This document shows positions 1 through 64,000 of a stretch of 64,000 nt of DNA, one piece after another. The notes under the pieces are model-generated. The model made no database searches. It was not told the DNA's origin and saw only the letters and a list, made by a program, of their open reading frames with translations. This DNA comes from Paraburkholderia sp. BL10I2N1 (GTDB lineage: Bacteria; Pseudomonadota; Gammaproteobacteria; Burkholderiales; Burkholderiaceae), in NCBI RefSeq assembly GCF_004361815.1, contig NZ_SNWA01000001.1:1054001-1118000 (forward strand), written 5' to 3'. The position numbers and the translations under genes were made by a program. Each line of letters starts with the position of its first letter. Position 1 is the first letter of the stretch.

Positions 1-342
1 CGTCAGGCTGCGGTCGCGCAGGCCGAAGCGATCATCGAAACGCGCGTGCAGAATTTCATGCAGTGGCTCGATGCGCGTAGCATCGTGCCGGTCATCCGCC
101 ACATGCACACGCAGGCTGATGCACTTCGCCGCGCCGAAGTCGAACGCGCGCAGAAGATGCTCGCGCGCGGCGAAGATCCGGCAGCGGTGCTCGAAGCGCT
201 GTCGCAGTCGCTCACCAACAAGCTGATCCACGGCCCGACGCACGCGCTCAACCGCGCCAGCACGGAGAACCGTGACAAGCTCATCGAACTGATGAGCGGT
301 TTCTACCGGCACTCCGGCTCGTCCGACCCGTCCAACCGTTAG
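1..342 (+). CDS. hemA: Glutamyl-tRNA reductase, C-terminal part (5' truncated by window)
   Basis: The first 113 codons are open from base 1 and end in TAG. They match the C-terminal dimerisation domain of glutamyl-tRNA reductase: a long amphipathic helix ([20 protein letters not shown]) followed by a region rich in Arg/Glu and the conserved [11 protein letters not shown] segment. The enzyme reduces Glu-tRNA(Glu) to glutamate-1-semialdehyde, the first step of C5 tetrapyrrole synthesis. The catalytic and NADPH domains lie outside the window. prfA follows on the same strand after 110 bases, the usual hemA-prfA-prmC order of proteobacteria, which supports the call. Confidence 0.95.
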
Positions 343-452
343 CGACGCTGCCGCCGCCAGCTGACGGGGCCACCCGTCGCGTTCCGACCAGGGCTTTCGG
401 CCCGCTTCCTCGATACCCGCCGTCCTTTCCGGAGCCCGCTCCGATCCGTCCG

Positions 453-1535
453 ATGAAAACGAGCATGCAAAGCAAGCTCGACCAGCTCACAACCCGGCTG
501 GCCGAACTGAACGATCTGTTGAGCCGCGAGGACATTACCTCCAATCTCGACCAATACCGCAAGCTCACGCGCGAGCATGCGGAACTCGGCCCTGTTGTCG
601 AGCAATACGGACTGTGGCGCCAGGCGCTCAATGACGAAGCAACCGCGCAGGAACTGCTGTCGGACGCGTCGATGCGCGATTTCGCCGAGGAAGAAATCCG
701 CGCGGCACGCGAACAGAAGGTGAAGCTCGAAAGCGAATTGCAGACGATGCTGCTACCGAAAGATCCGAACGATTCGCGCAATATCTTCCTGGAAATTCGC
801 GCGGGCACGGGCGGCGACGAGTCCGCTCTGTTCGCGGGCGACCTGCTGCGGATGTACCTGCGCTACGCGGAACGAAACCGCTGGCAGGTCGAGATGATGT
901 CGGCGAGCGAATCGGATCTGGGCGGCTATAAGGAAGTGATCGTGCGGATCGCCGGCGACGCCGCGTATTCGAAGCTGAAATTCGAATCCGGCGGCCATCG
1001 GGTGCAGCGGGTGCCCGCCACCGAAACGCAGGGTCGCATTCACACCTCGGCGTGCACGGTCGCGGTCATGCCGGAAGCGGACGAAATCGGCGAAGTCGAG
1101 ATCAATCCCGCCGATCTGCGCATCGACACGTTCCGTGCGTCAGGCGCCGGCGGCCAGCACATCAACAAGACAGACTCGGCGGTGCGCGTGACGCACCTTC
1201 CGACTGGCATCGTCGTCGAATGTCAGGACGACCGGTCGCAGCACAAGAACAAGGATCGCGCGTTGAAGGTGCTCGCCGCGCGCATCAAGGACAAACAGTC
1301 CCACGAGCAGCAGGCGAAGGAAGCCGCGACGCGCAAGAGCCTGATCGGCTCGGGCGACCGGTCGGAACGGATCCGCACGTACAACTTCCCGCAGGGGCGC
1401 CTCACCGATCACCGGATCAACCTGACGCTGTATAGGCTCGAAGCGATCATGGATGGCGACCTGGACGAACTGATCGCCGCGCTTGTCAGCGAGCATCAGG
1501 CGGAGTTGCTGGCGTCGCTCGGTGACGCGGAATAA
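453..1535 (+). CDS. prfA: Peptide chain release factor 1
   Basis: This 360-residue protein has the normal RF1 length. It reads UAA and UAG stop codons in the ribosomal A site and triggers peptide release. The GGQ motif lies at residues 233-235 ([18 protein letters not shown]), and its Gln is the residue methylated by PrmC, encoded next door. The stop-codon recognition motif is PAT at about residues 188-190, the RF1 form rather than the SPF of RF2. The N-terminal coiled region and the central [18 protein letters not shown] segment are complete. An in-frame ATG four codons later (465) is an alternative start; the MKTSMQSKL start matches the form usual in Burkholderiaceae. Confidence 0.98.
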
Positions 1536-1547
1536 GGCGCTGCCGCC

Positions 1548-2387
1548 ATGGAAAATGTCGCTACGCTGTTGCGGGCCTCACCGCTGCCAGCGCTCGAAGC
1601 GCGGATTCTGCTTGCGCACGTGCTCGGCTGGCGGCGCACGGAGTTGATCACGCGTAGCGATGAGCCGCTCGATGCGGCGCTGGTGGCGCGCTATCAGGAG
1701 CTGGAGGCGCGCCGTGTGGCGGGCGAGCCAGTCGCACAACTGGTTGGGGTGCGGGAGTTTTTCGGACTGGATTTCGAAGTCACGCCCGATGTGCTGATTC
1801 CGCGCCCGGATACCGAACTGCTGGTCGAAACGACACTGGATGCGCTGGACGGCCTGAAGCGGCCGTGCGTGCTCGATCTAGGCACCGGAACCGGCGCTAT
1901 TGCCATCGCGATTGCCGACGCGCGACCTGACGCGCAGGTGTGGGCCGTGGACTGTTCGCCGGAAGCACTGAAGGTAGCCACCCGTAACGCCATGCGCCTG
2001 CTCGATCCGGCGCGCCCCGGCGGGCTGCTGCATCTGGCGCAGGGCGACTGGTACGCGGCGCTCGCCGACGGCGCGCTGCGCTTTCACACCATCGTGAGCA
2101 ACCCGCCGTACATTGCAAGTGGCGATCCGCACCTGTCCGAAGGCGACCTGCGCTACGAGCCGCGCGGCGCGCTCACCGACGAAGCCGACGGCCTTTGCGC
2201 GATCCGCGCCATTATCTCAGGCGCTCCGGCGTGGCTTACGCCAGGCGGGGCGCTGTGGATCGAGCATGGGTACGATCAGGCCGAGGCGGTTCGCGCGCTA
2301 CTCGATGCTGAAGGTTTCGCCGAGGTCCAGTCCCTACGCGATCTGGCGGACATCGAACGTATCAGCGGGGGCGTGCTGCCCGGCTGA
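1548..2387 (+). CDS. prmC: Peptide chain release factor N5-glutamine methyltransferase
   Basis: This 279-residue class I SAM-dependent methyltransferase methylates the GGQ glutamine of RF1 and RF2. An N-terminal helical substrate-binding domain ([19 protein letters not shown]) is followed by the SAM-binding motif [14 protein letters not shown] near residue 110 and the catalytic NPPY motif at residues 185-188. Those two motifs together define the HemK/PrmC family. The gene starts 12 bases after the prfA stop codon, so enzyme and substrate are co-transcribed. No good Shine-Dalgarno sequence is visible, which suggests translational coupling to prfA. Confidence 0.96.
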
Positions 2388-2518
2388 AGCGGGACCAGCC
2401 GGAGGTTGCCTCGGCGGTACGCCGGCAGCTCAGCCCCGCGCGGCCCTCAGCCTGTGGCAACGAAATCCGCTATCATTTGAACCTATCCCGCAATCATTCC
2501 GGAACCGCAAGGTCAGTC

Positions 2519-2830
2519 ATGGATACGCAACAACGCATCAAGCAGATCGTCGACGAAAACACCGTCGTACTCTTCATGAAGGGCAACGCACAGTTTCCGA
2601 TGTGTGGCTTTTCGGGCCGCGCCGTCCAGATCCTGAAGGCGTGCGGCGTTGACGAATTCAAAACCGTCAACGTTCTCGACGACGAAGGCGTGCGCCAGGG
2701 CATCAAGGAATTCTCCAACTGGCCGACCATTCCGCAGCTCTACGTGAAGGGCGAGTTCATCGGTGGCTCGGACATCATGATGGAGATGTACCAGTCCGGC
2801 GAACTGCAGCAGCTGTTTGCCGCTGCGTAA
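2519..2830 (+). CDS. grxD: Monothiol glutaredoxin Grx4
   Basis: This 103-residue protein has the CGFS active site at residues 29-32, the hallmark of monothiol glutaredoxins that bind [2Fe-2S] clusters with glutathione and pass them to target proteins. The glutathione-binding segments [31 protein letters not shown] and the length match E. coli GrxD. The ATG at 2519 was chosen because it begins the conserved [11 protein letters not shown]; an upstream in-frame ATG at 2477 would add 14 unconserved residues. A BolA-family gene, a usual Grx4 partner, lies at 45.9-46.1 kb. Confidence 0.96.
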
Positions 2831-2852
2831 TTCCGCCCACGCGGCGCACGCC

Positions 2853-3452
2853 ATGGAAACCCGGGCTGCGCCGCCGCGCCGGCTGATCATTGCCATCACC
2901 GGCGCGACGGGTGCCATCTATGGCATCCGGCTGCTCGAAACGCTGAAGAAGCTTGGCGGCGTCGAGAGCCACCTGCTGATCTCCAGCGCTGGCTGGCTCA
3001 ACATCCAGCACGAACTCCAGCTGACCAAAGACGACGTGCATCCGCTTGCGGATGTCGTTCATTCTGTGCGCGACATCGGCGCGAGCATCGCGTCCGGCTC
3101 GTTCGCAACCGACGGCATGATCGTCGCTCCCTGCTCGATGAAGACGCTCGCCAGCGTGGCGCATGGCCTCTCCGACAACCTGATCAGCCGCGCCGCTGAC
3201 GTCACGCTCAAGGAACGTCGCCGGCTCGTGCTGATGGTGCGCGAGACGCCATTGAACCTCGCGCATCTGCGCAATATGACGGCGGTCACGGAAATGGGTG
3301 GGGTGATCTTTCCGCCACTCCCGGCGTTCTACAACCAGCCGGCGTCAATCGACGAGATGGTCGATCACACCGTGGCGCATGCGCTGGACCTGTTCGGGCT
3401 CGGCCCGGCGCTCGCGCCCGCGTGGCCAGGATTGCACGCCCCAGAGGACTAA
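2853..3452 (+). CDS. ubiX: Flavin prenyltransferase UbiX
   Basis: This 199-residue flavoprotein joins a dimethylallyl group to reduced FMN and makes the prenylated cofactor of UbiD-type decarboxylases, needed for ubiquinone synthesis. The N-terminal flavin-binding motif IAITGATGAIYGIRLLE and the later MIVAPCSMKTLASVAHG and RETPLNLAHLRNM segments are typical of the family. The start at 2853 gives the usual length. An upstream ATG at 2817 would overlap the grxD end and add 12 residues without homology. The gene sits 22 bases after grxD on the same strand. Confidence 0.95.
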   Translation: METRAAPPRRLIIAITGATGAIYGIRLLETLKKLGGVESHLLISSAGWLNIQHELQLTKDDVHPLADVVHSVRDIGASIASGSFATDGMIVAPCSMKTLASVAHGLSDNLISRAADVTLKERRRLVLMVRETPLNLAHLRNMTAVTEMGGVIFPPLPAFYNQPASIDEMVDHTVAHALDLFGLGPALAPAWPGLHAPED

Positions 3453-3591
3453 AGGCGCTCGTCATCGGCGCGCATTAACAACATTGGCGACACAATCAAA
3501 TGTCTTTTTAGCCGTTTATTAATCGACGGTGCGGGCCTATATTCAATGCAACCGAAAACTTCCCGGTCGCAGCCGATGCGGCCTTGATGCA

Positions 3592-4380
3592 ATGACCCAG
3601 TTGCCTACCCTTTTCCTGTCGCACGGCGCGCCGACGCTGCCTATCGACCCGTCTCTGCCGTCTGCGGAATTTGCCACGTTGTCGGCGCAATTGCCGCGCC
3701 CGAAGGCGATCCTGATGCTGTCTGCGCACTGGGGCACGGCGCAGCCGGTTGTCAGCACGTCGAGCGCGCCCGAGACCATTCACGATTTCTACGGTTTCCC
3801 GCGCCAGTTATACGAGATCCAGTATCCCGCGCCTGGCGCACCGGATGTCGCGCAGCGCGCGGCCGAACTACTCGGCCAACATGGCATTCCAACGGCGACA
3901 CAGCCGCACGGGCTCGATCATGGCGCATGGGTGCCACTGCTGCTGATGTTTCCGGAAGCGGATGTGCCCGTCGCCCAGTTGTCGATCCAGCCGCGCATGG
4001 ATGCCGCGTATCACTTCAGAATCGGCCGCGCGCTGCGGGCACTGAAGGACGAAGGCGTGATGGTGATCGGCTCAGGTCAGATCACGCACAATCTTCGCGC
4101 CGCCGATTTTTCGGCGCGTCCAGAGGACGCCGATCCTCGCGTGAAGGAGTTCACCGACTGGTTCGAAGCGCGCCTCGCTGCGCGAGACGTCGACGCGTTG
4201 CTCGACTATCGTGCAAAGGCGCCGCACGCCGTGTTGATGCACCCCACCGACGAGCATTTGCTGCCCGTTTTCTCGGCCCTCGGTGCCGCCGCCGACGACT
4301 ACACGCTGTCGATCCAGTCGCTTGGCACCTATCAACGTTCGTTGGCGATGACGAACTATGTGTTCGGCAGCGCAGCCTGA
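3592..4380 (+). CDS. ygiD: LigB-type extradiol ring-cleavage dioxygenase (YgiD/DODA family)
   Basis: This 262-residue protein belongs to the class III extradiol dioxygenase family related to plant 4,5-DOPA dioxygenase. Conserved histidines are visible in the expected motifs: H11 (SHGAPT), H46 (SAHWG), H110 (LDHGAW), H166 (GQITHNL) and H217/H222 (HPTDEHLLP), enough for the zinc- or iron-type active site. The physiological substrate in bacteria is unclear. The ATG at 3592 fits the family start MTQLPTLFLSHGAPT; an upstream in-frame ATG at 3529 would add 21 unrelated residues. A terminator follows within 90 bases. Confidence 0.88.
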   Translation: MTQLPTLFLSHGAPTLPIDPSLPSAEFATLSAQLPRPKAILMLSAHWGTAQPVVSTSSAPETIHDFYGFPRQLYEIQYPAPGAPDVAQRAAELLGQHGIPTATQPHGLDHGAWVPLLLMFPEADVPVAQLSIQPRMDAAYHFRIGRALRALKDEGVMVIGSGQITHNLRAADFSARPEDADPRVKEFTDWFEARLAARDVDALLDYRAKAPHAVLMHPTDEHLLPVFSALGAAADDYTLSIQSLGTYQRSLAMTNYVFGSAA

Positions 4381-4430
4381 CTCGAACTGGATGGATTGAG
4401 CGTCCGCGCTCCCCGCTGGGTACAAAGAAA

Positions 4431-4463
4431 AAGCCCGCCTGATTGTGTTCGGGCGGGCTTTTT
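4431..4463. terminator. Bidirectional Rho-independent terminator
   Basis: A perfect 9-bp stem (AAGCCCGCC at 4431-4439 with GGCGGGCTT at 4452-4460) is followed by TTTTT on the plus strand and preceded by an A-rich run (AAAGAAAAA), so it can stop transcription in both directions. It lies between the convergent dioxygenase gene and the amino acid permease gene. Confidence 0.85.
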
Positions 4464-4506
4464 CGTTTCGACTCAGCCAGCTCGAAACCAAACCACGACG
4501 CAGAAA

Positions 4507-6099
4507 TTACGCGCCGACGCCTTCGAGAACGTCTTCATGCGACTCGCGCTCTTCAAGATACTCAGTGCGATAGCCCGTACGCACGCCCCAGAAATAGAAG
4601 ACCAGCGAGAAAACGATGACGACCAGCATGTCCCAGCCGTAGGGCAGCACGCCCCAGCCGCCAAACTCCTTGCTGCCGGTCAGCGACAGCACCGCCATCA
4701 CCGGCAGATAGGCCACCAGCCACCAGGCGGCCTTCAGGTCGCGGCCCCAGCCACCGAAGCCCGACTTCGCCTGGAAGTAGAAGTACACCGGCAGCGCGAC
4801 GACCATCAGCAGGATGATTTCACCCGTCAGCGGCCACCTTGCCCAGTACAGGATCAGCGACGCGCAAACGAACGCGAACGGCGCGATCACTGACATGCCA
4901 CGGATATGCAACGGCCGATGGAGGTCAGTTGCCGCGCGGCGCAGCGACATCAGGCTGATCGGGCCCGTCAGATACGAGATCACAGTTGCCACCGAAATCA
5001 CCGCTGCCAGCGAACTCCAGCCCCGGAAGAAGAACAGGAAGATGAACGACACCAGCAGGTTGAACCACATCGCCTGACGCGGCACGCCGTACAGCGGGTG
5101 CACGTTGCCGAACATCTTCGGCATTGTGTTGTTGCGCTCCATCGCGTAGATCATGCGGGTGGTCGTCGCCATATAGGTCGTGCCGGTGCCACTCGGGCTG
5201 ACGAACGCGTCGATGTACAGCAGGATAGCGAGCCAGTTCAGGTTAAGCGCAATCGCCAGTTCCGCAAACGGCGACGCGAAGTTGAAGTGGCTCCAGCCCT
5301 TCATCACATCGCCCGGGCTCACCGCGCCGATATAGGCGACCTGTAGCAGGACGTAGATCACGAGCGCGATCAGGATCGAGCCGATCACCGCAAACGGCAC
5401 GCTCTTCGAAGGGTTGCGCGCCTCGCCCGCAAGGTTGATCGGGCTCTGGAAACCGTTGAACGCGAACACGATGCCGCTCGTCGCAACGGCCGTCAGCACC
5501 GCCGACCAGCCGTATGGCGCGAAATTGCTCGCCTCGCCGAAGTTCTCCTTGTGAAAGCCGGTCAGCATGAGGCCGAGGATCGTCGCGCCCGGAATCAGGA
5601 ACTTGAATACGGTGATCGCCGAATTGGCTCGTGCGAACAGCTTCACGCCCCAGTAGTTCAGCAGGAAGTACACGATGACAAGCGCCGCCGACAGCAATAA
5701 ACCCGGCGTGGTCAGCGAACCATTGACGAATAGCGCATGCGCCCACTCATACGGCCAGGTGCTCATGTACTGGATCGACGCTTCCGCTTCGATCGGAATC
5801 ACCGACACGATTGCGATCCAGTTTGCCCAGGCGCTGATGAAGCCGACCAGCGCGCCATGCGAGTAGCGTGCGTAGCGCACCATCCCGCCCGATTCCGGAA
5901 ACATCGCGCCCAGTTCGGCGTAGGTCAGTGCGATCGCGAGAATCACGACGGCGCCGATCACCCATGCGCAGATTGCCGCCGGCCCTGCAATTTTTGCCGC
6001 CTTCCACGCACCGAACAGCCAGCCCGAGCCGATGATCGAACCCAGCCCGGTCAGCATCAGCGCGAACGGCCCGATGTTTCGTTGAATAGAACTTTTCAC
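4507..6099 (-). CDS. APC-superfamily amino acid permease
   Basis: The 530-residue inner-membrane protein has about 12 hydrophobic segments and the family's first-helix signature (LTGLGSIIGSGWLFG) plus the conserved YAELGAMFPESGGMVRYARY segment. These mark an amino acid:proton symporter of the APC superfamily; it resembles aspartate-type (YveA-like) permeases, but substrate cannot be assigned. The GTG at 6099 is preferred as start, because AGGAG lies 5 bases upstream and the APC homology begins there. An in-frame start at 6213 would add 38 Arg-rich residues without homology. Transcription converges on the dioxygenase gene. Confidence 0.85.
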   Translation of the reverse strand: MKSSIQRNIGPFALMLTGLGSIIGSGWLFGAWKAAKIAGPAAICAWVIGAVVILAIALTYAELGAMFPESGGMVRYARYSHGALVGFISAWANWIAIVSVIPIEAEASIQYMSTWPYEWAHALFVNGSLTTPGLLLSAALVIVYFLLNYWGVKLFARANSAITVFKFLIPGATILGLMLTGFHKENFGEASNFAPYGWSAVLTAVATSGIVFAFNGFQSPINLAGEARNPSKSVPFAVIGSILIALVIYVLLQVAYIGAVSPGDVMKGWSHFNFASPFAELAIALNLNWLAILLYIDAFVSPSGTGTTYMATTTRMIYAMERNNTMPKMFGNVHPLYGVPRQAMWFNLLVSFIFLFFFRGWSSLAAVISVATVISYLTGPISLMSLRRAATDLHRPLHIRGMSVIAPFAFVCASLILYWARWPLTGEIILLMVVALPVYFYFQAKSGFGGWGRDLKAAWWLVAYLPVMAVLSLTGSKEFGGWGVLPYGWDMLVVIVFSLVFYFWGVRTGYRTEYLEERESHEDVLEGVGA

Positions 6100-6353
6100 T
6101 TCCTCTCCTGTATCGAAAGCATGTCGACTCCGCCCCGCTGCTCGTGACACTCGAAGACGGTCTCCTTCCATGCATGCGCAACGCCAACCAGCTGATGCAG
6201 GTGCAACCGCCACGCGGCGCGTAGTTTACCGGTTGCACCCATCGCGTGCAGCCGAATGCGCTATGGCCCTACAAAAAATATGCTCGAATAGCAAGCTTTG
6301 TAAGCGAGAACCACTCATGTCTCAAAATCTTGTACATATTGGGGCAGTGGGTG

Positions 6354-6382
6354 TTGACCTTCATCCGAAATCGCCGTATAAC
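6354..6382 (+). promoter_or_regulatory. Sigma70-type promoter of the cold-shock gene
   Basis: TTGACC (6354-6359) and TATAAC (6377-6382) are separated by exactly 17 bases, close to the sigma70 consensus. Initiation near 6389 would give a leader of about 138 nucleotides before the cold-shock gene. Confidence 0.7.
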
Positions 6383-6388
6383 GTTCGG

Positions 6389-6526
6389 GCAGGATTTCAA
6401 GCGGCGAGTGAAGGTCTTTCGTAGTTCGCCCATCAACGGTACTCCGGTTGGTCCCATTGCCCCTTCCTTGATTTTCATGCACCCATTGGGCTTCGGCCTT
6501 ATTCACCATCTTTAGGAACAAGTAAT
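6389..6526 (+). promoter_or_regulatory. Long 5' leader of the cold-shock mRNA
   Basis: About 138 bases separate the predicted transcription start from the ATG of the csp gene. Long structured leaders are a known feature of cspA-type mRNAs, where they control stability and translation with temperature. The ribosome-binding site TAGGAAC lies just before the start codon. The stretch 6100-6353 upstream holds no supported gene. Structure prediction was not possible here, so the regulatory role is inferred. Confidence 0.5.
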
Positions 6527-6730
6527 ATGGAAACCGGTACCGTCAAGTGGTTCAATGACGCAAAGGGCTTTGGCTTCATCACGCCGGACGGCGGTGGCGA
6601 AGATCTGTTCGCGCATTTCTCGGAAATCCGCACGGAAGGCTTCAAGACGCTGCAAGAAAACCAAAAGGTAACGTTTGAAGTGAAGACGGGCCCGAAGGGC
6701 AAGCAAGCTGCTAACATCAAGCCGGTGTAA
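6527..6730 (+). CDS. Cold-shock domain protein (CspA family)
   Basis: This 67-residue protein is a single cold-shock domain, an OB-fold that binds single-stranded nucleic acid and melts RNA structure. RNP1 (KGFGFI) and RNP2 (DLFAHF) are both intact, and the start [18 protein letters not shown] is typical of the family. It is transcribed alone, from its own promoter and long leader, and ends at a strong terminator. Which of the several paralogues usual in these genomes it corresponds to cannot be told from the sequence. Confidence 0.96.
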
Positions 6731-6757
6731 GCACACGCTTCCTTCTGGACGCAAAAT

Positions 6758-6781
6758 AACCCCGCCTCGGCGGGGTTTTTT
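6758..6781 (+). terminator. Rho-independent terminator of the cold-shock gene
   Basis: A perfect 9-bp stem AACCCCGCC (6758-6766) / GGCGGGGTT (6769-6777) with a 2-base loop is followed by a run of T residues to 6781, 27 bases after the csp stop codon. Confidence 0.9.
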
Positions 6782-6843
6782 CATTTCTGGCGCCGCAATC
6801 CGGCGGCTGCCGAGGTATCAACGTCGCAGCGCCATTCAGCCGA

Positions 6844-8094
6844 TCAGCGAAAGATGCGCCGGGCGTGAATCCCGAGGCCGGTCGCCACGCTCGCTAGGCG
6901 GTCGCCGAACACCGGCTTCGCGGCCGGAAATGCCGCCGCCAGCGCGTTCGAGAGGAACGCGAGGCCCGTCGAGCCGCCCGTAAAGTAAACGGCGCTCACG
7001 TCGCGTGGAGCGACGCCTGCGGCCTGCACTGTGTCGCGGGCGGCCTGCACGATGCGCTGCATGTCGTCGTGACCGGCCTGCACGAGTTGCGCTTCGTCGA
7101 ATGCGAGGCGCAGATCGTCTTCAACCTGCTCCAGATCGATCATCGTTTCGCCCCCAGCCGCAACGCCGATCTTCGCCTCTTCCGCGAACGCTGCCAGCGC
7201 ATGCCCCAGCCGCCGCTCGACGACGCGCATCAGCCGGTCGTGCTGACGCATGTCGACGTACAGATGCCGCATCAGGCCAAGTTCGCTGACCCGCTTCGGG
7301 GAGTAGACCGTGTTGATCAGGTGCCAGGTTGCGAGATCGAAATACACGCGGCTCGGCAGCTCACGACCTTCCGGATCACGCGACTGGTAGCCGAGTTCAC
7401 GCAGGATCGTCGCGAGTTCCACGCGGCGGTCGAAGTCCGTACCGGCGACGTGCACGCCGTGATGCGCCAGGACATCGTCCTTGCGCTCGATGCGCTTCAT
7501 TCGCTCGGGGCCAACCCGCACCAGCGAAAAGTCCGATGTACCCCCGCCGATGTCGGCCACCAGCACCAGTCCTTCTTCGGTCAGATGCGATTCGTAGTCG
7601 AACGCGGCCGCGATCGGCTCATACTGGAAGTGGATCTCGCGCAACCCGACGGAACGCGCCGCCGCTTCCAGCTGTTGCTGGGCGAGCAGGTCGGCACGCG
7701 GGTCGTCGTCGACGAAAAACACGGGGCGGCCCAGCACCGCGCGCTCGATCGAAGCGCCCGCCGCCCTTTCAGCCTTGCGCTTGAGGTGGTCGACGAAGAG
7801 GCCGATCACATCCGTGTAGCGGATCGCTGAGCCGTCGCCAAGGTCCGTCGTACTGTCGGCAAGCGCGGAACCGAGAATGCTCTTCATCGAGCGCATCAGC
7901 CGGCCGTCGAAGCCGTCGACGTAAGCCTCAAGCGCGGCGCGTCCGTACTCGCGGGTGTTTTCGTCGGTGTTGAAGAAGACCGCGGTCGGCAGCGTCGTGT
8001 AGTCGCCCTCGACTGGCGCAAGCCGCAGCGAGGCGCCTTCGGGCAAGGCGACAGCCGAATTCGAGGTGCCGAAGTCAATCGCGCAGTAGGTCAT
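6844..8094 (-). CDS. Hsp70-family protein, YegD-like
   Basis: This 416-residue protein has the actin-like ATPase fold of Hsp70: phosphate-1 motif IDFGTSNSAVA at the N-terminus, ADIGGGTSDFSLVRVG in the middle and an adenosine motif FTGGSTGLAFLSNAL near the C-terminus. It lacks the substrate-binding domain and lid of DnaK and ends shortly after the ATPase domain, like E. coli YegD (about 450 residues). The function of YegD proteins is not well known; a role as stand-alone chaperone ATPase is an inference. It is a single gene on the minus strand, divergent from an MFS transporter gene. Confidence 0.88.
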   Translation of the reverse strand: MTYCAIDFGTSNSAVALPEGASLRLAPVEGDYTTLPTAVFFNTDENTREYGRAALEAYVDGFDGRLMRSMKSILGSALADSTTDLGDGSAIRYTDVIGLFVDHLKRKAERAAGASIERAVLGRPVFFVDDDPRADLLAQQQLEAAARSVGLREIHFQYEPIAAAFDYESHLTEEGLVLVADIGGGTSDFSLVRVGPERMKRIERKDDVLAHHGVHVAGTDFDRRVELATILRELGYQSRDPEGRELPSRVYFDLATWHLINTVYSPKRVSELGLMRHLYVDMRQHDRLMRVVERRLGHALAAFAEEAKIGVAAGGETMIDLEQVEDDLRLAFDEAQLVQAGHDDMQRIVQAARDTVQAAGVAPRDVSAVYFTGGSTGLAFLSNALAAAFPAAKPVFGDRLASVATGLGIHARRIFR

Positions 8095-8249
8095 GGCAGG
8101 AATCGCTCACGGTTGGCGCGGACGGAAAGGGGACGGGCTTTGTATCATGAAAGCGCGACCGGCATCAACCGGCGCGGCGCAGGGTGCCACGGAACAAAAA
8201 TTGCTCGATTGCACAGGATATGTCGTCAATTTTCAGGAGACCTTTAGCG

Positions 8250-9767
8250 ATGAGCGAGCCGCCCGCCGCTTCGACGCAGGAACATCGTTCCACACCAGTG
8301 GGGCCGCCGGAAAATCCAGGTAGCGGTCATGCCCGGCCTGCGATCGTTGAAACCGATCTGCCGTCGCGGCTCGACCGGCTTCCGTGGGGTCACTTCCACA
8401 CGCTGATCGTCGTTGCGCTGGGCGTGACCTGGCTGCTCGACGGGCTCGAGGTCACACTGGCAGGCGCCGTTGCGAGCGCGCTGAAATCGAGCCCGACATT
8501 GGGCTTTTCGAACGCCGACGTCGGCCTGACCGGCAGTGCCTACATTGCGGGCGCGGTCCTTGGCGCGCTCGGCTTCGGCTGGCTCACCGACCGGCTCGGC
8601 CGCCGGAAACTGTTCTTCATCACCCTCGCGCTCTACCTCGCCGCAACTGCGGCGACGTCGTTGTCCTGGAGTCTGGCGAGCTTCATTGTGTTCCGTTTTC
8701 TGACCGGTGCGGGAATCGGAGGAGAATACACCGCCATCAACTCGACGATCCAGGAATTCACCCCCGCGCGCGTTCGCGGCTGGACCGATCTTGGCATCAA
8801 CGGCACGTTCTGGATTGGCGCGGCGCTCGGCGCGGCCGGCTCCCTGGTGTTGCTCGACAACAGCCTTCTCCCGGGTGACTGGGGCTGGCGCGCGTGTTTT
8901 CTCATCGGCGCGATGCTCGCGCTCGTGATCCTGCCGATGCGCGCCTGGATCCCGGAGAGTCCGCGCTGGCTGCTCACGCACGGCGCGCATCACGAAGCGA
9001 CGACGATCGTCGAACGCATCGAAGCGCGCTTTCGCGACAACGGCCCGCTCGCTGAGGACGGCCTCCGTCAGCTAAGGCTGCGCGCACGCGACCGTACTCC
9101 CCTACGGGAGGTGTTCCACACGCTTTTCAAGCTGCACCGGCGCAGGGCGCTGGTCGGCCTTTCGCTGATGACCGCCCAGGCGTTCTGCTACAACGCGATC
9201 TTTTTCACCTACGCGCTCGTACTGACCGATTTCTACGGCGTACCGGGCGACCACGTCGGCTGGTACCTGCTGCCGTTCGCACTTGGCAATTTCCTCGGAC
9301 CGCTGCTGCTTGGACGGTTGTTCGACGTAGTCGGCCGGCGCAAGATGATCGCGGCGACGTACGCGATCTCAGGCGTGTTGCTGGCGGTCAGCGGCTACCT
9401 CTTCGAACAGCACTTGCTGGACGTGACGGCGCAGACAATCGCGTGGATGGTGATTTTCTTCTTCGCGTCGGCCGCGGCAAGCTCGGCGTATCTGACGGTC
9501 AGCGAGTCGTTTCCGCTCGAAATCCGCGCGCTTGCGATTGCGGTGTTTTATGCGTTTGGGACGGCGCTCGGCGGGATTGCCGGTCCGGTGTTCTTCGGGC
9601 GGCTGATCGACACCCATCAGCGCAGTGCGGTGTTCACCGGTTATCTGGTCGGCGCGGCATTGATGGTGGCCGCTGCGGTGATCGCGGCGATCTGGGGCGT
9701 CGATGCGGAAAGGAAGTCGCTGGAAAGCGTCGCATCACCACTTTCCGCAATCGCAGAGGGCGAATAA
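8250..9767 (+). CDS. MFS transporter, sugar-porter/metabolite:H+ symporter type
   Basis: This 505-residue inner-membrane protein has about 12 predicted helices. The loop 2-3 signature appears as WLTDRLGRRKLFF and a second copy as LFDVVGRRK in the C-terminal half, as in the sugar-porter-like MFS branch. The first 55 residues are hydrophilic and probably cytoplasmic. The start at 8250 is supported by AGGAGA nine bases upstream; an earlier in-frame ATG at 8184 has no such site. Substrate cannot be inferred: the neighbours (Hsp70-like, nitroreductase) give no pathway. Confidence 0.85.
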   Translation: MSEPPAASTQEHRSTPVGPPENPGSGHARPAIVETDLPSRLDRLPWGHFHTLIVVALGVTWLLDGLEVTLAGAVASALKSSPTLGFSNADVGLTGSAYIAGAVLGALGFGWLTDRLGRRKLFFITLALYLAATAATSLSWSLASFIVFRFLTGAGIGGEYTAINSTIQEFTPARVRGWTDLGINGTFWIGAALGAAGSLVLLDNSLLPGDWGWRACFLIGAMLALVILPMRAWIPESPRWLLTHGAHHEATTIVERIEARFRDNGPLAEDGLRQLRLRARDRTPLREVFHTLFKLHRRRALVGLSLMTAQAFCYNAIFFTYALVLTDFYGVPGDHVGWYLLPFALGNFLGPLLLGRLFDVVGRRKMIAATYAISGVLLAVSGYLFEQHLLDVTAQTIAWMVIFFFASAAASSAYLTVSESFPLEIRALAIAVFYAFGTALGGIAGPVFFGRLIDTHQRSAVFTGYLVGAALMVAAAVIAAIWGVDAERKSLESVASPLSAIAEGE

Positions 9768-9780
9768 AGGCACCAAAAAA

Positions 9781-9804
9781 CGCGCGGACAATGCCGCGCG
9801 TTTT
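9781..9804. terminator. Bidirectional Rho-independent terminator
   Basis: CGCGCGG (9781-9787) pairs with CCGCGCG (9794-9800); an A-run precedes and TTTT follows the stem, so it can serve both the MFS gene (plus) and the nitroreductase gene (minus), which converge here. Confidence 0.8.
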
Positions 9805-9832
9805 CATCAGGCCATGCCCAGCGGACGAGCCT

Positions 9833-10426
9833 TCAGAAAGCCTTTTTCCATGCACCGCCGAAGGCGATCTCGCCGAGCGGCAAACGCGTGCGCACCGACT
9901 TCTCGCGCTCGCGCAGCACCGGATCGAGCTTTTCGACCTCGCCATAGTGGCCAATCGAAATCATCGCGATGACCTCGACATCGTCAGGAATCTTGAACGC
10001 GTCGCGGAATGCCTTGACGTCGAAGCCGCTCATCTGGTGCGCGGCGAGACCCAGCGCATGCGCCTGCAGGACCAGCGCCATGGCTGCCGCGCCCGCATCA
10101 TACGAGGCACAACGGTTCACTTCGCCCTTGCTCGTCAGCTTCAGCGTGGTGACGGCGATCAGGACGGGTGCCGGCGCATTCCAGCCCTGGTTAAACGGTA
10201 CGAGCGTTGCAAAGGCGCGCTTGTACGCGACCTCGTCGGCGCCGCGATCGAAGACGACGAAGCGCCACGGCTGGGCGTTGTACGACGAAGGCGCCCAGCG
10301 CGCCGCCTCGAGCACCGCATGCAGGTCGTCGCGGCTCACCGGTTCGCTCGAATACGCGCGCGGGCTCCAGCGGCCAGCAATCAGTTCGTGGATGGGGACG
10401 GCGGTTGGAGCGGGTTTTGTAGTCAT
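9833..10426 (-). CDS. Nitroreductase-family oxidoreductase
   Basis: This 197-residue protein belongs to the FMN-dependent nitroreductase family. The N-terminal RWSPRAYSSEPV segment and AARWAPSSYNAQPWRFVVFD are the FMN-binding signatures, and the C-terminal half has the QMSGFDVKAFRDAFKIPDDV-type segment. It probably reduces nitro or quinone-like compounds with NAD(P)H in the cytoplasm; the true substrate is unknown. The ATG at 10426 begins the homologous region and has a GAGAGAAG stretch upstream; an in-frame ATG at 10543 adds 39 residues without homology. The gene is monocistronic by spacing. Confidence 0.88.
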   Translation of the reverse strand: MTTKPAPTAVPIHELIAGRWSPRAYSSEPVSRDDLHAVLEAARWAPSSYNAQPWRFVVFDRGADEVAYKRAFATLVPFNQGWNAPAPVLIAVTTLKLTSKGEVNRCASYDAGAAAMALVLQAHALGLAAHQMSGFDVKAFRDAFKIPDDVEVIAMISIGHYGEVEKLDPVLREREKSVRTRLPLGEIAFGGAWKKAF

Positions 10427-10607
10427 GCGCTTCTCTCGGTCGAAATCCATGTCAGCGGGCAAATGCCCGGGAGCCACATAGGATAACCGGCCTTTGCGCT
10501 CAGCGCCGTTCGTCCGCCCAGATAGTGGTGCGGGCAGCGACATACCAGACGCGAACGGGGCGGCCTCCGCACCGCCCCGTCGCCCTCATCCCCTTCCGGG
10601 GAACGTG

Positions 10608-11891
10608 TCAGGCAGGTTGCGCCGCTACCGAACGCTCGCCGCGGTTGATCCGCAGCACGATCACGGCCGCCACCAAACACAGGCCGCCGGAAATCATCGA
10701 CGCCACCGTGTAAGTCCCAAGGCTCGCCCGCAGCATCCCTGCGCCGAGCGCCGCAAACGCCGCGCCGAGCTGATGGCCTGCCACGACCCAGCCGAACACG
10801 ACCGGCGCGGCTTCCTTGCCGTAGACATCGGTCGCAAGACGCACCGTCGGCGGCACGGTGGCGATCCAGTCGAGTCCGTAGAACAACGCAAAAAGTGGCA
10901 ACCCAAAGAAGTCGATACCAAACGCGTGCGGCAGATACATCAGCGACAGCCCGCGCAGCCCGTAGTAGAAGAACAGCAGCACGCGGCTGTTGAAGCGATC
11001 CGACAGCCAGCCGGACAGCGTGGTCCCGAACAGGTCGAAGATGCCCATCGCCGCGAGCAGCGAAGCGCCCTGCACTTCGGTCATCCCGTAGTCGCCGCAC
11101 ATTGCGATCAGGTGCGTGCCGACGTAACCGTTGGTGCTCGCGCCGCAGATGAAGAAGCTGAAAAACAGCAGCCAGAAATCACGCGTCCTGCTCGCCATCG
11201 CCAGGGTGCCGAATGCAATCGCCAGCGGATTCTGCTTCGTGACGCTGGCCGGGACCGGTGCATCCGCCGGCTCGCCATACGGGCGCAGCGCCATATCCGA
11301 CGGACGTTCGGGCAACAGGAACGCGACCAGCGGCAGCACGATGCCCGCTGCCGCCGCGACCACCAGCACCACCGGACGCCAGCCGTGATGCTGAGCGATC
11401 GCCGCGAGCAAGGGCAGAAACACCAGCTGACCCGTCGCCGAGCTGGCGGTGAGAATGCCCATCACGAGACCGCGGTGCGTCGTGAACCAGCGGTTCACAA
11501 CCGTCGCAGACAGTGAGAGCGCAGCAACGCCGGTCGATCCGCCAACCATCACGCCCCAGATCAGAATCATCTGCCACGGATGCGTCATCAGCGACGACAG
11601 CGCCACACCGGCCGCCATCGTGCCAAGCGCGACGAGCAGCGTAGGGCGCACGCCGAAACGCTGCATCGCCGCCGCCGCGAACGGACCCATCAGGCCGTAC
11701 AATGCAATGTTGACGGAGATTGCGAGCGAAATCGTCGCCCGGCTCCAGCCGAATTGATGCTCGAGCGGCACCATCATCACGCTCGGCGTCGCGCGTGTGC
11801 CCGCCGCCGCCAGCAACACCAGGAACACCACCGCAACCGCAAGCCAGCCGTAGTGGAAACGACCGCCAACCAATCTCGCTGCCCAGTTCAT
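10608..11891 (-). CDS. MFS transporter next to a divergent TetR regulator
   Basis: The 427-residue protein has 12 hydrophobic segments in two halves with a long polar central loop (about residues 195-225). The sequence fits the monocarboxylate/anion branch of MFS (FGWSRATISLAISVN in helix 2, GWLSDRFNSR in loop 8-9). Substrate is not clear. The ATG at 11891 has GGAGA five bases upstream and is preferred to an in-frame ATG at 11936. The gene is transcribed away from tetR, with two operator-like palindromes in the 148-base gap, so it is a likely target of that regulator. Confidence 0.85.
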   Translation of the reverse strand: MNWAARLVGGRFHYGWLAVAVVFLVLLAAAGTRATPSVMMVPLEHQFGWSRATISLAISVNIALYGLMGPFAAAAMQRFGVRPTLLVALGTMAAGVALSSLMTHPWQMILIWGVMVGGSTGVAALSLSATVVNRWFTTHRGLVMGILTASSATGQLVFLPLLAAIAQHHGWRPVVLVVAAAAGIVLPLVAFLLPERPSDMALRPYGEPADAPVPASVTKQNPLAIAFGTLAMASRTRDFWLLFFSFFICGASTNGYVGTHLIAMCGDYGMTEVQGASLLAAMGIFDLFGTTLSGWLSDRFNSRVLLFFYYGLRGLSLMYLPHAFGIDFFGLPLFALFYGLDWIATVPPTVRLATDVYGKEAAPVVFGWVVAGHQLGAAFAALGAGMLRASLGTYTVASMISGGLCLVAAVIVLRINRGERSVAAQPA

Positions 11892-11960
11892 TGGTTCTCC
11901 GTTCTGCCACCCCCATAAGGCGGGGTCGCTTTTCATTGTTACGATTTTTGCAAGAGACTT

Positions 11961-11976
11961 GTGACCGATCTGTCAC
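11961..11976. promoter_or_regulatory. Operator-like palindrome 1 (TetR candidate site)
   Basis: GTGACCGATCTGTCAC is an inverted repeat with perfect 5-bp arms (GTGAC/GTCAC) around a GATC core. It lies between the divergent MFS and tetR genes and shares 11 of 16 bases with the second palindrome, 34 bp away centre to centre. Confidence 0.55.
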
Positions 11977-11994
11977 ATTCGTGTTGCGATACTA

Positions 11995-12010
11995 GTTACT
12001 GGTCGGTAAC
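11995..12010. promoter_or_regulatory. Operator-like palindrome 2 (TetR candidate site)
   Basis: GTTACTGGTCGGTAAC is an inverted repeat with perfect 5-bp arms (GTTAC/GTAAC). It ends 29 bases before the tetR start codon, the position expected for an autoregulatory TetR operator. Confidence 0.6.
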
Positions 12011-12039
12011 ATGTCAAGGGCACGTTGACTGAAGGTAGT

Positions 12040-12687
12040 ATGGCCATGACACAGAGCGAAACCCCCAAACCCGGCGCGACGCGCAGCACCCGCACGCAGA
12101 CGGCCGGCCCGCAGGCGCAGCAGCATCTGCTACGCGCGGCGGACGAACTGTTCTATCGCGAGGGTGTGCGGGCGGTTGGCGTCGATGCTGTCGTGGAACG
12201 GGCGGGCGTCAACAAGATGAGCCTGTACCGGCAGTTTTCCTCGAAGGACGATCTGGTCATCGCGTATCTGGAGCGCCAGGACCAGCGGTTCTTCAACTAC
12301 GTCGAGAAGAGCTTCGCAAAGCATCCGGGAGAACCGGCGAAGCAACTGATCCAGTATTTCGACGATCTGGCGGTGCGCGCGTCGGTGGACGATTACCGCG
12401 GGTGCCCATTCGTGAACGTGGCGGTGGAGTTCCCCGACGTCGCACATCCGGCACGCCAGTTCGTCATCGACAACAAGGCGCGTCTGATGGCACGGATCAC
12501 CGCACTCGCGGCCGAAGCCGGAGCCGACGATCCCGTCGCACTGGCGAATGCGCTGGGTCTTTTGATCGAAGGCGTGTATGCGGCGAGCCAGACTTATGGG
12601 CCAGGTTGCGGGCCGATTCTCGCTGCGCCGCGCGTCGCGGCGCAGTTGATAGCGGCGGCTTGTCCGCATGCGCCAAAGCCGGGCTGA
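12040..12687 (+). CDS. TetR/AcrR-family transcriptional regulator
   Basis: This 215-residue regulator has a TetR-type N-terminal DNA-binding domain after a 25-residue polar tail: LLRAADELFYREGVRAVGV and the helix-turn-helix VDAVVERAGVNKMSLYRQF. The C-terminal ligand domain (about residues 85-205) resembles the C-terminal domain found in YcdC/AefR-like members but does not reveal the ligand. The ATG at 12040 follows GAAGG; an ATG two codons later (12046) is also possible. It is divergent from the MFS transporter gene and probably represses it and itself through the two palindromes between them. Confidence 0.9.
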   Translation: MAMTQSETPKPGATRSTRTQTAGPQAQQHLLRAADELFYREGVRAVGVDAVVERAGVNKMSLYRQFSSKDDLVIAYLERQDQRFFNYVEKSFAKHPGEPAKQLIQYFDDLAVRASVDDYRGCPFVNVAVEFPDVAHPARQFVIDNKARLMARITALAAEAGADDPVALANALGLLIEGVYAASQTYGPGCGPILAAPRVAAQLIAAACPHAPKPG

Positions 12688-12823
12688 GGTCGCAAAAATT
12701 TGCCCGCGGCGTGATCAGCCTGGCGAAGCCGACGCCGCGTGCTTCATTGTTACGATCCGGCAAGCCTCTTGCGGCCAGCATCCCCGCTAAAATACCGCCT
12801 TCAATGCATTCTTCCGCCTCGCC

Positions 12824-13390
12824 ATGCCGCTTTCCGCCGAATCCCGCGAAACGATCCTCTTCGCGACCCGTCACTGGCTGACGCGCGCGGTCATCGGGCT
12901 CAACCTCTGTCCGTTTGCGAAAAGCGTGCATGTGAAGAACCAGATCCGATACACGATCAGCGAAGCCACCGACATGGAAGGCGTCCTGATGGATCTCGAA
13001 ACGGAATTGCAGACGCTCATCGATGCCGACCCCGCCTCGATCGATACGACGCTACTCGTCATTCCGCATGCGCTGGCAGACTTTCTGAACTACAACGACT
13101 GCCTGTTTTTCGCCAACCGGATGCTGAAGCAGATGGGTCTCGAAGGCGAATTGCAGATTGCGAGCTTTCATCCGCAGTATCAGTTCGAAGGCAGCGAGCC
13201 GGACGACATCGAGAACTACACGAATCGCGCGCCCTATCCGATCCTGCATCTCCTCCGCGAGGCAAGCATCGAGCGTGCTGTGGAGGCATTCCCCGATGCC
13301 GCCGACATCTATGAGCGCAATCAGGAAACGATGCAGCGGCTCGGCCGCGAAGGCTGGCGGAAGTGGATGACCGAGCCCTCTGAAGATTGA
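12824..13390 (+). CDS. DUF1415 family protein
   Basis: This 188-residue cytoplasmic protein matches the conserved uncharacterised family DUF1415, with the recognisable N-terminus TRHWLTRAVIGLNLCPFAKSV, the central ASFHPQYQFEGSEPDDIENY and the C-terminal ERNQETMQRLG segment. Function is unknown. Conserved Cys, His and Asp residues in those blocks hint at metal binding or catalysis, but that is speculation. The gene is alone between tetR and a convergent methyltransferase gene. Confidence 0.85.
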   Translation: MPLSAESRETILFATRHWLTRAVIGLNLCPFAKSVHVKNQIRYTISEATDMEGVLMDLETELQTLIDADPASIDTTLLVIPHALADFLNYNDCLFFANRMLKQMGLEGELQIASFHPQYQFEGSEPDDIENYTNRAPYPILHLLREASIERAVEAFPDAADIYERNQETMQRLGREGWRKWMTEPSED

Positions 13391-13418
13391 TGCGGCAACG
13401 CAGCGGTTGAAGTTTGAA

Positions 13419-14294
13419 CTACGATCTGAACGACGCCGGCTCAGTCACAAAGAACCGTTCGCGCAGCTCGGTGAGCCCGAGCGTTTCCATGACTTCATTG
13501 AGCCGCGCCGCCGGGCGGGCACGTGGCAGATTCTTGTACTGGGCGATGATGAGTTCGTTCTTCATCGAGTGCTCCCAGCCGACCAGTTCCGTCACGCTGA
13601 CCTGATAGCCGTGCGCCTCGAGTTGCAGGCAGCGCAGCACGTTCGTGATCTGGCTGCCGAACTCTCGCGTGTGCAGCGGATGGCGCCAGATCTCTGTGAG
13701 CGCCTGCCCCAGCGACCTGCTCTTGTTGCTGCGCAGCACACCCGCCACCTCAGCCTGACAGCACGGCACCACGACGATGTACTTCGCCTTTTTCTGCAAG
13801 GCAAAGCGGATGGCGTCGTCGGTCGCGGTGTTGCAGGCGTGCAGCGCAGTGACGATATCGATGGTCGGCGGCAAACGCTCCGACGTGATCGACTCGGCCA
13901 CTGACAGGTTCACGAACGACATCCCTTTGAATCCCAGACGCGCAGCCAGTTCTTCCGACTTCGTCACGAGGTCTTCGCGCGTCTCGATCCCGTAGACGTG
14001 CGAACCGTCGTTCTGCTCCTTGAAGAACAGGTCGTACAGGATGAAGCCGAGATATGACTTCCCCGCGCCGTGATCGACGAGCGTCAGCTCACCCTTCGTT
14101 TCCTTCAAATCTTTCAACAGCGGCTCGATGAACTGGAAGAGGTGATAGACCTGCTTCAGCTTGCGGCGGCTGTCCTGATTCATCTGGCCGTCGCGCGTCA
14201 GGATGTGAAGCTCCTTCAGCAGTTCGAGTGACTGATTCGGGCGGATTTCGTGGGTCTTGGCCGGTTTTGGGGATTTAGCGGTTTTGGTCGACAT
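13419..14294 (-). CDS. SAM-dependent methyltransferase (Methyltransf_32-like)
   Basis: This 291-residue protein carries a class I methyltransferase core: motif I LVDHGAGKSYLGFIL near residue 75, an acidic motif II (VYGIETREDL), and TALHACNTATDDAIRFAL followed by VVVPCCQAE. The DHGAGK and HACNTATDDA blocks are typical of the Methyltransf_32/GSTCD-like group, thought to act on RNA in some members. The N-terminal 40 residues are Lys-rich. The substrate is unknown. It is a single gene convergent with the DUF1415 gene. Confidence 0.75.
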   Translation of the reverse strand: MSTKTAKSPKPAKTHEIRPNQSLELLKELHILTRDGQMNQDSRRKLKQVYHLFQFIEPLLKDLKETKGELTLVDHGAGKSYLGFILYDLFFKEQNDGSHVYGIETREDLVTKSEELAARLGFKGMSFVNLSVAESITSERLPPTIDIVTALHACNTATDDAIRFALQKKAKYIVVVPCCQAEVAGVLRSNKSRSLGQALTEIWRHPLHTREFGSQITNVLRCLQLEAHGYQVSVTELVGWEHSMKNELIIAQYKNLPRARPAARLNEVMETLGLTELRERFFVTEPASFRS

Positions 14295-14689
14295 CGAATT
14301 TGTGCAGCGCCAACTGCACCGCGAACGTGCGACAGATGACGGAAGGATTCAAAAGTTGCTGCCAGTTTACCCAAAAGCGCGAACAGGAGCCGGGTGTGTA
14401 CGCGCCGGTCAGTCAGAAAACGGCAAGAGACAGGCATTTCATCCGGATTTACCTGAAATATTTTGTGTGCAAGGACATACGTCGCGGGACACTGCGCCGC
14501 CTGTCATCGGGGTGGTACATCGCTGCGGTCTTACGGCTCGCAGCAGAAACAATAAAGACAGGCTGCCGGTCTGACAGGAACGGCAAGCGTGTGGGAGGTC
14601 GGCCTCCGGAACATCGGGCCGAACGTTACCTAACCTGCAGCGCGCCGCGACACCGATGAGAAGCGTGCTCAGACGAAATTGAGGCTGCA
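14295..14689. other. 395-base intergenic region without a supported gene
   Basis: The open frame at 14300-14659 has no family resemblance and an unusual residue composition for this genome, so it is not called. The only clear signal is a Shine-Dalgarno GAGG before the next gene. A more AT-rich spot around 14455-14470 (TGAAATATTTTGTGTG) could hold a promoter for it. A small RNA is possible but cannot be shown from the sequence alone. Confidence 0.4.
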
Positions 14690-15010
14690 ATGGACGCGAT
14701 ACCCAACGGAAACGCGGAGCAGAAGTTTCAGGAACTGCTCACGAAGCTGCTAGCCACGCCTGCGTGGACGGAGAAACAGCAGCTTGAACTGGAAATGGCG
14801 CGCGACATCTCGGCGGAGATGCTGCGCATTGCTGAAGTGATGCGCGATGGCCAGGTTGATATGGAAACGTGTCTCACGCTGCTCAAGTATGCAAAGGTAC
14901 TCGACTTCGTGATGACGACGCTCGCATCGCGGCGGGACATCAAGCCGCAAACGCTGCGCGTGATCTTCAAGCTAGCCGGACTGAAGGTCGACGAAGCCTA
15001 TCCAGGCTAG
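14690..15010 (+). CDS. Conserved hypothetical protein, 106 aa, helical
   Basis: A 106-residue protein, predicted mainly alpha-helical, without signal peptide or membrane segment. It has an acidic N-terminal half and a C-terminal SRRDIKPQTLRVIFKLAGLK segment. Composition and codon use match the neighbours, and GAGG sits five bases before the ATG, so it is very probably a real gene. I do not recognise a domain and assign no function. It is alone on the plus strand, convergent with the GntR regulator gene. Confidence 0.65.
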   Translation: MDAIPNGNAEQKFQELLTKLLATPAWTEKQQLELEMARDISAEMLRIAEVMRDGQVDMETCLTLLKYAKVLDFVMTTLASRRDIKPQTLRVIFKLAGLKVDEAYPG

Positions 15011-15093
15011 TGTCGCGAGCCGCGACTGCCTTGCGGCTCGCCGGCCGCCAAACGGATGACTCAGTCGCCTGGTTGCTGCGCAGAAATCATCGA

Positions 15094-15121
15094 AACCCGT
15101 ACGTGTTCGTCCGTGCGGGTT
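15094..15121. terminator. Possible hairpin terminator between convergent genes
   Basis: AACCCGTACG (15094-15103) and CGTGCGGGTT (15112-15121) can pair over 10 bp with one mismatch, followed by TCTTT on the plus strand. It lies between two convergent genes and ends just before the gntR stop codon. The T-tract is short, so the call is weak. Confidence 0.4.
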
Positions 15122-15123
15122 CT

Positions 15124-15822
15124 TTAGCGTTTGAGACGCGTCATCAGCCGCGCATATGACGCTTTCAGATGACGCTGCATCATCGCATGCGCCTGCACGG
15201 GATCGCGGGCTTCGAGCGCTTCCAGAATCTCGCGATGCTCTTCGAGTGCGGCGGCCCACGTGTCATCGCCTTCGAAATGCACTCTCAGCTTGGATGACAG
15301 CGGGCTATGCCGCTCGTCGAACAGCTCGGCGACAGTTTTCACCAGTACTTCGTTTTCCGACATCTGCGCGACGCACAGATGAAACTGGCGGTCGGCGGCG
15401 AGTGGCACCTGGCCAGCCGCAACTTCAGCTGCCATTCGTTCGTAGAGCGCACGGAGCGCCTTGAGCGCCTTCGGCTTCGCGAACGGTGCGACGCTTGCCG
15501 CGATCGCCCCTTCGATCAGCGAACGCGCGTCCATGATCTCTCGAGGACTTTCACCGAGTGCTTCGGGATCCGGCGTCGCCGTGGTGGCCGCGCGCACGGT
15601 GACGTACACGCCCGATCCCATGCGGATTTCCACCCGCCCCTCCAGTTCCAGCGCCACCAGCGCCTCGCGGACCGACGGACGCGACACGCCGAGCGTTTGC
15701 GCCAGCTCGCGCTCGGAAGGCAGCCGCCCGTTCGGCGCGAAGCCTTGCTGCCCGATGAGCTCGCGTAGCTTGTCGGCGATCTGCAGGTATAGACGGCGCG
15801 TTTCGGCGGGTTTGACTGGCAC
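15124..15822 (-). CDS. FadR-family (FCD) GntR transcriptional regulator
   Basis: This 232-residue regulator has an N-terminal winged helix-turn-helix of GntR type (LPSERELAQTLGVSRPSVRE, residues about 36-55) and a C-terminal all-helical FCD ligand domain with the metal-binding pattern AADRQFHLCVAQMSEN and EEHREILEAL. Such regulators typically respond to sugar acids or carboxylates. The start is a GTG with GGAG seven bases upstream. It is divergent from the UxaB-like/transporter/UxaA-like genes and is the likely repressor of that cluster, comparable to UxuR/ExuR; the inducer is inferred, not shown. Confidence 0.88.
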   Translation of the reverse strand: MPVKPAETRRLYLQIADKLRELIGQQGFAPNGRLPSERELAQTLGVSRPSVREALVALELEGRVEIRMGSGVYVTVRAATTATPDPEALGESPREIMDARSLIEGAIAASVAPFAKPKALKALRALYERMAAEVAAGQVPLAADRQFHLCVAQMSENEVLVKTVAELFDERHSPLSSKLRVHFEGDDTWAAALEEHREILEALEARDPVQAHAMMQRHLKASYARLMTRLKR

Positions 15823-15974
15823 AGTGGCTCCGGACGGCTAAACGGCAAAACCCGGCGAGGCACGCCTGGCCGACCGCGCTGCACCTGCTCGGGAAAAACG
15901 TGAATTGTAATCAGCCGCACCGCCCTCTGGCCTGCCATGCGCCAGCAAGATCGATGCTCGCGATGCAAACTGGC

Positions 15975-16017
15975 TTGACCAGATCAACTACCCGCTTCTA
16001 TTATCGCCAACTGGTCA
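15975..16017. promoter_or_regulatory. Promoter with overlapping GntR-type operators (candidate)
   Basis: TTGACC (15975-15980) and TATTAT (15999-16004), 18 bases apart, form a plausible sigma70 promoter for the UxaB-like gene. The -35 box lies in an inverted repeat TTGA-CCAGA-TCAA (15975-15987), and a second copy of its core TGACCAG occurs on the opposite strand at 16011-16017, near the expected transcription start. Two TGACCAG half-sites around a promoter fit repression by an FCD-type GntR regulator. The rest of 15823-16203 holds no supported gene. Confidence 0.5.
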
Positions 16018-16203
16018 GGCCGAAGCGGTGTAAGTGCATAAAACGCATCGGCCGCATACGCCCCGTCTTTTCGCTCTCCCGGGTCTTTCGACGATCGTCA
16101 CGAACGTTACCTCGCGTGAGCCGTCCGGCACGCCCAGCATCGCAATGTCTACGGCGTCTCGCCGGTATCGCGCTGACGCGGTTGCGCCAACGGAGGGCTG
16201 AGC

Positions 16204-17337
16204 GTGCCGAATCCCATTCTGCAATTTGGCACCAGCCGCTTTCTGCAGGCCCACGTGGACTTCTTTGTATCGGCGGCGTTAAAGGAAGGGCGCGCGGCTG
16301 GCAAGGTGACCGTCGTGCAAACGACGTCGAATCCCGAAAGCCGTGCCCGTATCGACGCGCTGCGCGCGACCTCCCGTTATCCGGTGCGAATCCGCGGCAT
16401 GCGACGTGACGAGGTCATCGATACGGTCGTCGAATGTGACGCCATCGGCGAAGCGCTCGACGCGAACATCGACTGGCCGCTCGTGCTGCAACGCTTTGCG
16501 CACGATGCACGCGTCGTGATTTCGAATACCAGCGACAGCGGCTACGCCTGTTTCCCCGAAGATACGGCCGCCCTCTTGCACAGCAATGCGCCGATGCCCA
16601 AAGGTTTCGCCGCCAAGCTCGTCGTGCTGCTGCACGCGCGCTTTCACGCCGGCGCGGCGCCTTTGACACTGTACCCCTGCGAACTGGTATCCAACAACGG
16701 CGACACCTTGCGTGCGCTTGTCACCGGCATCGCACGCGAATGGAACGCTGACGCGGCGCTGGTCGCCTACATCGAACACACCTGCATCTGGGTGAACTCG
16801 CTCGTTGACCGGATCGTATCGGAACCGATCCGGCCCGTCGGCGCGATTGCCGAACCCTATGCGCTGTGGGCAATCGAGCGCCGTGACGGCATGGTGCTGC
16901 CCTGCGAACACGAAGCGATCGTCGTCACCGACGATCTGCCGCATTACGAGCGGCTCAAGTTGCTCCTGCTGAACCTCGGCCACACCTACCTTGCCGGGCG
17001 CTGGCAGGCCGACCGCCGCCCCGTCGACGAAAACACGCTGCACGCGATGCGCGATCCCGCACTGCGCGCCGACCTCGAAGCCGTCTGGTGCGACGAAGTG
17101 CTGCCTGTATTCGATGCACTCGGCGAGGCTGAAACCGCGCGCGCCTATCTCGTCGACGTGCGCGAACGTTTCGAGAATCCATTCCTCGATCACCGGCTGG
17201 CGGACATCGCGCGCAATCACGCGCAGAAGAAGGAACGCCGCTTGCGGCCAGTGATCGAGATGGCGCGTGAACTGGGGCTCAAGCTCCATCAGCCCCGGCT
17301 GCGCGCAGCACTCGGAGATCCGTGCACGAGCACCTGA
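16204..17337 (+). CDS. UxaB-like hexuronate (tagaturonate) reductase, mannitol dehydrogenase family
   Basis: This 377-residue NAD(P)-dependent oxidoreductase belongs to the polyol/mannitol dehydrogenase family. Its start (NPILQFGTSRFLQAHVDFFV) and the blocks VISNTSDSGY, YPCELVSNNGDTLRALV, NSLVDRIVSEP and ERLKLLLLNLGHTYLAG follow E. coli UxaB (tagaturonate to altronate) better than UxuB. The conserved Asn and His of the active-site helix (NLGH) are present. It is about 100 residues shorter than E. coli UxaB, mainly at the C-terminus. Start is a GTG with GGAGGG six bases upstream. The UxaA-like dehydratase downstream supports a galacturonate-type route; the exact substrate is an inference. Confidence 0.75.
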   Translation: MPNPILQFGTSRFLQAHVDFFVSAALKEGRAAGKVTVVQTTSNPESRARIDALRATSRYPVRIRGMRRDEVIDTVVECDAIGEALDANIDWPLVLQRFAHDARVVISNTSDSGYACFPEDTAALLHSNAPMPKGFAAKLVVLLHARFHAGAAPLTLYPCELVSNNGDTLRALVTGIAREWNADAALVAYIEHTCIWVNSLVDRIVSEPIRPVGAIAEPYALWAIERRDGMVLPCEHEAIVVTDDLPHYERLKLLLLNLGHTYLAGRWQADRRPVDENTLHAMRDPALRADLEAVWCDEVLPVFDALGEAETARAYLVDVRERFENPFLDHRLADIARNHAQKKERRLRPVIEMARELGLKLHQPRLRAALGDPCTST

Positions 17338-17468
17338 TCAAGCATCCGCAGCAATGCAGTGCCGCCGTCAGAGCGGGACGCACAGAACAGACGGGCCGCA
17401 TGACCGGCATCGCAGCGGACCGCAGGATCCACACTAAAGATGCCGCCCCAAACGGAGGAGACGAAGTC

Positions 17469-18756
17469 ATGAGGAAAATGCGCTGGGTGGTGATCTTTCT
17501 ATGCTTCCTCGCAATTGCAGTGAACTACATCGATCGCGCGAATCTCGCTGTTGCCGCACCTGAAATCGAAAAGGCGCTGGGCATGGGTCCGGCACAGATG
17601 GGGCTCGTGCTGAGCGGCTTTTTCTGGACCTACGCACTAATGCAGATGCCGTTCGGTTGGTTCATCGATCGCATCGGCGCACGGATCGCATTGCCGCTGG
17701 CCGTCGCATGGTGGTCATTTTTCACCGCGGCGACGGCGGGCGCAACGAGCGTCGCGGCGATGTTCGGTTGCCGGGCTGATGCTTGGCGTCGGCGAAGCAG
17801 GGGCTTATCCGTCGTGTGCGAAACTCGTCAGCCAGTGGTTCAAGCCGGCGCAACGCGCGCTGGCGACCAGCATCTTCGATAGCGGCTCGCGCGTCGGCTC
17901 CGCGCTGTCGATTCCCGTCGTGGCGCTGATCATCGCCACGATGGGCTGGAAGGCTTCGTTCATCATCACCGGCCTGCTGGGCGCTGTGTGGGTGGTCGGC
18001 TGGTTCATCATCTATCGCAGCCCCGCGCACGGCGACATGACGGGCAAATATGACGTCGCACCCACCCCCGCCGCGCGCCGCGGCGCCCCGGAAGTGACGT
18101 GGGCGTCGCTGTTCCGCCATCGCACGCTGTGGGGCATGATGCTCGGCTTCCTCTGCCTGAACTTCGTGATCTATTTCTTCATCACGTGGTTTCCGAGCTA
18201 CCTCGTGCAAACGCGCGGCTTCTCGCTGAAATCGCTCGGCACGCTCGGCATGATTCCCGCGCTGATGTCGATTCCGGGTGGTTGGATCGGCGGCATTGTC
18301 TCCGATGCGCTGTTCCGCCGCGGCTGGAGTCTGACTGCCGCGCGCAAGACCTGCATGGTCGGCGGGATGCTGCTGTCGTCGGTGATCACGCTGTCCGCGT
18401 TCACGTCGGATGTTTATCTGATGCTCGCGTTTTTCGGCATCTCATACGGCAGTCTCGCATTCGCCGCCGCCAGCATCTGGTCGTTGCCTGCCGACGTCGC
18501 GCCCACGCCCAATCACGTCGCCTCGATGAGCGGCATCCAGAACTTCGCATCGAATCTCGCGGGCATCGTGATCACAACCTTCACCGGCGTGATGGTCGCG
18601 CTGACGAAAGGCTCGTTCACCGTACCGCTGGTTGTGGCCGGCGGATTCTGCTTTCTTGGCGCGTTCAGCTATCTTGTGATTGTGGGACGGATCGAGCCGT
18701 TGCCCGCCACGCCGGGCGACCGTCGCGTGCCGAAAGGCGCGGAGCCGACGGTTTGA
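17469..18756 (+). pseudogene. Hexuronate-type MFS transporter with a one-base frameshift
   Basis: Two reading frames together encode one MFS permease of the ACS/ExuT-GudP type. The first part runs from ATG 17469 (GGAGGAG eight bases upstream) through MRKMRWVVIFLCFLAIAVNY and NYIDRANLAVAAPEIEKALG to about 17774. The second continues from 17776 with LMLGVGEAGAYPSCAKLVSQ to the stop at 18756. One extra G in GGG (17773-17775) breaks the frame. Removing it restores FGCRLMLGVGEAGAY and a protein of about 428 residues, the family's normal length. The rest is intact, so this is either a recent mutation or a sequencing error. A product made in the first frame alone would end at 17882 and lack most helices. 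Confidence 0.85.
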
Positions 18757-18801
18757 GTTCCTTATCAGATTCGTCCACTGCCCATGTTCGAGGTCCGCTC
18801 A

Positions 18802-20349
18802 ATGTCGACTGCCACCCTCAGCGCTCACGCCGTGATCCGGCTGCATCCCAACGACGATGTCGTCATCGCGACCCGTCAGCTCGTGTCCGGCACCCGGATC
18901 GAGGCGGAAGATCTGGTCGTCTCCGGGCTGATTCCGCCGGGACACAAGATCGCGACGCGCGCCATCGCCAAAGGCGAGCCGGTCCAGCGCTATAACCAGA
19001 TCATCGGGGTCGCGCGCGAGAACATCGCACGCGGGCAGCACGTGCATGTGCAGAACCTCGGCATGGCGGAGTTCTCGCGTGAGCATGAATTCGGCGTGGA
19101 TCTCCATCCCACCGCTTATGTCAGCGAGCCTGCGCACTTCATGGGCATTCGTCGTGACGACGGACGAGTGGCGACGCGCAATTACATCGGCGTGTTGACC
19201 AGCGTGAATTGCTCGGCGACGGTCGCGCGAGCCATCGCCGACCACTTCCGGCGCGATGTGCATCCGGAGGCGCTCGCCGATTTTCCGAACGTCGATGGCG
19301 TGATCGCCCTCACGCACGGGCTTGGCTGCGGCATCGACATGCAGGGCGAAGGCATCAGGATCCTGCGCCGGACGCTGGCGGGTTACGCGATGCATCCGAA
19401 CTTCGCGTCGGTGCTGTTCGTCGGACTGGGTTGCGAGACGAACCAGATCGACGGTGTACTCGAAGCGGGCGGCCTGGCCAATGACAGACCGCGGCTGCGC
19501 AGCTTCACGATTCAGGACAGCGGCGGCACACGCAAAACGATCGAGCACGGCATCGCGATGGTGCGCGAGATGCTGGTCGACGCCAATCACGCACAGCGAG
19601 AACCCGTGCCGGCATCGCATATCGTCGTCGGTCTGCAATGCGGCGGCTCGGACGGCTATTCGGGCATTTCGGCGAATCCGGCACTCGGCGCGGCCGTCGA
19701 CCGCCTGGTGCGTCACGGCGGCACCGCGATCCTGTCCGAGACGCCGGAAGTGTATGGCGCGGAACATCTGCTGACGCGGCGCGCGGTCAGTCGCGAAGTC
19801 GGTGAGAAGCTGCTCGCGCGCATCGCGTGGTGGCAGGACTACTGCGCTCGCAACGGCGCGGCGCTCGACAACAATCCTTCGGCCGGTAACAAGGTCGGCG
19901 GCCTGACGACGATTCTGGAAAAGTCGCTCGGCGCGGTCGCAAAAGGCGGCACGACGAATCTCGTCGAAGTCTACGAGTACGCGCAGCCGGTGACGGCAAA
20001 GGGCTTCGTCTTCATGGATTCGCCGGGCTACGACCCGATATCCGCGACCGGCCAGGTCGCCTCGGGCGCGAACCTGATCTGCTTCACGACAGGGCGTGGC
20101 TCGGCCTATGGATGTGCGCCGTCGCCATCGCTGAAACTCGCCACCAACACCGCACTGTGGGAACGTCAGGAAGACGACATGGATATCAACTGCGGCGGCG
20201 TAATCGACGGCACCGCGAGCATCGATGAACTCGGTGAAGCGGTGTTCCGGATGATGCTCGATTGCGCGTCGGGCACCCCGTCAAAGAGCGAACTGCATGG
20301 CTACGGGCAGAACGAGTTCGTGCCGTGGCAGGTAGGCGTCGTCACGTAG
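18802..20349 (+). CDS. UxaA-family altronate/galactarate dehydratase
   Basis: The 515-residue protein has an N-terminal SAF domain (about residues 8-85, including GHKIATRAIAKGEPV and RGQHVHVQNL) and a long UxaA-type catalytic domain with HGLGCGIDMQGEG, VGLGCETNQIDG, LQCGGSDGYSGISANP, NPSAGNKVGGLTTI and FTTGRGSAYGCAPSPSLKLA. These conserved Cys and His residues bind the metal in the family. It would convert altronate to 2-keto-3-deoxygluconate; galactarate dehydratase has the same fold, but GQHVHVQN resembles UxaA. The ATG at 18802 has GAGG eight bases upstream; 18784 is an alternative. It follows the transporter by 45 bases. Confidence 0.8.
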   Translation: MSTATLSAHAVIRLHPNDDVVIATRQLVSGTRIEAEDLVVSGLIPPGHKIATRAIAKGEPVQRYNQIIGVARENIARGQHVHVQNLGMAEFSREHEFGVDLHPTAYVSEPAHFMGIRRDDGRVATRNYIGVLTSVNCSATVARAIADHFRRDVHPEALADFPNVDGVIALTHGLGCGIDMQGEGIRILRRTLAGYAMHPNFASVLFVGLGCETNQIDGVLEAGGLANDRPRLRSFTIQDSGGTRKTIEHGIAMVREMLVDANHAQREPVPASHIVVGLQCGGSDGYSGISANPALGAAVDRLVRHGGTAILSETPEVYGAEHLLTRRAVSREVGEKLLARIAWWQDYCARNGAALDNNPSAGNKVGGLTTILEKSLGAVAKGGTTNLVEVYEYAQPVTAKGFVFMDSPGYDPISATGQVASGANLICFTTGRGSAYGCAPSPSLKLATNTALWERQEDDMDINCGGVIDGTASIDELGEAVFRMMLDCASGTPSKSELHGYGQNEFVPWQVGVVT

Positions 20350-20393
20350 ACCCACGCTGACCGGCGGCACTCGCTCTTGATGTGGGTCTGCGA

Positions 20394-20606
20394 TTACGCC
20401 TGTTGCGGCGTGTCGACGGGCGGCGTGCCGTCGTGAAAGAGCGTTTTCAGTTGCGAGCGCAGTTCGGGTGAATCGGCGTGCTTGTGAACCGAGACCGCGT
20501 GCTGCACGGCGGCTTCGAGCAGTTCGCCTTCCGAATCGGCTGATAGCGCCACCGTGCAACCCGATTCACTCGGGAACTCACGGCAGTCGATGTACTTGCG
20601 GGTCAT
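20394..20606 (-). CDS. DUF1059 family small protein
   Basis: This 70-residue protein starts MTRKYIDCREFPSESGCTVA and contains ELLEAAVQHAVSVH and RSQLKTLFHDGTPP, the typical blocks of the small DUF1059 family of unknown function. Two Cys and two His residues in the first 42 residues may bind metal, which is speculation. The ATG at 20606 has GAGGAG six bases upstream; longer in-frame starts add residues without homology. It is a single gene convergent with the UxaA-like gene. Confidence 0.85.
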   Translation of the reverse strand: MTRKYIDCREFPSESGCTVALSADSEGELLEAAVQHAVSVHKHADSPELRSQLKTLFHDGTPPVDTPQQA

Positions 20607-20900
20607 GATCATCTCCTCGGTCAAACAACAGCAAATGGGGCATGGGGATAACGCCGGGCGAGAGGCCAGGTGTCGTCGGGAAGAAGCAGACGGACGTGGC
20701 ACGCGATGGCCTTCGTCGAGCGGGAAAGGATGTTGAAAGTATAGGTTTCGCCGGTTGCGAATTCAAAGCACAGGGCCGTGCGCGTTGCCCCACCGGCCCG
20801 CGGGTGTGAAAATAGCGGACCTTGCGTCGCTGCCCGCCTGTTGTGCGCACGCGCGGCCCAGCGACGCCGCATTTCCGCCGCCCTCACCTGAACCCGCCGC

Positions 20901-22169
20901 ATGCCTGCTTCCTTCGATTCCCCTTCTGTCGCCGTGATCGGCGGCGGCCCCGCCGGACTGATGGCCGCCGAAGCGCTGGCGCAACAGGGGTTGCGCGTCG
21001 ATGTGTACGACTCGATGCCTTCCGTCGGACGCAAGTTCCTGATGGCCGGCAAGGGCGGCATGAACATTACGCACTCGGAGCCATTAGGGCCGTTTCTGGG
21101 ACGCTATGGCGCCCGCCGCGAGCACATCGCGCCGCTGCTCGACGCGTTGGGTCCCGATGCATTGCGTGGGTGGCTGTCGGACCTGGGCGTCGAGACGTTT
21201 GTCGGCAGCTCGGGACGCGTTTTTCCGAGCGATATGAAGGCCGCGCCGATGCTGCGCGCCTGGCTGCACCGGCTCAAGGAATCCGGGGTGCGATTCCACA
21301 TGCGCCATAAATGGATTGGCTGGGATTCCGTCGACGAGCAGCGTGATTCGAAGCAGCACGCGCTACGTTTCGCAACACCCCATGACGAGCTTCACGTCTC
21401 TGCAGATGCCGTCGTTTTCGCGCTGGGTGGCGCGAGCTGGCCGCGCCTGGGCTCAGCGGCAACGTGGGTGCCGTTGCTGGACGCGCGTGGCGTTTCGATT
21501 GCGACGTTCTTGCCGTCGAACTGTGGTTTCGATGTGGGCTGGAGCGAGCATTTCCGGGAGCGCTTCGCCGGACAGCCCGTGAAGCCGGTCGCCATCACAG
21601 TGACCGACGTAGACGGAAAAGTCCAGAATCGAAAAGGTGAGTTCATTTCGACGGAAACGGGCATCGAGGGAAGTCTCGTGTACGCGCTGTCGGCGGCAAT
21701 TCGTGACCGGTTGCTGGCTGATGGCGAAGCCGTGATCCATCTCGACCTCGCGCCTGCGCATACGCTTGAGCACGTTGTCGAAGAAGTCACGCGGCCGCGC
21801 GGCTCGCGTTCGATGTCAAGTCATCTGCACAGCAGGCTTGGCATCACGGGCGTGAAAGCAGGATTGCTGCGCGAGTGTCTTTCGAAGGACGATTTCGCCG
21901 ACACCACCCGTCTCGCCCACTCGATCAAGGCGCTGCCGCTGCGCCTCACTCGCATGCGCCCGATCGAAGAAGCCATCAGTACAGCCGGCGGCGTCACGTT
22001 CGAGGCGCTCGACGCGCATTTGATGCTCAAGCAGATTCCGGGCGCCTTCTGTGCGGGAGAAATGCTCGACTGGGAAGCGCCAACCGGCGGCTATCTGCTG
22101 ACAGCGTGTTTTGCAAGCGGGCTGGTGGCAGGACGCGGAGCCGCCGCGTACCTCGCCGCCGGGCGCTAA
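20901..22169 (+). CDS. HI0933-family (TIGR03862-like) flavoprotein
   Basis: This 422-residue protein binds FAD through an N-terminal Rossmann motif, VAVIGGGPAGLMAAEALA at residues 10-27, and has GRKFLMAGKGGMNITHSE, a signature of the HI0933/BaiN-like flavoprotein family. A C-terminal ATP/GG-type motif with FCAGEMLDWEAPTGGYLLTA closes the FAD domain. These proteins are thought to be NAD(P)H-dependent oxidoreductases with poorly known physiological substrates. It stands alone and converges with the methyltransferase gene downstream. Confidence 0.88.
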   Translation: MPASFDSPSVAVIGGGPAGLMAAEALAQQGLRVDVYDSMPSVGRKFLMAGKGGMNITHSEPLGPFLGRYGARREHIAPLLDALGPDALRGWLSDLGVETFVGSSGRVFPSDMKAAPMLRAWLHRLKESGVRFHMRHKWIGWDSVDEQRDSKQHALRFATPHDELHVSADAVVFALGGASWPRLGSAATWVPLLDARGVSIATFLPSNCGFDVGWSEHFRERFAGQPVKPVAITVTDVDGKVQNRKGEFISTETGIEGSLVYALSAAIRDRLLADGEAVIHLDLAPAHTLEHVVEEVTRPRGSRSMSSHLHSRLGITGVKAGLLRECLSKDDFADTTRLAHSIKALPLRLTRMRPIEEAISTAGGVTFEALDAHLMLKQIPGAFCAGEMLDWEAPTGGYLLTACFASGLVAGRGAAAYLAAGR

Positions 22170-22197
22170 GCGCGAGCGGAATCGCCCCGCGCGCCGA

Positions 22198-23322
22198 TCA
22201 ACGCAGGTGCAGGCGCCACAGCGAGGTCACCTCTTTGACCCGCGCGGCGTACAGCGGATCGGACGCATCGGACGATTTCGGATGTCGCGGCTTGATGTCC
22301 TCGCGCCCGACCAGTTTCAGGCCCGCCTGATCGATCGCTGCCAGCAGGGCATCGCGCGTGCGCAGGCCGAGATGCTCGGCAAAGTCCGAGAGGATCAGCC
22401 AGCCTTCGCCGTCCGGTGTCAGATGACTGGCGAGACCGTTCAGGAAGCCCATCAGCATGCGGCTGTCCGGATCGAAGACCGCGTACTCGACCGGCGACGC
22501 AGGCCGCGCCGGCACCCACGGTGGGTTGCAGACGACGAGCGGCGCCCGCCCCTCGGGAAACAGATCGGCTTGCACGACCCTGACCTGCCCGTCGTAGCCG
22601 AGGCGTGTGAGGTTCTCTTTCGCGCAGGCCAGTGCACGCGGATCCTGATCGGTGGCAACGATTTCTTTCACGCCGCGCATCGCCAGTACGGCCGCAAGGA
22701 CACCCGTTCCCGTGCCGATGTCGAACGCCTTTTCCAGCGAAGGCAATGGCGTGCTCGCGACCAGATCCACATATTCCCCGCGCACCGGCGAGAACACGCC
22801 ATAGTGCGGATGAATTCGATCGCCCAGCACGGGAATCTCGACGCCCTTCTTACGCCATTCGTGCGCGCCGATCAGGCCCAGCAACTCACGCAGCGACACG
22901 GCCGATTGCTCACCGGCAGGCTCGCCCCAGGTTTCCGTGCAGGCCTGCTGGACATTGGGAGCGCGACGCAGCGGGATCGTGTAGTCGCCATCGAGCGGGA
23001 CCAGCACCATCCCGAGGATGCGGGCGCGCTGCGACTGCGCCAGACGATGCAGGTTGAACGCGTCTTTCAGCGACGACGCCTCCTTGCGCGGCTTGCGCTC
23101 CACGCGACGGGTCATTGCGTGCAATAGCTGGCGAGCGTTCTGGAAATCGCCGCGGTAAAGCAGCGCGGTGCCTTCACAGGCGAGGCGATAGGCGGCGTCG
23201 GCGGTCAGGCGGTCGTCGGCGATCGTCACGCGCTTTGGCGGCGGGACGGCCGCTTCGGAGCGCCAGAGAATAGTGCGCGGGCCATCAGCCTCAGGCAGGG
23301 TGATCGTGGTGGGTGAGGTCAT
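22198..23322 (-). CDS. Class I SAM-dependent methyltransferase with NPPW motif
   Basis: The 374-residue protein has an N-terminal helical region (about 1-180) and a C-terminal methyltransferase domain: motif I AFDIGTGTGVLAAVLA, motif II VATDQDPRALACA and the NPPW motif in LVVCNPPWVPARPAS. NPPW/NPPY motifs mark N-methyltransferases acting on planar nitrogen, as in PrmB/PrmC and RNA or DNA amino-methyltransferases. The substrate cannot be inferred. The ATG at 23322 (MTSPTTITLPEA) is preferred to an in-frame one at 23499, which adds 59 residues without homology. Confidence 0.78.
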   Translation of the reverse strand: MTSPTTITLPEADGPRTILWRSEAAVPPPKRVTIADDRLTADAAYRLACEGTALLYRGDFQNARQLLHAMTRRVERKPRKEASSLKDAFNLHRLAQSQRARILGMVLVPLDGDYTIPLRRAPNVQQACTETWGEPAGEQSAVSLRELLGLIGAHEWRKKGVEIPVLGDRIHPHYGVFSPVRGEYVDLVASTPLPSLEKAFDIGTGTGVLAAVLAMRGVKEIVATDQDPRALACAKENLTRLGYDGQVRVVQADLFPEGRAPLVVCNPPWVPARPASPVEYAVFDPDSRMLMGFLNGLASHLTPDGEGWLILSDFAEHLGLRTRDALLAAIDQAGLKLVGREDIKPRHPKSSDASDPLYAARVKEVTSLWRLHLR

Positions 23323-23542
23323 TGAGGAGCGTGAAAATTCCGGAGGGCGGAACCGCAGCGGCAAACATTCAGCCGCATGCAGCGTTGGCGCGATAGTACC
23401 GCTCACGTCCGCGCACGTCTCCCTGTATTTCCGATGATTCAACGCTGCAGCGCGCGGGCGCCATGTCGCTGCACCCCATTGGCTCGCAACGAATGGCATA
23501 TCCGGTATCGGCGTCCCGCAGCGCCTGGTTCCAGTTGCGCTT

Positions 23543-24217
23543 CTAGTTCTGGTTCCGGTTCGAGGACAACGAAAGGGCCGCGTGGGTTGAGCCCGTCTGC
23601 GCTGCGATGTCCTGTGCGCTCATGCCGCGATTGTCGCGCAGCGCCGGATTGGCGCCCCGTGCGAGCAGGAGCTTGACGGTATCGGCACGGTCATAGCCGG
23701 AGGCCCACATGAGCGCGGTCAGGTCGTTCTTGTAGAGGCGATTCACGTCGACGCCATTGTCCAGCAGCAGTTGGACCACCGCCGTCGATCCCTGGCCCGC
23801 CGCATATTCCATGGCCGTCTTGCCGACGCGATCCGTGGCCGAGGGATCGGCGCCGTGCGCAAGCAACATCCGCGCGATTTCGTCAGACCCGCCGTAAGCA
23901 GCGGCCATCAGTGCTGTGACGCCCTGCGCGTTCGGCTGATTGACCTTGGCCCCGTGATCGATCAGGGTGCGCGCCATGCCGGTCGCCCCCTTCTTGCAGG
24001 CCGTGATCAGCGCCGTATCTCCGATGCGATTGCGCGAGTCGACCGCCGCGCCCGCCGCGAGCGCGGCGTTCACCGATGCCTCGTCGCCGCTTCGCGCGGC
24101 TGCAATCAATTGCTGGTTCGTGCCGATATCCCCGTCGGCCCGGCTCACGCCAGGATGGGATCCGAACCAGCCAGCCAGCATGGCAACGCTCACCAGAACT
24201 CTCGTCGTCGTTTTCAT
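23543..24217 (-). CDS. Exported ankyrin-repeat protein
   Basis: The 224-residue protein has an N-terminal signal peptide (MKTTTRVLVSVAMLAGWFGS, likely cleaved near VSRADG) followed by five to six ankyrin repeats. Recurrent repeat cores are GDTALITACKKGATGMARTL, GVTALMAAAYGGSDEIARML, GKTAMEYAAGQGSTAVVQLL and DLTALMWASGYDRADTVKLL. Ankyrin repeats mediate protein binding. It is the third gene of the PQQ dehydrogenase - cytochrome c operon (51 bases after the cytochrome gene), so it may act on those proteins in the periplasm, as AnkB does for a catalase in Pseudomonas. That role is an inference. Confidence 0.85.
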   Translation of the reverse strand: MKTTTRVLVSVAMLAGWFGSHPGVSRADGDIGTNQQLIAAARSGDEASVNAALAAGAAVDSRNRIGDTALITACKKGATGMARTLIDHGAKVNQPNAQGVTALMAAAYGGSDEIARMLLAHGADPSATDRVGKTAMEYAAGQGSTAVVQLLLDNGVDVNRLYKNDLTALMWASGYDRADTVKLLLARGANPALRDNRGMSAQDIAAQTGSTHAALSLSSNRNQN

Positions 24218-24268
24218 GTGCACCTCGAAGTGTGCTGCGTCCGCTCCATGGCGACCCGCCCGCCGGCG

Positions 24269-24883
24269 CTACTGCAGATTGGCTATGTATGCGCTCAGGT
24301 TCATGATGTCTTCATCGGACAGGCCCTTCGATACGCTCGTCATGTTGCCCGCGTCGTTGGTCCGCCTGCGCTCGCGGAAATCCTGCAACTGCTTGACGAT
24401 GTACGGGTAGTGCTGACCGGCCACCCGCGGGATCTCGTTCTGACCCGTGAAACCTCCCAGATGACACATCGTGCACAATACTTCCGCCGACTTTCGACGT
24501 CCTGCCTCGACCCGCAAGGGATTCGCCTTGAACGGGACGGGGTCCGCACGCTGCGCCGCGAAATAGTCGGCCAGATCGAGCATGTCCTCGCGCGACAATC
24601 CCGCAGCCATCGGGCTCATGCGCGGATCGCTGCGGCGCCCTTCCTTGAAATCCCGCAGTTCCAGATAGATGTAACGCGCGCTCTGGCCTGCCAGGATCGG
24701 GTACTCGGGATTGGTCGAATTCCCGATCGGTCCGTGGCAAACCACGCAGGTCTGCGCTTTCGCCTTGCCCGCTTCGGCGTCGGCGTGCGCGACGCCTGGC
24801 AGGCAAAAGATGTTCGCGCAATACGCCAGAATGCTCACCCTGGCCAGCCAGCGCGTACGTCCATTCTCGATCGCGGCCGTCAT
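24269..24883 (-). CDS. Exported diheme cytochrome c (c4-like)
   Basis: The 204-residue protein has a signal peptide (about residues 1-34, ending GVAHADA) and two heme c-binding sites, CVVCH at 46-50 and CTMCH at 137-141, one in each of two similar c-type domains. Candidate Met ligands follow in MSPMAAGLS and NMTSVSKGLS. This is the diheme cytochrome c4 pattern. The start at 24883 lies seven bases after the PQQ dehydrogenase stop codon, so it probably accepts electrons from that enzyme and passes them towards a terminal oxidase. Confidence 0.9.
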   Translation of the reverse strand: MTAAIENGRTRWLARVSILAYCANIFCLPGVAHADAEAGKAKAQTCVVCHGPIGNSTNPEYPILAGQSARYIYLELRDFKEGRRSDPRMSPMAAGLSREDMLDLADYFAAQRADPVPFKANPLRVEAGRRKSAEVLCTMCHLGGFTGQNEIPRVAGQHYPYIVKQLQDFRERRRTNDAGNMTSVSKGLSDEDIMNLSAYIANLQ

Positions 24884-24890
24884 GTCCCGT

Positions 24891-26624
24891 TCATGGCAGC
24901 GCGAACACGATGACGGTATTGCCGCGTTTGAAGTCCAGTTGCGTGTTTCCGCCCGCCGCGACGGCGACGTACTGTTTGCCATGCACGGAATAGGACACCG
25001 CTGGCGCGTTCACGCCGGCGCCAGACTGGAATTCCCAGAGCTTCTTGCCGGTCGACGCGTCGAACGCGCGGAACATTCCATTTCCTTCGCCGTTGAACAC
25101 CAGATTCCCGGCAGTCGCCAGCACGCCGCCGATCAAAGGCTGCTCAGTCTTGTAAGCCCACGCGATCTTGCCGGTATCGACATTGACTGCCACCAGCCTG
25201 CCCCATTGCGCCTCCGACGGAATGGTCTTGAACGCGCCGCCAAGCCAGAGCTTGCTGCCGCCAGGGTAAGCCGCATCTTCCACCTGGTAGGTCATGGGCT
25301 GGTGGAGGTTTGCCGCGTAAGCGAGGCGAGTCCTCGGATTGAAAGCCATCGGTGACCACTCCACCCCGCCATTCGCCCCGGGCAGCATGCGCGCGCCAGC
25401 CGCCGTAGGCAGCGTCCACATGTTTTCCTGCGGAATCATCGCTTGCGAGTAGCGGATCAGCTTGCCGGTGCGGCGATCGTTGACGTAGATGTGCCCGGTC
25501 TTGCCGCCATGAATGACGGCAGGAACCATATTGCCGCTCCTGTCGCGGACATCGATGAGGATCGGCGGGCTCGCGGCGTCCAGATCCCAGATGTCGTGCG
25601 CGATGTACTGGTAGTGCCACTTGTACTCACCGTTGTCCAGGTTCACCGCGACGAGCGAGTCGGTGTAGAGATTGTCTCCCGGACGAATGGCGCCGTAGAG
25701 GTCAGGAGACGGATTTCCGACCACAAAAAACGCCGTGTGCGCTTTCCGGTCGATCGCGGGCGTCATCCATACGCCACCGCCGAGCGTCTTGTAGAAGTCG
25801 CCGCCCTTGTCGGCAAGCTGCTTCTTTTCGGCGGCGATGTCGCGCTTCATGTCCCGGCCGGTGGCGTCGGTGGTCGCCCAGACACCTTCCTGGCCGGTTT
25901 CCGGAATCGTGTAGAAAGTCCACAGGAGGTTTCCGGAAGCGGCATCGTACGCTTTGACGAAACCGCGAATGCCGTATTCGCCGCCGTTGGTGCCGATCAG
26001 AACCTTGTCGTCGACGACCGTCGGCGCCATGGTCTCGGAGTAGCCGAGTTCCGGATCGGCAATCTGCGTTTGCCACAGGACATTGCCGGTCTTCGCATCG
26101 AGCGCGACCAGTTTGGAATCCAGCGTTCCCATGAACAGCCGGTTACCCGAGATCGCCACACCGCGGTTGTTAGGTCCGCAACAGAAGGTGGTGATCGGTC
26201 CCATCTTGTGCTTGTAATGCCAGTACTCCTTGCCGGTCACCGCATCCAGCGCGTAGACGTGGTTGAACGACGTGGTGATGAACATGATGCCGTTCGAGAC
26301 GATGGGTGCCGTCTCCATCGATTCGTTGACCGCTGTTTGAAAAAGGAAGACCGGCTTCAATTTTGCGACGTTGGCGCTGTTGATCTGCGAGCCGGGGTAA
26401 TAGCGCGTCTGCGCATACGATCCATTGGAATGAAGCCAGTCGGCAGAATGGGCGGCGGCCGTATCCAGCTGTTGCTGGGAGATCGGCTCGAGCACGGGCG
26501 GCATGGGCGCCGACGTGGTCGTGGCGCTGCTTTGTACTTCATCTGCGCCGTATGCTGTGACACTGATTAGCGTCGCGGCAAATAGCAGGACGCAAAGGGA
26601 CCAGGTATTGCGGGATGAGTGCAT
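24891..26624 (-). CDS. PQQ-dependent dehydrogenase (alcohol dehydrogenase type), periplasmic
   Basis: The 577-residue protein has a signal peptide ([20 protein letters not shown], cleaved near AYGADE) and an eight-bladed quinoprotein propeller with repeated tryptophan-docking motifs such as [22 protein letters not shown] and [12 protein letters not shown] vicinal disulfide pair C148-C149 ([11 protein letters not shown]) and metal ligands E216, N304 and catalytic D347 are present. D349 gives a D-x-D pattern seen in lanthanide-using enzymes, though glucose dehydrogenases share it. No heme domain is fused; the next gene supplies the cytochrome. AGGAGA lies five bases before the ATG. The substrate is unknown, and no PQQ synthesis genes are in the window. 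Confidence 0.88.
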
Positions 26625-27176
26625 GAGTGTCTCCTGATTTATTGCTTTGGGTATTCGTCATGCGATTGCAGCGATTTTCCGCCTTACAGCAGTGCCAATT
26701 GCCGGGATGGCAGAAGACCTGGTCGCGCGAAGAGACCGGGATACGGAAACTGGGATAACTCAATTACGGCGTGACGATGCGCAAGATGGGAACCGATGAA
26801 CGCTCTCCCATCGGAAAGCCGGCTCTAGTAAGAGTAGGCGATGATGCCCTTCTTTTCTACCGCTATCGTAGGGCTCTGGGTGCACGAAAGCGCACTGGAC
26901 GAGGTGGAGCACTAGCGTTCACTATCTGCGTCGATCCCGACGAAATGACGCCAAACCGCGAATAGAGAATGTGCATTTAATTAATGCGTTACTTCGAATT
27001 TATCGCAAACAGAAATTCTGGATGTTTCAGCCGATCGAATATGCGTTTTATTTTCGACTCGGCAATTGCCGGTTATCACGGCGCCATTGAATTGGGCGGT
27101 GAACTTCGAAATATTGTTAGCGCGCCGTCAGCTTCAGAGAGCCGGTGCGAGGAAGAATTCGGGTCACCAAAAACAA
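26625..27176. other. About 550 bases without a supported gene, partly AT-rich
   Basis: This region separates the PQQ operon from the tRNA-Thr terminator. The left part must contain the promoter of the PQQ dehydrogenase, but no convincing -35/-10 pair stands out. From about 26960 to 27120 the sequence is distinctly more AT-rich than the surroundings and contains the near-palindrome GCATTTAATTAATGC (26973-26987). Small open frames here (for example 26771-26965) lack ribosome-binding sites and homology and are not called. Confidence 0.5.
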
Positions 27177-27205
27177 ACGGGTTACGCGAAGATCGCGTAA
27201 CCCGT
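27177..27205 (-). terminator. Strong Rho-independent terminator after tRNA-Thr
   Basis: A perfect 12-bp stem, ACGGGTTACGCG (27177-27188) with CGCGTAACCCGT (27194-27205) and a five-base loop. Read on the minus strand it is followed by TTGTTTTT. It lies nine bases beyond the encoded CCA end and terminates the tRNA transcript and any read-through from sspB. Confidence 0.92.
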
Positions 27206-27213
27206 CCACTACC

Positions 27214-27289
27214 TGGTGCCCCCTGTCTGATTCGAACAGACCACCTCATGATTACAAGTCAAGTGCTCTACCAAATGAGCTAAGGGGGC
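27214..27289 (-). tRNA. tRNA-Thr (anticodon TGT)
   Basis: The 76-nt minus-strand sequence folds as a tRNA. The acceptor stem begins GCCCCCT and ends AGGGGGC with an A discriminator and encoded CCA; the D arm is GCTCATTTGGTAGAGC; the anticodon loop CTTGTAA has anticodon TGT; the T arm GTCTGTTCGAATCAGAC is intact. It decodes ACA and, by wobble, other Thr codons. The anticodon stem (CTTGA/TCATG) has one T-T mismatch. The 5' end is only 17 bases after the sspB stop codon; TAAAAT just upstream could be a -10 box, or the tRNA is processed from the ssp transcript. Confidence 0.95.
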
Positions 27290-27306
27290 GAGACCGCGAT
27301 TTTACT

Positions 27307-27837
27307 TCATTTCACGACCTTGAGGTGACCTCTTCCGCCACCTTTTGATCCATCCTCATCGGGACGTGGAGTATCGCCGGCATCGTCGTTCTTTTCCGCC
27401 GAAGACGACACCGCACTCCCCGTCTCCACTTCCACCGCAACCGGCGCGGCACCGCCAGCGGTAGCCGGCGACTCAAGTTCGCCCGCATCGTCTTCCGCGC
27501 CCGAATCCGCCGCCTCACCGCCTGCGGAATCGACCGGGAACGCCATGCCTTGGCCGTTCTCGCGGGCGTAGATCGCGAGAACATTCGCCACCGGCACTTC
27601 GATCCTGTGCGACTTGCCAGAGAAGCGCGCATTGAACTCGATCAGTTCATTGCCCATCTGCAACTGGCTCGTGGCCTCGAAGCTGATGTTCAGCACGATT
27701 TCGTTGTCCCGCACGAACTGCCGCGGCACACGCGTCTGGTTGTCGACCCGTACCGCGATGTGCGGCGTATAGCCATTGTCCGTGCACCACTCATACAGCG
27801 CGCGGAGCAGATAGGGCTTCGTGGAAATCTCTTGCAT
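27307..27837 (-). CDS. sspB: ClpXP protease specificity-enhancing factor SspB
   Basis: This 176-residue adaptor binds ssrA-tagged peptides and delivers them to ClpXP. The conserved N-terminal substrate-binding domain (about 1-105) starts MQEISTKPYLLRALYEWCTD and contains IVLNISFEATSQLQMGNELI and VANVLAIYARENGQGMAFP. It is followed by a flexible acidic/Ala-Gly linker and a C-terminal ClpX-binding tail ending in HLKVVK, as in E. coli (LRVVK). The ATG at 27837 is preferred to TTG one codon upstream, with GAGGA six bases before it. It follows sspA as in most proteobacteria. Confidence 0.95.
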   Translation of the reverse strand: MQEISTKPYLLRALYEWCTDNGYTPHIAVRVDNQTRVPRQFVRDNEIVLNISFEATSQLQMGNELIEFNARFSGKSHRIEVPVANVLAIYARENGQGMAFPVDSAGGEAADSGAEDDAGELESPATAGGAAPVAVEVETGSAVSSSAEKNDDAGDTPRPDEDGSKGGGRGHLKVVK

Positions 27838-27901
27838 CAACAGTCCTCTTACCGGGCGAAGGCGTCACGCAGTGCGCAACGCCCTGGCCCCAAAGCCAAA
27901 C

Positions 27902-28513
27902 TCAACGACGCATCACCTTTTCCGAAGGCGTCAGCGCTTCGATATAGGCCGGACGGCTGAAAATGCGTTCGGCGTACTTCATCAACGGTGCAGCGTTCTT
28001 CGACAGTTCGATCCCATAGTGATCGAGGCGCCACAACAACGGGGCGATTGCCACGTCGAGCATCGAGAACTCTTCGCCGAGCATGTACTTGTTCTTCAGG
28101 AAGATCGGCGCGAGCTGCGTCAGGCGATCACGGATGGCGATGCGCGCCTTCTCGTGATTCTTCTCGGCGGCCTTGCCCTTTTCGTTTTCCAGCGTGCCAA
28201 CGTGCACGAACAGTTCCTTCTCGAAGTTCAGCAGGAACAGACGGGCGCGGGCGCGCTGCACCGGGTCAGCCGGCATCAGCTGCGGGTGCGGGAAGCGCTC
28301 GTCAATGTATTCGTTGATGATGTTCGATTCGTACAGAATCAGGTCCCGTTCGACAAGAATCGGCACCTGACCATACGGATTCATCACGGCGATGTCTTCC
28401 GGTTTGTTGAACAGGTCGACGTCGCGGATCTCGAAGTCCATGCCCTTTTCGAACAACACCAGCCGGCAGCGCTGGGAGAAGGGGCAAGTAGTGCCTGAGT
28501 ACAGAACCATCAT
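27902..28513 (-). CDS. sspA: Stringent starvation protein A (GST-fold RNA polymerase-associated)
   Basis: The 203-residue protein has a glutathione-S-transferase fold. A thioredoxin-like N-terminal domain (MMVLYSGTTCPFSQRCRLVL, NPYGQVPILVERDLILYESN) is followed by a helical C-terminal domain (residues about 88-203) with MLDVAIAPLLWRLDHYGI. SspA binds RNA polymerase and affects stress and acid responses; it is not expected to have GST activity. GAGG lies ten bases before the ATG. It stands between petC and sspB in the classic petABC-sspAB arrangement of beta- and gammaproteobacteria. Confidence 0.95.
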   Translation of the reverse strand: MMVLYSGTTCPFSQRCRLVLFEKGMDFEIRDVDLFNKPEDIAVMNPYGQVPILVERDLILYESNIINEYIDERFPHPQLMPADPVQRARARLFLLNFEKELFVHVGTLENEKGKAAEKNHEKARIAIRDRLTQLAPIFLKNKYMLGEEFSMLDVAIAPLLWRLDHYGIELSKNAAPLMKYAERIFSRPAYIEALTPSEKVMRR

Positions 28514-28603
28514 GTTTACGTTTCCTCAAAAAGCTGAAGGGCCAGCGCGGAAAAACCGCCCAGCGGTCTTTCCCTCGCCGACCCCACGCCGGTGACGGCG
28601 TGA

Positions 28604-29359
28604 TTATTTGATATCTTTCCAGTACGCGGCGTTCAGTCGCCAGGCAAAAAAGCTCAGGATGCCAAGGAACATCAGCACCCAGACGCCCAGCCGCTTGCGC
28701 GTCTGCTGCGCGGGTTCGGACATCCACGAAAGGTACGACACAAGGTCGGCAACAGCAGAATCATAATCTACCGGCGACAACGTCCCCGGCGTGACCTGCT
28801 GGAAGCCAACGAATTTACGGATTTTCTCACCCGTTTTTTCGTCGGTTTTGTCCTCGAACTTCGCGGTGCGCTGGCCCTGAAGCTGCCACAAGACGTGCGG
28901 CATGCTCACGTTCTCGTACACCAGGTTGTTCCAGCCTGTCGGCCGGGTGTTGTCCCGGTAGAAGCTGCGCAAATACGTATACAGCCAGTCGCGATTGCGC
29001 GCCCGCGCCTCGACCGACAGGTCCGGCGGTTGCGCCCCGAACCACGCTTTCGCGTCCTCGGGCCGCATGGCCACCGTCATCGTGTTACCCACCTTGTCGG
29101 TTGTGAAGAGCAGGTTCTTTTCGATTTCCTTCTGCGAAATGCCCAGATCGGTCAGGCGGCTGTATCGCATCAGGTTCGCACTGTGGCAATTCAGGCAATA
29201 GTTTACAAACAATTGCGCGCCATGCTGCAACGAGGCGAAATTGTCCGCGTTATCGGGCGCGCGGTCGAGAGGCAAATTCTCCTGCGCGTGCGCCGGAGCC
29301 GCAAGCAGCGCGAAAGTCGCCGCGCCGATCAGCGCGAGCGTGGAAAGCAGTTTTTTCAT
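28604..29359 (-). CDS. petC: Cytochrome c1 of the bc1 complex
   Basis: The 251-residue protein has an N-terminal signal peptide (ending APAHAQ near residue 26), a heme c site CLNCH at residues 55-59 (FVNYCLNCHSANLMRYSRL), the conserved Met-ligand region and a C-terminal membrane anchor (VWVLMFLGILSFFAWRLNAA). Cytochrome c1 takes electrons from the Rieske protein and gives them to soluble cytochromes c on the periplasmic side. It follows petB by 20 bases, completing the petABC operon. Confidence 0.97.
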   Translation of the reverse strand: MKKLLSTLALIGAATFALLAAPAHAQENLPLDRAPDNADNFASLQHGAQLFVNYCLNCHSANLMRYSRLTDLGISQKEIEKNLLFTTDKVGNTMTVAMRPEDAKAWFGAQPPDLSVEARARNRDWLYTYLRSFYRDNTRPTGWNNLVYENVSMPHVLWQLQGQRTAKFEDKTDEKTGEKIRKFVGFQQVTPGTLSPVDYDSAVADLVSYLSWMSEPAQQTRKRLGVWVLMFLGILSFFAWRLNAAYWKDIK

Positions 29360-29379
29360 TGTGTTCTCCTGGCGCGCGA

Positions 29380-30759
29380 TTAGTGAGGCTTGAACCGGAC
29401 CCGTTCAGGCGGCTGTTTAAACCGTCCGAGACGCGTCCAGAACGGCATGCCGAGGAAGAACGCCAAATAAATCAGTGCACAGATCTGCGCGATCAGCGTC
29501 GCGGCCGGCGACGGCGGTTTCGTGCCGAGAAACGCCAGGGTGAGGAACGCCAGCACGAAGATCCCGTAGAACACCTTGTGGAAGAACGGCCGGTAGCGAA
29601 TCGACTTCACCGGTGACTGGTCGAGCCACGGCAGGAAGAATAGCGAAATCACCGCCGTGCCCATCACCACGACACCCCAGAACTTGGACTCGGTGAAATA
29701 CATCGCCAGAATCACCAGTATCGCAAGCGCGGGCAGCCCCGCTTTCCACTTGCCCCGCGCCCGCACCAGCGCGAGCAGGCCCAGCAACGCGATCACGATC
29801 ATCAGGACGATCTTGAACGGGTCGGTAGTCGCACGCAGCATCGCGTAGAACGCGGTGAAGTACCAGACCGGCGCGATTTCCGGCGGCGTCTGCAGCGGAT
29901 TCGCCGGGACGAAGTTGTTGGACTCGAGGAAGTACCCGCCCATCTCCGGCGCGAAGAAAATGATCGCCGCGAAGATAATCAGGAAAATGCACACGCCCAT
30001 GAAGTCGTGCACGGAGTAGTACGGATGGAACGGGATCCCGTCGAGCGGGACGCCGTTCGCGTCCTTCTTCGCCTTGATCTCGATGCCGTCCGGATTGTTC
30101 GAGCCGACTTCATGCAGCGCCACGAGGTGGGCAACCACCAATGCGATCAGCACGAGCGGAATCGCGATCACGTGGAACGCGAAGAAGCGGTTCAACGTGA
30201 CATCGGACACGACGTAGTCGCCGCGGATCCACAGCGACAGGTCCGGCCCGATAAACGGAATCGCCGAGAACAGGTTGACGATCACCTGCGCGCCCCAGAA
30301 CGACATCTGGCCCCACGGCAGCAAGTAGCCGAAAAACGCCTCGGCCATCAGGCTCAGGAAAATCATGCAGCCGAAGATCCACACCAGTTCGCGCGGTTTG
30401 CGGTAGGAGCCGTACAGGAGCCCGCGAAACATGTGCAGATAGATCACGACGAAGAACATCGACGCGCCCGTGGAGTGCATATAGCGGATCAGCCAGCCCC
30501 ACGGCACCTCGCGCATGATGTACTCGACCGACGCAAACGCGAGCGTCGCGTCGGGCTTGTAATTCATCACGAGGAAGATGCCGGTGACGATCTGCAGCAC
30601 CAGCACCAGCAGCGCGAGCGAGCCGAAGAAGTACCAGAAGTTGAAGTTCTTCGGCGCGTAGTACTCGGAAACGTGCTTTTTCCACGTCGCCGTCATCGGA
30701 AAGCGGCGGTCGATCCAGCCGGCCAGCCCGGTCGTCTCTACTTCATGTTCGATCGCCAT
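29380..30759 (-). CDS. petB: Cytochrome b of the bc1 complex
   Basis: The 459-residue protein is the membrane core of the cytochrome bc1 complex. Eight or nine hydrophobic helices are seen. The bis-heme histidines lie in MHSTGASMFFVVIYLHMFRG and FAFHVIAIPLVLIALVVAHL, and the quinol-oxidation site motif PEWY appears here as APVWYFTAFYAMLR. The N-terminus RFPMTATWKKHVSEYYAPKN is usual for betaproteobacteria. It starts one base after the petA stop codon, indicating tight coupling. Confidence 0.97.
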   Translation of the reverse strand: MAIEHEVETTGLAGWIDRRFPMTATWKKHVSEYYAPKNFNFWYFFGSLALLVLVLQIVTGIFLVMNYKPDATLAFASVEYIMREVPWGWLIRYMHSTGASMFFVVIYLHMFRGLLYGSYRKPRELVWIFGCMIFLSLMAEAFFGYLLPWGQMSFWGAQVIVNLFSAIPFIGPDLSLWIRGDYVVSDVTLNRFFAFHVIAIPLVLIALVVAHLVALHEVGSNNPDGIEIKAKKDANGVPLDGIPFHPYYSVHDFMGVCIFLIIFAAIIFFAPEMGGYFLESNNFVPANPLQTPPEIAPVWYFTAFYAMLRATTDPFKIVLMIVIALLGLLALVRARGKWKAGLPALAILVILAMYFTESKFWGVVVMGTAVISLFFLPWLDQSPVKSIRYRPFFHKVFYGIFVLAFLTLAFLGTKPPSPAATLIAQICALIYLAFFLGMPFWTRLGRFKQPPERVRFKPH

Positions 30760-31416
30760 TTACGCTTCTCCTTTCTCGTCCTGACCGATCACGAGCGAAT
30801 TCTCCGACGTGAACATGAAGGGCGGAATGTCGAGGTTCTGCGGAGCGGGTTTGTTCTTGAAGACCCGGCCGGACAGGTCATAGGTCGAACCGTGGCAGGG
30901 GCACAGGAAGCCACCGGGCCAGTCGTCAGGAAGATTCGGCTGCGCGCCCTCCTGGAAACGCGGCGTCGGCGTACAGCCGAGATGGGTGCACACCGCCACG
31001 GCGACGAGAATGTTCTTGCGCTCAGGCCTTGAGCGGAATTCGTTATCCGCATACTCCGGCATCGGCATCGAGAAGGGGTTTTGGGACAGCGGATCGGCCA
31101 GTTCCGTGTCGGCCTTTTTGATGTCGGCGAGCATGCGGTCGGTGCGATTGAGAATCCAGACCGGCTTGCCACGCCATGCCACGGTCATCATGTCGCCGGG
31201 CTTCAAGTTGCTGATATCGACTTCGACCGGGGCGCCAGCTGCCTTGGCCCTTTCAGATGGTGCAAACGAACTAACAAAGGGTACAACGGCGGCTACTCCT
31301 CCTACACCGCCTGCTACGGTCGTCGCAATCAGCCAGGTACGGCGGCTGCCGTCGACGCGCTTATCTTCCTTGTCTCGCATCACACGCCCCACTTCTGAGT
31401 TGGATTTTTCCGTCAT
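30760..31416 (-). CDS. petA: Rieske iron-sulfur subunit of the bc1 complex
   Basis: The 218-residue protein has a [2Fe-2S] Rieske domain with CTHLGC (C143, H145, C148) and CPCHGS (C172, C174, H175). An N-terminal SRRTWLIATTVAGG segment (RR at 25-26) is a twin-arginine signal-anchor, so folding occurs before export by the Tat system, encoded here at 33.8-35.4 kb. It transfers electrons from quinol to cytochrome c1. The start at 31416 is chosen by length; an internal ATG at 31380 (MRDKEDKRVD) is a good alternative and matches many relatives. First gene of petABC. Confidence 0.96.
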   Translation of the reverse strand: MTEKSNSEVGRVMRDKEDKRVDGSRRTWLIATTVAGGVGGVAAVVPFVSSFAPSERAKAAGAPVEVDISNLKPGDMMTVAWRGKPVWILNRTDRMLADIKKADTELADPLSQNPFSMPMPEYADNEFRSRPERKNILVAVAVCTHLGCTPTPRFQEGAQPNLPDDWPGGFLCPCHGSTYDLSGRVFKNKPAPQNLDIPPFMFTSENSLVIGQDEKGEA

Positions 31417-31586
31417 GTCGGCTCTACCGCCGCTAGTTTGCTCGAATGGAGTCGGCATTTACAAGGGCCGATTGCCAAAAAGCGTGCGAAGTCATTGATA
31501 AATCAGGGTTTTCCCGCACTGATCGCAAACTTTTTTGCACCTCCTTTTAAGTGTTCCCTCCGTTATCCAGCCTTTTTGTCCACTAA

Positions 31587-32336
31587 TCAGACCGGATTAT
31601 GGATATCGATAAAAAGATGCTCGAGATCGAATGTCTCCGACAGATGCGTACCGAGTGACTGGATACCAAAGCGTTCGGTTGCATGGTGGCCAGCCGCGAG
31701 GAACGCGACACCGCTTTCCGCTGCGGTGTGGGTGGTCGGCTCGGAGATTTCACCGGTCAAAAAGACGTCGGCGCCGGCTTCGATCGCGGCGTCGAAGTAA
31801 CTCTGCGCGGCGCCCGTGCACCACGCAACGCGGCGCAGTTCCCGTTCAGGGTCGCCCAGCACGAGCGGCGTGCGGCCGAGGGTCTGCTCCACCTGCGCCG
31901 TGAAGTGCGCAAGCGTGATCGGCATCGGCAGCGTGCTCATCCAGCCGAGGTTGTGATCGCCGAACCGCATGTCGTCGGCGATCCAGCCCATCTTCGCGCC
32001 GAGCTGCGCGTTATTGCCGTAATCGGGATGGTCGTCGAGCGGGAGATGGTAGGCAAAGAGGTTCAGGTCGTTCTGGATCAGAAGCTTGATGCGGCCGTAT
32101 TTGCGGCCGGTGATCTGTGGCGCCTCATTGCGCCAGAAGTAGCCGTGATGGACCAGCACGGCGTCCGCGCCCCACTCGACGGCAGCCTCGATGAACGCCG
32201 CCGACGCGGTCACACCGGTCGCAATCTTTTTGACCCGCCGACGCCCCTCGACCTGCAGCCCGTTGGGGCAATAGTCCTTGAACCGCGCGGTTTCCAGAAG
32301 TTTGTTCAAGTACAATTCCAGTTCTATCCGATCCAT
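31587..32336 (-). CDS. NIF3-family / DUF34 metal-binding protein
   Basis: The 249-residue protein is a NIF3-like (YbgI) protein, a widespread family that binds a dinuclear metal centre. Motifs seen: [12 protein letters not shown] near residue 20, VLVHHGYFW with the metal-binding HH near residue 63, [16 protein letters not shown] with H and D ligands, [16 protein letters not shown] and [13 protein letters not shown]. The function is uncertain; hydrolase activity (for example GTP cyclohydrolase-like) has been suggested for relatives. The ATG at 32336 has AGAGG five bases upstream. Only 21 bases separate it from the divergent protease gene. Confidence 0.92.
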
Positions 32337-32357
32337 ATAAACCTCTAATATCTTCAG

Positions 32358-33578
32358 ATGCTTAGACGCTTTTGGCTGCTGTTTGCCCAGGCGGTGACCG
32401 TGCTGTTGGCGTTGATGTTCATCATCGCAACGCTCAAGCCGCAATGGCTGCAACGTCAGGGTCAATTCGGCAAGCAGCTCGCCGAACCGATCGTCGCCCT
32501 GCGTGAAGTGGCGCCTGGCATCGGCAGCGGCAGCGGCCCCGTGCAGGCCTCTTACGCCGACGCAGCCCACAAGGCCATGCCGGCTGTCGTCAACGTGTTC
32601 TCCAGCAAGGATGGATCGCTTCCATCCGACCCGCGCGCGAAAGATCCGCTCTTTCGCTATTTCTTCGGCGACAAGAACAACCGCAAGCAGCAGGAACAAC
32701 CGGCCGCTAATCTCGGCTCGGGTGTCATCGTGAGTTCAGAAGGTTACATTCTAACGAACCAGCACGTCGTCGACGGCGCCGATCAGATCGAAATTGCGCT
32801 CGCCGACGGCCGCACCACGAACGCCAAGGTAATCGGCGTCGATCCGGAGACGGATCTGGCCGTGCTGAAGGTCAACATGACCAATCTGCCGACCATCACG
32901 CTCGGCCGCATGGACCAGACGCGCGTCGGCGACGTCGTGCTGGCGATCGGCAATCCGTTCGGCGTCGGCCAGACGGTGACGATGGGCATCGTCAGTGCCT
33001 TGGGGCGCAATCACCTCGGCATCAACACCTTCGAAAACTTCATTCAGACCGACGCCGCGATCAATCCCGGCAATTCGGGCGGGGCGCTTGTCGATGTGAA
33101 CGGCAACCTGCTCGGCATCAATACCGCGATCTATTCGCGCTCGGGCGGCTCGCTTGGCATTGGCTTCGCGATTCCTGTGTCGACGGCGCGCAGCGTACTG
33201 GAAAGCATCATTACGACGGGCTCGGTTACGCGTGGCTGGATCGGCGTCGAGCCGCAGGACGTCACACCCGAAATCGCCGATTCGTTCGGGCTTCAGCAAA
33301 AGTCGGGCGCAATCGTCGCCGGCGTGCTTCAGGGCGGGCCGGCCGACAAGGCGGGCGTCAAGCCCGGCGACATCCTGCTCAGCGTGAACGGCGAAGACAT
33401 CACCGATACGACCCGGCTCCTGAACGTGATCGCGCAGATCAAGCCCGGAACCGATGCGAAGGTTCACCTCGTGCGCAAGAACAAGGAGATGGATCTGGAC
33501 GTGATGATCGGCAAACGTCCACCACCGCCGAAGCAGCCGGCCGAGGAAGGCGACAATCAGGGCGACGACGGAGGTTGA
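32358..33578 (+). CDS. Membrane-anchored S1C (Do/DegS-type) serine protease
   Basis: The 406-residue protein has an N-terminal membrane helix (about residues 5-25), a trypsin-like domain with catalytic triad H136 (LTNQHVVDG), D166 ([10 protein letters not shown]) and S240 ([10 protein letters not shown]), and a single PDZ domain (about 285-385) with a Pro-rich acidic tail. One PDZ plus an uncleaved anchor is the DegS-like layout, whereas DegP and DegQ have two PDZ domains. In the periplasm it would degrade or signal misfolded envelope proteins. No Shine-Dalgarno is visible before the ATG. A terminator follows. Confidence 0.92.
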
Positions 33579-33629
33579 CGGGCGCAGCGTCCTGAATGCG
33601 TCGATGTGAAACGACCGCCCCGAAATGAC

Positions 33630-33665
33630 AAAGGGCAACCCGCTGACGGGTTGCCCTTTCGTTTT
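33630..33665 (+). terminator. Rho-independent terminator of the protease gene
   Basis: A 13-bp perfect stem (AAAGGGCAACCCG at 33630-33642 with CGGGTTGCCCTTT at 33647-33659) has a CTGA loop and is followed by CGTTTT. It lies 51 bases after the stop codon. Confidence 0.92.
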
Positions 33666-33681
33666 GCTGCATTCGTTTTGC

Positions 33682-33725
33682 CGCTGATCTGGCGCTGATC
33701 TGGCGCTGATCTGGCGCTGATCTGA
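33682..33725. repeat. Four tandem copies of an 11-bp unit
   Basis: The unit CGCTGATCTGG is repeated at 33682, 33693, 33704 and 33715; the last copy differs only in its final base. It lies between the terminator of the protease gene and the end of the convergent tatC. It is a simple tandem repeat, not a CRISPR array, because there are no spacers. Confidence 0.9.
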
Positions 33726-33784
33726 GTGGTGACCGCTTGGAACAGGCTATGACTGCGCCACCCGCTTTCGGCGTGAACCCGCAC

Positions 33785-34567
33785 TCAACTCGTCTGCTTG
33801 CTTTCTTCTTCGCTCACAGCGGCCTGTTTGCCTACAAACAGACGCGCCGCGATGATGCCGGCCTCATAAAGCACGATCAGGGGAACCGCAAGAATCAGCT
33901 GCGAAAAGACATCCGGCGGCGTCACCACAGCGGAAACCACAAACGCACCGACGATCACGTACGGACGGATCTCCTTGAGCTTTTTCACCGTGACGATGCC
34001 CATGCGCACGAGCAGCACGACGACGATCGGTACTTCGAACGTCACGCCGAACGCTATGAACATCGTGAGCACGAAGCTCAGGTAGTTGTCGATATCGGTG
34101 GTCATCTGCGCGCCAAGCGGCGCGTTGTAGTGCGCCATCACACGGAAGATGGTCGGGAACACGACGAAGTAGGCGAACGCCATGCCGCAGAGAAAGAGCG
34201 CGTAGCTGCTGGCGACGAGCGGCATCACCAGCTTCTTCTCATGCTGATAGAGACCCGGCGCGACAAACGCCCAGATCTGGTACAGCACGAACGGCAGCGC
34301 GATGACCAGCGCGACCAGCATCGTCACTTTCATCGGCACGAAGAACGAGCCGGTGACGTCGGTGACGATCATCTTGCCGTCCTTCGGCAGGTTCTGCATC
34401 AGCGGGCGCGCGAGCAGCCGGAAGATTTCCGGCGCCCAGTAGACGAGCCCAAGAAACACGACGATGACCGAGATGCCGGCGCGGATGATGCGGTCGCGCA
34501 GTTCGACGAGATGCGAGATGAAGGTTTCTTCAGGGGCTTCGCCCTGGTTGCGCTGGGGGTCGCTCAC
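33785..34567 (-). CDS. tatC: Sec-independent protein translocase subunit TatC
   Basis: The 260-residue protein has six membrane helices and the conserved N-terminal cytosolic segment FISHLVELRDRIIRAGI, then FVAPGLYQHEKKLVMPL and FGVTFEVPIVVVLLVR. TatC recognises twin-arginine signal peptides together with TatB. It is the third gene of tatABC at the end of the long minus-strand his block. The Rieske subunit encoded nearby is a probable substrate. Confidence 0.97.
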   Translation of the reverse strand: MSDPQRNQGEAPEETFISHLVELRDRIIRAGISVIVVFLGLVYWAPEIFRLLARPLMQNLPKDGKMIVTDVTGSFFVPMKVTMLVALVIALPFVLYQIWAFVAPGLYQHEKKLVMPLVASSYALFLCGMAFAYFVVFPTIFRVMAHYNAPLGAQMTTDIDNYLSFVLTMFIAFGVTFEVPIVVVLLVRMGIVTVKKLKEIRPYVIVGAFVVSAVVTPPDVFSQLILAVPLIVLYEAGIIAARLFVGKQAAVSEEESKQTS

Positions 34568-34601
34568 ACCGGCCCTCGGTTGGAGTATTTCGCAGGGGAC
34601 A

Positions 34602-35129
34602 TCAGAAGAAGCGTGTCGGACGACGCAGGCTCACCGGCGTATGCCGTGCAACGCGTGCCGCGCCTGACTGGACCCGCGTGCGCCGCAAGGTGGCGCGCTT
34701 GTACCAGTTCGGCGTGGCGGTCTGTTTGACGCGCCAGTTCTTGCGCTTCGGAGTAGGGGTGATGCTGCTGCGCCACGAACCGTCACCCGCCGACGCGAGG
34801 TCTTCCGTCGAGGCACCGCTTGCAATGCTCGGAGACACCGACGTACCGGCATTCCACGCATCGTTCAGCTCGGATTCGTGCTTGCGCAAATTGTCGTGAA
34901 TCGTGCTCTCGACGTTGCTCGCCGCCGACTCGAACTCCGTCTTCATGCGACGCAGTTCGTCGAGCTCGATTTCACGCGTGACTTCGGACTTCACATCGTT
35001 GATGTAGCGCTGTGCGCGCCCGAACAGCGCCCCTGCCGTGCGCGCGACGCGCGGCAGGCGCTCCGGCCCGAGAACGACCAGCGCGACGACGCCGATCAGC
35101 GCCATCTTGGTTAGACCGAGGTCCAGCAT
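34602..35129 (-). CDS. tatB: Sec-independent protein translocase subunit TatB
   Basis: The 175-residue protein has one N-terminal membrane helix (MLDLGLTKMALIGVVALVVL), the hinge GPERLPRVAR typical of TatB, then an amphipathic helix (FGRAQRYINDVKSEVTREIE) and a long polar, Arg- and Ser-rich tail. The GPE motif distinguishes it from TatA. It forms the TatBC receptor complex. It lies 34 bases before tatC and 68 bases after tatA. Confidence 0.95.
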   Translation of the reverse strand: MLDLGLTKMALIGVVALVVLGPERLPRVARTAGALFGRAQRYINDVKSEVTREIELDELRRMKTEFESAASNVESTIHDNLRKHESELNDAWNAGTSVSPSIASGASTEDLASAGDGSWRSSITPTPKRKNWRVKQTATPNWYKRATLRRTRVQSGAARVARHTPVSLRRPTRFF

Positions 35130-35197
35130 GAAATGAGCTTTCCGTCAGTACGCGGGTGTAGGCAAATGAACGCGAATAAACGCAAACACGCGCGGTT

Positions 35198-35434
35198 TTA
35201 GCGGGAGTCGCCCGAATGCGGCGCTTTTTCCTTCGCGTCGACATCGACGGTACCGGTGCGCGGCAGTTCGCGCGACGGCGTGTCAGCCGGCGTTTCCGCA
35301 TCCTTCATACCTTCCTTGAAGCCCTTCACCGCGCCACCCAGATCGGTGCCGATGTTGCGCAGCTTCTTCGTGCCGAACACCAGCGCAACGATCAACAAGA
35401 CGATCAGCCAGTGCCAAATACTCAACGAACCCAT
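35198..35434 (-). CDS. tatA: Sec-independent protein translocase subunit TatA
   Basis: The 78-residue protein has an N-terminal membrane helix ([20 protein letters not shown]), the [20 protein letters not shown] hinge and amphipathic helix, and a short polar tail, the standard TatA layout. TatA forms the pore-like oligomer. The ATG at 35434 has AGGAGA six bases upstream and is preferred to an in-frame start at 35458. Confidence 0.96.
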
Positions 35435-35699
35435 GAAAACTCTCCTTAACCCCGCCACCGCGTTTGCACGCCTGTCTGCGGCGAAAACCGTCTGCCTTGC
35501 GGCCTGAATCGAAGCGCGTGCGCCTCATCTCCACAATACCGCCGAACTGCGTTGGCCGCATGTGCGCTTCATTATGAATGGATCGTCACTTCGCCGTTAT
35601 TACATCGCTGCAATGTCGCCGCCATATCTGACCGGTCGCCATTGTGCTCGGTCAAAATCCGGCGGCGAAGGGCGTTCGCAGCGAATCCTGCACACCACC

Positions 35700-36065
35700 T
35701 CAGCCCATTCGCAGCCACGGACGCGGCCCGGCCAGAATATGCGCGTGCAGGTGGTACACCTCCTGTCCGCCGCCGGGGCCCGTGTTGATGACCGTTCGGA
35801 AGCCGGTATCGCCACCGGTAAAGGCTACCCCGAGCTTGTCCGCCAGACGCGCGACCAGCACAAGCATTCTACCAAGCAGGGCGGCGTCTCCCTCGGTGCA
35901 ATTCGACAGCGTTGCAATGTGCTTGCGCGGAATCACCAGGATGTGAGTTTCGGCTGCCGGACGGATATCGCGGAAGGCGACGAATTCGTCGTCTTCGTGA
36001 ACTTTGGTCGAGGGAATGTCGCCAGCGGCGATCTTGCAGAAAAGGCAGTTTGGATCGTGGCTCAT
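35700..36065 (-). CDS. HIT-family hydrolase (HinT-like)
   Basis: The 121-residue protein is a histidine triad nucleotide-binding protein. The catalytic motif HLHAH is at 105-109, the Cys pair CLFC at 7-10 may bind zinc, and RDIRPAAETHILVIPRKHI is the nucleotide-binding strand. HinT-type enzymes hydrolyse adenosine phosphoramidates in the cytoplasm. Betaproteobacteria usually keep this gene between hisE and tatA, as here. 265 bases without a supported gene separate it from tatA. Confidence 0.93.
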   Translation of the reverse strand: MSHDPNCLFCKIAAGDIPSTKVHEDDEFVAFRDIRPAAETHILVIPRKHIATLSNCTEGDAALLGRMLVLVARLADKLGVAFTGGDTGFRTVINTGPGGGQEVYHLHAHILAGPRPWLRMG

Positions 36066-36141
36066 GGGCTTCCTGATGCGCGCAATACGGCGGCTGACCG
36101 ACTAAATGGATGACTCGGCTGAATGGCTCGGACGAGGCACC

Positions 36142-36537
36142 TCAAAACCACCCGCGCGAATTCAGCAACGGCTTGTTATCGTAGAGATATAGCCAGCCTT
36201 TGATGATACGGTACAACATCCAGATGGCGACAGCCCACAGGATCGGCACGCCAATCAGCACGATAAAAAGCGCAAAGCCGATCAGATGGCCGATCACAGC
36301 CATCCAGAAAGTGCGGATCTGCCACTCGAAGTGGGCTTCGTACGGCGTCCCGACAACGTCCGACCGCTTCACATAGTTAATGATGATCGCGACCAGCGCG
36401 GTAATCCCGCCGCTCAGCCAGTAGACGGCATAAAGCGCATACAGCACGTGCGTGAGCGTGCGCAGGCTGCGCTGGCGGTCGCCTTCGGTTGCGCTCTGGT
36501 AAGAAGGAGGCGGGTATCCGCCTTGCGACTGTTCCAT
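36142..36537 (-). CDS. DUF4870/Tic20-like small membrane protein
   Basis: The 131-residue protein has a polar N-terminal 30 residues (Pro-, Gln- and Ser-rich) and three to four hydrophobic segments (HVLYALYAVYWLSGGITALV, MAVIGHLIGFALFIVLIGV, ILWAVAIWMLYRI). The pattern, together with the segment YEAHFEWQIRTFW between helices, fits the DUF4870/Tic20-like family of unknown function. It lies between hisE and the HIT gene in the same operon direction, an arrangement usual in this group. Confidence 0.75.
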   Translation of the reverse strand: MEQSQGGYPPPSYQSATEGDRQRSLRTLTHVLYALYAVYWLSGGITALVAIIINYVKRSDVVGTPYEAHFEWQIRTFWMAVIGHLIGFALFIVLIGVPILWAVAIWMLYRIIKGWLYLYDNKPLLNSRGWF

Positions 36538-36599
36538 GTTTGCGTCTCCCTCTACAGTGCGTCTGGCCTGCCTGGCTGCGCCGGATGCGCGGGACAGAT

Positions 36600-36974
36600 T
36601 CAGTCGCCGTTCTGTTCGCGCTCGCGGCTTTTGCGCAGCGCCTTTTCCTCGATGCCCGACATGCCCTCACGACGCTCCAGTTCGGCGAGCACGTCAGCCG
36701 GGCCGAGATCGAAGTGCGAAAGCATCACGAGGCAATGAAACCACAGATCGGCCACTTCGGCGACCAGCGCCTTCGGCGCGCCGCCCTGACGCACGTCTTT
36801 GGCCGCCAGCACCACTTCGGTCGCTTCTTCGCCGATCTTCTTCAGCACGGCGTCGTCACCCTTGTGGAAAAGGCGCGAGACATACGAAGCGTCCGGGTTG
36901 CCGCCCTTGCGGCCATCGATGACCGCGGCGAGGCGCTGCAGCGTGTCGTTCGTCGATTGGGTGGATTGCGTCAT
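36600..36974 (-). CDS. hisE: Phosphoribosyl-ATP pyrophosphatase
   Basis: The 124-residue protein is a stand-alone HisE that hydrolyses phosphoribosyl-ATP to phosphoribosyl-AMP, step 2 of histidine synthesis. The all-alpha NTP-PPase motifs [16 protein letters not shown] and [13 protein letters not shown] contain the Glu and Asp residues that bind magnesium. Its ATG overlaps the hisI stop codon by 4 bp, so the two are translationally coupled. HisE and HisI are separate here, unlike the HisIE fusion of enteric bacteria. Confidence 0.95.
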
Positions 36975-37378
36975 TTGTAAATGTGCTCGGGGTCTTTCAG
37001 CACGGGATCAACGGCAACCCAGCTGCCGTCGTCTGCCGAGCCTTCGAATTTCTGGAAAAAGCACGAGTGGCGTCCGGTGTGGCAGGCAATGCCCGACACC
37101 TGTTCGACCTTGAGCAGCACCACGTCTTCGTCGCAGTCGAGTCGCACTTCATGAACATGCTGGACGTGGCCCGACTCTTCCCCTTTGAACCACAGGCGCT
37201 GGCGCGAGCGCGAGAAGTACACGGCGCGGCCCAGTTCGATGGTTTTGGCGAGCGCTTCGCGGTTCATCCACGCGAACATCAGCACGTCGTTGGTGGCGGC
37301 TTCCTGGGCGATCACCGGCACAAGGCCATTCGCGTCCCATTTCACCTTGTCGAGCCAGTCTTCTGCAGCCGAATTCAC
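36971..37378 (-). CDS. hisI: Phosphoribosyl-AMP cyclohydrolase
   Basis: The 135-residue protein opens the purine ring of phosphoribosyl-AMP, step 3 of histidine synthesis. Zinc and magnesium ligands are seen in DCDED (81-85) and in CHTGRHSC (C99, C106). The segments [15 protein letters not shown] and [18 protein letters not shown] are family signatures. It overlaps hisF and hisE by 4 bp each. Confidence 0.96.
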
Positions 37379-38151
37379 GTCAACCTCACCGAAATGCCCT
37401 GCTCCGCCATGAAGCGCTTCGCTTCGCCCACCGTGTGTTCACCGTAGTGGAAGATGCTCGCGGCGAGTACCGCGTCAGCATGGCCCTCCTTGATGCCGTC
37501 CGCGAGGTGCTGCAGCGAGCCGACACCACCCGAGGCGATGACCGGCACCGGCACCGCATCGGACACCGCGCGCGTCAGCGCCAGATCGAAGCCGCTCTTC
37601 GTGCCGTCACGATCCATGCTGGTGAGCAGGATTTCGCCCGCGCCGAGTTCCGCCATCCTGCGTGCCCATTCGACAGCGTCGAGGCCCGTGGCCTTGCGCC
37701 CACCATGCGTGAACACCTCCCAGCGCGGCGTTTCGCCGTCGGCAGACACGCGTTTCGCGTCGATCGCGACGACGATGCATTGCGAACCGTATTTATCGGT
37801 AGCGTCGCGCACGAGTTGCGGATTCGCTACGGCCGACGAATTCATGCTGATCTTGTCCGCGCCCGCGTTCAGGAGGCGCCGTACGTCTTCGACGGCGCGC
37901 ACGCCGCCGCCAACCGTCAGCGGAATGAATACCTGTGACGCCACCGCCTCGATGATCGGCAGGATCAGATCGCGCTGGTCGGACGTGGCGGTGATGTCGA
38001 GAAAGGTGAGCTCGTCGGCGCCCTGGTCGTCGTAGCGGCGCGCGATTTCGACCGGGTCGCCCGCGTCGCGCAGTTCGACGAAGTTGACGCCTTTGACTAC
38101 GCGTCCCGCCGTGACGTCGAGACAGGGGATGATGCGTTTAGCTAGAGCCAT
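37375..38151 (-). CDS. hisF: Imidazole glycerol phosphate synthase, cyclase subunit
   Basis: The 258-residue TIM-barrel enzyme uses ammonia from HisH to make imidazole glycerol phosphate and AICAR. The catalytic Asp near the N-terminus lies in [15 protein letters not shown] and the second in VVAIDAKR. Phosphate-binding loops [22 protein letters not shown] and [13 protein letters not shown] are intact. The ATG at 38151 begins the family's [12 protein letters not shown]; an upstream start at 38172 adds seven residues. A gap of 207 bases separates it from hisA, the largest in the his block, and holds no supported gene. Confidence 0.96.
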
Positions 38152-38358
38152 GATCTTGCAAATTCTTGCCAATGCCGCTGGTGAAGCCGCTCCCAGGGAG
38201 CGGCTGGATGCCCGGGAAACGGACGGGTGGCGGCGCCTGTTACAAACTTGCTGGTTTGTGCGCAGGCCTGAACTTCGGGCCGCCTCAGTCCATTTCGGCC
38301 CGGCTCAGACCGCCGATGCCTGAGAAAGCCGTGGTTCACGCCAGACCTCGCGCGACGC

Positions 38359-39111
38359 TCAGGCGTCGTCCGATTCGCGCAGCCGGTCCGCGAGGGTCTG
38401 GGCCGCCGCGAAATCGAGATCGCCGGAGTAGATCGCGCGACCACAGATCACGCCCTCGATGCCCTCATCCTCGACTTCGCACAGCGATTCGATGTCGGCG
38501 AGGTTCGACAGGCCACCGCTCGCGATCACCGGGATCTTCACCGCACGCGCGAGGCGCACGGTTGCGTCGATGTTGATGCCCTGAAGCATGCCGTCGCGAC
38601 CGATATCGGTATAAATGATCGATTCGCAGCCGTAATCCTCGAACTTGCGCGCCAGATCCGCCACTTCGTGTCCGGTCAGCTTGCTCCAGCCGTCCGTGGC
38701 GACCTTGCCGTCTTTCGCGTCGAGCCCGACGATGATGTGGCCGCCGAATGCCGTGCAGGCGTCCTGCAGGAAGCCCGGGTTCTTCACGGCCGCCGTGCCG
38801 ATGATCACGTAGGACAGGCCGTCATCCAGATAGCGTTCGATCGTGTTCAGATCGCGGATACCCCCGCCCAGCTGGACAGGAATCTCGCCGCCGACCTCGT
38901 CGATGATCGCGCGGATCGCGTCTTCATTCCGGGGCTTGCCGGCGAACGCGCCGTTCAGGTCGACGAGATGCAGGCGCCGCGCGCCGCGCTCGACCCAATG
39001 TCGGGCCATTGCCGCCGGCTCCTCGGAAAAAATCGTCGCCTGGTCCATATCGCCTTGTTTGAGGCGTACACACTGACCGTCTTTCAGGTCGATGGCCGGA
39101 ATCAGCAGCAT
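38359..39111 (-). CDS. hisA: ProFAR isomerase (phosphoribosylformimino-AICAR-P isomerase)
   Basis: This 250-residue TIM-barrel enzyme catalyses the Amadori isomerisation of ProFAR to PRFAR, step 4 of histidine synthesis. The catalytic Asp8 lies in [16 protein letters not shown] and the second Asp in [10 protein letters not shown]. Phosphate-binding motifs [14 protein letters not shown] and [12 protein letters not shown] are present. The ATG at 39111 starts the conserved MLLIPAIDL; an in-frame ATG at 39153 would add 14 residues. A small open frame overlapping the hisH end lies upstream. Confidence 0.96.
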
Positions 39112-39190
39112 AGCAATCGGGTGGTGTCTGGGAAGAAAATGGAAAGACGGCATCGGGACGAGGCGGGAAGCCTCGACCGGCGCCGTTTCG

Positions 39191-39307
39191 CTAGTTTAGT
39201 ACAACTCTTTCGGCGCCCTTGCTGGCATCAACCGGGTTCGGATCCATGCCACGACCGTCCATGCCCGATTGGGCATCTTCGACAGAAGGGAAACGAATGG
39301 CGCTCAT
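39191..39307 (-). CDS. Small 38-aa open frame coupled to hisH (candidate)
   Basis: A 38-codon frame starts with an ATG that overlaps the hisH TGA by 4 bp (ATGA), the same coupling seen between other genes of this operon, and ends in TAG 80 bases before hisA. The product starts [20 protein letters not shown] and is hydrophilic, without membrane or signal segment. I recognise no family. The coupled start favours translation, but so short a frame may be chance or a remnant. It explains the spacing between hisH and hisA. Confidence 0.4.
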
Positions 39308-39945
39308 GGGTTCCAGTGCACGAAATTACGATACACGCGCAGCCCGGTGTCGGCGCTCTTTTCCGGATGGAATTGGGTCGCAAAGATGTTATCCCGCGCC
39401 ACCGCCGAGGTAAAGGGTACGCCATACACGGTTTCGCCCGCCGTATGTGCCGCATTCTCCGGCACGACGTAGTAGCTGTGCACGAAGTAGAAGAACGCGC
39501 CGTCCGGCACGCCGTCCCACAGCGGATGGGGCTGCGCCTGACGCACGCGGTTCCAGCCCATTTGCGGCACCTTGAAGCGCGAACCGTCGTCCTGCAACTG
39601 GCCGTCCAGCTCGAAGCGCACCACCTTGCCCGGCAACAGACCGAGCCCGCGGGTGTCGCCTTCGGCGCTCCAGTCGAACAGCATCTGCTCTCCAACGCAC
39701 ACGCCCATCAACGGCTTTGTGCGCGACGCTTCGATGACCGCTTCCTGCAGCCCCGACTCTCCGAGGCAGCGCATGCAGTCGGGCATCGCACCCTGGCCGG
39801 GCAGCACGACGCGGTCCGCGGCCCGGATCGCTTCCGGACGGTCGACGATCGCCACCTCCGCCTCCGGCGCGGCTTTCCTCAACGCCTGCGCCACCGAGCG
39901 CAGGTTGCCCATGCCGTAATCCACAATCGCAATTGAAGTTTTCAT
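39304..39945 (-). CDS. hisH: Imidazole glycerol phosphate synthase, glutaminase subunit
   Basis: The 213-residue class I glutamine amidotransferase supplies ammonia to HisF. The nucleophile C83 lies in [14 protein letters not shown], and the catalytic His-Glu pair in [11 protein letters not shown] near the C-terminus. The N-terminal [12 protein letters not shown] is a HisH signature. Its start overlaps the marC stop codon by 4 bp (ATGA), and a small open frame overlaps its own stop. Confidence 0.96.
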
Positions 39946-40562
39946 CTCAAGTTAGGCAGCAACGCCTTCAATCCGTCGACGATGAATTCCACCGCCAGCG
40001 CCGACAACATCAAACCCATAAGCCGCGTACCGATATTGATACCTGTGCGACCGATCCAGCGGGCGATCGGTTCGGCAAGCCGCAGCGAAAAAAAACAGAT
40101 CACCGCGAGCAGCGCGCCGATTGCTACAAGACTAACCCGGTCGTACCAATGATGGAAATTAGCCGAATAGACGATGACGGTGCTGATCGAACCTGGCCCG
40201 GTCAAAAGCGGAATCGCCAGCGGCACGACCGCGATGTTGTCCTTCAGCTCCGCTTCGTGGCGCTCTTCGGGCGTCGAGCGGCTGTTGCCGATCTGCGCAT
40301 TGAGCATGCTGATCGCCATCAGCAGCATGATGATGCCCCCGCCCACTTCGAGCGAGCCCACCGAAATGCCGAAGAAACTGATGATCTGCTGCCCGAGCAG
40401 CGTCGTCACGGCGATCACGCAGAACACCGAAATCGACGCGATGCGGATCGTCCTGCGCCGCTCATCGTCGGACTGCTGCGACGTCAGGCTCATGAAGAAC
40501 GGGATGGCGCCGATCGGATTGATCAGCGCCAGCAGCGAAATAAACGACTTGATGATATCCAT
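39942..40562 (-). CDS. MarC-family integral membrane protein
   Basis: The 206-residue inner-membrane protein has six hydrophobic segments, including [20 protein letters not shown] near the start and [20 protein letters not shown] in the middle, both typical of the MarC/UPF0056 family. Despite the name, a role in multiple antibiotic resistance is not supported for MarC; function is unknown. It is inserted between hisB and hisH and overlaps hisH by 4 bp. This placement is common in betaproteobacteria and does not imply a role in histidine synthesis. ATG 40562 is chosen over 40589 by homology. Confidence 0.9.
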
Positions 40563-40607
40563 CGCAAGCCGGCGCGCGGGCACGCGCAACCGGTCCGGTG
40601 TGTCTGC

Positions 40608-41195
40608 TTACAGACTTCCCTTGGTCGACGGAATCTGCCCCGCCGCGCGTTCGTCCAGTTCGACGGCCATCCGCAGCGCCCGGCCGAAGGCCTTGAACAC
40701 CGTTTCCATCTGGTGATGGGCATTCAGGCCGCGCAGGTTGTCGATATGGAGGGTCACGCCCGCGTGGTTCACAAAGCCGCGGAAGAATTCGATGGAAAGG
40801 TCGACGTCGAACGTGCCGATTCGTGCGCGCGTGAACGGCACGTGGAATTCGAGGCCGGGACGGCCGGAAAAGTCGATCACGACGCGCGACAGCGCCTCGT
40901 CGAGCGGCACGTATGAATGGCCGTAGCGGCGGATGCCCTTGCGGTCACCGATCGCTTTCGCGACCGCCTGACCCAGCGTGATGCCGGTGTCTTCGACGGT
41001 GTGATGGTCGTCGATATGCAGGTCGCCATGCGCTTCGATGTCGAGATCGATCAATCCATGCCGCGCGATCTGGTCGAGCATGTGGTCGAGGAACGGCACG
41101 CCGGTGGCCAGCTTCTGCTGACCGGTGCCGTCCAGATTGATCTTCACACGGATCTGCGTTTCGCTGGTGTTGCGAACGACTTCCGCCTGGCGCAT
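40608..41195 (-). CDS. hisB: Imidazoleglycerol-phosphate dehydratase
   Basis: The 195-residue protein is the monofunctional dehydratase of step 6 of histidine synthesis, without the phosphatase domain of the enteric HisB. The metal-binding histidine motifs are [24 protein letters not shown] and [19 protein letters not shown], all complete. The N-terminus [18 protein letters not shown] is standard. It lies 45 bases before marC. The separate histidinol-phosphate phosphatase is not in the window. Confidence 0.97.
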
Positions 41196-41249
41196 GGGAA
41201 TTCCTTGAATCGAGCTAGAAAATGGGGGGTGTCGGGGAACGCGGGCGGC

Positions 41250-42320
41250 TCAATGCAGCACGAGTTTCAGCGCGGCGAGCAACTGGGCGTTTTCTTCAGG
41301 AGATCCGACCGTCAGACGCACACAATTCGCCAGCAATGGGTGCATTTTACTCACGTTTTTGATCAAGATCCGCGCGGCGAGCAGCGTCTCGAACAGGATC
41401 GAAGCGTCTGGCACGCGCACCAGCAGGAAATTGCCCGCGCTCGGGAAAACTTCAGCCCCCGGCAATTCACCAACCGCCTCGGCCAGTTTTGCTCTTTCTG
41501 CGCGCAACCCGGTGGCCTGATCGTCGAGCACATCGATGTGATCGAGCAGGAAGCTGGCGGCCGCCTGCGTGAGCACGTTCACGTTGTACGGCGGGCGCAC
41601 CTTGTCGATCTCGGTGAGCCATGCACTCCGGCCGGCCAGATAGCCAAGGCGGATACCCGCGAGACCGAGCTTCGACACCGTGCGCATCACGACGACGTTG
41701 TCGAACTGATCCGCGCGCGGCAGCCAGCTTTGCTGCGCGAACGGCTGATAGGCCTCGTCGATCACGACGAGGCTCCGGTTCGCCGCAGCGATGATGCGCT
41801 CCATGTCGGCTTCGTCGTACAGCGTGCCGGTCGGATTGTTCGGATAGGCCAGATAGACGATCGCCGGTTGGTGCTCCGCGATCGCCGCGAGCATCGCGTC
41901 CGTATCGAGCGTGAAGTCGGCTTTCAACGGCACGCCGATGAACTCCTGATGCGCGAACTTCGCCGATATCTGATACATAACGAAGCCCGGCACCGGCGCA
42001 AGCACCTTCGCGCCGGGAATCGCGCTGGCCACCGAGATCATGCTGATGATCTCGTCAGAGCCATTGCCAAGCAGGACATCGCACCCCGCCGGCACGCTCA
42101 TTACACGCTTGATCTTCTCGATCAGCGCTTCCGGGCGGGGTGCGGGATAGCGGTTCAGCGCGACGCCGGCGAGGTGTTCGCCGAGATGCGCGGCCAGCAC
42201 GGGGGGCAATGGAAACGGATTTTCCATCGCGTCCAGCTTGATAAAACCCGTCGCGTCCGGCACGGGATAGCTCGTCATCGCGAGCACGTCGCGGCGAATG
42301 ATGTCTTGTGGCGTCGTCAT
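41250..42320 (-). CDS. hisC: Histidinol-phosphate aminotransferase
   Basis: The 356-residue PLP enzyme (fold type I) makes histidinol phosphate from imidazole acetol phosphate. PLP lysine K217 lies in [22 protein letters not shown] at 161-165 and [10 protein letters not shown] are conserved. Start at 42320 ([15 protein letters not shown]) is preferred to an in-frame ATG at 42359 that adds 13 Ala/Pro-rich residues. It follows hisD after about 100 bases. Confidence 0.96.
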
Positions 42321-42423
42321 GATGTGGGGAGCCGGCGCGCGCGGCGCGCCGGCTGACATGGGCGGCCCGCTGGCCGCCCTGGTTGGTCTCAGTATCTTGT
42401 TATCTGTGCGACGTGTCGTGCGC

Positions 42424-43746
42424 TCAGCCGGTCTGCTTCATCCGGTATTCGGCGCTGCGTGCGTGCGCCTGAAGGCCTTCGCCATACGCCAGCTCAGCCG
42501 CGATCTCACCTAAAGTCTGCGCGCCCTCCGCGCTGACCTCGATCACGCTGGACCGCTTGAAGAAATCATAGACGCCGAGCGGCGACGAGAACCGTGCGGT
42601 ACGAGACGTAGGCAGCACGTGATTTGGCCCCGCGCAGTAATCGCCGAGACTCTCGCTCGTGTAGCGGCCAAGGAAGATCGCCCCTGCATGGCGGATCAGG
42701 TTGCCCCACTGATGCGGTTCCAGCGCCGAGATTTCGAGGTGCTCCGGCGCGATCTCGTTGGCGATCGCGCAGGCTTCCGCCATGTCGCGCACCTTGACGA
42801 GCGCGCCGCGCCCTTCGAGCGATGCGCGGATCACGTCCTGGCGCGGCATCGTGGGCAGCAGTTCGTCGATGGCGTCCTTCACGCGACCGATGAACGCGTC
42901 GTCCGGACACAGCAGGATCGACTGCGCGAGTTCGTCGTGCTCGGCCTGCGAGAACAGGTCCATCGCGACCCAGCGCGGATCGGTGGTGCCGTCGCATAGC
43001 ACGAGGATCTCCGACGGCCCGGCGATCATGTCGATGCCGACCGTGCCGAACACGCGGCGTTTCGCCGAGGCGACATACGCATTGCCCGGGCCGCAGATCT
43101 TGTCGACCGCCGGCACGGTTTCTGTACCGTACGCGAGCGCGGCCACCGCCTGCGCGCCGCCGATCGTGAATACCCGGTCGACGCCGCCCAGCAGCGCCGC
43201 CGCCAGCACGAGCGGATTCTTCACGCCGTCCGGCGTCGGCACCACCATGACAATCTCGCGCACGCCAGCGACGCGCGCCGGAATCGCGTTCATCAGCACC
43301 GACGACGGATAGGCTGCCTTGCCACCCGGCACATAGATACCGGCGCGATCGAGCGGCGTTACCTTCTGGCCGAGCACGGTGCCGTCGGCTTCCGTGTAGT
43401 GCCAGCTATGGCTGCCGCATTCGATCTTCTGCTTCTCGTGATACCCGCGCACGCGCGCGGCGGCCGCTTCGAGCGACGCCCGGCGCTTCGGTTCGAGGCT
43501 TTCGAGTGCCGCGTCCAGTTCCGACATCGGCAGTTCGAGCGCGGCGACGTTTTGCGCGTCGAGACGGTCGAAGCGGTTCGTGTAATCGAGCACGGCGGCA
43601 TCGCCGCGGGCCTTCACGTCGGCCAGGATCTGCGCGACCGAGCGCTCGATCGCTTCATCCTCGCTCGCCTCGAACGCGAGCACCGCGTGCAGCGCGCGAC
43701 GAAAATCAGCGGCGCTGGAATCGAGTTTGCGAATCTTGATAGACAT
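42424..43746 (-). CDS. hisD: Histidinol dehydrogenase
   Basis: The 440-residue zinc enzyme oxidises histidinol to histidine in two NAD-dependent steps. Family motifs include [69 protein letters not shown] (with Gln and His zinc ligands) and [10 protein letters not shown]. The ATG at 43746 ([15 protein letters not shown]) gives the usual length; an ATG at 43851 would add 35 Arg/Thr-rich residues. It follows hisG after 37 bases. Confidence 0.97.
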
Positions 43747-43783
43747 ACGGGTATCCGTTTCGGTAAAACGCGCGGGCAATTCG

Positions 43784-45864
<2,081 letters not shown>

Positions 45865-46104
45865 TTACGCGTTTTGCCATTCGGCGGGCGTCAGCGTTTT
45901 CATGCTGAGCGCATGGATTTCCTGTTTCATGCGGTCGCCGAGCGCCGCATAAACGAGTTGATGGCGCTGGATCAGACGCTTGCCTTCAAAGCTCGGGGAA
46001 ACGATCGTCGCAAAGAAATGCTGACCGTCACCTTCGACTTCGAGATGCTGGCAGGCGAGGCCCGCTGCGATGTAGTCCTTGACCTGTTCGGGAGTCGGCA
46101 ACAT
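45865..46104 (-). CDS. BolA/IbaG-family protein
   Basis: The 79-residue protein has the BolA fold: VKDYIAAGLACQHLEVEGDG, HFFATIVSPSFEGKRLIQRH and a C-terminal MKQEIHALSMKTLTPAEW helix. It resembles IbaG (YrbA), the BolA paralogue next to murA in enteric bacteria; the same position holds here. BolA proteins pair with CGFS glutaredoxins to handle [2Fe-2S] clusters, and such a glutaredoxin (grxD) is present at 2.5 kb. ATG 46104 is chosen by homology. Confidence 0.9.
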   Translation of the reverse strand: MLPTPEQVKDYIAAGLACQHLEVEGDGQHFFATIVSPSFEGKRLIQRHQLVYAALGDRMKQEIHALSMKTLTPAEWQNA

Positions 46105-46117
46105 GGAATGCTCCTCG

Positions 46118-46873
46118 TCAGTGGCGCAGCTTGTAGCCGGATGCGAGCATACGCATCGCCAGCACGGCCAGCACCACAAAGAAACCGCCGACAATCGCGA
46201 GGCTCACGAGCGGATTGATATCCGACATCCCGAAGAAGCCGTAGCGAAAGCCGTCGATCATGTAGAAAAAAGGATTCAGCCGCGACACTTCGCGCCACAC
46301 CGGCGGCAACGTATGCGTCGAGTAGAACACGCCCGAAAGGAACGTGAGCGGCATGATAAGGAAGTTCTGGAACGCGGCGAGCTGGTCGAACTTCTCGGCC
46401 CAGATGCCGGCGATCAAGCCCAGCGTACCGAGGATCGCCGAGCCCAGCACCGCGAACCCGACGATGAAGAACGGCGCGGTGAAGCTGACCGGGATGAACC
46501 AGATCGTCACGATGAACACGCCGAAGCCGACCGCGAGCCCGCGCACCACCGAAGCCAGCACGTACGCACCGTACATCTCCCAGTGCGACAGCGGCGGCAG
46601 CAGCACGAACACCAGATTGCCGGTGATTTTCGACTGGATCAGCGACGACGAACTGTTCGCGAACGCGTTCTGCAACACGCTCATCATGACGAGCCCCGGA
46701 ATCAGGAAGCTCGTGTACCCGACGCCCGGATAGACCTGCACATGATCGCGCAACGCGTGGCCGAAGATGGTCAGATACAGCAGCGCGGTGATCACCGGTG
46801 CAAGAACGGTCTGGAACGACACCTTCCAGAACCGCAGGATTTCCTTGTAAAACAGCGTGCGAAAACCGCTCAT
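46118..46873 (-). CDS. ABC-2 type exporter permease (YadH-like)
   Basis: The 251-residue inner-membrane protein has six hydrophobic segments and the ABC-2 membrane domain (TLFYKEILRFWKVSFQTVLA, LMPLTFLSGVFYSTHTLPP). It is the permease partner of the ATPase just upstream, whose stop codon it overlaps by 4 bp. The pair resembles E. coli YadG/YadH, of unknown substrate. Start at 46873 (MSGFRTLFYKEI) is preferred to 46981. Its place between mlaB and bolA suggests an envelope role, which is an inference. Confidence 0.88.
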   Translation of the reverse strand: MSGFRTLFYKEILRFWKVSFQTVLAPVITALLYLTIFGHALRDHVQVYPGVGYTSFLIPGLVMMSVLQNAFANSSSSLIQSKITGNLVFVLLPPLSHWEMYGAYVLASVVRGLAVGFGVFIVTIWFIPVSFTAPFFIVGFAVLGSAILGTLGLIAGIWAEKFDQLAAFQNFLIMPLTFLSGVFYSTHTLPPVWREVSRLNPFFYMIDGFRYGFFGMSDINPLVSLAIVGGFFVVLAVLAMRMLASGYKLRH

Positions 46874-47796
46874 GCAAGCCCCTCGATCACTTCCGGACCG
46901 TTCATCACCTGGACAAACACATCTTCGAGGTCGGCCTTGCGAACCTCGATTTCTTCGAATGTACAGCCCGCCGCGCGGCACTGCGCGAGAATCCGTTCGA
47001 CGTCGTCATAACTCGCAAGACGCAGCAGATGCTGACGGCTCTGGATGTTGTGCGGATCGACTTCAAGCGAGCGCAACTCGGACGGCAATGCTCCCCCGGC
47101 AAAGCGCACGAAAAGCTGCAGGCCCGCAAAGCGCTGCAACAACGCGCTGGTGCGTTCGAGCGCGACGACTTCACCACGGCGCAACATCGCAATGCGGTCG
47201 CACAGCGACTCGGCTTCTTCCAGGTAGTGGGTCGTCAGTACGATCGTGTGGCCTTCGCGGTTCAAACGCGAAATGAATTTCCACAGCGTCTGACGCAACT
47301 CGACATCGACGCCCGCGGTCGGCTCGTCGAGCACGATCACTGGCGGCCGGTGAACCAGCGCCTGCGCGACCAGCACGCGACGCTTCATCCCGCCCGACAG
47401 CGCGCGCATGTTGGCGTCGGCCTTTTCGGTGAGGTCGAGATTGGCCATCACTTCGTCGATCCACGCGTCGTTGTTGCGCAGCCCGTAATAGCCCGACTGG
47501 ATGCGCAGGGTCTCGCGAACGGTGAAGAACGGATCGAACACGAGTTCCTGCGGAACGACGCCGAGCGCGCGACGCGCGTCGCGGAAATCGTCGACCACGT
47601 CGTGGCCGCGCACGGCGATCGAGCCTTCGTCGGCGCGCGCGAGACCGGCAAGGATGCTGATGAGCGTCGTCTTGCCTGCGCCGTTCGGACCGAGCAGTCC
47701 GAAAAACTCGCCTTCTTCGACTGAGAGGCTGACGCCCTTGAGCGCCTGCAGATCCTTGTAGCGCTTCTTGACGTTACGGATTTCTATGGCTGGCAT
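46870..47796 (-). CDS. ABC exporter ATP-binding protein (YadG-like)
   Basis: The 308-residue ATPase has Walker A GPNGAGKTT (residues 36-44), the signature LSGGMKRRVLVAQAL, Walker B PPVIVLDEPTAGVD and an H-loop TTHYLEEAESLCDRI. This is the drug/lipid-exporter class with a C-terminal extension of about 80 residues. It works with the ABC-2 permease encoded downstream. A hairpin terminator and a possible TATAAT box lie upstream, so this pair may have its own promoter separate from the mla genes. Confidence 0.9.
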   Translation of the reverse strand: MPAIEIRNVKKRYKDLQALKGVSLSVEEGEFFGLLGPNGAGKTTLISILAGLARADEGSIAVRGHDVVDDFRDARRALGVVPQELVFDPFFTVRETLRIQSGYYGLRNNDAWIDEVMANLDLTEKADANMRALSGGMKRRVLVAQALVHRPPVIVLDEPTAGVDVELRQTLWKFISRLNREGHTIVLTTHYLEEAESLCDRIAMLRRGEVVALERTSALLQRFAGLQLFVRFAGGALPSELRSLEVDPHNIQSRQHLLRLASYDDVERILAQCRAAGCTFEEIEVRKADLEDVFVQVMNGPEVIEGLA

Positions 47797-47858
47797 GACT
47801 GTGCGCCGCTTTGGATCGCGGTGCCGGATAGGTGCGCAAAGTGCGGAGAAAAACGAAA

Positions 47859-47881
47859 TTGGGGCCGGTTGAAAGCCCCAA
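47859..47881 (-). terminator. Hairpin terminator between mlaB and the ABC genes
   Basis: TTGGGGC (47859-47865) pairs with GCCCCAA (47875-47881). Read on the minus strand it is followed by TTTCGTTTTT, a Rho-independent pattern. It lies about 77 bases after mlaB. A TATAAT-like hexamer just upstream (ATTATA on plus, 47892-47897) could be a promoter; the hairpin would then sit at the 5' end of the ABC transcript and might act as an attenuator. Confidence 0.6.
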
Positions 47882-47957
47882 AAAACGTTTGATTATAGGA
47901 CAAAGTCGGACGGACCGACCTGGCCCTACAGAAGGGAAAGGAAAGACGCGTGGAGCG

Positions 47958-48263
47958 TCAATGTCGCGCCGACAGGAGGATATCGACGCCGTAGGCAAGC
48001 GCGAGGCTGGCAAGACCAGCCGGCAGGTTGACGATTTCGAGCGGGGCGCCGCGTTTGTGCGCGGCGCGCTGCCACGCGAGCAGCACGGCTAGCGCAGACG
48101 AATCGAACTGCGTGAGCGGCGCGCAGTCGACGCCGGTCGCGCCGCCGGCGATACGTTCGAGACCCGCCGCGAGCGCTGCTTTCGCGCTCGCGTGGGTCAA
48201 CGTGGCGCCGGTTTCGAACCGGCTCACGACGCGCGTGACGTCATGATTCACGACGCTATTCAC
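47958..48263 (-). CDS. mlaB: MlaB, STAS-domain subunit of the Mla transporter
   Basis: The 101-residue cytoplasmic protein is a lone STAS domain (VDCAPLTQFDSSALAVLLAW with the conserved Ser-Ser of MlaB, then IVNLPAGLASLALAYGVD). MlaB stabilises the MlaFE ABC complex. The start is a GTG overlapping the mlaC stop codon as GTGA (4 bp); another GTG four codons later is possible. It is the last gene of the mlaFEDACB group. Confidence 0.85.
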   Translation of the reverse strand: MNSVVNHDVTRVVSRFETGATLTHASAKAALAAGLERIAGGATGVDCAPLTQFDSSALAVLLAWQRAAHKRGAPLEIVNLPAGLASLALAYGVDILLSARH

Positions 48264-48889
48264 GACGATTTGCTCGCAGCAAGCTGCTGGTTTCGTTGCG
48301 TGAGGAACTGGACCAGTCCGTCGATGCCATGCTGCTGGATCTGCTCGTTGAACTGCTGTTGATATGCCTGGATCAGCCATGCGCCAAGCACGTTGATGTC
48401 GTACACGCGCCAGCCTTGCGGCGTTTTGTACAGGCGGTAATCGAGTTCGATCGGCTGGCCGTTGTTCATCACGATCGAGCGCACGACGACATCGGTGTCG
48501 TCCGGGTTCGCGCGGAACGGCTTGTACTGGATCTGCTGGTCCCGCACCTGCGCGAGCGCACCTGAATATGTACGGATCAGCAGCATCTTGAACTGCTCGA
48601 TAATCTGCGTCTGCTGGTCAGGCGTGGCTGCACGCCAGTTGCGGCCCATCGCCAGCTGCGTAGTGCGGCGGAAGTCCATGTACGGCAGGATCTTCTCGTT
48701 GACGAGCCTGGTGATCTGGCTGATGTCGCCGGACTGGATCGATTTGTCGGCGCGGATTGCATCGATCACCTGGCCGGTCACGGTTTTGACCATGCCGTCG
48801 GGCGAATTGGTATCGACAGTTTGCGCAAATGCTGCGCTACCGAACGAAAAAAACGCGGCGAACAGCGGAAAGAGAAAGAATTTTTTCAT
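48260..48889 (-). CDS. mlaC: MlaC, periplasmic phospholipid carrier
   Basis: The 209-residue protein has a signal peptide (MKKFFLFPLFAAFFSFGSAA, cleaved after AFAQ) and the Tol_Tol_Ttg2/MlaC domain: DFRRTTQLAMGRNWRAATPD, QFKMLLIRTYSGAL, YRLYKTPQGWRVYDINV. MlaC carries phospholipid between the MlaA outer-membrane site and the MlaFEDB complex. ATG 48889 is chosen over 48940 because the signal peptide starts there. Confidence 0.94.
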   Translation of the reverse strand: MKKFFLFPLFAAFFSFGSAAFAQTVDTNSPDGMVKTVTGQVIDAIRADKSIQSGDISQITRLVNEKILPYMDFRRTTQLAMGRNWRAATPDQQTQIIEQFKMLLIRTYSGALAQVRDQQIQYKPFRANPDDTDVVVRSIVMNNGQPIELDYRLYKTPQGWRVYDINVLGAWLIQAYQQQFNEQIQQHGIDGLVQFLTQRNQQLAASKSS

Positions 48890-49013
48890 ATCGAGCCCTG
48901 CGTTAAAAATTGCGACAACCTTTTGAGGCGACGATATCACGCGAGTTCATCTGCGATCCATGTGGAAACTGCGAGAGTCGTTTCGAGGTGTTACCGACGT
49001 TGACCAAAATTGC

Positions 49014-49973
49014 CTAGCGCAGCTTGAGCGCCGGGAAATTGAGCTTCGGCGGCACGATCTGACCGGCCGGGACCTGCGTCTCCTGCCCGCCCTGCGTCTG
49101 ATCCTGCCCTTGCGTACCTTCTGTCCCTTCCGTGCCCGATGCCGGCGTAGCCGCGCCAGCGGCAGAGGCCGCCCCGGGCGCCGACGCGCCAGCCGCCGCC
49201 TTGCCGCCCGCAGGGACAGCGGCGCCCTCGTCGACGTCCTCGTACTTCGGCAGCGGCACGCTGCCGTCATCCGGCAAGCCCGCCGACGAAGAACCCTCCG
49301 ACAGCAGATACCGGCGGCGTTGCAGATACGCGTTGCGGACGAAAGAGTACCTGTCGAGTGCGGCGTTTTCCAGCACGTCGGTTGCGCCGAGCAGGTTCGC
49401 ACGCGTGCTCACGATATTCAGCCCATACAGCGCCCAGCTCAGGCCGTCCGGATGAATATACGACAGCGGGTTGACATAGTAATTGCCGACCGAGCCGACC
49501 GCATCGCGCACCGTGCTTGGCCCAAACAGCGGCAGCACCAGGTACGGACCCGGCGGCACGCCGTAGTGGCCAAGCGTAAGGCCTAGGTCGGCGGTGTGCT
49601 TCGGCAGTTTTGCGAGCGTCGCGACGTCGAACAGGCCGCCAACACCGAAAACCGTGTTGATCACGATCCGCATGATGTCCTGTACGCCGTCAGTGATTTT
49701 CAGCTGCAGCAGGTTGTTCGCCGCAATGTAGACGTCGCCGATGTTCGAGAAGAAGTTGGTCACGCTGTCGCGCACCGGCTGCGGCGTAACAAAGACGTAG
49801 CCCTTCGCCACCGGCTTCAGCGCGTACTGGTCGACCTTGTCGTTGAAGACGAAGACGGTGCGATTGAAGCCTTCGAAGGGGTCTTCCTTTGCCGGAGTCT
49901 GGACAGTCGCACAGCCGGCGAGCGTTGCCGCCGTCAGCGCGAGCGCCGCTGTACGGACGCGCATGGTCTTCAT
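49014..49973 (-). CDS. mlaA: MlaA (VacJ) outer-membrane lipoprotein
   Basis: The 319-residue protein has a lipoprotein signal ending LAGC (Cys20) and a complete VacJ domain (about 30-230) with DPFEGFNRTVFVFNDKVDQY, INTVFGVGGLFDVA, HYGVPPGPYLVLPLFGPS and NYYVNPLSYI. MlaA removes phospholipids from the outer leaflet of the outer membrane and passes them to MlaC. About 85 C-terminal residues are low-complexity Ala/Gly/Pro/Gln, longer than in E. coli MlaA (251 aa). mlaA inside the mla operon is usual in betaproteobacteria. Confidence 0.94.
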   Translation of the reverse strand: MKTMRVRTAALALTAATLAGCATVQTPAKEDPFEGFNRTVFVFNDKVDQYALKPVAKGYVFVTPQPVRDSVTNFFSNIGDVYIAANNLLQLKITDGVQDIMRIVINTVFGVGGLFDVATLAKLPKHTADLGLTLGHYGVPPGPYLVLPLFGPSTVRDAVGSVGNYYVNPLSYIHPDGLSWALYGLNIVSTRANLLGATDVLENAALDRYSFVRNAYLQRRRYLLSEGSSSAGLPDDGSVPLPKYEDVDEGAAVPAGGKAAAGASAPGAASAAGAATPASGTEGTEGTQGQDQTQGGQETQVPAGQIVPPKLNFPALKLR

Positions 49974-49984
49974 TCTTGTTCTCC

Positions 49985-50542
49985 TTATTGGCCTGCCGCG
50001 CCGGAGGCGGGCGACGCCGGTGCCGCTATGGCCGGGGCGGCCGGAACCGCCGCTGCCGGCGCCGACGCGCCCGATTTGGCGGCACCCGAATCCGCCGCCT
50101 TGCTGTACAGAAACTGCCCGATCAGGTTTTCGAGGACGATCGCCGACTGCGTCATCGAGATCGTGTCGCCCGCTTTCAGCATCTCGCTGTCGCCGCCAGG
50201 CTCGAGTCCGATGTACTGCTCGCCGAGCAGACCCGACGTCAGGATCTTGGCGGAGGTGTCTTTCGGAAACTGGTATTGCCTGTCGAGATCAAGTGTGACG
50301 AGGGCCTGATACGTGTTGGTGTCAAAGCCGATCGACGCCACGCGGCCCACCGTCACGCCCGCGCTCTTCACCGGCGCGCGCGGCTTCAATCCGCCGATAT
50401 TGTCGAATTTGAGCTTGACCGGGTAGGTGGCCTGAAACGACAGCGAACTCATGTTACCGGCCTTCAGCGCAAGAAACAGCAGCGCCACGAAGCCCAGTAC
50501 CACGAACAGGCCGACCCAGAAGTCGAGAACAGTCTTTTTCAT
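49985..50542 (-). CDS. mlaD: MlaD, MCE-domain phospholipid-binding subunit
   Basis: The 185-residue protein has an N-terminal membrane helix (VLDFWVGLFVVLGFVALLFL), one MCE domain (YPVKLKFDNIGGLKPRAPVK, SGVTVGRVASIGFDTN, ILTSGLLGEQYIGLEPGGD) and an Ala/Pro-rich tail. It forms the hexameric periplasmic channel on the MlaFE transporter. ATG 50542 starts the conserved MKKTVLDFWVG; the upstream in-frame start at 50629 adds 29 Arg-rich residues. Confidence 0.94.
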   Translation of the reverse strand: MKKTVLDFWVGLFVVLGFVALLFLALKAGNMSSLSFQATYPVKLKFDNIGGLKPRAPVKSAGVTVGRVASIGFDTNTYQALVTLDLDRQYQFPKDTSAKILTSGLLGEQYIGLEPGGDSEMLKAGDTISMTQSAIVLENLIGQFLYSKAADSGAAKSGASAPAAAVPAAPAIAAPASPASGAAGQ

Positions 50543-50633
50543 CGTTATCCCAAAGAGAATCCGCTGCGGCGGCAACCCACCCGCGCGACGCGGCAGAACG
50601 CGCACCGTCTCGCGGATGCAACCCCGCACAGTC

Positions 50634-51401
50634 TTAGCTGAACATCAGCGCGGTCAGCAGGAAATCGAGGCCGAGCACGGCGAGCGACGCGTACACAACC
50701 GTTTTCGTCGTCGCGCGCGAAACGCCTTCCGGAGTGGGCCGTGCTTCATAGCCCTGAAAGAGCGCGATGAACGTCACCGCGAAACCGAACACGATACTTT
50801 TGATTACGCCATTGCCGACGTCGCGCCACACATCGACGCCGCCCTGCATCTGCGACCAGAACGCACCAGAATCGACACCGATCATCAGCACGCCCACCAC
50901 ATACCCGCCGATCACGCCGACCGCGCTGAAAATCGCCGCAAGGATCGGCATCGCAATGATGCCGGCCCACATGCGCGGCGCGACCACGACCTTGACCGGA
51001 TCGACGGCCATCATTTCCATTGCCGTCAGTTGCTCGCCCGCCTTCATCAGACCGATTTCGGCGGTCAGCGACGTGCCAGCGCGGCCGGCGAACAGCAGCG
51101 CCGTCACCACAGGCCCGAGTTCACGCACCAGCGACAGCGCGACCAGCAGACCCAGCGCCTGTTCGGAGCCGTAGCGGTTCAGCGTGTAATAGCCCTGCAG
51201 CCCCAGCACGAAGCCGACGAAGAGGCCCGACACCGCAATGATGACCAGCGAATAATTACCCACGAAGTGGATCTGCTTCGTGACAAGCCGTGGCCGGCGC
51301 AGCAGCGGAAAGAACTCGAACACGAGCCGCAGGAACATCCGCGACGCATAACCGGCCTGCACGAGGCCGTCGATGACCGAGCGTCCGATCGTACTGATCA
51401 T
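50634..51401 (-). CDS. mlaE: MlaE, permease of the Mla ABC transporter
   Basis: The 255-residue inner-membrane protein has five to six helices and MlaE/TIGR00056 signatures GLFVGFVLGLQGYYTLNRYG, GPVVTALLFAGRAGTSLTAE and MKAGEQLTAMEMMAVDPVKV. Together with MlaF it moves phospholipids across the periplasmic Mla path. The start overlaps the mlaF stop codon by 4 bp. The 3' end is 91 bases from the mlaD start. Confidence 0.95.
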   Translation of the reverse strand: MISTIGRSVIDGLVQAGYASRMFLRLVFEFFPLLRRPRLVTKQIHFVGNYSLVIIAVSGLFVGFVLGLQGYYTLNRYGSEQALGLLVALSLVRELGPVVTALLFAGRAGTSLTAEIGLMKAGEQLTAMEMMAVDPVKVVVAPRMWAGIIAMPILAAIFSAVGVIGGYVVGVLMIGVDSGAFWSQMQGGVDVWRDVGNGVIKSIVFGFAVTFIALFQGYEARPTPEGVSRATTKTVVYASLAVLGLDFLLTALMFS

Positions 51402-52219
51402 GGCTGACCTCCGCCGATGCCGAAGTCTGCCGCCAGTGGCGTTTTGCTCGGATAGTGGAACTTGAACGGGCCGTCGGGGGCACCGTCGATGAACTGACGG
51501 ACGGTCGGATCTGTAGACGCCCGCAACTCAGCCGGCGTGCCTTCGGCATGAACGCCGCCGTTGGCGACGAAGTACACGTAGTCGGCGATGGCGAACGATT
51601 CGGGCACGTCGTGCGTCACCAGAATCGACGTCGCACCGAGCGCGCTGTTCAGCGCGCGGATCAGGTTGGCCGTGATGCCCAGCGAAATCGGGTCGAGGCC
51701 GGCGAACGGCTCGTCGTACATCATGAGTTCGGGATCGAGCGCAATCGCGCGGGCGAGCGCCACGCGGCGCGCCATGCCCCCTGAAATCTCGGACGGCGCG
51801 AGATCGCGGGCCCCGCGCAAACCGACGGCGTTGAGCTTCATCAACACCAGGTCGCGGATCAACTCTTCGGGGAGGTCGGTGTGTTCGCGCAGCGCGAAGG
51901 CGACGTTTTCGAACACCGACATATCGGTGAACAACGCGCCGAACTGGAACAGCATGCCCATCTTGCGGCGTAGCGCGTACAGGCCATCGCGGGTCTGCGC
52001 GCCGATGTCCTGCCCGTGGAACAGCACCTGGCCGCGGTTGGCGCGCACAAGGCCGCCGATCAGCCGCAGCACCGTGGTCTTGCCGCAACCCGAGCCGCCC
52101 ATGACCGCCACCACCTGGCCGCGCGGAAAGCGCAGGTTCAGGCCGGACAGGACGAGCCGGTCGCCATAACCGAAGTCGACGTCGCGTAGCTCGAGGAGAT
52201 TCTCGGAAGAGGAAGGCAC
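51398..52219 (-). CDS. mlaF: MlaF, ATPase of the Mla ABC transporter
   Basis: The 273-residue ATPase has Walker A GGSGCGKTT (residues 41-49), signature ISGGMARRVALARAIA, Walker B LMMYDEPFAGLDPI and H-loop VTHDVPESF. It energises MlaE. It is the first gene of the mla operon; a TATAAT box lies 38 bases upstream. The C-terminal extension (STDPTVRQFIDGAPDGPFKF) is typical of MlaF and binds the partner subunit. Confidence 0.95.
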   Translation of the reverse strand: MPSSSENLLELRDVDFGYGDRLVLSGLNLRFPRGQVVAVMGGSGCGKTTVLRLIGGLVRANRGQVLFHGQDIGAQTRDGLYALRRKMGMLFQFGALFTDMSVFENVAFALREHTDLPEELIRDLVLMKLNAVGLRGARDLAPSEISGGMARRVALARAIALDPELMMYDEPFAGLDPISLGITANLIRALNSALGATSILVTHDVPESFAIADYVYFVANGGVHAEGTPAELRASTDPTVRQFIDGAPDGPFKFHYPSKTPLAADFGIGGGQP

Positions 52220-52257
52220 GAAGCTGACAGTCCTTTTACACTGAACACGAAGGCCGG

Positions 52258-52263
52258 ATTATA
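52258..52263 (-). promoter_or_regulatory. Candidate -10 box of the mla operon
   Basis: On the minus strand CCCTATAATCC contains a perfect TATAAT, 38 bases before the mlaF ATG. No good -35 box lies at 16-18 bases upstream (CGGCAG at 17), so the promoter is only a candidate. The remaining bases up to the thiE stop at 52322 hold nothing else recognisable. Confidence 0.45.
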
Positions 52264-52321
52264 GGGCCATCGTGAAAAAGCTGCCGTGACGTGCCCTGTC
52301 CCTGTTAAGGGTATCCCCCTA

Positions 52322-53419
52322 TTATTGCAGAAACGCGCGTTGCAGCGCAGAAACCGCAGCCGCGGGATCGGCGGCCTCAGTGACGGCGCGCACGACGGCC
52401 GCGCAGCCGACCCCGGTCGCCAGTACCTGCGGCAACACCTGGCCGTCGATACCGCCGATCGCAACCAGCGGCACGACGCCATCGAGCAGCTTCACATAGC
52501 GGGCGAGCCGTGCGAGACCCTGCGGCGCGGTCGGCATGACCTTGGTCGTGGTCGGGAAGACGGCGCCCAATGCAATATAGCTCGGCCGGAAATGCAGCGC
52601 GGTCAGCATCTCGAAGTAGCCGTGCGTCGACAGGCCAAGCCGCATGCCGGTGGCCGCGAGCCGGTGCAAGTCGGCGGTGTGCACGTCCTCCTGACCGAGG
52701 TGGACGCCGTATGCGCCCGCGTCGAGTGCGGCCTGCCAGTGATCGTTGATGAACACCTGCGCATCGTGCTTGCGGCCTGCGACGACGCATCGTTCGATTT
52801 CGCCCGTGAGGCCCGCATCCGCGGCCTTGTGGCGCAACTGGACCGTCTTCACGCCGAAGTCCAGCACGCGCTCGACCCAGTCGGCCGTCGGCAGCACGGG
52901 ATACAGGCCGAGCCGGTCCGGGCAGCGCGCAAACGGCTGCGACGGCGCTTCCGGCAAGCCGGTGACGCGCGGAAAGCGCGACAGATCGGTCGGCCAGGCG
53001 TCGGGGTGGGCGGTTTCGTCGCCGTCGCGCCAGGCCATCGCGAGCGTCAGGGCGTCGTGGGGATCGAATCCACAGTCGAGGAATGCGGCCAGCGCCGCGA
53101 TCCAGTCTTCGGCGAGATGCCCTGCGAGGGCGTAGCGTTCGCCGCCCAGATGCAAGGTGGCGCTGTCGTCCGATGCCTCGATGACGCCCGCGCCCTTCAC
53201 GAGCCATTTCGCGACGTGGTCGCCATGGTGCTGTAGATCGGCGACGATGATGAGGTCGCCGCCATTCGGTTCGTCAGGCGCGGTGAGGCAAATGCGCCAC
53301 GGCGCGTGTGTGGTCGGCCAGTCGCCGAGGCGCGAGCGAATCCGCTCAGCCGCTTCGGTGAGTTCGTCGGCGGGCGGCCAGAAAAGGTCGCGCCCCGTCG
53401 GCGGCAAGGTTTGCGTCAT
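52322..53419 (-). CDS. thiE: Thiamine-phosphate synthase with an extra N-terminal domain
   Basis: The C-terminal half (about residues 168-365) of this 365-residue protein is ThiE, the TIM-barrel that joins HMP-PP and thiazole phosphate: [80 protein letters not shown] and [13 protein letters not shown]. The N-terminal 165 residues are extra; [20 protein letters not shown] followed by ALTLAMAW looks like the C-terminal helix region of HMP-P kinases (ThiD), and no kinase active site is visible. Relatives in the family share the extension. Last gene of thiOSGE; start overlaps the thiG stop by 4 bp. Confidence 0.93.
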
Positions 53420-54261
53420 GCGGCGCTCCCATCCTGATGCCAGAACGGCATGCCGACAACCGGCGTGCTCGCGTGGGCAGTTTCACGCTCGGCCATTGGG
53501 CCGGCAAGGTAAGCGCTGCGCCCGGCCTCGACGCCCAGCGCGAACGCACGGGCCATCGTCTCCGGATGCGTCGCCTGCGACACCGCCGTGTTCAGCAGCA
53601 CGCCGTCGAAGCCCCACTCCATCACCTGGCACGCATGCGACGGCACGCCAAGCCCTGCATCGACGATCAGCGGCACGTCCGGCAGGCGCTCGCGCAGCAC
53701 GCGCAGACCGTACGGGTTGATGACGCCCTTGCCGGTGCCGATCGGCGCGCCCCAGGGCATCAGCGCTTCGCAACCTGCATCCAGCAGACGCCGGCCGATC
53801 ACGAGATCTTCCGTGCAATAAGGCAGCACCTTGAAGCCGTCCTTCACGAGCCGGGCGGCAGCCTCGATCAGGCCGACCGGGTCGGGCTGCAGCGTGTAGT
53901 CGTCCCCGATGAGCTCGAGCTTGATCCAGTCGGTTTCGAACACTTCGCGCGCCATGTGCGCGGTCGTGACAGCTTCACCGACGGTCAGACAGCCCGCCGT
54001 ATTCGGCAGCAACGGCACGCCGTGCCGTTTGAGCAGATCGAAGAAGCCGGCTTCCGCGCCGCCTTCGTTCATCTGACGGCGCAGCGCGACGGTAATCATG
54101 CCGGGACGGCTCGCGTCGATCGAATCGGACAGCGATTGCAGCGACGGATAGCGCGACGTGCCAAGCAGCACGCGGCTCGCGAAAGTTTCGCCGTATAGCG
54201 TGAGCGCGTCGGCTGGCGCCGCAGCGGTGGTGGTGACGGTGGCGGTGGCGGAAGAAGTCAT
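53416..54261 (-). CDS. thiG: Thiazole synthase
   Basis: The 281-residue TIM-barrel enzyme makes the thiazole ring from ThiS-thiocarboxylate, 1-deoxyxylulose-5-phosphate and dehydroglycine. The Schiff-base lysine K114 lies in [52 protein letters not shown] and [19 protein letters not shown] are family motifs. The start at 54261 is preferred to 54288. It follows thiS and overlaps thiE by 4 bp. Confidence 0.96.
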
Positions 54262-54324
54262 TTCAGGATCCTTGCGTCTGGCGGGCAAGCGCGGCGAAGT
54301 GGCAGGCCAATCAGGACTGTCAAA

Positions 54325-54522
54325 TCAGCCGCCGGCGACGGGTTGCACGACGTCGAGCCGGTCGCCCGGCTTTAAAGCGCGGGCCGCATGCTGCGTCCGC
54401 GCGACGAAATCGCCATTCAACGCGACGGCAAACGGCGGACGTGCGCCGAAAGCGGTGAGCGCGTCGGCGACCGTGGCCCCCTCGGGCAGAGACAACGGCT
54501 TCTGGTTGATGTGAATATCCAT
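54325..54522 (-). CDS. thiS: Sulfur carrier protein ThiS
   Basis: The 65-residue ubiquitin-like protein ends in the diglycine motif (VVQPVAGG), which is adenylated and thiocarboxylated to donate sulfur to ThiG. MDIHINQKPLSLPEGATVAD and FAVALNGDFVARTQ are typical strands. It lies 41 bases after thiO and 63 before thiG. Confidence 0.95.
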   Translation of the reverse strand: MDIHINQKPLSLPEGATVADALTAFGARPPFAVALNGDFVARTQHAARALKPGDRLDVVQPVAGG

Positions 54523-54563
54523 GGTGTTCGTATGCAGCTAGATCAATGGCAGCGCAGCTCCGC

Positions 54564-55697
54564 TCAGGCCAGCGCCGGCCGGGTGTCCTGATGAAAAAGG
54601 TCGGTCCAGCGCGCGTCGCGCCGCCATTCCCCGAAGGCGTCAGCGTCCACGATCCGTCCTTCGAGCAAGGCGTCGGCGAACCGCACGGCTTCGTCGGCGA
54701 CTTCCGGTGCGATCATGTAGCCGTGCCGGTACAGGCCGTTCACGCGCAACATGTTCGCGCCATCCCAGACGAGCGCGGGACGGTGATCCGGCAGCGTCGG
54801 CCGGCACTGCGAATTCAGTTCAAGAATCCGCGCCTCGCCGAAACCCGGATGGACCGAAAACGCGGCGCTCAGCAACTCGAGCGCCGAGCGCACGCTGACG
54901 GGCGACATATCCTCACCTTCGATTTCCGTCGCACCGATCACGTACAGATCGTTCTGCTTCGGCGCGATGTACAGCGGGTAACGCGGATGCAGCAGGCGCA
55001 CCGGCCGCGTCAGCCCGATACCCGGGGCGTGTACCCGCGCAACCTCGCCGCGAATGCCACGCAGCGTCGGCCAGACCGGCCTTGCACCCAGGCCCCGGCA
55101 ATCGATCGTCACGCGTGCAGCAGGGAGCGCCTGATCGTCGACCGGCGTATTCCAGTGCGTTTCGACGCCGCGCTCGGCGAGGCCGGCCGCGAGCGCGGCG
55201 AGCACCTGTCGGTTATCGAGCTGGCCTTCGTGCGGCAGCAGCCAGCCTTGCGGGAAGCGGCCGGCCAGCGCAGGCTCGGTTGCGCCGAGCTGCGCACCCG
55301 ACAGGGGCACGAAACCGCCGGCCAGCAGCGCCGCCGGCGCATTCGCGCGCACGCGGCGCTCGAACAGCGGCGCTTCGGTACGATCCCGGTGATGCCAGAC
55401 GACGAGCGTCCCGTTGCGCTGGAAGAACACCGGCTCCGGCAGTTCCGCAAGCATTTGCGGCCACTTCTCGAGCGAAGCGGCGCCGAGTTCGGTAATCAGC
55501 AGTTCGGCACTGGCTGCTTCGGCCAGTGGCGCCAGCATCGCGGCGGCCACCCATGCGGCCGCCTGCGTGCCCGCCGCGTCACCGCGCTCGTACAGCGCGA
55601 CGCGACGTCCCGCGCCGGCCAGCCGCCACGCGACAAGACGCCCGCACAGGCCGCCGCCGAGCACGGCGAAATCCGGTTGTCGAGCAGAAGCGTTCAT
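54564..55697 (-). CDS. thiO: Glycine oxidase ThiO
   Basis: The 377-residue FAD-dependent oxidase of the DAO family makes dehydroglycine for ThiG. The N-terminal motif FAVLGGGLCGRLVAWRLAGA binds FAD, WVAAAMLAPLAEA follows, and the C-terminal CRPTLPDHRPALVWDGANML with VNGLYRHGYMIAPEVAD closes the FAD site. ATG 55697 is chosen by homology; an ATG at 55853 would add 52 residues, extending into the riboswitch expression region. First gene of the operon; TPP control is expected. Confidence 0.93.
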   Translation of the reverse strand: MNASARQPDFAVLGGGLCGRLVAWRLAGAGRRVALYERGDAAGTQAAAWVAAAMLAPLAEAASAELLITELGAASLEKWPQMLAELPEPVFFQRNGTLVVWHHRDRTEAPLFERRVRANAPAALLAGGFVPLSGAQLGATEPALAGRFPQGWLLPHEGQLDNRQVLAALAAGLAERGVETHWNTPVDDQALPAARVTIDCRGLGARPVWPTLRGIRGEVARVHAPGIGLTRPVRLLHPRYPLYIAPKQNDLYVIGATEIEGEDMSPVSVRSALELLSAAFSVHPGFGEARILELNSQCRPTLPDHRPALVWDGANMLRVNGLYRHGYMIAPEVADEAVRFADALLEGRIVDADAFGEWRRDARWTDLFHQDTRPALA

Positions 55698-55910
55698 CGC
55701 GACCCGCCCGGCGCGCTCAAGGCGATGCCAGTAAAGGTGACGCAAACGACGCAAAAAACTGAAGAATGAGCGGTCATCGAATCCTTTCCGTACGGCAAAA
55801 AGCGCACGTACCCAAGGACGAAACCGGCGGGCGAGGCCGGCCGGGCGTAACACGCATCCAGTAACGGATGCCGCCCGGCGGGGAAATGGAAGATGTGGAA
55901 ACTTCCGGAA

Positions 55911-56024
55911 ACTTCCCGCGCCGGTATTACCCGGATCGGGTGCGAAGGGTCTCTCTCAGCCTCGCCGCTGCCGTATCGACAACCCGCATCGACACCATAT
56001 GGCCCGCTTGCGAAGCACCCCTGT
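55911..56024 (-). promoter_or_regulatory. TPP (thi-box) riboswitch aptamer
   Basis: Read on the minus strand, the region has the conserved TPP aptamer parts in order: ACAGGGGTGC at the 5' P1/P2 side, GGCTGAGAGAGACCC (the CUGAGA core with the J2/4 contact), then ACCCGATCCGGGTAATACC and GGCGCGGGAAGT closing P1. The pyrimidine-sensing T-loop part CTGAGA and the pyrophosphate-binding GATCCGG are intact. A long insertion between 56010 and about 55970 extends P3. It leads 213 nt before the thiO start; repression of thiOSGE by TPP is expected. The rest of 55698-55910 holds an expression platform with a GGAAGTTTCC repeat. Confidence 0.93.
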
Positions 56025-56037
56025 TTCGTCAAAAGTC

Positions 56038-56067
56038 ATTAGACCATAAAAGGCGCGACAGCCGCAA
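56038..56067 (-). promoter_or_regulatory. Candidate promoter of the thi operon
   Basis: On the minus strand TTGCGG (56062-56067) and TCTAAT (56038-56043) are 18 bases apart. Initiation near 56031 would start the RNA just before the aptamer, which fits its role as leader of the thi operon. The match to consensus is moderate. The stretch from 56068 to 56314 holds the divergent promoter region of the ABC gene, without clear motifs. Confidence 0.5.
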
Positions 56068-56314
56068 ACCGGCCAGTTCGAGGTCGATTCAATATGGCTG
56101 GCGACGGCGTCTGGCACAATGGCACGCGTTGACGGGCGCACGCCAGGCATCGCCGCGCCATCCCGGGCGGGGTTGCCGGCGCCCCCATTACACGATTTAA
56201 GTTCAGGTTAAGCCAGGGCCACGACAATCCCGGCCCTGAGCGCACCGCGCGCCGCCTCATCCATGCGTTACAGGCCACGGCCGCGCATAGCGCACTCAGC
56301 ACTAAAGGACGCTT

Positions 56315-58054
56315 ATGACTGAAAAGCCGACGAGTTCCGTGAATACGGATATCACCGCATGGGGCCTCATCAAGCCATACTGGGTGTCTGAAGACCGATG
56401 GCGCGCGCGCGGCCTGCTCGCGCTCGTGGTCGCGATGAACATGACGATGGTCGCGGCGAATGTCTGGTTCAACAACTGGCAACGCATCTTCTTCGACGCG
56501 ATCCAGCAATACAACTTTCCCGTCTTCAAGTATTCGCTGCTGCAGTTCACCGTTATCGCCATGGCGCTGATTCTGCTCGGTTCGTACCGCACGTACTTCC
56601 GGCAGATGCTCGAATTCCGCTGGCGGCAGTGGCTGACAAGCCAATACCTGCACGACTGGCTCGGCGACCGCGCGTACTACCGCATCGAGCGCGACAGCCT
56701 TGCGGACAACCCCGACCAGCGGGTATCGGTCGATCTGCAGGCGCTTGCGAGTTCGACGCTCAACCTGGCGCTCGGCCTGCTGTCGACCACCGTCACACTG
56801 TTCTCGTTCATCGTTATCCTGTGGAATCTGTCCGGCGCATTGGCGTTCCATCTGTTTGGCACGGCGTTCTCGATTCCGGGCTACATGGTGTGGGCCGCGC
56901 TGATCTACGCGGCCGCCGGTTCGTATGTGACCCACAAGGTCAACCATCCGCTCGTGTCGATCAACTATCAGCAACAGCGAGTCGAGGCAGACTTCCGTTT
57001 TTCGCTGATCCGCATCCGCGAGAACGCCGACCAGATCGCGCTCTATCAGGGCGAGCCGGCAGAAGAGCGGGCGCTCAAAGGCGTGTTCGGACACATCCGC
57101 GACAACTGGCGTCTGGTCATGCGCTTTACGCGGCGCTTCAATATCGTCGTGATCAGCTATTCGCAGTTGGCGATCGTGTTTCCGTATATTGCGGCGGCCC
57201 CCAAATACTTTTCGAAGAGCATTTCTCTCGGCGTCTATCAGCAGGTGACGGGTGCGTTCGGCACGGTCAGCGATTCGTTTTCCTGGTTCATCAACAATTA
57301 CGATTCGCTCGCTGAGTGGCGCGCTACGGTCAACCGTCTGCGGGAATTCCACCGCGTGATGGGCGATCAGCATCTGCGCGAGTCGGTCTCGGGCGGCACC
57401 TTCCATGGCGGCATCAATATCCGCATGACCGACACGCAATCGCTCGTCGTCGAAGATCTGCGGCTGCAGCATCCCAACGGCACGCCGATGTCGAACGTCG
57501 GATCGTTCAGCATTGCGCCGAAATCGCGCTGGCTCGTGCGCGGGCCGTCCGGCGCCGGCAAGAGCACCCTGATGCGTACGCTTGCCGGTCTGTGGCCGTT
57601 CGGCGAAGGCTCGATCGATTCGCCCGTCGGCGCGAAGCTGATGTTCGTGCCGCAACGCAGCTATCTGCCGATCGGCACGCTCAAGGCCGCACTGACCTAC
57701 CCGTCGGACGAAAGCGCGTTCACCGACGAAGCCTGTCGCGAAGTGCTGGTGGTCTGCAATCTGTCAGACTTCGCGGACCGCTTGCGCGAGTCGGCACACT
57801 GGGAGCGCATGCTGTCACCGGGCGAACAGCAGCGTCTGGCCGCCGCGCGCGTGCTGCTGCAAAAGCCCGACTTCCTGTTTCTCGACGAAGCAACCAGCGC
57901 ACTCGATCCCGACAATGAAACGGTTATCTACCGGGTGCTCAACGAACGTCTGCCGAGCGCGGCGATCGTCAGCGTCGCGCACCGGAAGTCGCTCGAAGCG
58001 TTCCATGATCAGACGCTCTTCGTCGAACGCGCAATGGAGCGCGCGGCCGCATGA
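56315..58054 (+). CDS. ABC transporter, fused permease-ATPase (SbmA/YddA-type)
   Basis: The 579-residue protein has an N-terminal membrane domain with about six helices (residues 30-330), of the SbmA/BacA-like ABC_membrane_2 class (WFNNWQRIFFDAIQQYNFPV, FRWRQWLTSQYLHDWLGDRA, NPDQRVSVDL), followed by an ATPase domain: Walker A GPSGAGKST, signature LSPGEQQRLAAARVLL, Walker B FLFLDEATSALDPD. Relatives (YddA, Rv1819c, peroxisomal ABCD) carry vitamin B12, fatty acyl or peptides; the substrate here is unknown. It is divergent from the thi operon and overlaps the SDR gene by 4 bp. Confidence 0.9.
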   Translation: MTEKPTSSVNTDITAWGLIKPYWVSEDRWRARGLLALVVAMNMTMVAANVWFNNWQRIFFDAIQQYNFPVFKYSLLQFTVIAMALILLGSYRTYFRQMLEFRWRQWLTSQYLHDWLGDRAYYRIERDSLADNPDQRVSVDLQALASSTLNLALGLLSTTVTLFSFIVILWNLSGALAFHLFGTAFSIPGYMVWAALIYAAAGSYVTHKVNHPLVSINYQQQRVEADFRFSLIRIRENADQIALYQGEPAEERALKGVFGHIRDNWRLVMRFTRRFNIVVISYSQLAIVFPYIAAAPKYFSKSISLGVYQQVTGAFGTVSDSFSWFINNYDSLAEWRATVNRLREFHRVMGDQHLRESVSGGTFHGGINIRMTDTQSLVVEDLRLQHPNGTPMSNVGSFSIAPKSRWLVRGPSGAGKSTLMRTLAGLWPFGEGSIDSPVGAKLMFVPQRSYLPIGTLKAALTYPSDESAFTDEACREVLVVCNLSDFADRLRESAHWERMLSPGEQQRLAAARVLLQKPDFLFLDEATSALDPDNETVIYRVLNERLPSAAIVSVAHRKSLEAFHDQTLFVERAMERAAA

Positions 58055-58824
58055 ACACGGCGTCGTTCGATCGCGTCGTGCTGATCACCGGTGCGGGCTC
58101 CGGCATCGGCGCCGCGCTGGCGCGACGCCTCGCCGCCCCGCGCGTCGCGTTGATGTTGCATGCGCGCGGTGCGGATGCAGCCTCGCGCCAGCGCCTCGAC
58201 GCGGTGGCGGCCGACTGCGCATTGAATGGCGCGTCCTGCGCCACGGTGTACGGCGATCTTGCTGAACGCGGCGCTTCGGAACATGCGGTTCACCAAACGC
58301 TCGCCACATTCGGCGCGCTCGATCAGCTCGTCGCCAACGCGGGGCACGCGCAGCGCCAAACGCTGGGTGCGCTCGACGCCGACGCGCTCGCCGAATCGTT
58401 CGCCGCGATGCCCTGCGCGTTTGCAGCGCTCGTGAAACGGGCGACAGCCGCCCTTGAAACGTCGAAGCGAGGACGTGTGGTCGCCGTGAGTTCGTTCGTC
58501 GCGCATCGTTACCACGCGGACGCGCCGTTCGCCGCGACGGCGGCAGCCAAGGCCGCGATCGAATCGCTTGCAAAAACAGCCGCCGCCGAACTGGCGCCGC
58601 ACGGCGTGACGGTGAATTGCGTCGCGCCTGGCTACACACGCAAGGATCGCGGCCCAAGCGCCGACAATGCGCCCGCATGGGCGCGCGCTGCCGAAGCGAC
58701 TCCGCTCGGCCATGTCGCTGAACCGGACGACATCGCCGCCCTGGTGGCGTTCCTGCTGTCGGACGAAGCGCGGCACATCACCGGCCAGGTGATTCACGTC
58801 GATGGCGGCCTCACGCTCAGCTGA
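58051..58824 (+). CDS. SDR-family protein lacking the catalytic tyrosine
   Basis: The 257-residue protein has a short-chain dehydrogenase fold: N-terminal VVLITGAGSGIGAALARRLA, QLVANAGHAQ (NAG at 96-98), VVAVSSFVAHRYHADA (Ser 147/148) and VNCVAPGYTRKDRGP. In the YxxxK position the sequence is FAATAAAKAAIESLA: the Lys (K167) is kept, but four residues before it is Thr (T163), not Tyr. The normal catalytic Tyr is therefore missing, so it may bind NAD(P) without classic catalysis. Its ATG overlaps the ABC stop codon, so both are coupled. Confidence 0.85.
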   Translation: MNTASFDRVVLITGAGSGIGAALARRLAAPRVALMLHARGADAASRQRLDAVAADCALNGASCATVYGDLAERGASEHAVHQTLATFGALDQLVANAGHAQRQTLGALDADALAESFAAMPCAFAALVKRATAALETSKRGRVVAVSSFVAHRYHADAPFAATAAAKAAIESLAKTAAAELAPHGVTVNCVAPGYTRKDRGPSADNAPAWARAAEATPLGHVAEPDDIAALVAFLLSDEARHITGQVIHVDGGLTLS

Positions 58825-58909
58825 TACTTCGGCTCGAAGCAACCGCCCCCTCTGCCCCAGCCTGGGCGACATCGAGGCAGCGTTGCACAGCAACGCCTTA
58901 GCAACCTCG

Positions 58910-58947
58910 GGAAACATCCGGAAAGCAACAAGAAGAGTTTGAAAGCA
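58910..58947. promoter_or_regulatory. GGAAAG-type element upstream of the exported-protein gene
   Basis: GGAAACATCCGGAAAGC (58910-58926) matches GGAAAGATTTGGAAAGC at 60273-60289 in 14 of 17 bases. GAAAGCA recurs at 58921 and 58941, 20 bp apart. The rest of the 242-base gap (58825-59066) shows no further feature. Tandem half-sites at about 10-bp spacing are typical for OmpR-family regulators. Confidence 0.45.
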
Positions 58948-59066
58948 CTTACGAAGCGCGCGGGCTGTTCGCCGCTTTGAAAAAGTCGCAGTGGAGCGAG
59001 TATTGGCATGCGCGCAGGCCATCGCGCGCCGCACGCTGCCACATCACTCGTTACCGGATTCCGCAT

Positions 59067-59552
59067 ATGTCACTCGACCGCCGCTCCAATCTTCTGCCCC
59101 ACCGTTTCGAACGCGCGAGCCGCTTCACCTTCGCACGTCAAGCCGCTGCGCTGGGTGCGGCAGCGTTGCTGCTGTCGGTGGCGCACGGCGCGCTCGCGAC
59201 CGAATCGGCCGATGTCTGCCCGGCGCTCAAACAGATCGTCGCCGCCTCCGATTTCAACCACTTGCGCAGCGAGCCTACCGCCCGGTTGCCAGGCGTTGCC
59301 GCGGCGGAAGATTGCCGCACGACCACCAACACGTTCGACTGCCACTGGCGCGCGCACTGGCCGGCCGATGGCGTCATCAACGATCCGCTCGAAGAAATGG
59401 GCGCGGACATCGCCGCGTGCCTGCCGAACGTGATCCACGACGTCAACACGCCGACGCGCCAGCACTTCGTCGTGACGGGCATGGACCGCCGCGTCTCCGT
59501 GACCGCGAGCGTCGTTGCGCCGAACGAACTGCGTCTACACATCACGCGTTAA
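59067..59552 (+). CDS. Exported protein of unknown function, 161 aa
   Basis: A 161-residue protein with an Arg-rich N-terminus and a hydrophobic segment (FARQAAALGAAALLLSVAHG) that looks like a signal peptide ending near ALATES. The mature part has four Cys (CPALKQI, EDCRTTT, DCHWRAHW, ACLPNV) that may form disulfides in the periplasm. I recognise no family. The ATG at 59067 is preferred over one at 58977, which would add 30 residues. It precedes a lipoprotein gene by about 48 bases and the first response regulator gene, on the same strand. Confidence 0.6.
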   Translation: MSLDRRSNLLPHRFERASRFTFARQAAALGAAALLLSVAHGALATESADVCPALKQIVAASDFNHLRSEPTARLPGVAAAEDCRTTTNTFDCHWRAHWPADGVINDPLEEMGADIAACLPNVIHDVNTPTRQHFVVTGMDRRVSVTASVVAPNELRLHITR

Positions 59553-59600
59553 CGCGCGGCCGCACGCGTGCTCCCAGCCGGCTCCGACCCTATTGCATCC

Positions 59601-60230
59601 ATGCCCGCCATCGCCATTCGCGCCCGCCTCGCGACCGCACGTGCCCCGCTTGCACGCGCTGCCCTGCGCCGGCGGGGCGCGAGCTTCGCGCTCGCCGCAT
59701 CGCTGGCGCTAGGGCTGAACGGCTGCGCGTGGACACTGATCACCGCCGCCGACGCCACCGGCTCGGTGATCCAGGCGGGCTACGCGATCGCGGGAAACTA
59801 TTCGTCGCCGACCTTCATCAATGGACGCCCTGCTTCGCTGCGCTCGATCTGCATTGAGTTGAATTCGACCGTTTCGGTCAGCGATTTCGTGCCTGCCCTG
59901 CAACTGGCACTCCAGCGGCGCGGCGTAGAGTCCAACGTCTATTACCCGGGCACCTCGCCGTCGAGTTGCGAGGCGCAGCTCGTCTACAACGCAGCCATCG
60001 ATTACGGGCGCCGTTCATTCTCTGACGAACCGAAGGCCTATCTTTCGATGATCGATCTCACGCTGCTGCAGCGTGGCCGCATTCTCGTCACTGCCCGTTA
60101 CGAAACCGGCGGCCTCGGCCTTGACCGTTTCTCGAACGCAACCACCAAGCTGACCGGATTGATCGACCGGATGGTGGTCGATCAACACGACCTCCCGCCC
60201 GAGACGGTCCAGACTTCGCAGGCCAACTGA
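59601..60230 (+). CDS. Putative lipoprotein of unknown function
   Basis: A 209-residue protein with an Arg-rich N-terminus, hydrophobic segment and lipobox LNGC (SFALAASLALGLNGCAW), so a lipid-anchored envelope protein is likely. The mature part (about 160 residues) is a soluble mixed alpha/beta domain with two Cys (CIELNSTVS, SSCEAQLVYN), fitting a disulfide. No family is recognised. The start could be the ATG at 59601 or a GTG at 59568. It lies between the exported-protein gene and the first response regulator and may be co-transcribed. Confidence 0.6.
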   Translation: MPAIAIRARLATARAPLARAALRRRGASFALAASLALGLNGCAWTLITAADATGSVIQAGYAIAGNYSSPTFINGRPASLRSICIELNSTVSVSDFVPALQLALQRRGVESNVYYPGTSPSSCEAQLVYNAAIDYGRRSFSDEPKAYLSMIDLTLLQRGRILVTARYETGGLGLDRFSNATTKLTGLIDRMVVDQHDLPPETVQTSQAN

Positions 60231-60252
60231 CCCTGGCCCGCCCAGGCTAAAA

Positions 60253-60303
60253 CTTTCCGCGCCGCTCACGCTGGAAAGATTTGGAAAGCACTGCGCGCTT
60301 TCC
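60253..60303. promoter_or_regulatory. Cluster of four GGAAAG boxes upstream of the first response regulator
   Basis: GGAAAG occurs at 60273-60278 and 60283-60288 (10 bp apart) and in inverted form CTTTCC at 60253-60258 and 60298-60303. The 12-mer GGAAAGATTTGG (60273-60284) is identical to one on the minus strand at 63193-63204. A TAATAT box at 60322-60327 could be the -10 of the regulator gene, so the boxes lie where an activator or autoregulator would bind. Confidence 0.55.
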
Positions 60304-60334
60304 TGCGCTGCGATCAATCCTTAATATCGGCCGC

Positions 60335-61099
60335 ATGAGCAAACATATCCTGATTGTCGACGACGACCCGGTGGTCCGCGACCTCGTGCGTGAGTATCTG
60401 CAATCGCGCGGCTATGCGGTGTCGGTGCTGCATCACGGCATGGGTCTGCAACGTCGCCTGCAGGTCGAGCGGCCGGACCTCGTGGTGCTCGACATCATGA
60501 TGCCGGAGCTGGACGGCATCAGCGCGCTGCGCACACTGCGCATCGCCGGCGACGAGATTCCGGTGATCCTGCTGACTGCGCGCGCCGATGTGATCGATCG
60601 CGTCATCGGCCTCGAACTCGGCGCCGACGACTATCTCGGCAAGCCGTTCGATCCGAGCGAGCTGGTCGCGCGCATCCGCACGGTGCTGCGACGTCGCGGC
60701 ATCGTGCCGCTGTCGGGCGCGGCACCCGAGCAGCGGGCGCCGTATCGCTTCGGACGTTTCGAGATCAACTTCCCGGCGCGCGAGTTGCGTCACGACGGCG
60801 AACGCATCCCGCTGCGCTCCAGCGAGTTCGCCATGCTAAAGATATTCGTCACTCACGCGATGACCGTGCTGACCCGCGCGCAATTGCTGGAGAAGCTTCA
60901 CGGCAGCAGTTCCGAGCACCGGAACCGGAGCCTCGATGTGTCGATCTGGCGTCTGCGGCGGCTGATCGAAATCGACCCGTCGGAGCCGCGCTACGTGCAG
61001 ACCGTGTGGGGACAGGGCTACGTCTTCGTGCCGGACGGCGAGATCGGCGCGGCCGAGCGCTGCATGCCGGCGTCCCCCAGCATCCAGGCTACCCCCTGA
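60335..61099 (+). CDS. OmpR-family response regulator (first of two paralogues)
   Basis: The 254-residue protein has a receiver domain (phospho-acceptor D53 in VVLDIMMPELDG, acidic pair DD at 9-10, T81 and K103) and a C-terminal winged-helix DNA-binding domain (YRFGRFEINFPARELRHDGE, LRSSEFAMLKIFV, NRSLDVSIWRLRRLIE, YVQTVWGQGYVF). The ATG at 60335 begins MSKHILIVDDDP; an ATG at 60281 would add 18 residues. No histidine kinase gene is adjacent. It is paralogous to the regulator at 63300: 73 of the first 110 residues are identical by my count. Confidence 0.93.
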   Translation: MSKHILIVDDDPVVRDLVREYLQSRGYAVSVLHHGMGLQRRLQVERPDLVVLDIMMPELDGISALRTLRIAGDEIPVILLTARADVIDRVIGLELGADDYLGKPFDPSELVARIRTVLRRRGIVPLSGAAPEQRAPYRFGRFEINFPARELRHDGERIPLRSSEFAMLKIFVTHAMTVLTRAQLLEKLHGSSSEHRNRSLDVSIWRLRRLIEIDPSEPRYVQTVWGQGYVFVPDGEIGAAERCMPASPSIQATP

Positions 61100-61146
61100 A
61101 GCGCGCCCGTGCGTGCGCCTCTCGCGTGCTGCGCACGCGAAATGCA

Positions 61147-61815
61147 TCAGAACGTCAGCACGCTCATGAAGAGTCGCTGCAGCCAGCCCATCGTCGTCGA
61201 ATCGGCCAGCATGCCCACCCCTGCCTGTTCGATGCGCGCATTGGCAACCTTGCTCGACGCGACATAGTTGCCGGCTTCGATGTCCTTCGGATTGACGATG
61301 CCCGACAGCCTCAGGCGATCGTTGTTGCCACCCATCGCGATCAGCTTTTCTCCCGACACGACGAGATTGCCGGTCGGCATCGTGCCTATCACCGTGACGG
61401 CCAGCGTGCCGGTCATGCCGTTCGTATCGGAGATCGCGCCTTTCCCGTTGAACGTCGTGGCCGCCGAGCCGATGTTGAAAAGTCTGGCGAGCCGGGCGGC
61501 GGTGCCCGTCGATTTGTCGGCCGCCTCGGCCGTGATTTCACTCGCGCGGCTCGCGGATGCGTTCGCGCTGTTGCTTCCGGTGTAAGCCTCCGACAGTCGG
61601 ATCGTGAGCACGTCGCCGATGCGTTGCGCGCGCGGCGTTTCGTAGAACAGCAGCGAATTGCCCGCCTGATAGATCGCGCCCTGCGAGTTGACGTTAAGCG
61701 GCGCGGACGCGAGCGGCGGCGTCATCGGCGTATCGACGATCGATTGGGGCGGACTGACGCACGCGGCGCAGGACGTCGTCGCGAGGATGGCCGCAATGAG
61801 ACGAAGTGGAATCAT
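61147..61815 (-). CDS. flgH: FlgH-like flagellar L-ring lipoprotein, orphan
   Basis: The 222-residue protein follows FlgH over its length: LLFYETPRAQRIGDVLTIRL, SNSANASASR, FNGKGAISDTNGMTGTLAVT, GNLVVSGEKLIAM, RLSGIVNPKDIEAGNYVASS and the C-terminal ARIEQAGVGMLADSTTMGWL. FlgH forms the L-ring in the outer membrane around the flagellar rod. The signal has Cys16 and Cys19, either of which could be lipid-modified. Normally flgH lies in flgFGHI; here no other flagellar gene is near. It ends an apparent four-gene minus-strand set flanked by two response regulators. Confidence 0.88.
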   Translation of the reverse strand: MIPLRLIAAILATTSCAACVSPPQSIVDTPMTPPLASAPLNVNSQGAIYQAGNSLLFYETPRAQRIGDVLTIRLSEAYTGSNSANASASRASEITAEAADKSTGTAARLARLFNIGSAATTFNGKGAISDTNGMTGTLAVTVIGTMPTGNLVVSGEKLIAMGGNNDRLRLSGIVNPKDIEAGNYVASSKVANARIEQAGVGMLADSTTMGWLQRLFMSVLTF

Positions 61816-61868
61816 GGGTAGTCCCGATCTATGGTGAACATCGGAGCCGGAAGAAAGCAAACCAGGCT

Positions 61869-62606
61869 TCAACCCGCGTCCGGGCTGCTGGCCTGCCATT
61901 GCCGCGCAACCGACTTGACCCACGCGGCCGGGTCTTTCAGCAGGTAAGTGAGCGTGCCGTTGCGCGTTCCTGGCAGAAAACACAGCGTGATCGAACTCAC
62001 CGCGTTCTCCCACACGTAGACCGGCATCGCTGCGCCCGCCGAAACCGCTTCGGCAGACGACACAGCACGCGCTGGCATCCGCGGCGCGCCGTAGCGGTCT
62101 GCGAGCGCCGCGCGCAGGTCGTTCGCCGTGAGCTCGTCGACGACGAACGAGATCTCGTACAGGCGGAACGACGTTTCTCCGGCCGCCCGTGCGAAGCGCA
62201 GCACGTGATCCTGCGCCGGCGCGCCATCGACGACCGCGCGCGACAGTTGCCAACTCTCGTCCGACCGGTGCGCCCAACGGCAGGCGACGGTGAGACTGTT
62301 GTCCGTCTTCAAGCCCATGCCGAGCGCGCCCGCCATCACGTCAGTCTCGCAGACCGGCACGCTGCCGGGCGGGGTCGCGCGGACCGGCTGGTTGGCGCGA
62401 AACGAATCGAGCGTAATGCCAAGCGGAATTCCGCGAAATGCGAAGGGCTCGTCCTTGATGCGCTTGCGCGCATCCAGCATCGCGGACTTCGCCGGGCTTC
62501 GATGGGACTTCGCCGGAGGCTCCGGCTCATGAGCGCTCGAGAGGGTCGCGACGCACAAGATCCCCGCGAGCAGCAGAGCGATACGGACGGACAGTCGGGT
62601 GTTCAT
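61869..62606 (-). CDS. Exported protein of unknown function, 245 aa
   Basis: A 245-residue protein with a signal peptide (MNTRLSVRIALLLAGILCVA, cleaved near SSAHEP), then a Pro/Lys-rich linker and a mature domain of about 190 residues with three Cys (VCETDVM, VACRWAH, LCFLPG). I recognise no family. It lies 53 bases upstream of the FlgH-like gene on the same strand and downstream of two small genes. The context suggests a periplasmic partner of the FlgH-like ring, an inference only. Confidence 0.7.
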   Translation of the reverse strand: MNTRLSVRIALLLAGILCVATLSSAHEPEPPAKSHRSPAKSAMLDARKRIKDEPFAFRGIPLGITLDSFRANQPVRATPPGSVPVCETDVMAGALGMGLKTDNSLTVACRWAHRSDESWQLSRAVVDGAPAQDHVLRFARAAGETSFRLYEISFVVDELTANDLRAALADRYGAPRMPARAVSSAEAVSAGAAMPVYVWENAVSSITLCFLPGTRNGTLTYLLKDPAAWVKSVARQWQASSPDAG

Positions 62607-62609
62607 CGT

Positions 62610-62816
62610 TCAGTCGATGGCTGCTGCGCACGCATCGAACGGCACCGCTGCGGCGTGGCCCACCACGGGCACGATTTTCAGCGTGGCCGCGCTCAGGCGG
62701 CACGGCAACGCGGCAACGGCGCAGCCGCCTAGCGGCAGCAGCGTCGCGCCAAGCGCCAGCCATGCGGCCATGCACGCGCATCGGTTGAGGGATTTTGCAA
62801 ATCGCACGTCGCGCAC
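62610..62816 (-). CDS. Small putative lipoprotein
   Basis: A 68-residue protein (GTG start at 62816) with a basic n-region RFAKSLNR, a hydrophobic stretch and the lipobox LGGC (LGATLLPLGGCAVAALPC), so a lipid-anchored protein of about 37 mature residues is likely. Other possible starts are GTG at 62807 and ATG at 62771. Three Cys occur in the mature part. No family recognised. It begins 8 bases after the stop of the Pro/Thr-rich peptide gene and ends 3 bases before the next gene starts, which supports an operon. Confidence 0.55.
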   Translation of the reverse strand: MRDVRFAKSLNRCACMAAWLALGATLLPLGGCAVAALPCRLSAATLKIVPVVGHAAAVPFDACAAAID

Positions 62817-62824
62817 CGGTAATC

Positions 62825-63007
62825 TCAGGCCGTCGTATCGACGTGATTGCCGACAAGACCGGTCGGCAAGGTCGGCGCCGGCGTGCTGGATTCGGGGGTA
62901 GTGGGTCGGGTAGCGGTCGTGCTTTCGCCCGACGGCTTCCCGGTTGGGCGTGTGGCCGGCTTCAGCGATGGAATGCTGGGCGCCTTGAAATTGCCTTGAA
63001 TGGTCAT
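62825..63007 (-). CDS. 60-aa Pro/Thr-rich peptide
   Basis: A 60-codon frame whose product starts MTIQGNFKAPSIPSLKPATR and continues with many Thr, Pro and Ser to NHVDTTA. No signal peptide or membrane segment. GAGG lies six bases before the ATG and the lipoprotein gene follows after eight bases, so it is probably translated as first gene of the set. I recognise no family; disordered linkers of this type are found in exported or ring-associated proteins, but no function is claimed. Confidence 0.55.
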   Translation of the reverse strand: MTIQGNFKAPSIPSLKPATRPTGKPSGESTTATRPTTPESSTPAPTLPTGLVGNHVDTTA

Positions 63008-63192
63008 GGTAAGCCTCGCGTGTCACGTGTCGTTCAGAGGGAGCGCCGCGTACCGGGCATCCGCAGGTTCGCGGAAACCCATGTGGCAGCAGGAACGTAC
63101 TGCGTGACGAATCATCCCGCCCCGAGTGCGGGCGCGAAGCAGGAAGGAACGCGTGCTTTTCGCCGGTGCTTACGAGCCGTTTCGGGTAGCTC

Positions 63193-63216
63193 CCAAATCT
63201 TTCCCGGGAAGGATTT
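63193..63216. promoter_or_regulatory. 22-bp near-palindrome containing the GGAAAG element
   Basis: AAATCTTTCCC followed directly by GGGAAGGATTT (63195-63216) is an inverted repeat with one mismatch in 11. The minus-strand reading GGAAAGATTTGG (63193-63204) is identical to 60273-60284. It lies in the 292-base gap between the divergent Pro/Thr peptide gene and the second response regulator and can serve both. Confidence 0.55.
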
Positions 63217-63299
63217 CGTACGACGATTGACGGAGCGTCGTAAGTGTTGGTAAGGAAAACTGTTACCTCGAAATTCGCTCGCCGGTCTAGAATTTCGCG

Positions 63300-64000
63300 A
63301 TGAATCCACAGGTCCTAATCGTCGACGACGACCCGGTCGTACGCGATCTGCTTTGCCGCTTCCTGCAATCGAACGGGCTTGATGCATCCGTGCTGCATGA
63401 CGGCACCCATCTGCAGCGGCGGCTCGAACGCGAACGCCCGTCGGTCGTCGTGCTCGACATCATGATGCCGGACACCGACGGCCTGCGCGCGCTCACCGCG
63501 CTGCGCGCCGCGGGCGACGACATCCCGGTCATTTTCGTCACCGCGCGCGGCACGGTCGCGGATCGCATCGTCGGTCTGTCGCTCGGCGCCGACGATTATC
63601 TGACGAAGCCCTTCGACCCCCGCGAACTTCTGGCGCGCATCCATACCGTGCTGCGCCGGCGCGGGCCGGCCACGACAAGCGCACCGGAGGCCCGCAAGCG
63701 TTTCAGCTTCGGTCCGTTCGAACTCGACTTCACGACGCGCACCCTGCTGCGCGACGGCAACCGGCTCGCGTTGCGCGACAGCGAATTCGCGCTCCTGAAG
63801 ATCTTCGTCAACAATCCGTACAAGGTGCTCTCGCGTGTACTGATCCACGATCTCGTGCACCGCGACGACCTCGCCTTTCGCGATCGCAGTCTCGATGTGC
63901 CCATCTGGCGACTGCGCCGCGTGATCGAGGACGACCCGTCGAATCCGTGCTACGTGCAGACCGTGCGCGGCAAGGGCTATGTGTTCGTGCCCGACGCTGA
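63300..64000 (+). CDS. OmpR-family response regulator (second paralogue, 3' end beyond window)
   Basis: The frame is open from ATG 63300 to the last base, 233 codons plus two bases. It has a receiver domain with D53 (VVLDIMMPDTDG), T81 and K103 at the same positions as the first regulator and the winged-helix domain (FSFGPFELDFTTRTLLRDGN, LRDSEFALLKIFV, RSLDVPIWRLRRVIE, YVQTVRGKGYVFVP). The two are 66% identical over 110 residues by hand count, so a duplication is likely. It probably ends a few codons past the window. No kinase seen. Confidence 0.92.
   Translation, partial: MNPQVLIVDDDPVVRDLLCRFLQSNGLDASVLHDGTHLQRRLERERPSVVVLDIMMPDTDGLRALTALRAAGDDIPVIFVTARGTVADRIVGLSLGADDYLTKPFDPRELLARIHTVLRRRGPATTSAPEARKRFSFGPFELDFTTRTLLRDGNRLALRDSEFALLKIFVNNPYKVLSRVLIHDLVHRDDLAFRDRSLDVPIWRLRRVIEDDPSNPCYVQTVRGKGYVFVPDA

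Follow-up and report, generated by a model that had tools for sequence, protein, structure and literature searches.

Candidate OmpR-type operators before two paralogous response regulators and an envelope module in Paraburkholderia

Introduction

What distinguishes the operators of two closely related response regulators that are encoded together with a set of envelope genes, and which promoters might they share? The question is raised by a locus at the end of a 64,000-nucleotide stretch of the Paraburkholderia sp. BL10I2N1 genome (hereafter the window). An initial annotation of this DNA had drawn attention to A-rich words common to three of its promoter regions, and had suggested that one or both regulators control the set, including themselves. 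That reading is partly supported, being right in outline and wrong in details. We conclude that the boxes are probably operators through which two paralogous OmpR-type regulators would govern one envelope module as well as their own genes. A non-exhaustive search of the open-access literature found no earlier description of the two regulators, and no paper on the module or on the small RNA described below.

Gene content of the locus

The locus comprises the following genes, with the last two beyond the window and numbered on the extended locus L007.

59067..59552, plus strand: p161, a small, probably secreted protein whose named matches come from Paraburkholderia, one Trinickia and one Burkholderia sp.
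59568..60230, plus strand: p220, a putative lipoprotein resembling the NCBIfam Sbal_3080 family (56 bits against a cut-off of 80)
60335..61099, plus strand: RR1, an OmpR-type response regulator without an adjoining kinase gene here
61147..61815, minus strand: FlgH-like gene of the L-ring protein family, one of two PF02107 genes in the genome
61869..62606, minus strand: p245, a putative secreted protein
62610..62810, minus strand: DUF6726 gene, the C-terminal part of the open reading frame 62610-63026 that matched the family
62825..63007, minus strand: conserved small open reading frame (smORF) of 60 amino acids, leading the leftward operon
63300..64000, plus strand: RR2, an OmpR-type response regulator that continues beyond the window end
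L007:8035-9306: EnvZ-like kinase gene, following RR2
L007:9341-9456: small-RNA box and gene, after the kinase, about 1.3-1.5 kb past the window end

Both RR1 and RR2 exceed the cut-offs for the PF00072 receiver and the PF00486 Trans_reg_C domain, which places them in the OmpR/PhoB family. Among all NCBIfam models the OmpR model NF007005 is their best match (275.4 bits for RR1, 257.2 for RR2), below its cut-off of 331. A third paralog, treated here as the OmpR ortholog of the genus, reaches 314.1 and 312.5 bits, likewise under that cut-off. The kinase is matched best by the EnvZ model NF007004, at 187.9 bits and under the cut-off of 415. The FlgH-like protein is above the cut-off of PF02107 (160.9 bits) and under those of all 13 NCBIfam FlgH models that it matched. 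The structure predicted for p245 has a mean pLDDT of 70.5 and a pTM of 0.64.

Recurrent words in the window

The strings that first marked this locus are present as described. GGAAAGATTTGG occurs exactly at 60273-60284 (plus strand) and 63193-63204 (minus strand), its sole two exact copies in the window, and has 6 copies in the 9.2-Mb genome against 1 for a reversed control pattern. GGAAACATCCGGAAAGC at 58910-58926 is identical to GGAAAGATTTGGAAAGC at 14 of 17 positions. When up to two mismatches are allowed, the 12-mer is found 5 times in the window against 3.2 expected, and so shows no excess. Phasing was scored with the word G.AA[GC], which was picked after the sites had been seen. The window has two runs of three such words phased at 10 bp, one being the array at 58901 and the other lying at 55888, whereas 60 Markov resamples averaged 0.1 such runs and never had more than 1. 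Of two-word runs the window has 14; the resamples averaged 6.4 and reached 12 at most.

Conservation is stronger evidence than these window counts. Across related genomes the half-sites before RR1 are retained in 25 of 29 loci, the 58901 array could be anchored in 18 of the 22 aligned, and the anchor of the array before the flgH-like operon was found in all 22. The earlier proposal that OmpR-type tandem half-sites at 10-bp spacing are common to the promoters of one module, the regulators' own among them, is supported. A lack of conservation, which the initial annotation had named as grounds for refuting it, does not apply to the half-sites but does apply to the inverted repeat described below. 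These relatives share ancestry, so that neither the conservation nor the half-site split described below counts as a set of independent events; at least one named locus, L101 of P. dilworthii, is probably from the same genome as L044.

Boxes before the regulator genes

Each regulator gene is preceded by its own box and -10 hexamer.

60274..60288, plus strand: RR1 box, GAAAG-N5-GAAAG, beginning 48 bp before the -10 hexamer
60322..60327, plus strand: RR1 -10 hexamer TAATAT, ending 7 nt ahead of the ATG
63240..63254, plus strand: RR2 box, GTAAG-N5-GTAAG, beginning 48 bp before the -10 hexamer
63288..63293, plus strand: RR2 -10 hexamer TAGAAT, ending 6 nt ahead of the ATG

The pattern GWAAG-N5-GWAAG lies at -60/-61 of RR1 wherever it is conserved, and the RR2 box is present in 24 of 28 loci. 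The distance from box start to -10 hexamer is 48 bp in all 24 RR1 promoters where both were found and in 22 of the 24 boxed RR2 promoters. In three RR2 promoters the spacing is 58 bp, one turn more, which replaces 48 in L060 and L062 and is additional in L061. Information per base is 1.88 in the RR1 box against 0.66 in the preceding 35 bp, and 1.96 against 0.36 for RR2, values taken over the 21 of 22 standard-order loci in which the box was present, a choice of loci that biases them in its favour. With its -10 hexamer so close to the start codon, the RR1 mRNA looks leaderless.

The initial annotation had described one common element. The boxes are indeed closely related, but they are of two kinds, mostly GAAAG at RR1 and GTAAG at RR2, and the conserved box at 63240-63254 before RR2 itself had been missed. 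The division is not a clean one. Among 25 RR1 boxes, 23 have GAAAG twice and two (L063, L064) have GTAAG as the second half; in L060 and L062 GGAAG stands there. In four Caballeronia loci, the RR2 box is GTAAG-N5-GTAAC in two and lacks an exact pair in the other two. The GAAAG and GTAAG boxes are probably each read by their own regulator.

Phased arrays before the structural operons

The two structural operons are preceded by longer arrays, listed here together with the inverted repeat.

58901..58945, plus strand: five half-sites, GCAAC, GAAAC, GAAAG, AGAAG and GAAAG, each exactly 10 bp from the next, before the p161-p220 operon and including 58910-58926
63169..63203, minus strand: GAAAG, a degenerate GGAGC, GAAAC and GTAAG, spaced by exactly 10 bp and facing the leftward flgH-like operon and covering most of 63193-63204
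63195..63216: 22-bp inverted repeat with arms 63195-63206 and 63205-63216, 92% complementary

The anchor of the flgH-like array is an exact GTAAG in 19 loci, and its distal GAAA unit was found by pattern in 20. This unit lies 30 bp out in 7 of the 20 scored and 50 bp out in 11, with the other two at 40 and 48. With the anchors set aside, a single 10-bp phase takes in 56 of the 63 G.AA[GC] words found across the 60 bp of the flgH-like array (22 loci). For the p161 array (18 loci) it takes in 48 of the 53 words that match.

The site at 63193-63204 had been assigned to the gap before RR2. It is real and conserved, but it is the distal half-site of the array for the divergent flgH-like operon and does not belong to RR2. 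In a shorter alignment of the RR2 gap it had looked unconserved, owing to misalignment across an indel of some 110 bp; once the alignments were lengthened it was seen to go with the leftward operon. The inverted repeat is present as described here, but it is not conserved: at least 6 of its 22 positions differ in each of 21 relatives, in which 300 bp before RR2 were searched.

Half-sites and recognition helices of three paralogs

The box upstream of the regulator's own gene differs among the three OmpR-type paralogs, being mostly GAAAG (RR1), GTAAG (RR2) and GTAAC, the last as GTAAC-N5-GTAAC upstream of the OmpR ortholog in 11 of 13 named loci scanned. Among the proteins in which the motif was found, residue 203 of the recognition helix is always P in RR2 (27 of 27) and Q in OmpR (12 of 12), and either S or A in RR1 (36 of 36). 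Beyond residue 120, 30 listed positions distinguish the three groups, and residue 203 is only one of these.

We speculate that one operator has been split into three by one-base steps (GAAAG, GTAAG, GTAAC, with N5 constant) together with the change of the recognition-helix residue (S/A, P, Q), that mixed arrays at envelope operons read combinations of the regulators, and that one regulator has a dedicated small RNA beside its kinase. This extended reading is tentative, and we rate it as possible rather than likely. If true, it would be a natural case in which paralogs are insulated from one another and yet integrated. The locus offers a compact natural system in which to ask how response regulators that arose by duplication keep their DNA targets apart by single bases and still share promoters.

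The boxes could also be OmpR-type and yet be bound mainly by the OmpR ortholog or another paralog, with RR1 and RR2 regulated by that binder instead of regulating the module. The structural-operon arrays do hold many GNAAC half-sites (GCAAC, GAAAC), like the GTAAC before OmpR-ortholog genes. Moreover, in genus g25, where RR2 is not nearby, the box of the small RNA reads GTAAC-N5-GTAAA in three genomes and GTAAC-N5-GTAAG in another, while the fifth (L246) is without such a box. However, the RR1 and RR2 boxes are GAAAG or GTAAG, not GTAAC, in nearly every genome of the genus, they lie at equal distance from the -10, and the recognition helices encoded by these genes differ. We consider this alternative unlikely; self-regulation by RR1 and RR2 is the simplest reading.

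A predicted small RNA after the kinase

Directly after RR2's EnvZ-like kinase gene, all 22 genomes that have this gene order, namely the present one and 21 relatives, encode a predicted RNA of about 60 nt, conserved and structured, that ends in a terminator. In the same 22 loci CTTAC-N5-CTTAC lies 43-44 bp before TATAGT. The CTTAC repeat is the GTAAG repeat on the other strand. Two-sided changes affect 5 of 13 pairs of the RNA, against 1.8 in shuffles, and 94.2% of cells are paired, against at most 47.3% when the pairing is slid. With model R1, 22 of 39 genomes of the genus have a single match, scoring 47.8-85 bits, and the next score is 31.3. All 5 genomes sampled from genus g25 also have the RNA, with neither RR2 nor the kinase within about 4-7 kb of it; the family-wide search used stricter filters, under which weak matches can be lost.

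At the gathering score, Rfam models found only TPP riboswitches in nine loci, and the RNA matched no family. Its best subthreshold match was Atu_C7, at 24.3 bits where 45 are required (E 0.00088 for 401 bases). Duplex energies over up to 12 start regions in six loci gave no local target that passed the control consistently; an SDR gene passed the 5% level in 2 of the 6.

Could this RNA be merely a terminator common to the convergent kinase and PTP genes? Its strong terminal hairpin and T run do sit between the two, and RNAalifold alone predicted the terminator helix only. A terminator would have no need, however, of the additional 5' hairpin, in which 3 of 5 pairs show two-sided changes and the CTCG loop is conserved, nor of TATAGT and the CTTAC repeat kept at a fixed distance. 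This explanation is quite improbable, and the small-RNA gene, with the same kind of box, looks like part of the module.

Search for a wider regulon

A genome-wide scan, proposed as a check on the initial annotation, did not extend the set: outside the locus, counts obtained with degenerate patterns equalled controls, and no wider regulon was detectable with them. Across 39 genomes GWAAGNNTTSGWAAG is matched 88 times and a reversed control 46 times; 41 of the 88 are the RR1 and RR2 promoters themselves, and elsewhere matches are at background level. In the genome itself, one-mismatch matches are barely above controls (26 against 18, and 12 against 9).

Further sites inspected in this genome were C1:4442399, C1:2784401, C3:445313 and C1:1120558. 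At C1:1120558 the box lies between PTP and MFS genes and was not matched exactly in the relatives fetched; a similar box occurs in one other genome (L090, L208), where in L090 it adjoins a CAP-domain gene. The loci L188, L199 and L206 have a GTAAG pair in common, in alignable DNA.

A model for the module

Taken from sequence comparison, our model has phosphorylated RR1 binding GAAAG-N5-GAAAG, and RR2 binding GTAAG-N5-GTAAG, each as a head-to-tail dimer just upstream of a weak -35. Both would activate, rather than repress, leaderless transcripts of their own genes, and the EnvZ-like kinase may be shared between them. At the longer mixed arrays of the p161-p220 and smORF-DUF6726-p245-flgH-like operons, RR1, RR2 or both would bind side by side, perhaps joined by the OmpR ortholog of the genus. 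RR2 would also drive the small RNA of about 60 nt, which may provide a post-transcriptional arm like the one that OmrA/OmrB give enteric OmpR.

Part of this geometry might have another cause. AA steps at 10-bp intervals are the classic geometry of curved DNA, and such steps recur over 40-60 bp upstream of two operons, so that intrinsic curvature, or a UP-element-like aid to RNA polymerase, could act without a specific regulator. Yet the conserved units are G.AA[GC] and not A-tracts, the flanking G is kept, and GTAAG interrupts an A-tract; the two-unit boxes are fixed at 48 bp, and the differences between gene-specific boxes are conserved. We regard this possibility as very unlikely. Chance likeness of A-rich words in promoter DNA, with which the lack of excess of the 12-mer in the window and the near-control one-mismatch counts in the genome agree, is contradicted by conserved positions and spacing at the RR1, RR2, p161 and flgH-like promoters, and is extremely improbable there, although it stands for the private 22-bp inverted repeat. 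A sigma-54 promoter was rejected by eye, the GG-to-GC spacing being wrong for the sigma-54 consensus.

Comparison with known systems

In enteric bacteria, OmpR controls the small RNAs OmrA/OmrB and MicF. The present locus resembles enteric EnvZ/OmpR in regulator family, EnvZ-like kinase, envelope genes, tandem half-sites spaced at about 10 bp and small RNAs. It differs in having a pair of paralogous regulators whose half-sites are not the same, one of the pair lacking a kinase gene of its own; a small-RNA gene that directly follows the kinase and belongs to no Rfam family at threshold; regulator mRNAs that appear leaderless; and a FlgH-like protein among the putative targets. The CpxR box, GTAAA-N5-GTAAA, is likewise a pentamer direct repeat with N5, but its last base differs, and both RR1 and RR2 match the CpxR family less well than the OmpR family.

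For E. coli OmpR, one study gives the consensus TTTTACTTTTTG(A/T)AACATAT, with a central motif GXXAC or GXXXC (PMC5559549). On that account, the boxes here have in common with E. coli sites the G.AA core and the half-site spacing of about 10 bp. The GNAAC units of the arrays agree with GXXXC and the OmpR-ortholog promoters of the genus keep GTAAC, whereas the RR1 and RR2 boxes end in G (GXXXG). KdpE, another OmpR/PhoB-family member, is described as having two direct-repeat half-sites and as needing recognition-helix and wing residues for binding (PMC3264566); its half-sites there are AT-rich and 6 bp long, and it is a different regulator.

NcS25 is reported to be a conserved porin-regulating small RNA of Burkholderia, Paraburkholderia and Pandoraea (PMC10117139). 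Conservation in the Burkholderiaceae and a tie to the outer membrane liken it to the RNA here; it adjoins a porin gene, a different context, and the main text is without the terms two-component and OmpR (PMC10117139). Neither NcS25 nor the BiofilmReg operon was retained as a known match. The locus looks like a variant of the OmpR/EnvZ-plus-sRNA envelope regulon, one that yields a candidate operator set for two regulators and, with a predicted controller, a family of small RNAs that Rfam does not contain at threshold.

Locus organisation

Judging from its sequence, the locus is a conserved OmpR-type envelope module that is probably self-regulated; it has two closely related putative operators, and a predicted small RNA is attached to it. 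Among named proteins, the best matches of those encoded in the window are from Paraburkholderia. The operon genes p161 and p220 run rightward with RR1, the first response regulator, as do its paralog RR2 and an EnvZ-like kinase gene beyond the window end. Between the two regulators lies a leftward set comprising the FlgH-like gene, p245, the DUF6726 gene and a 60-aa small ORF. We searched 39 genus genomes with RR1, took the locus from the 28 with a close RR1 relative and added our own, giving 29 loci. The standard gene order, minor gaps allowed, occurs in 22. In the other seven (L059-L065), RR2 and the kinase gene are moved or inverted, and RR2 was not found in L059. A FlgH-like relative is present in 28 of the 29, L063 stopping short of its position. 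The FlgH-like gene (61147-61815, minus) is the second FlgH-family gene of the genome, besides that at C1:1289187. The small ORF (62825-63007, minus) is conserved, with the C-terminal end LVGNHVDTTA.

Regulator promoters

Boxes and arrays were counted in related genomes, and the counts are not independent. Of the 29 RR1 promoters, 25 carry GWAAG-N5-GWAAG at -60/-61, as GAAAG twice in 23 and as GAAAG then GTAAG in two (L063, L064). The remaining four have near-matches, with a first half AAAAG (L056) or GAAAT (L059), or a second half GGAAG (L060, L062). In all 24 loci where a -10 hexamer was recognised as well as the box, the box starts 48 bp from it. Before RR2, the conserved box is GTAAG-N5-GTAAG at 63240-63254, which the initial annotation had not listed. 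With L059 left out, a GWAAG pair occurs in 24 of 28 loci and was not found in L045, L063, L064 or L065. It lies 48 bp from the -10 in 22 loci and 58 bp in L060 and L062, and L061 shows both distances.

The -10 hexamers end 6-7 nt before the ATG at RR1 (60322-60335) and RR2 (63288-63300), and by eye the OmpR-ortholog genes have a similarly close -10. At RR1 this places the expected mRNA start at or beside the start codon, and both regulator genes look leaderless. A B. cenocepacia study reports that transcriptional regulators are over-represented among leaderless transcripts (PMC4603805).

Phased arrays

The GGAAAG elements first noted in this region (58910-58926; 60273-60284, plus; 63193-63204, minus) were correct in string and coordinate when re-read in the window sequence. 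The exact 12-mer of 60273-60284 has six copies in the 9.2-Mb genome. A 22-bp inverted repeat described at 63195-63216 is present in the window and is not conserved: within 300 bp before RR2, at least six positions differ in each of 21 relatives. The overlapping site at 63193, which had been placed before RR2, does belong to a conserved array; alignment of the full gap on the minus strand shows that this array faces the leftward operon.

That array reads GAAAG ... GAAAC-N5-GTAAG and is phased. Of the 22 loci, 19 have GTAAG as the anchor, and GGAAG, GTAAT and GTAAC occur in one each. Leaving the anchor itself aside, the 60 bp that precede it hold 63 G.AA[GC] words across these loci, of which 56 fall in its 10-bp phase. 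The distal GAAA unit was scored by pattern in 20 of the 22 loci; its distance from the anchor is 30 bp in seven, 50 bp in 11, and 40 and 48 bp in one each. A 20-bp shift that keeps the helical phase is difficult to account for unless proteins bind side by side.

The 58910 site proved to belong to a set of five phased half-sites at 58901-58945, with the anchor in 18 of 22 aligned loci; across those 18, 48 of 53 matching words upstream of the anchor are in phase. The loci skipped were L055, L056, L057 and L059, and the array is still visible by eye in L055 and L056. Three consecutive half-sites in phase (GGAAG, GAAAC, GAAAC) also occur at 55888-55912 (plus), in the region before an SbmA/BacA-like ABC transporter gene.

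A predicted small RNA after the kinase gene

Scanning the loci for boxes revealed a third conserved copy just 3′ of the kinase gene, in reverse orientation. In our own locus, extended past the window end (L007), the feature is:

L007:9341-9456: conserved gene for a structured, predicted small RNA, together with its GTAAG-type box; it comes immediately after the gene of the EnvZ-like kinase and lies about 1.3-1.5 kb outside the window

All 22 loci with the standard order, of the 29, have this box 43-44 bp upstream of a TATAGT; neither element was found after the kinase gene in the seven others. Downstream of TATAGT come a hairpin whose loop contains an invariant CTCG and then an intrinsic terminator. 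Across 22 aligned sequences (20 distinct), 94.2% of cells pair, as against 35.8-47.3% when the partner is slid, and two-sided changes occur in five of 13 pairs against a shuffle mean of 1.8. RNAalifold alone recovered the terminator helix and nothing else of the structure. By reading of the alignment, the first hairpin is shifted by one base in four sequences. Four single folds gave z-scores of -2.4, -4.2, -1.1 and -3.8.

With a covariance model, 22 of 39 genus genomes gave one match each, at 47.8-85 bits, and the score following these was 31.3. The model also matches named contigs of P. fungorum, P. dilworthii and P. sp. BL25I1N1, the P. dilworthii contig probably being the same genome as L044. 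Family-wide, 14 of 80 genomes gave a match at 1e-6, and this genus accounts for three of those. In G089 (genus g17) it follows a kinase gene and an RR2 relative (66%), with a CTTAC pair. RR2 and kinase genes precede it in two of three genomes of genus g14 (G051, G087), where the box is GTAAT-N5-GTAAG. All five genomes of genus g25 (L246-L250) carry it at 30-39 bits, with no RR2 or kinase gene within about 4-7 kb; the boxes there are GTAAC-N5-GTAAG in L247 and GTAAC-N5-GTAAA in L248-L250, and none was seen in L246. Three further candidates (L251, L252, L253) appear to be chance hits or hits to terminators. No Rfam family reached threshold, the best subthreshold hit being Atu_C7 (24.3 vs 45 bits).

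Possible pairing of regulators and boxes

The third paralog, taken as the OmpR ortholog of the genus, is about 62% identical to RR1 and scores 312-314 bits against the OmpR model (cut-off 331). A scan of 13 named loci, with L121 left out, showed GTAAC-N5-GTAAC before its gene in 11, the exact pair being missing in L110 and L112; so did six of seven genus stretches, the seventh being cut by the start call. Position x of the recognition helix LDVxIWRLRR holds S in 28 and A in 8 of 36 RR1 sequences, and P in 27 RR2 sequences; the motif is missing from one RR1 and one RR2, both from L045. In 12 OmpR orthologs the helix is IDVxVWRLRR with x = Q. Residue x appears to track the GAAAG, GTAAG and GTAAC boxes, a correlation across three clades rather than a demonstrated determinant, since x is one of 30 group-separating positions listed after residue 120.

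In L059 the kinase gene adjoins RR1 divergently, and none of that genome's four matches to RR1 resembles RR2. This suggests that the EnvZ-like kinase may be able to serve RR1.

Sites elsewhere and relation to known systems

The strict motif has 88 matches against 46 in the control, and 41 of the 88 are those at RR1/RR2. Outside the locus it does not rise above background, so the regulon would be either local or reliant on looser sites. A hybrid box, GTAAGGATTGGAAAG, lies at L007:10559-10573 between tyrosine-phosphatase and MFS genes; no exact counterpart was found in the fetched relatives. A related box is conserved between two genomes at the centre of L090 and L208, where their DNA is about 65% identical; in L090 it lies between an FlhC-like gene and a CAP-domain gene.

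This kind of module is known. Within the literature and databases searched, novelty appears to lie in its arrangement, in the split of the putative operators by one base and in the RNA.
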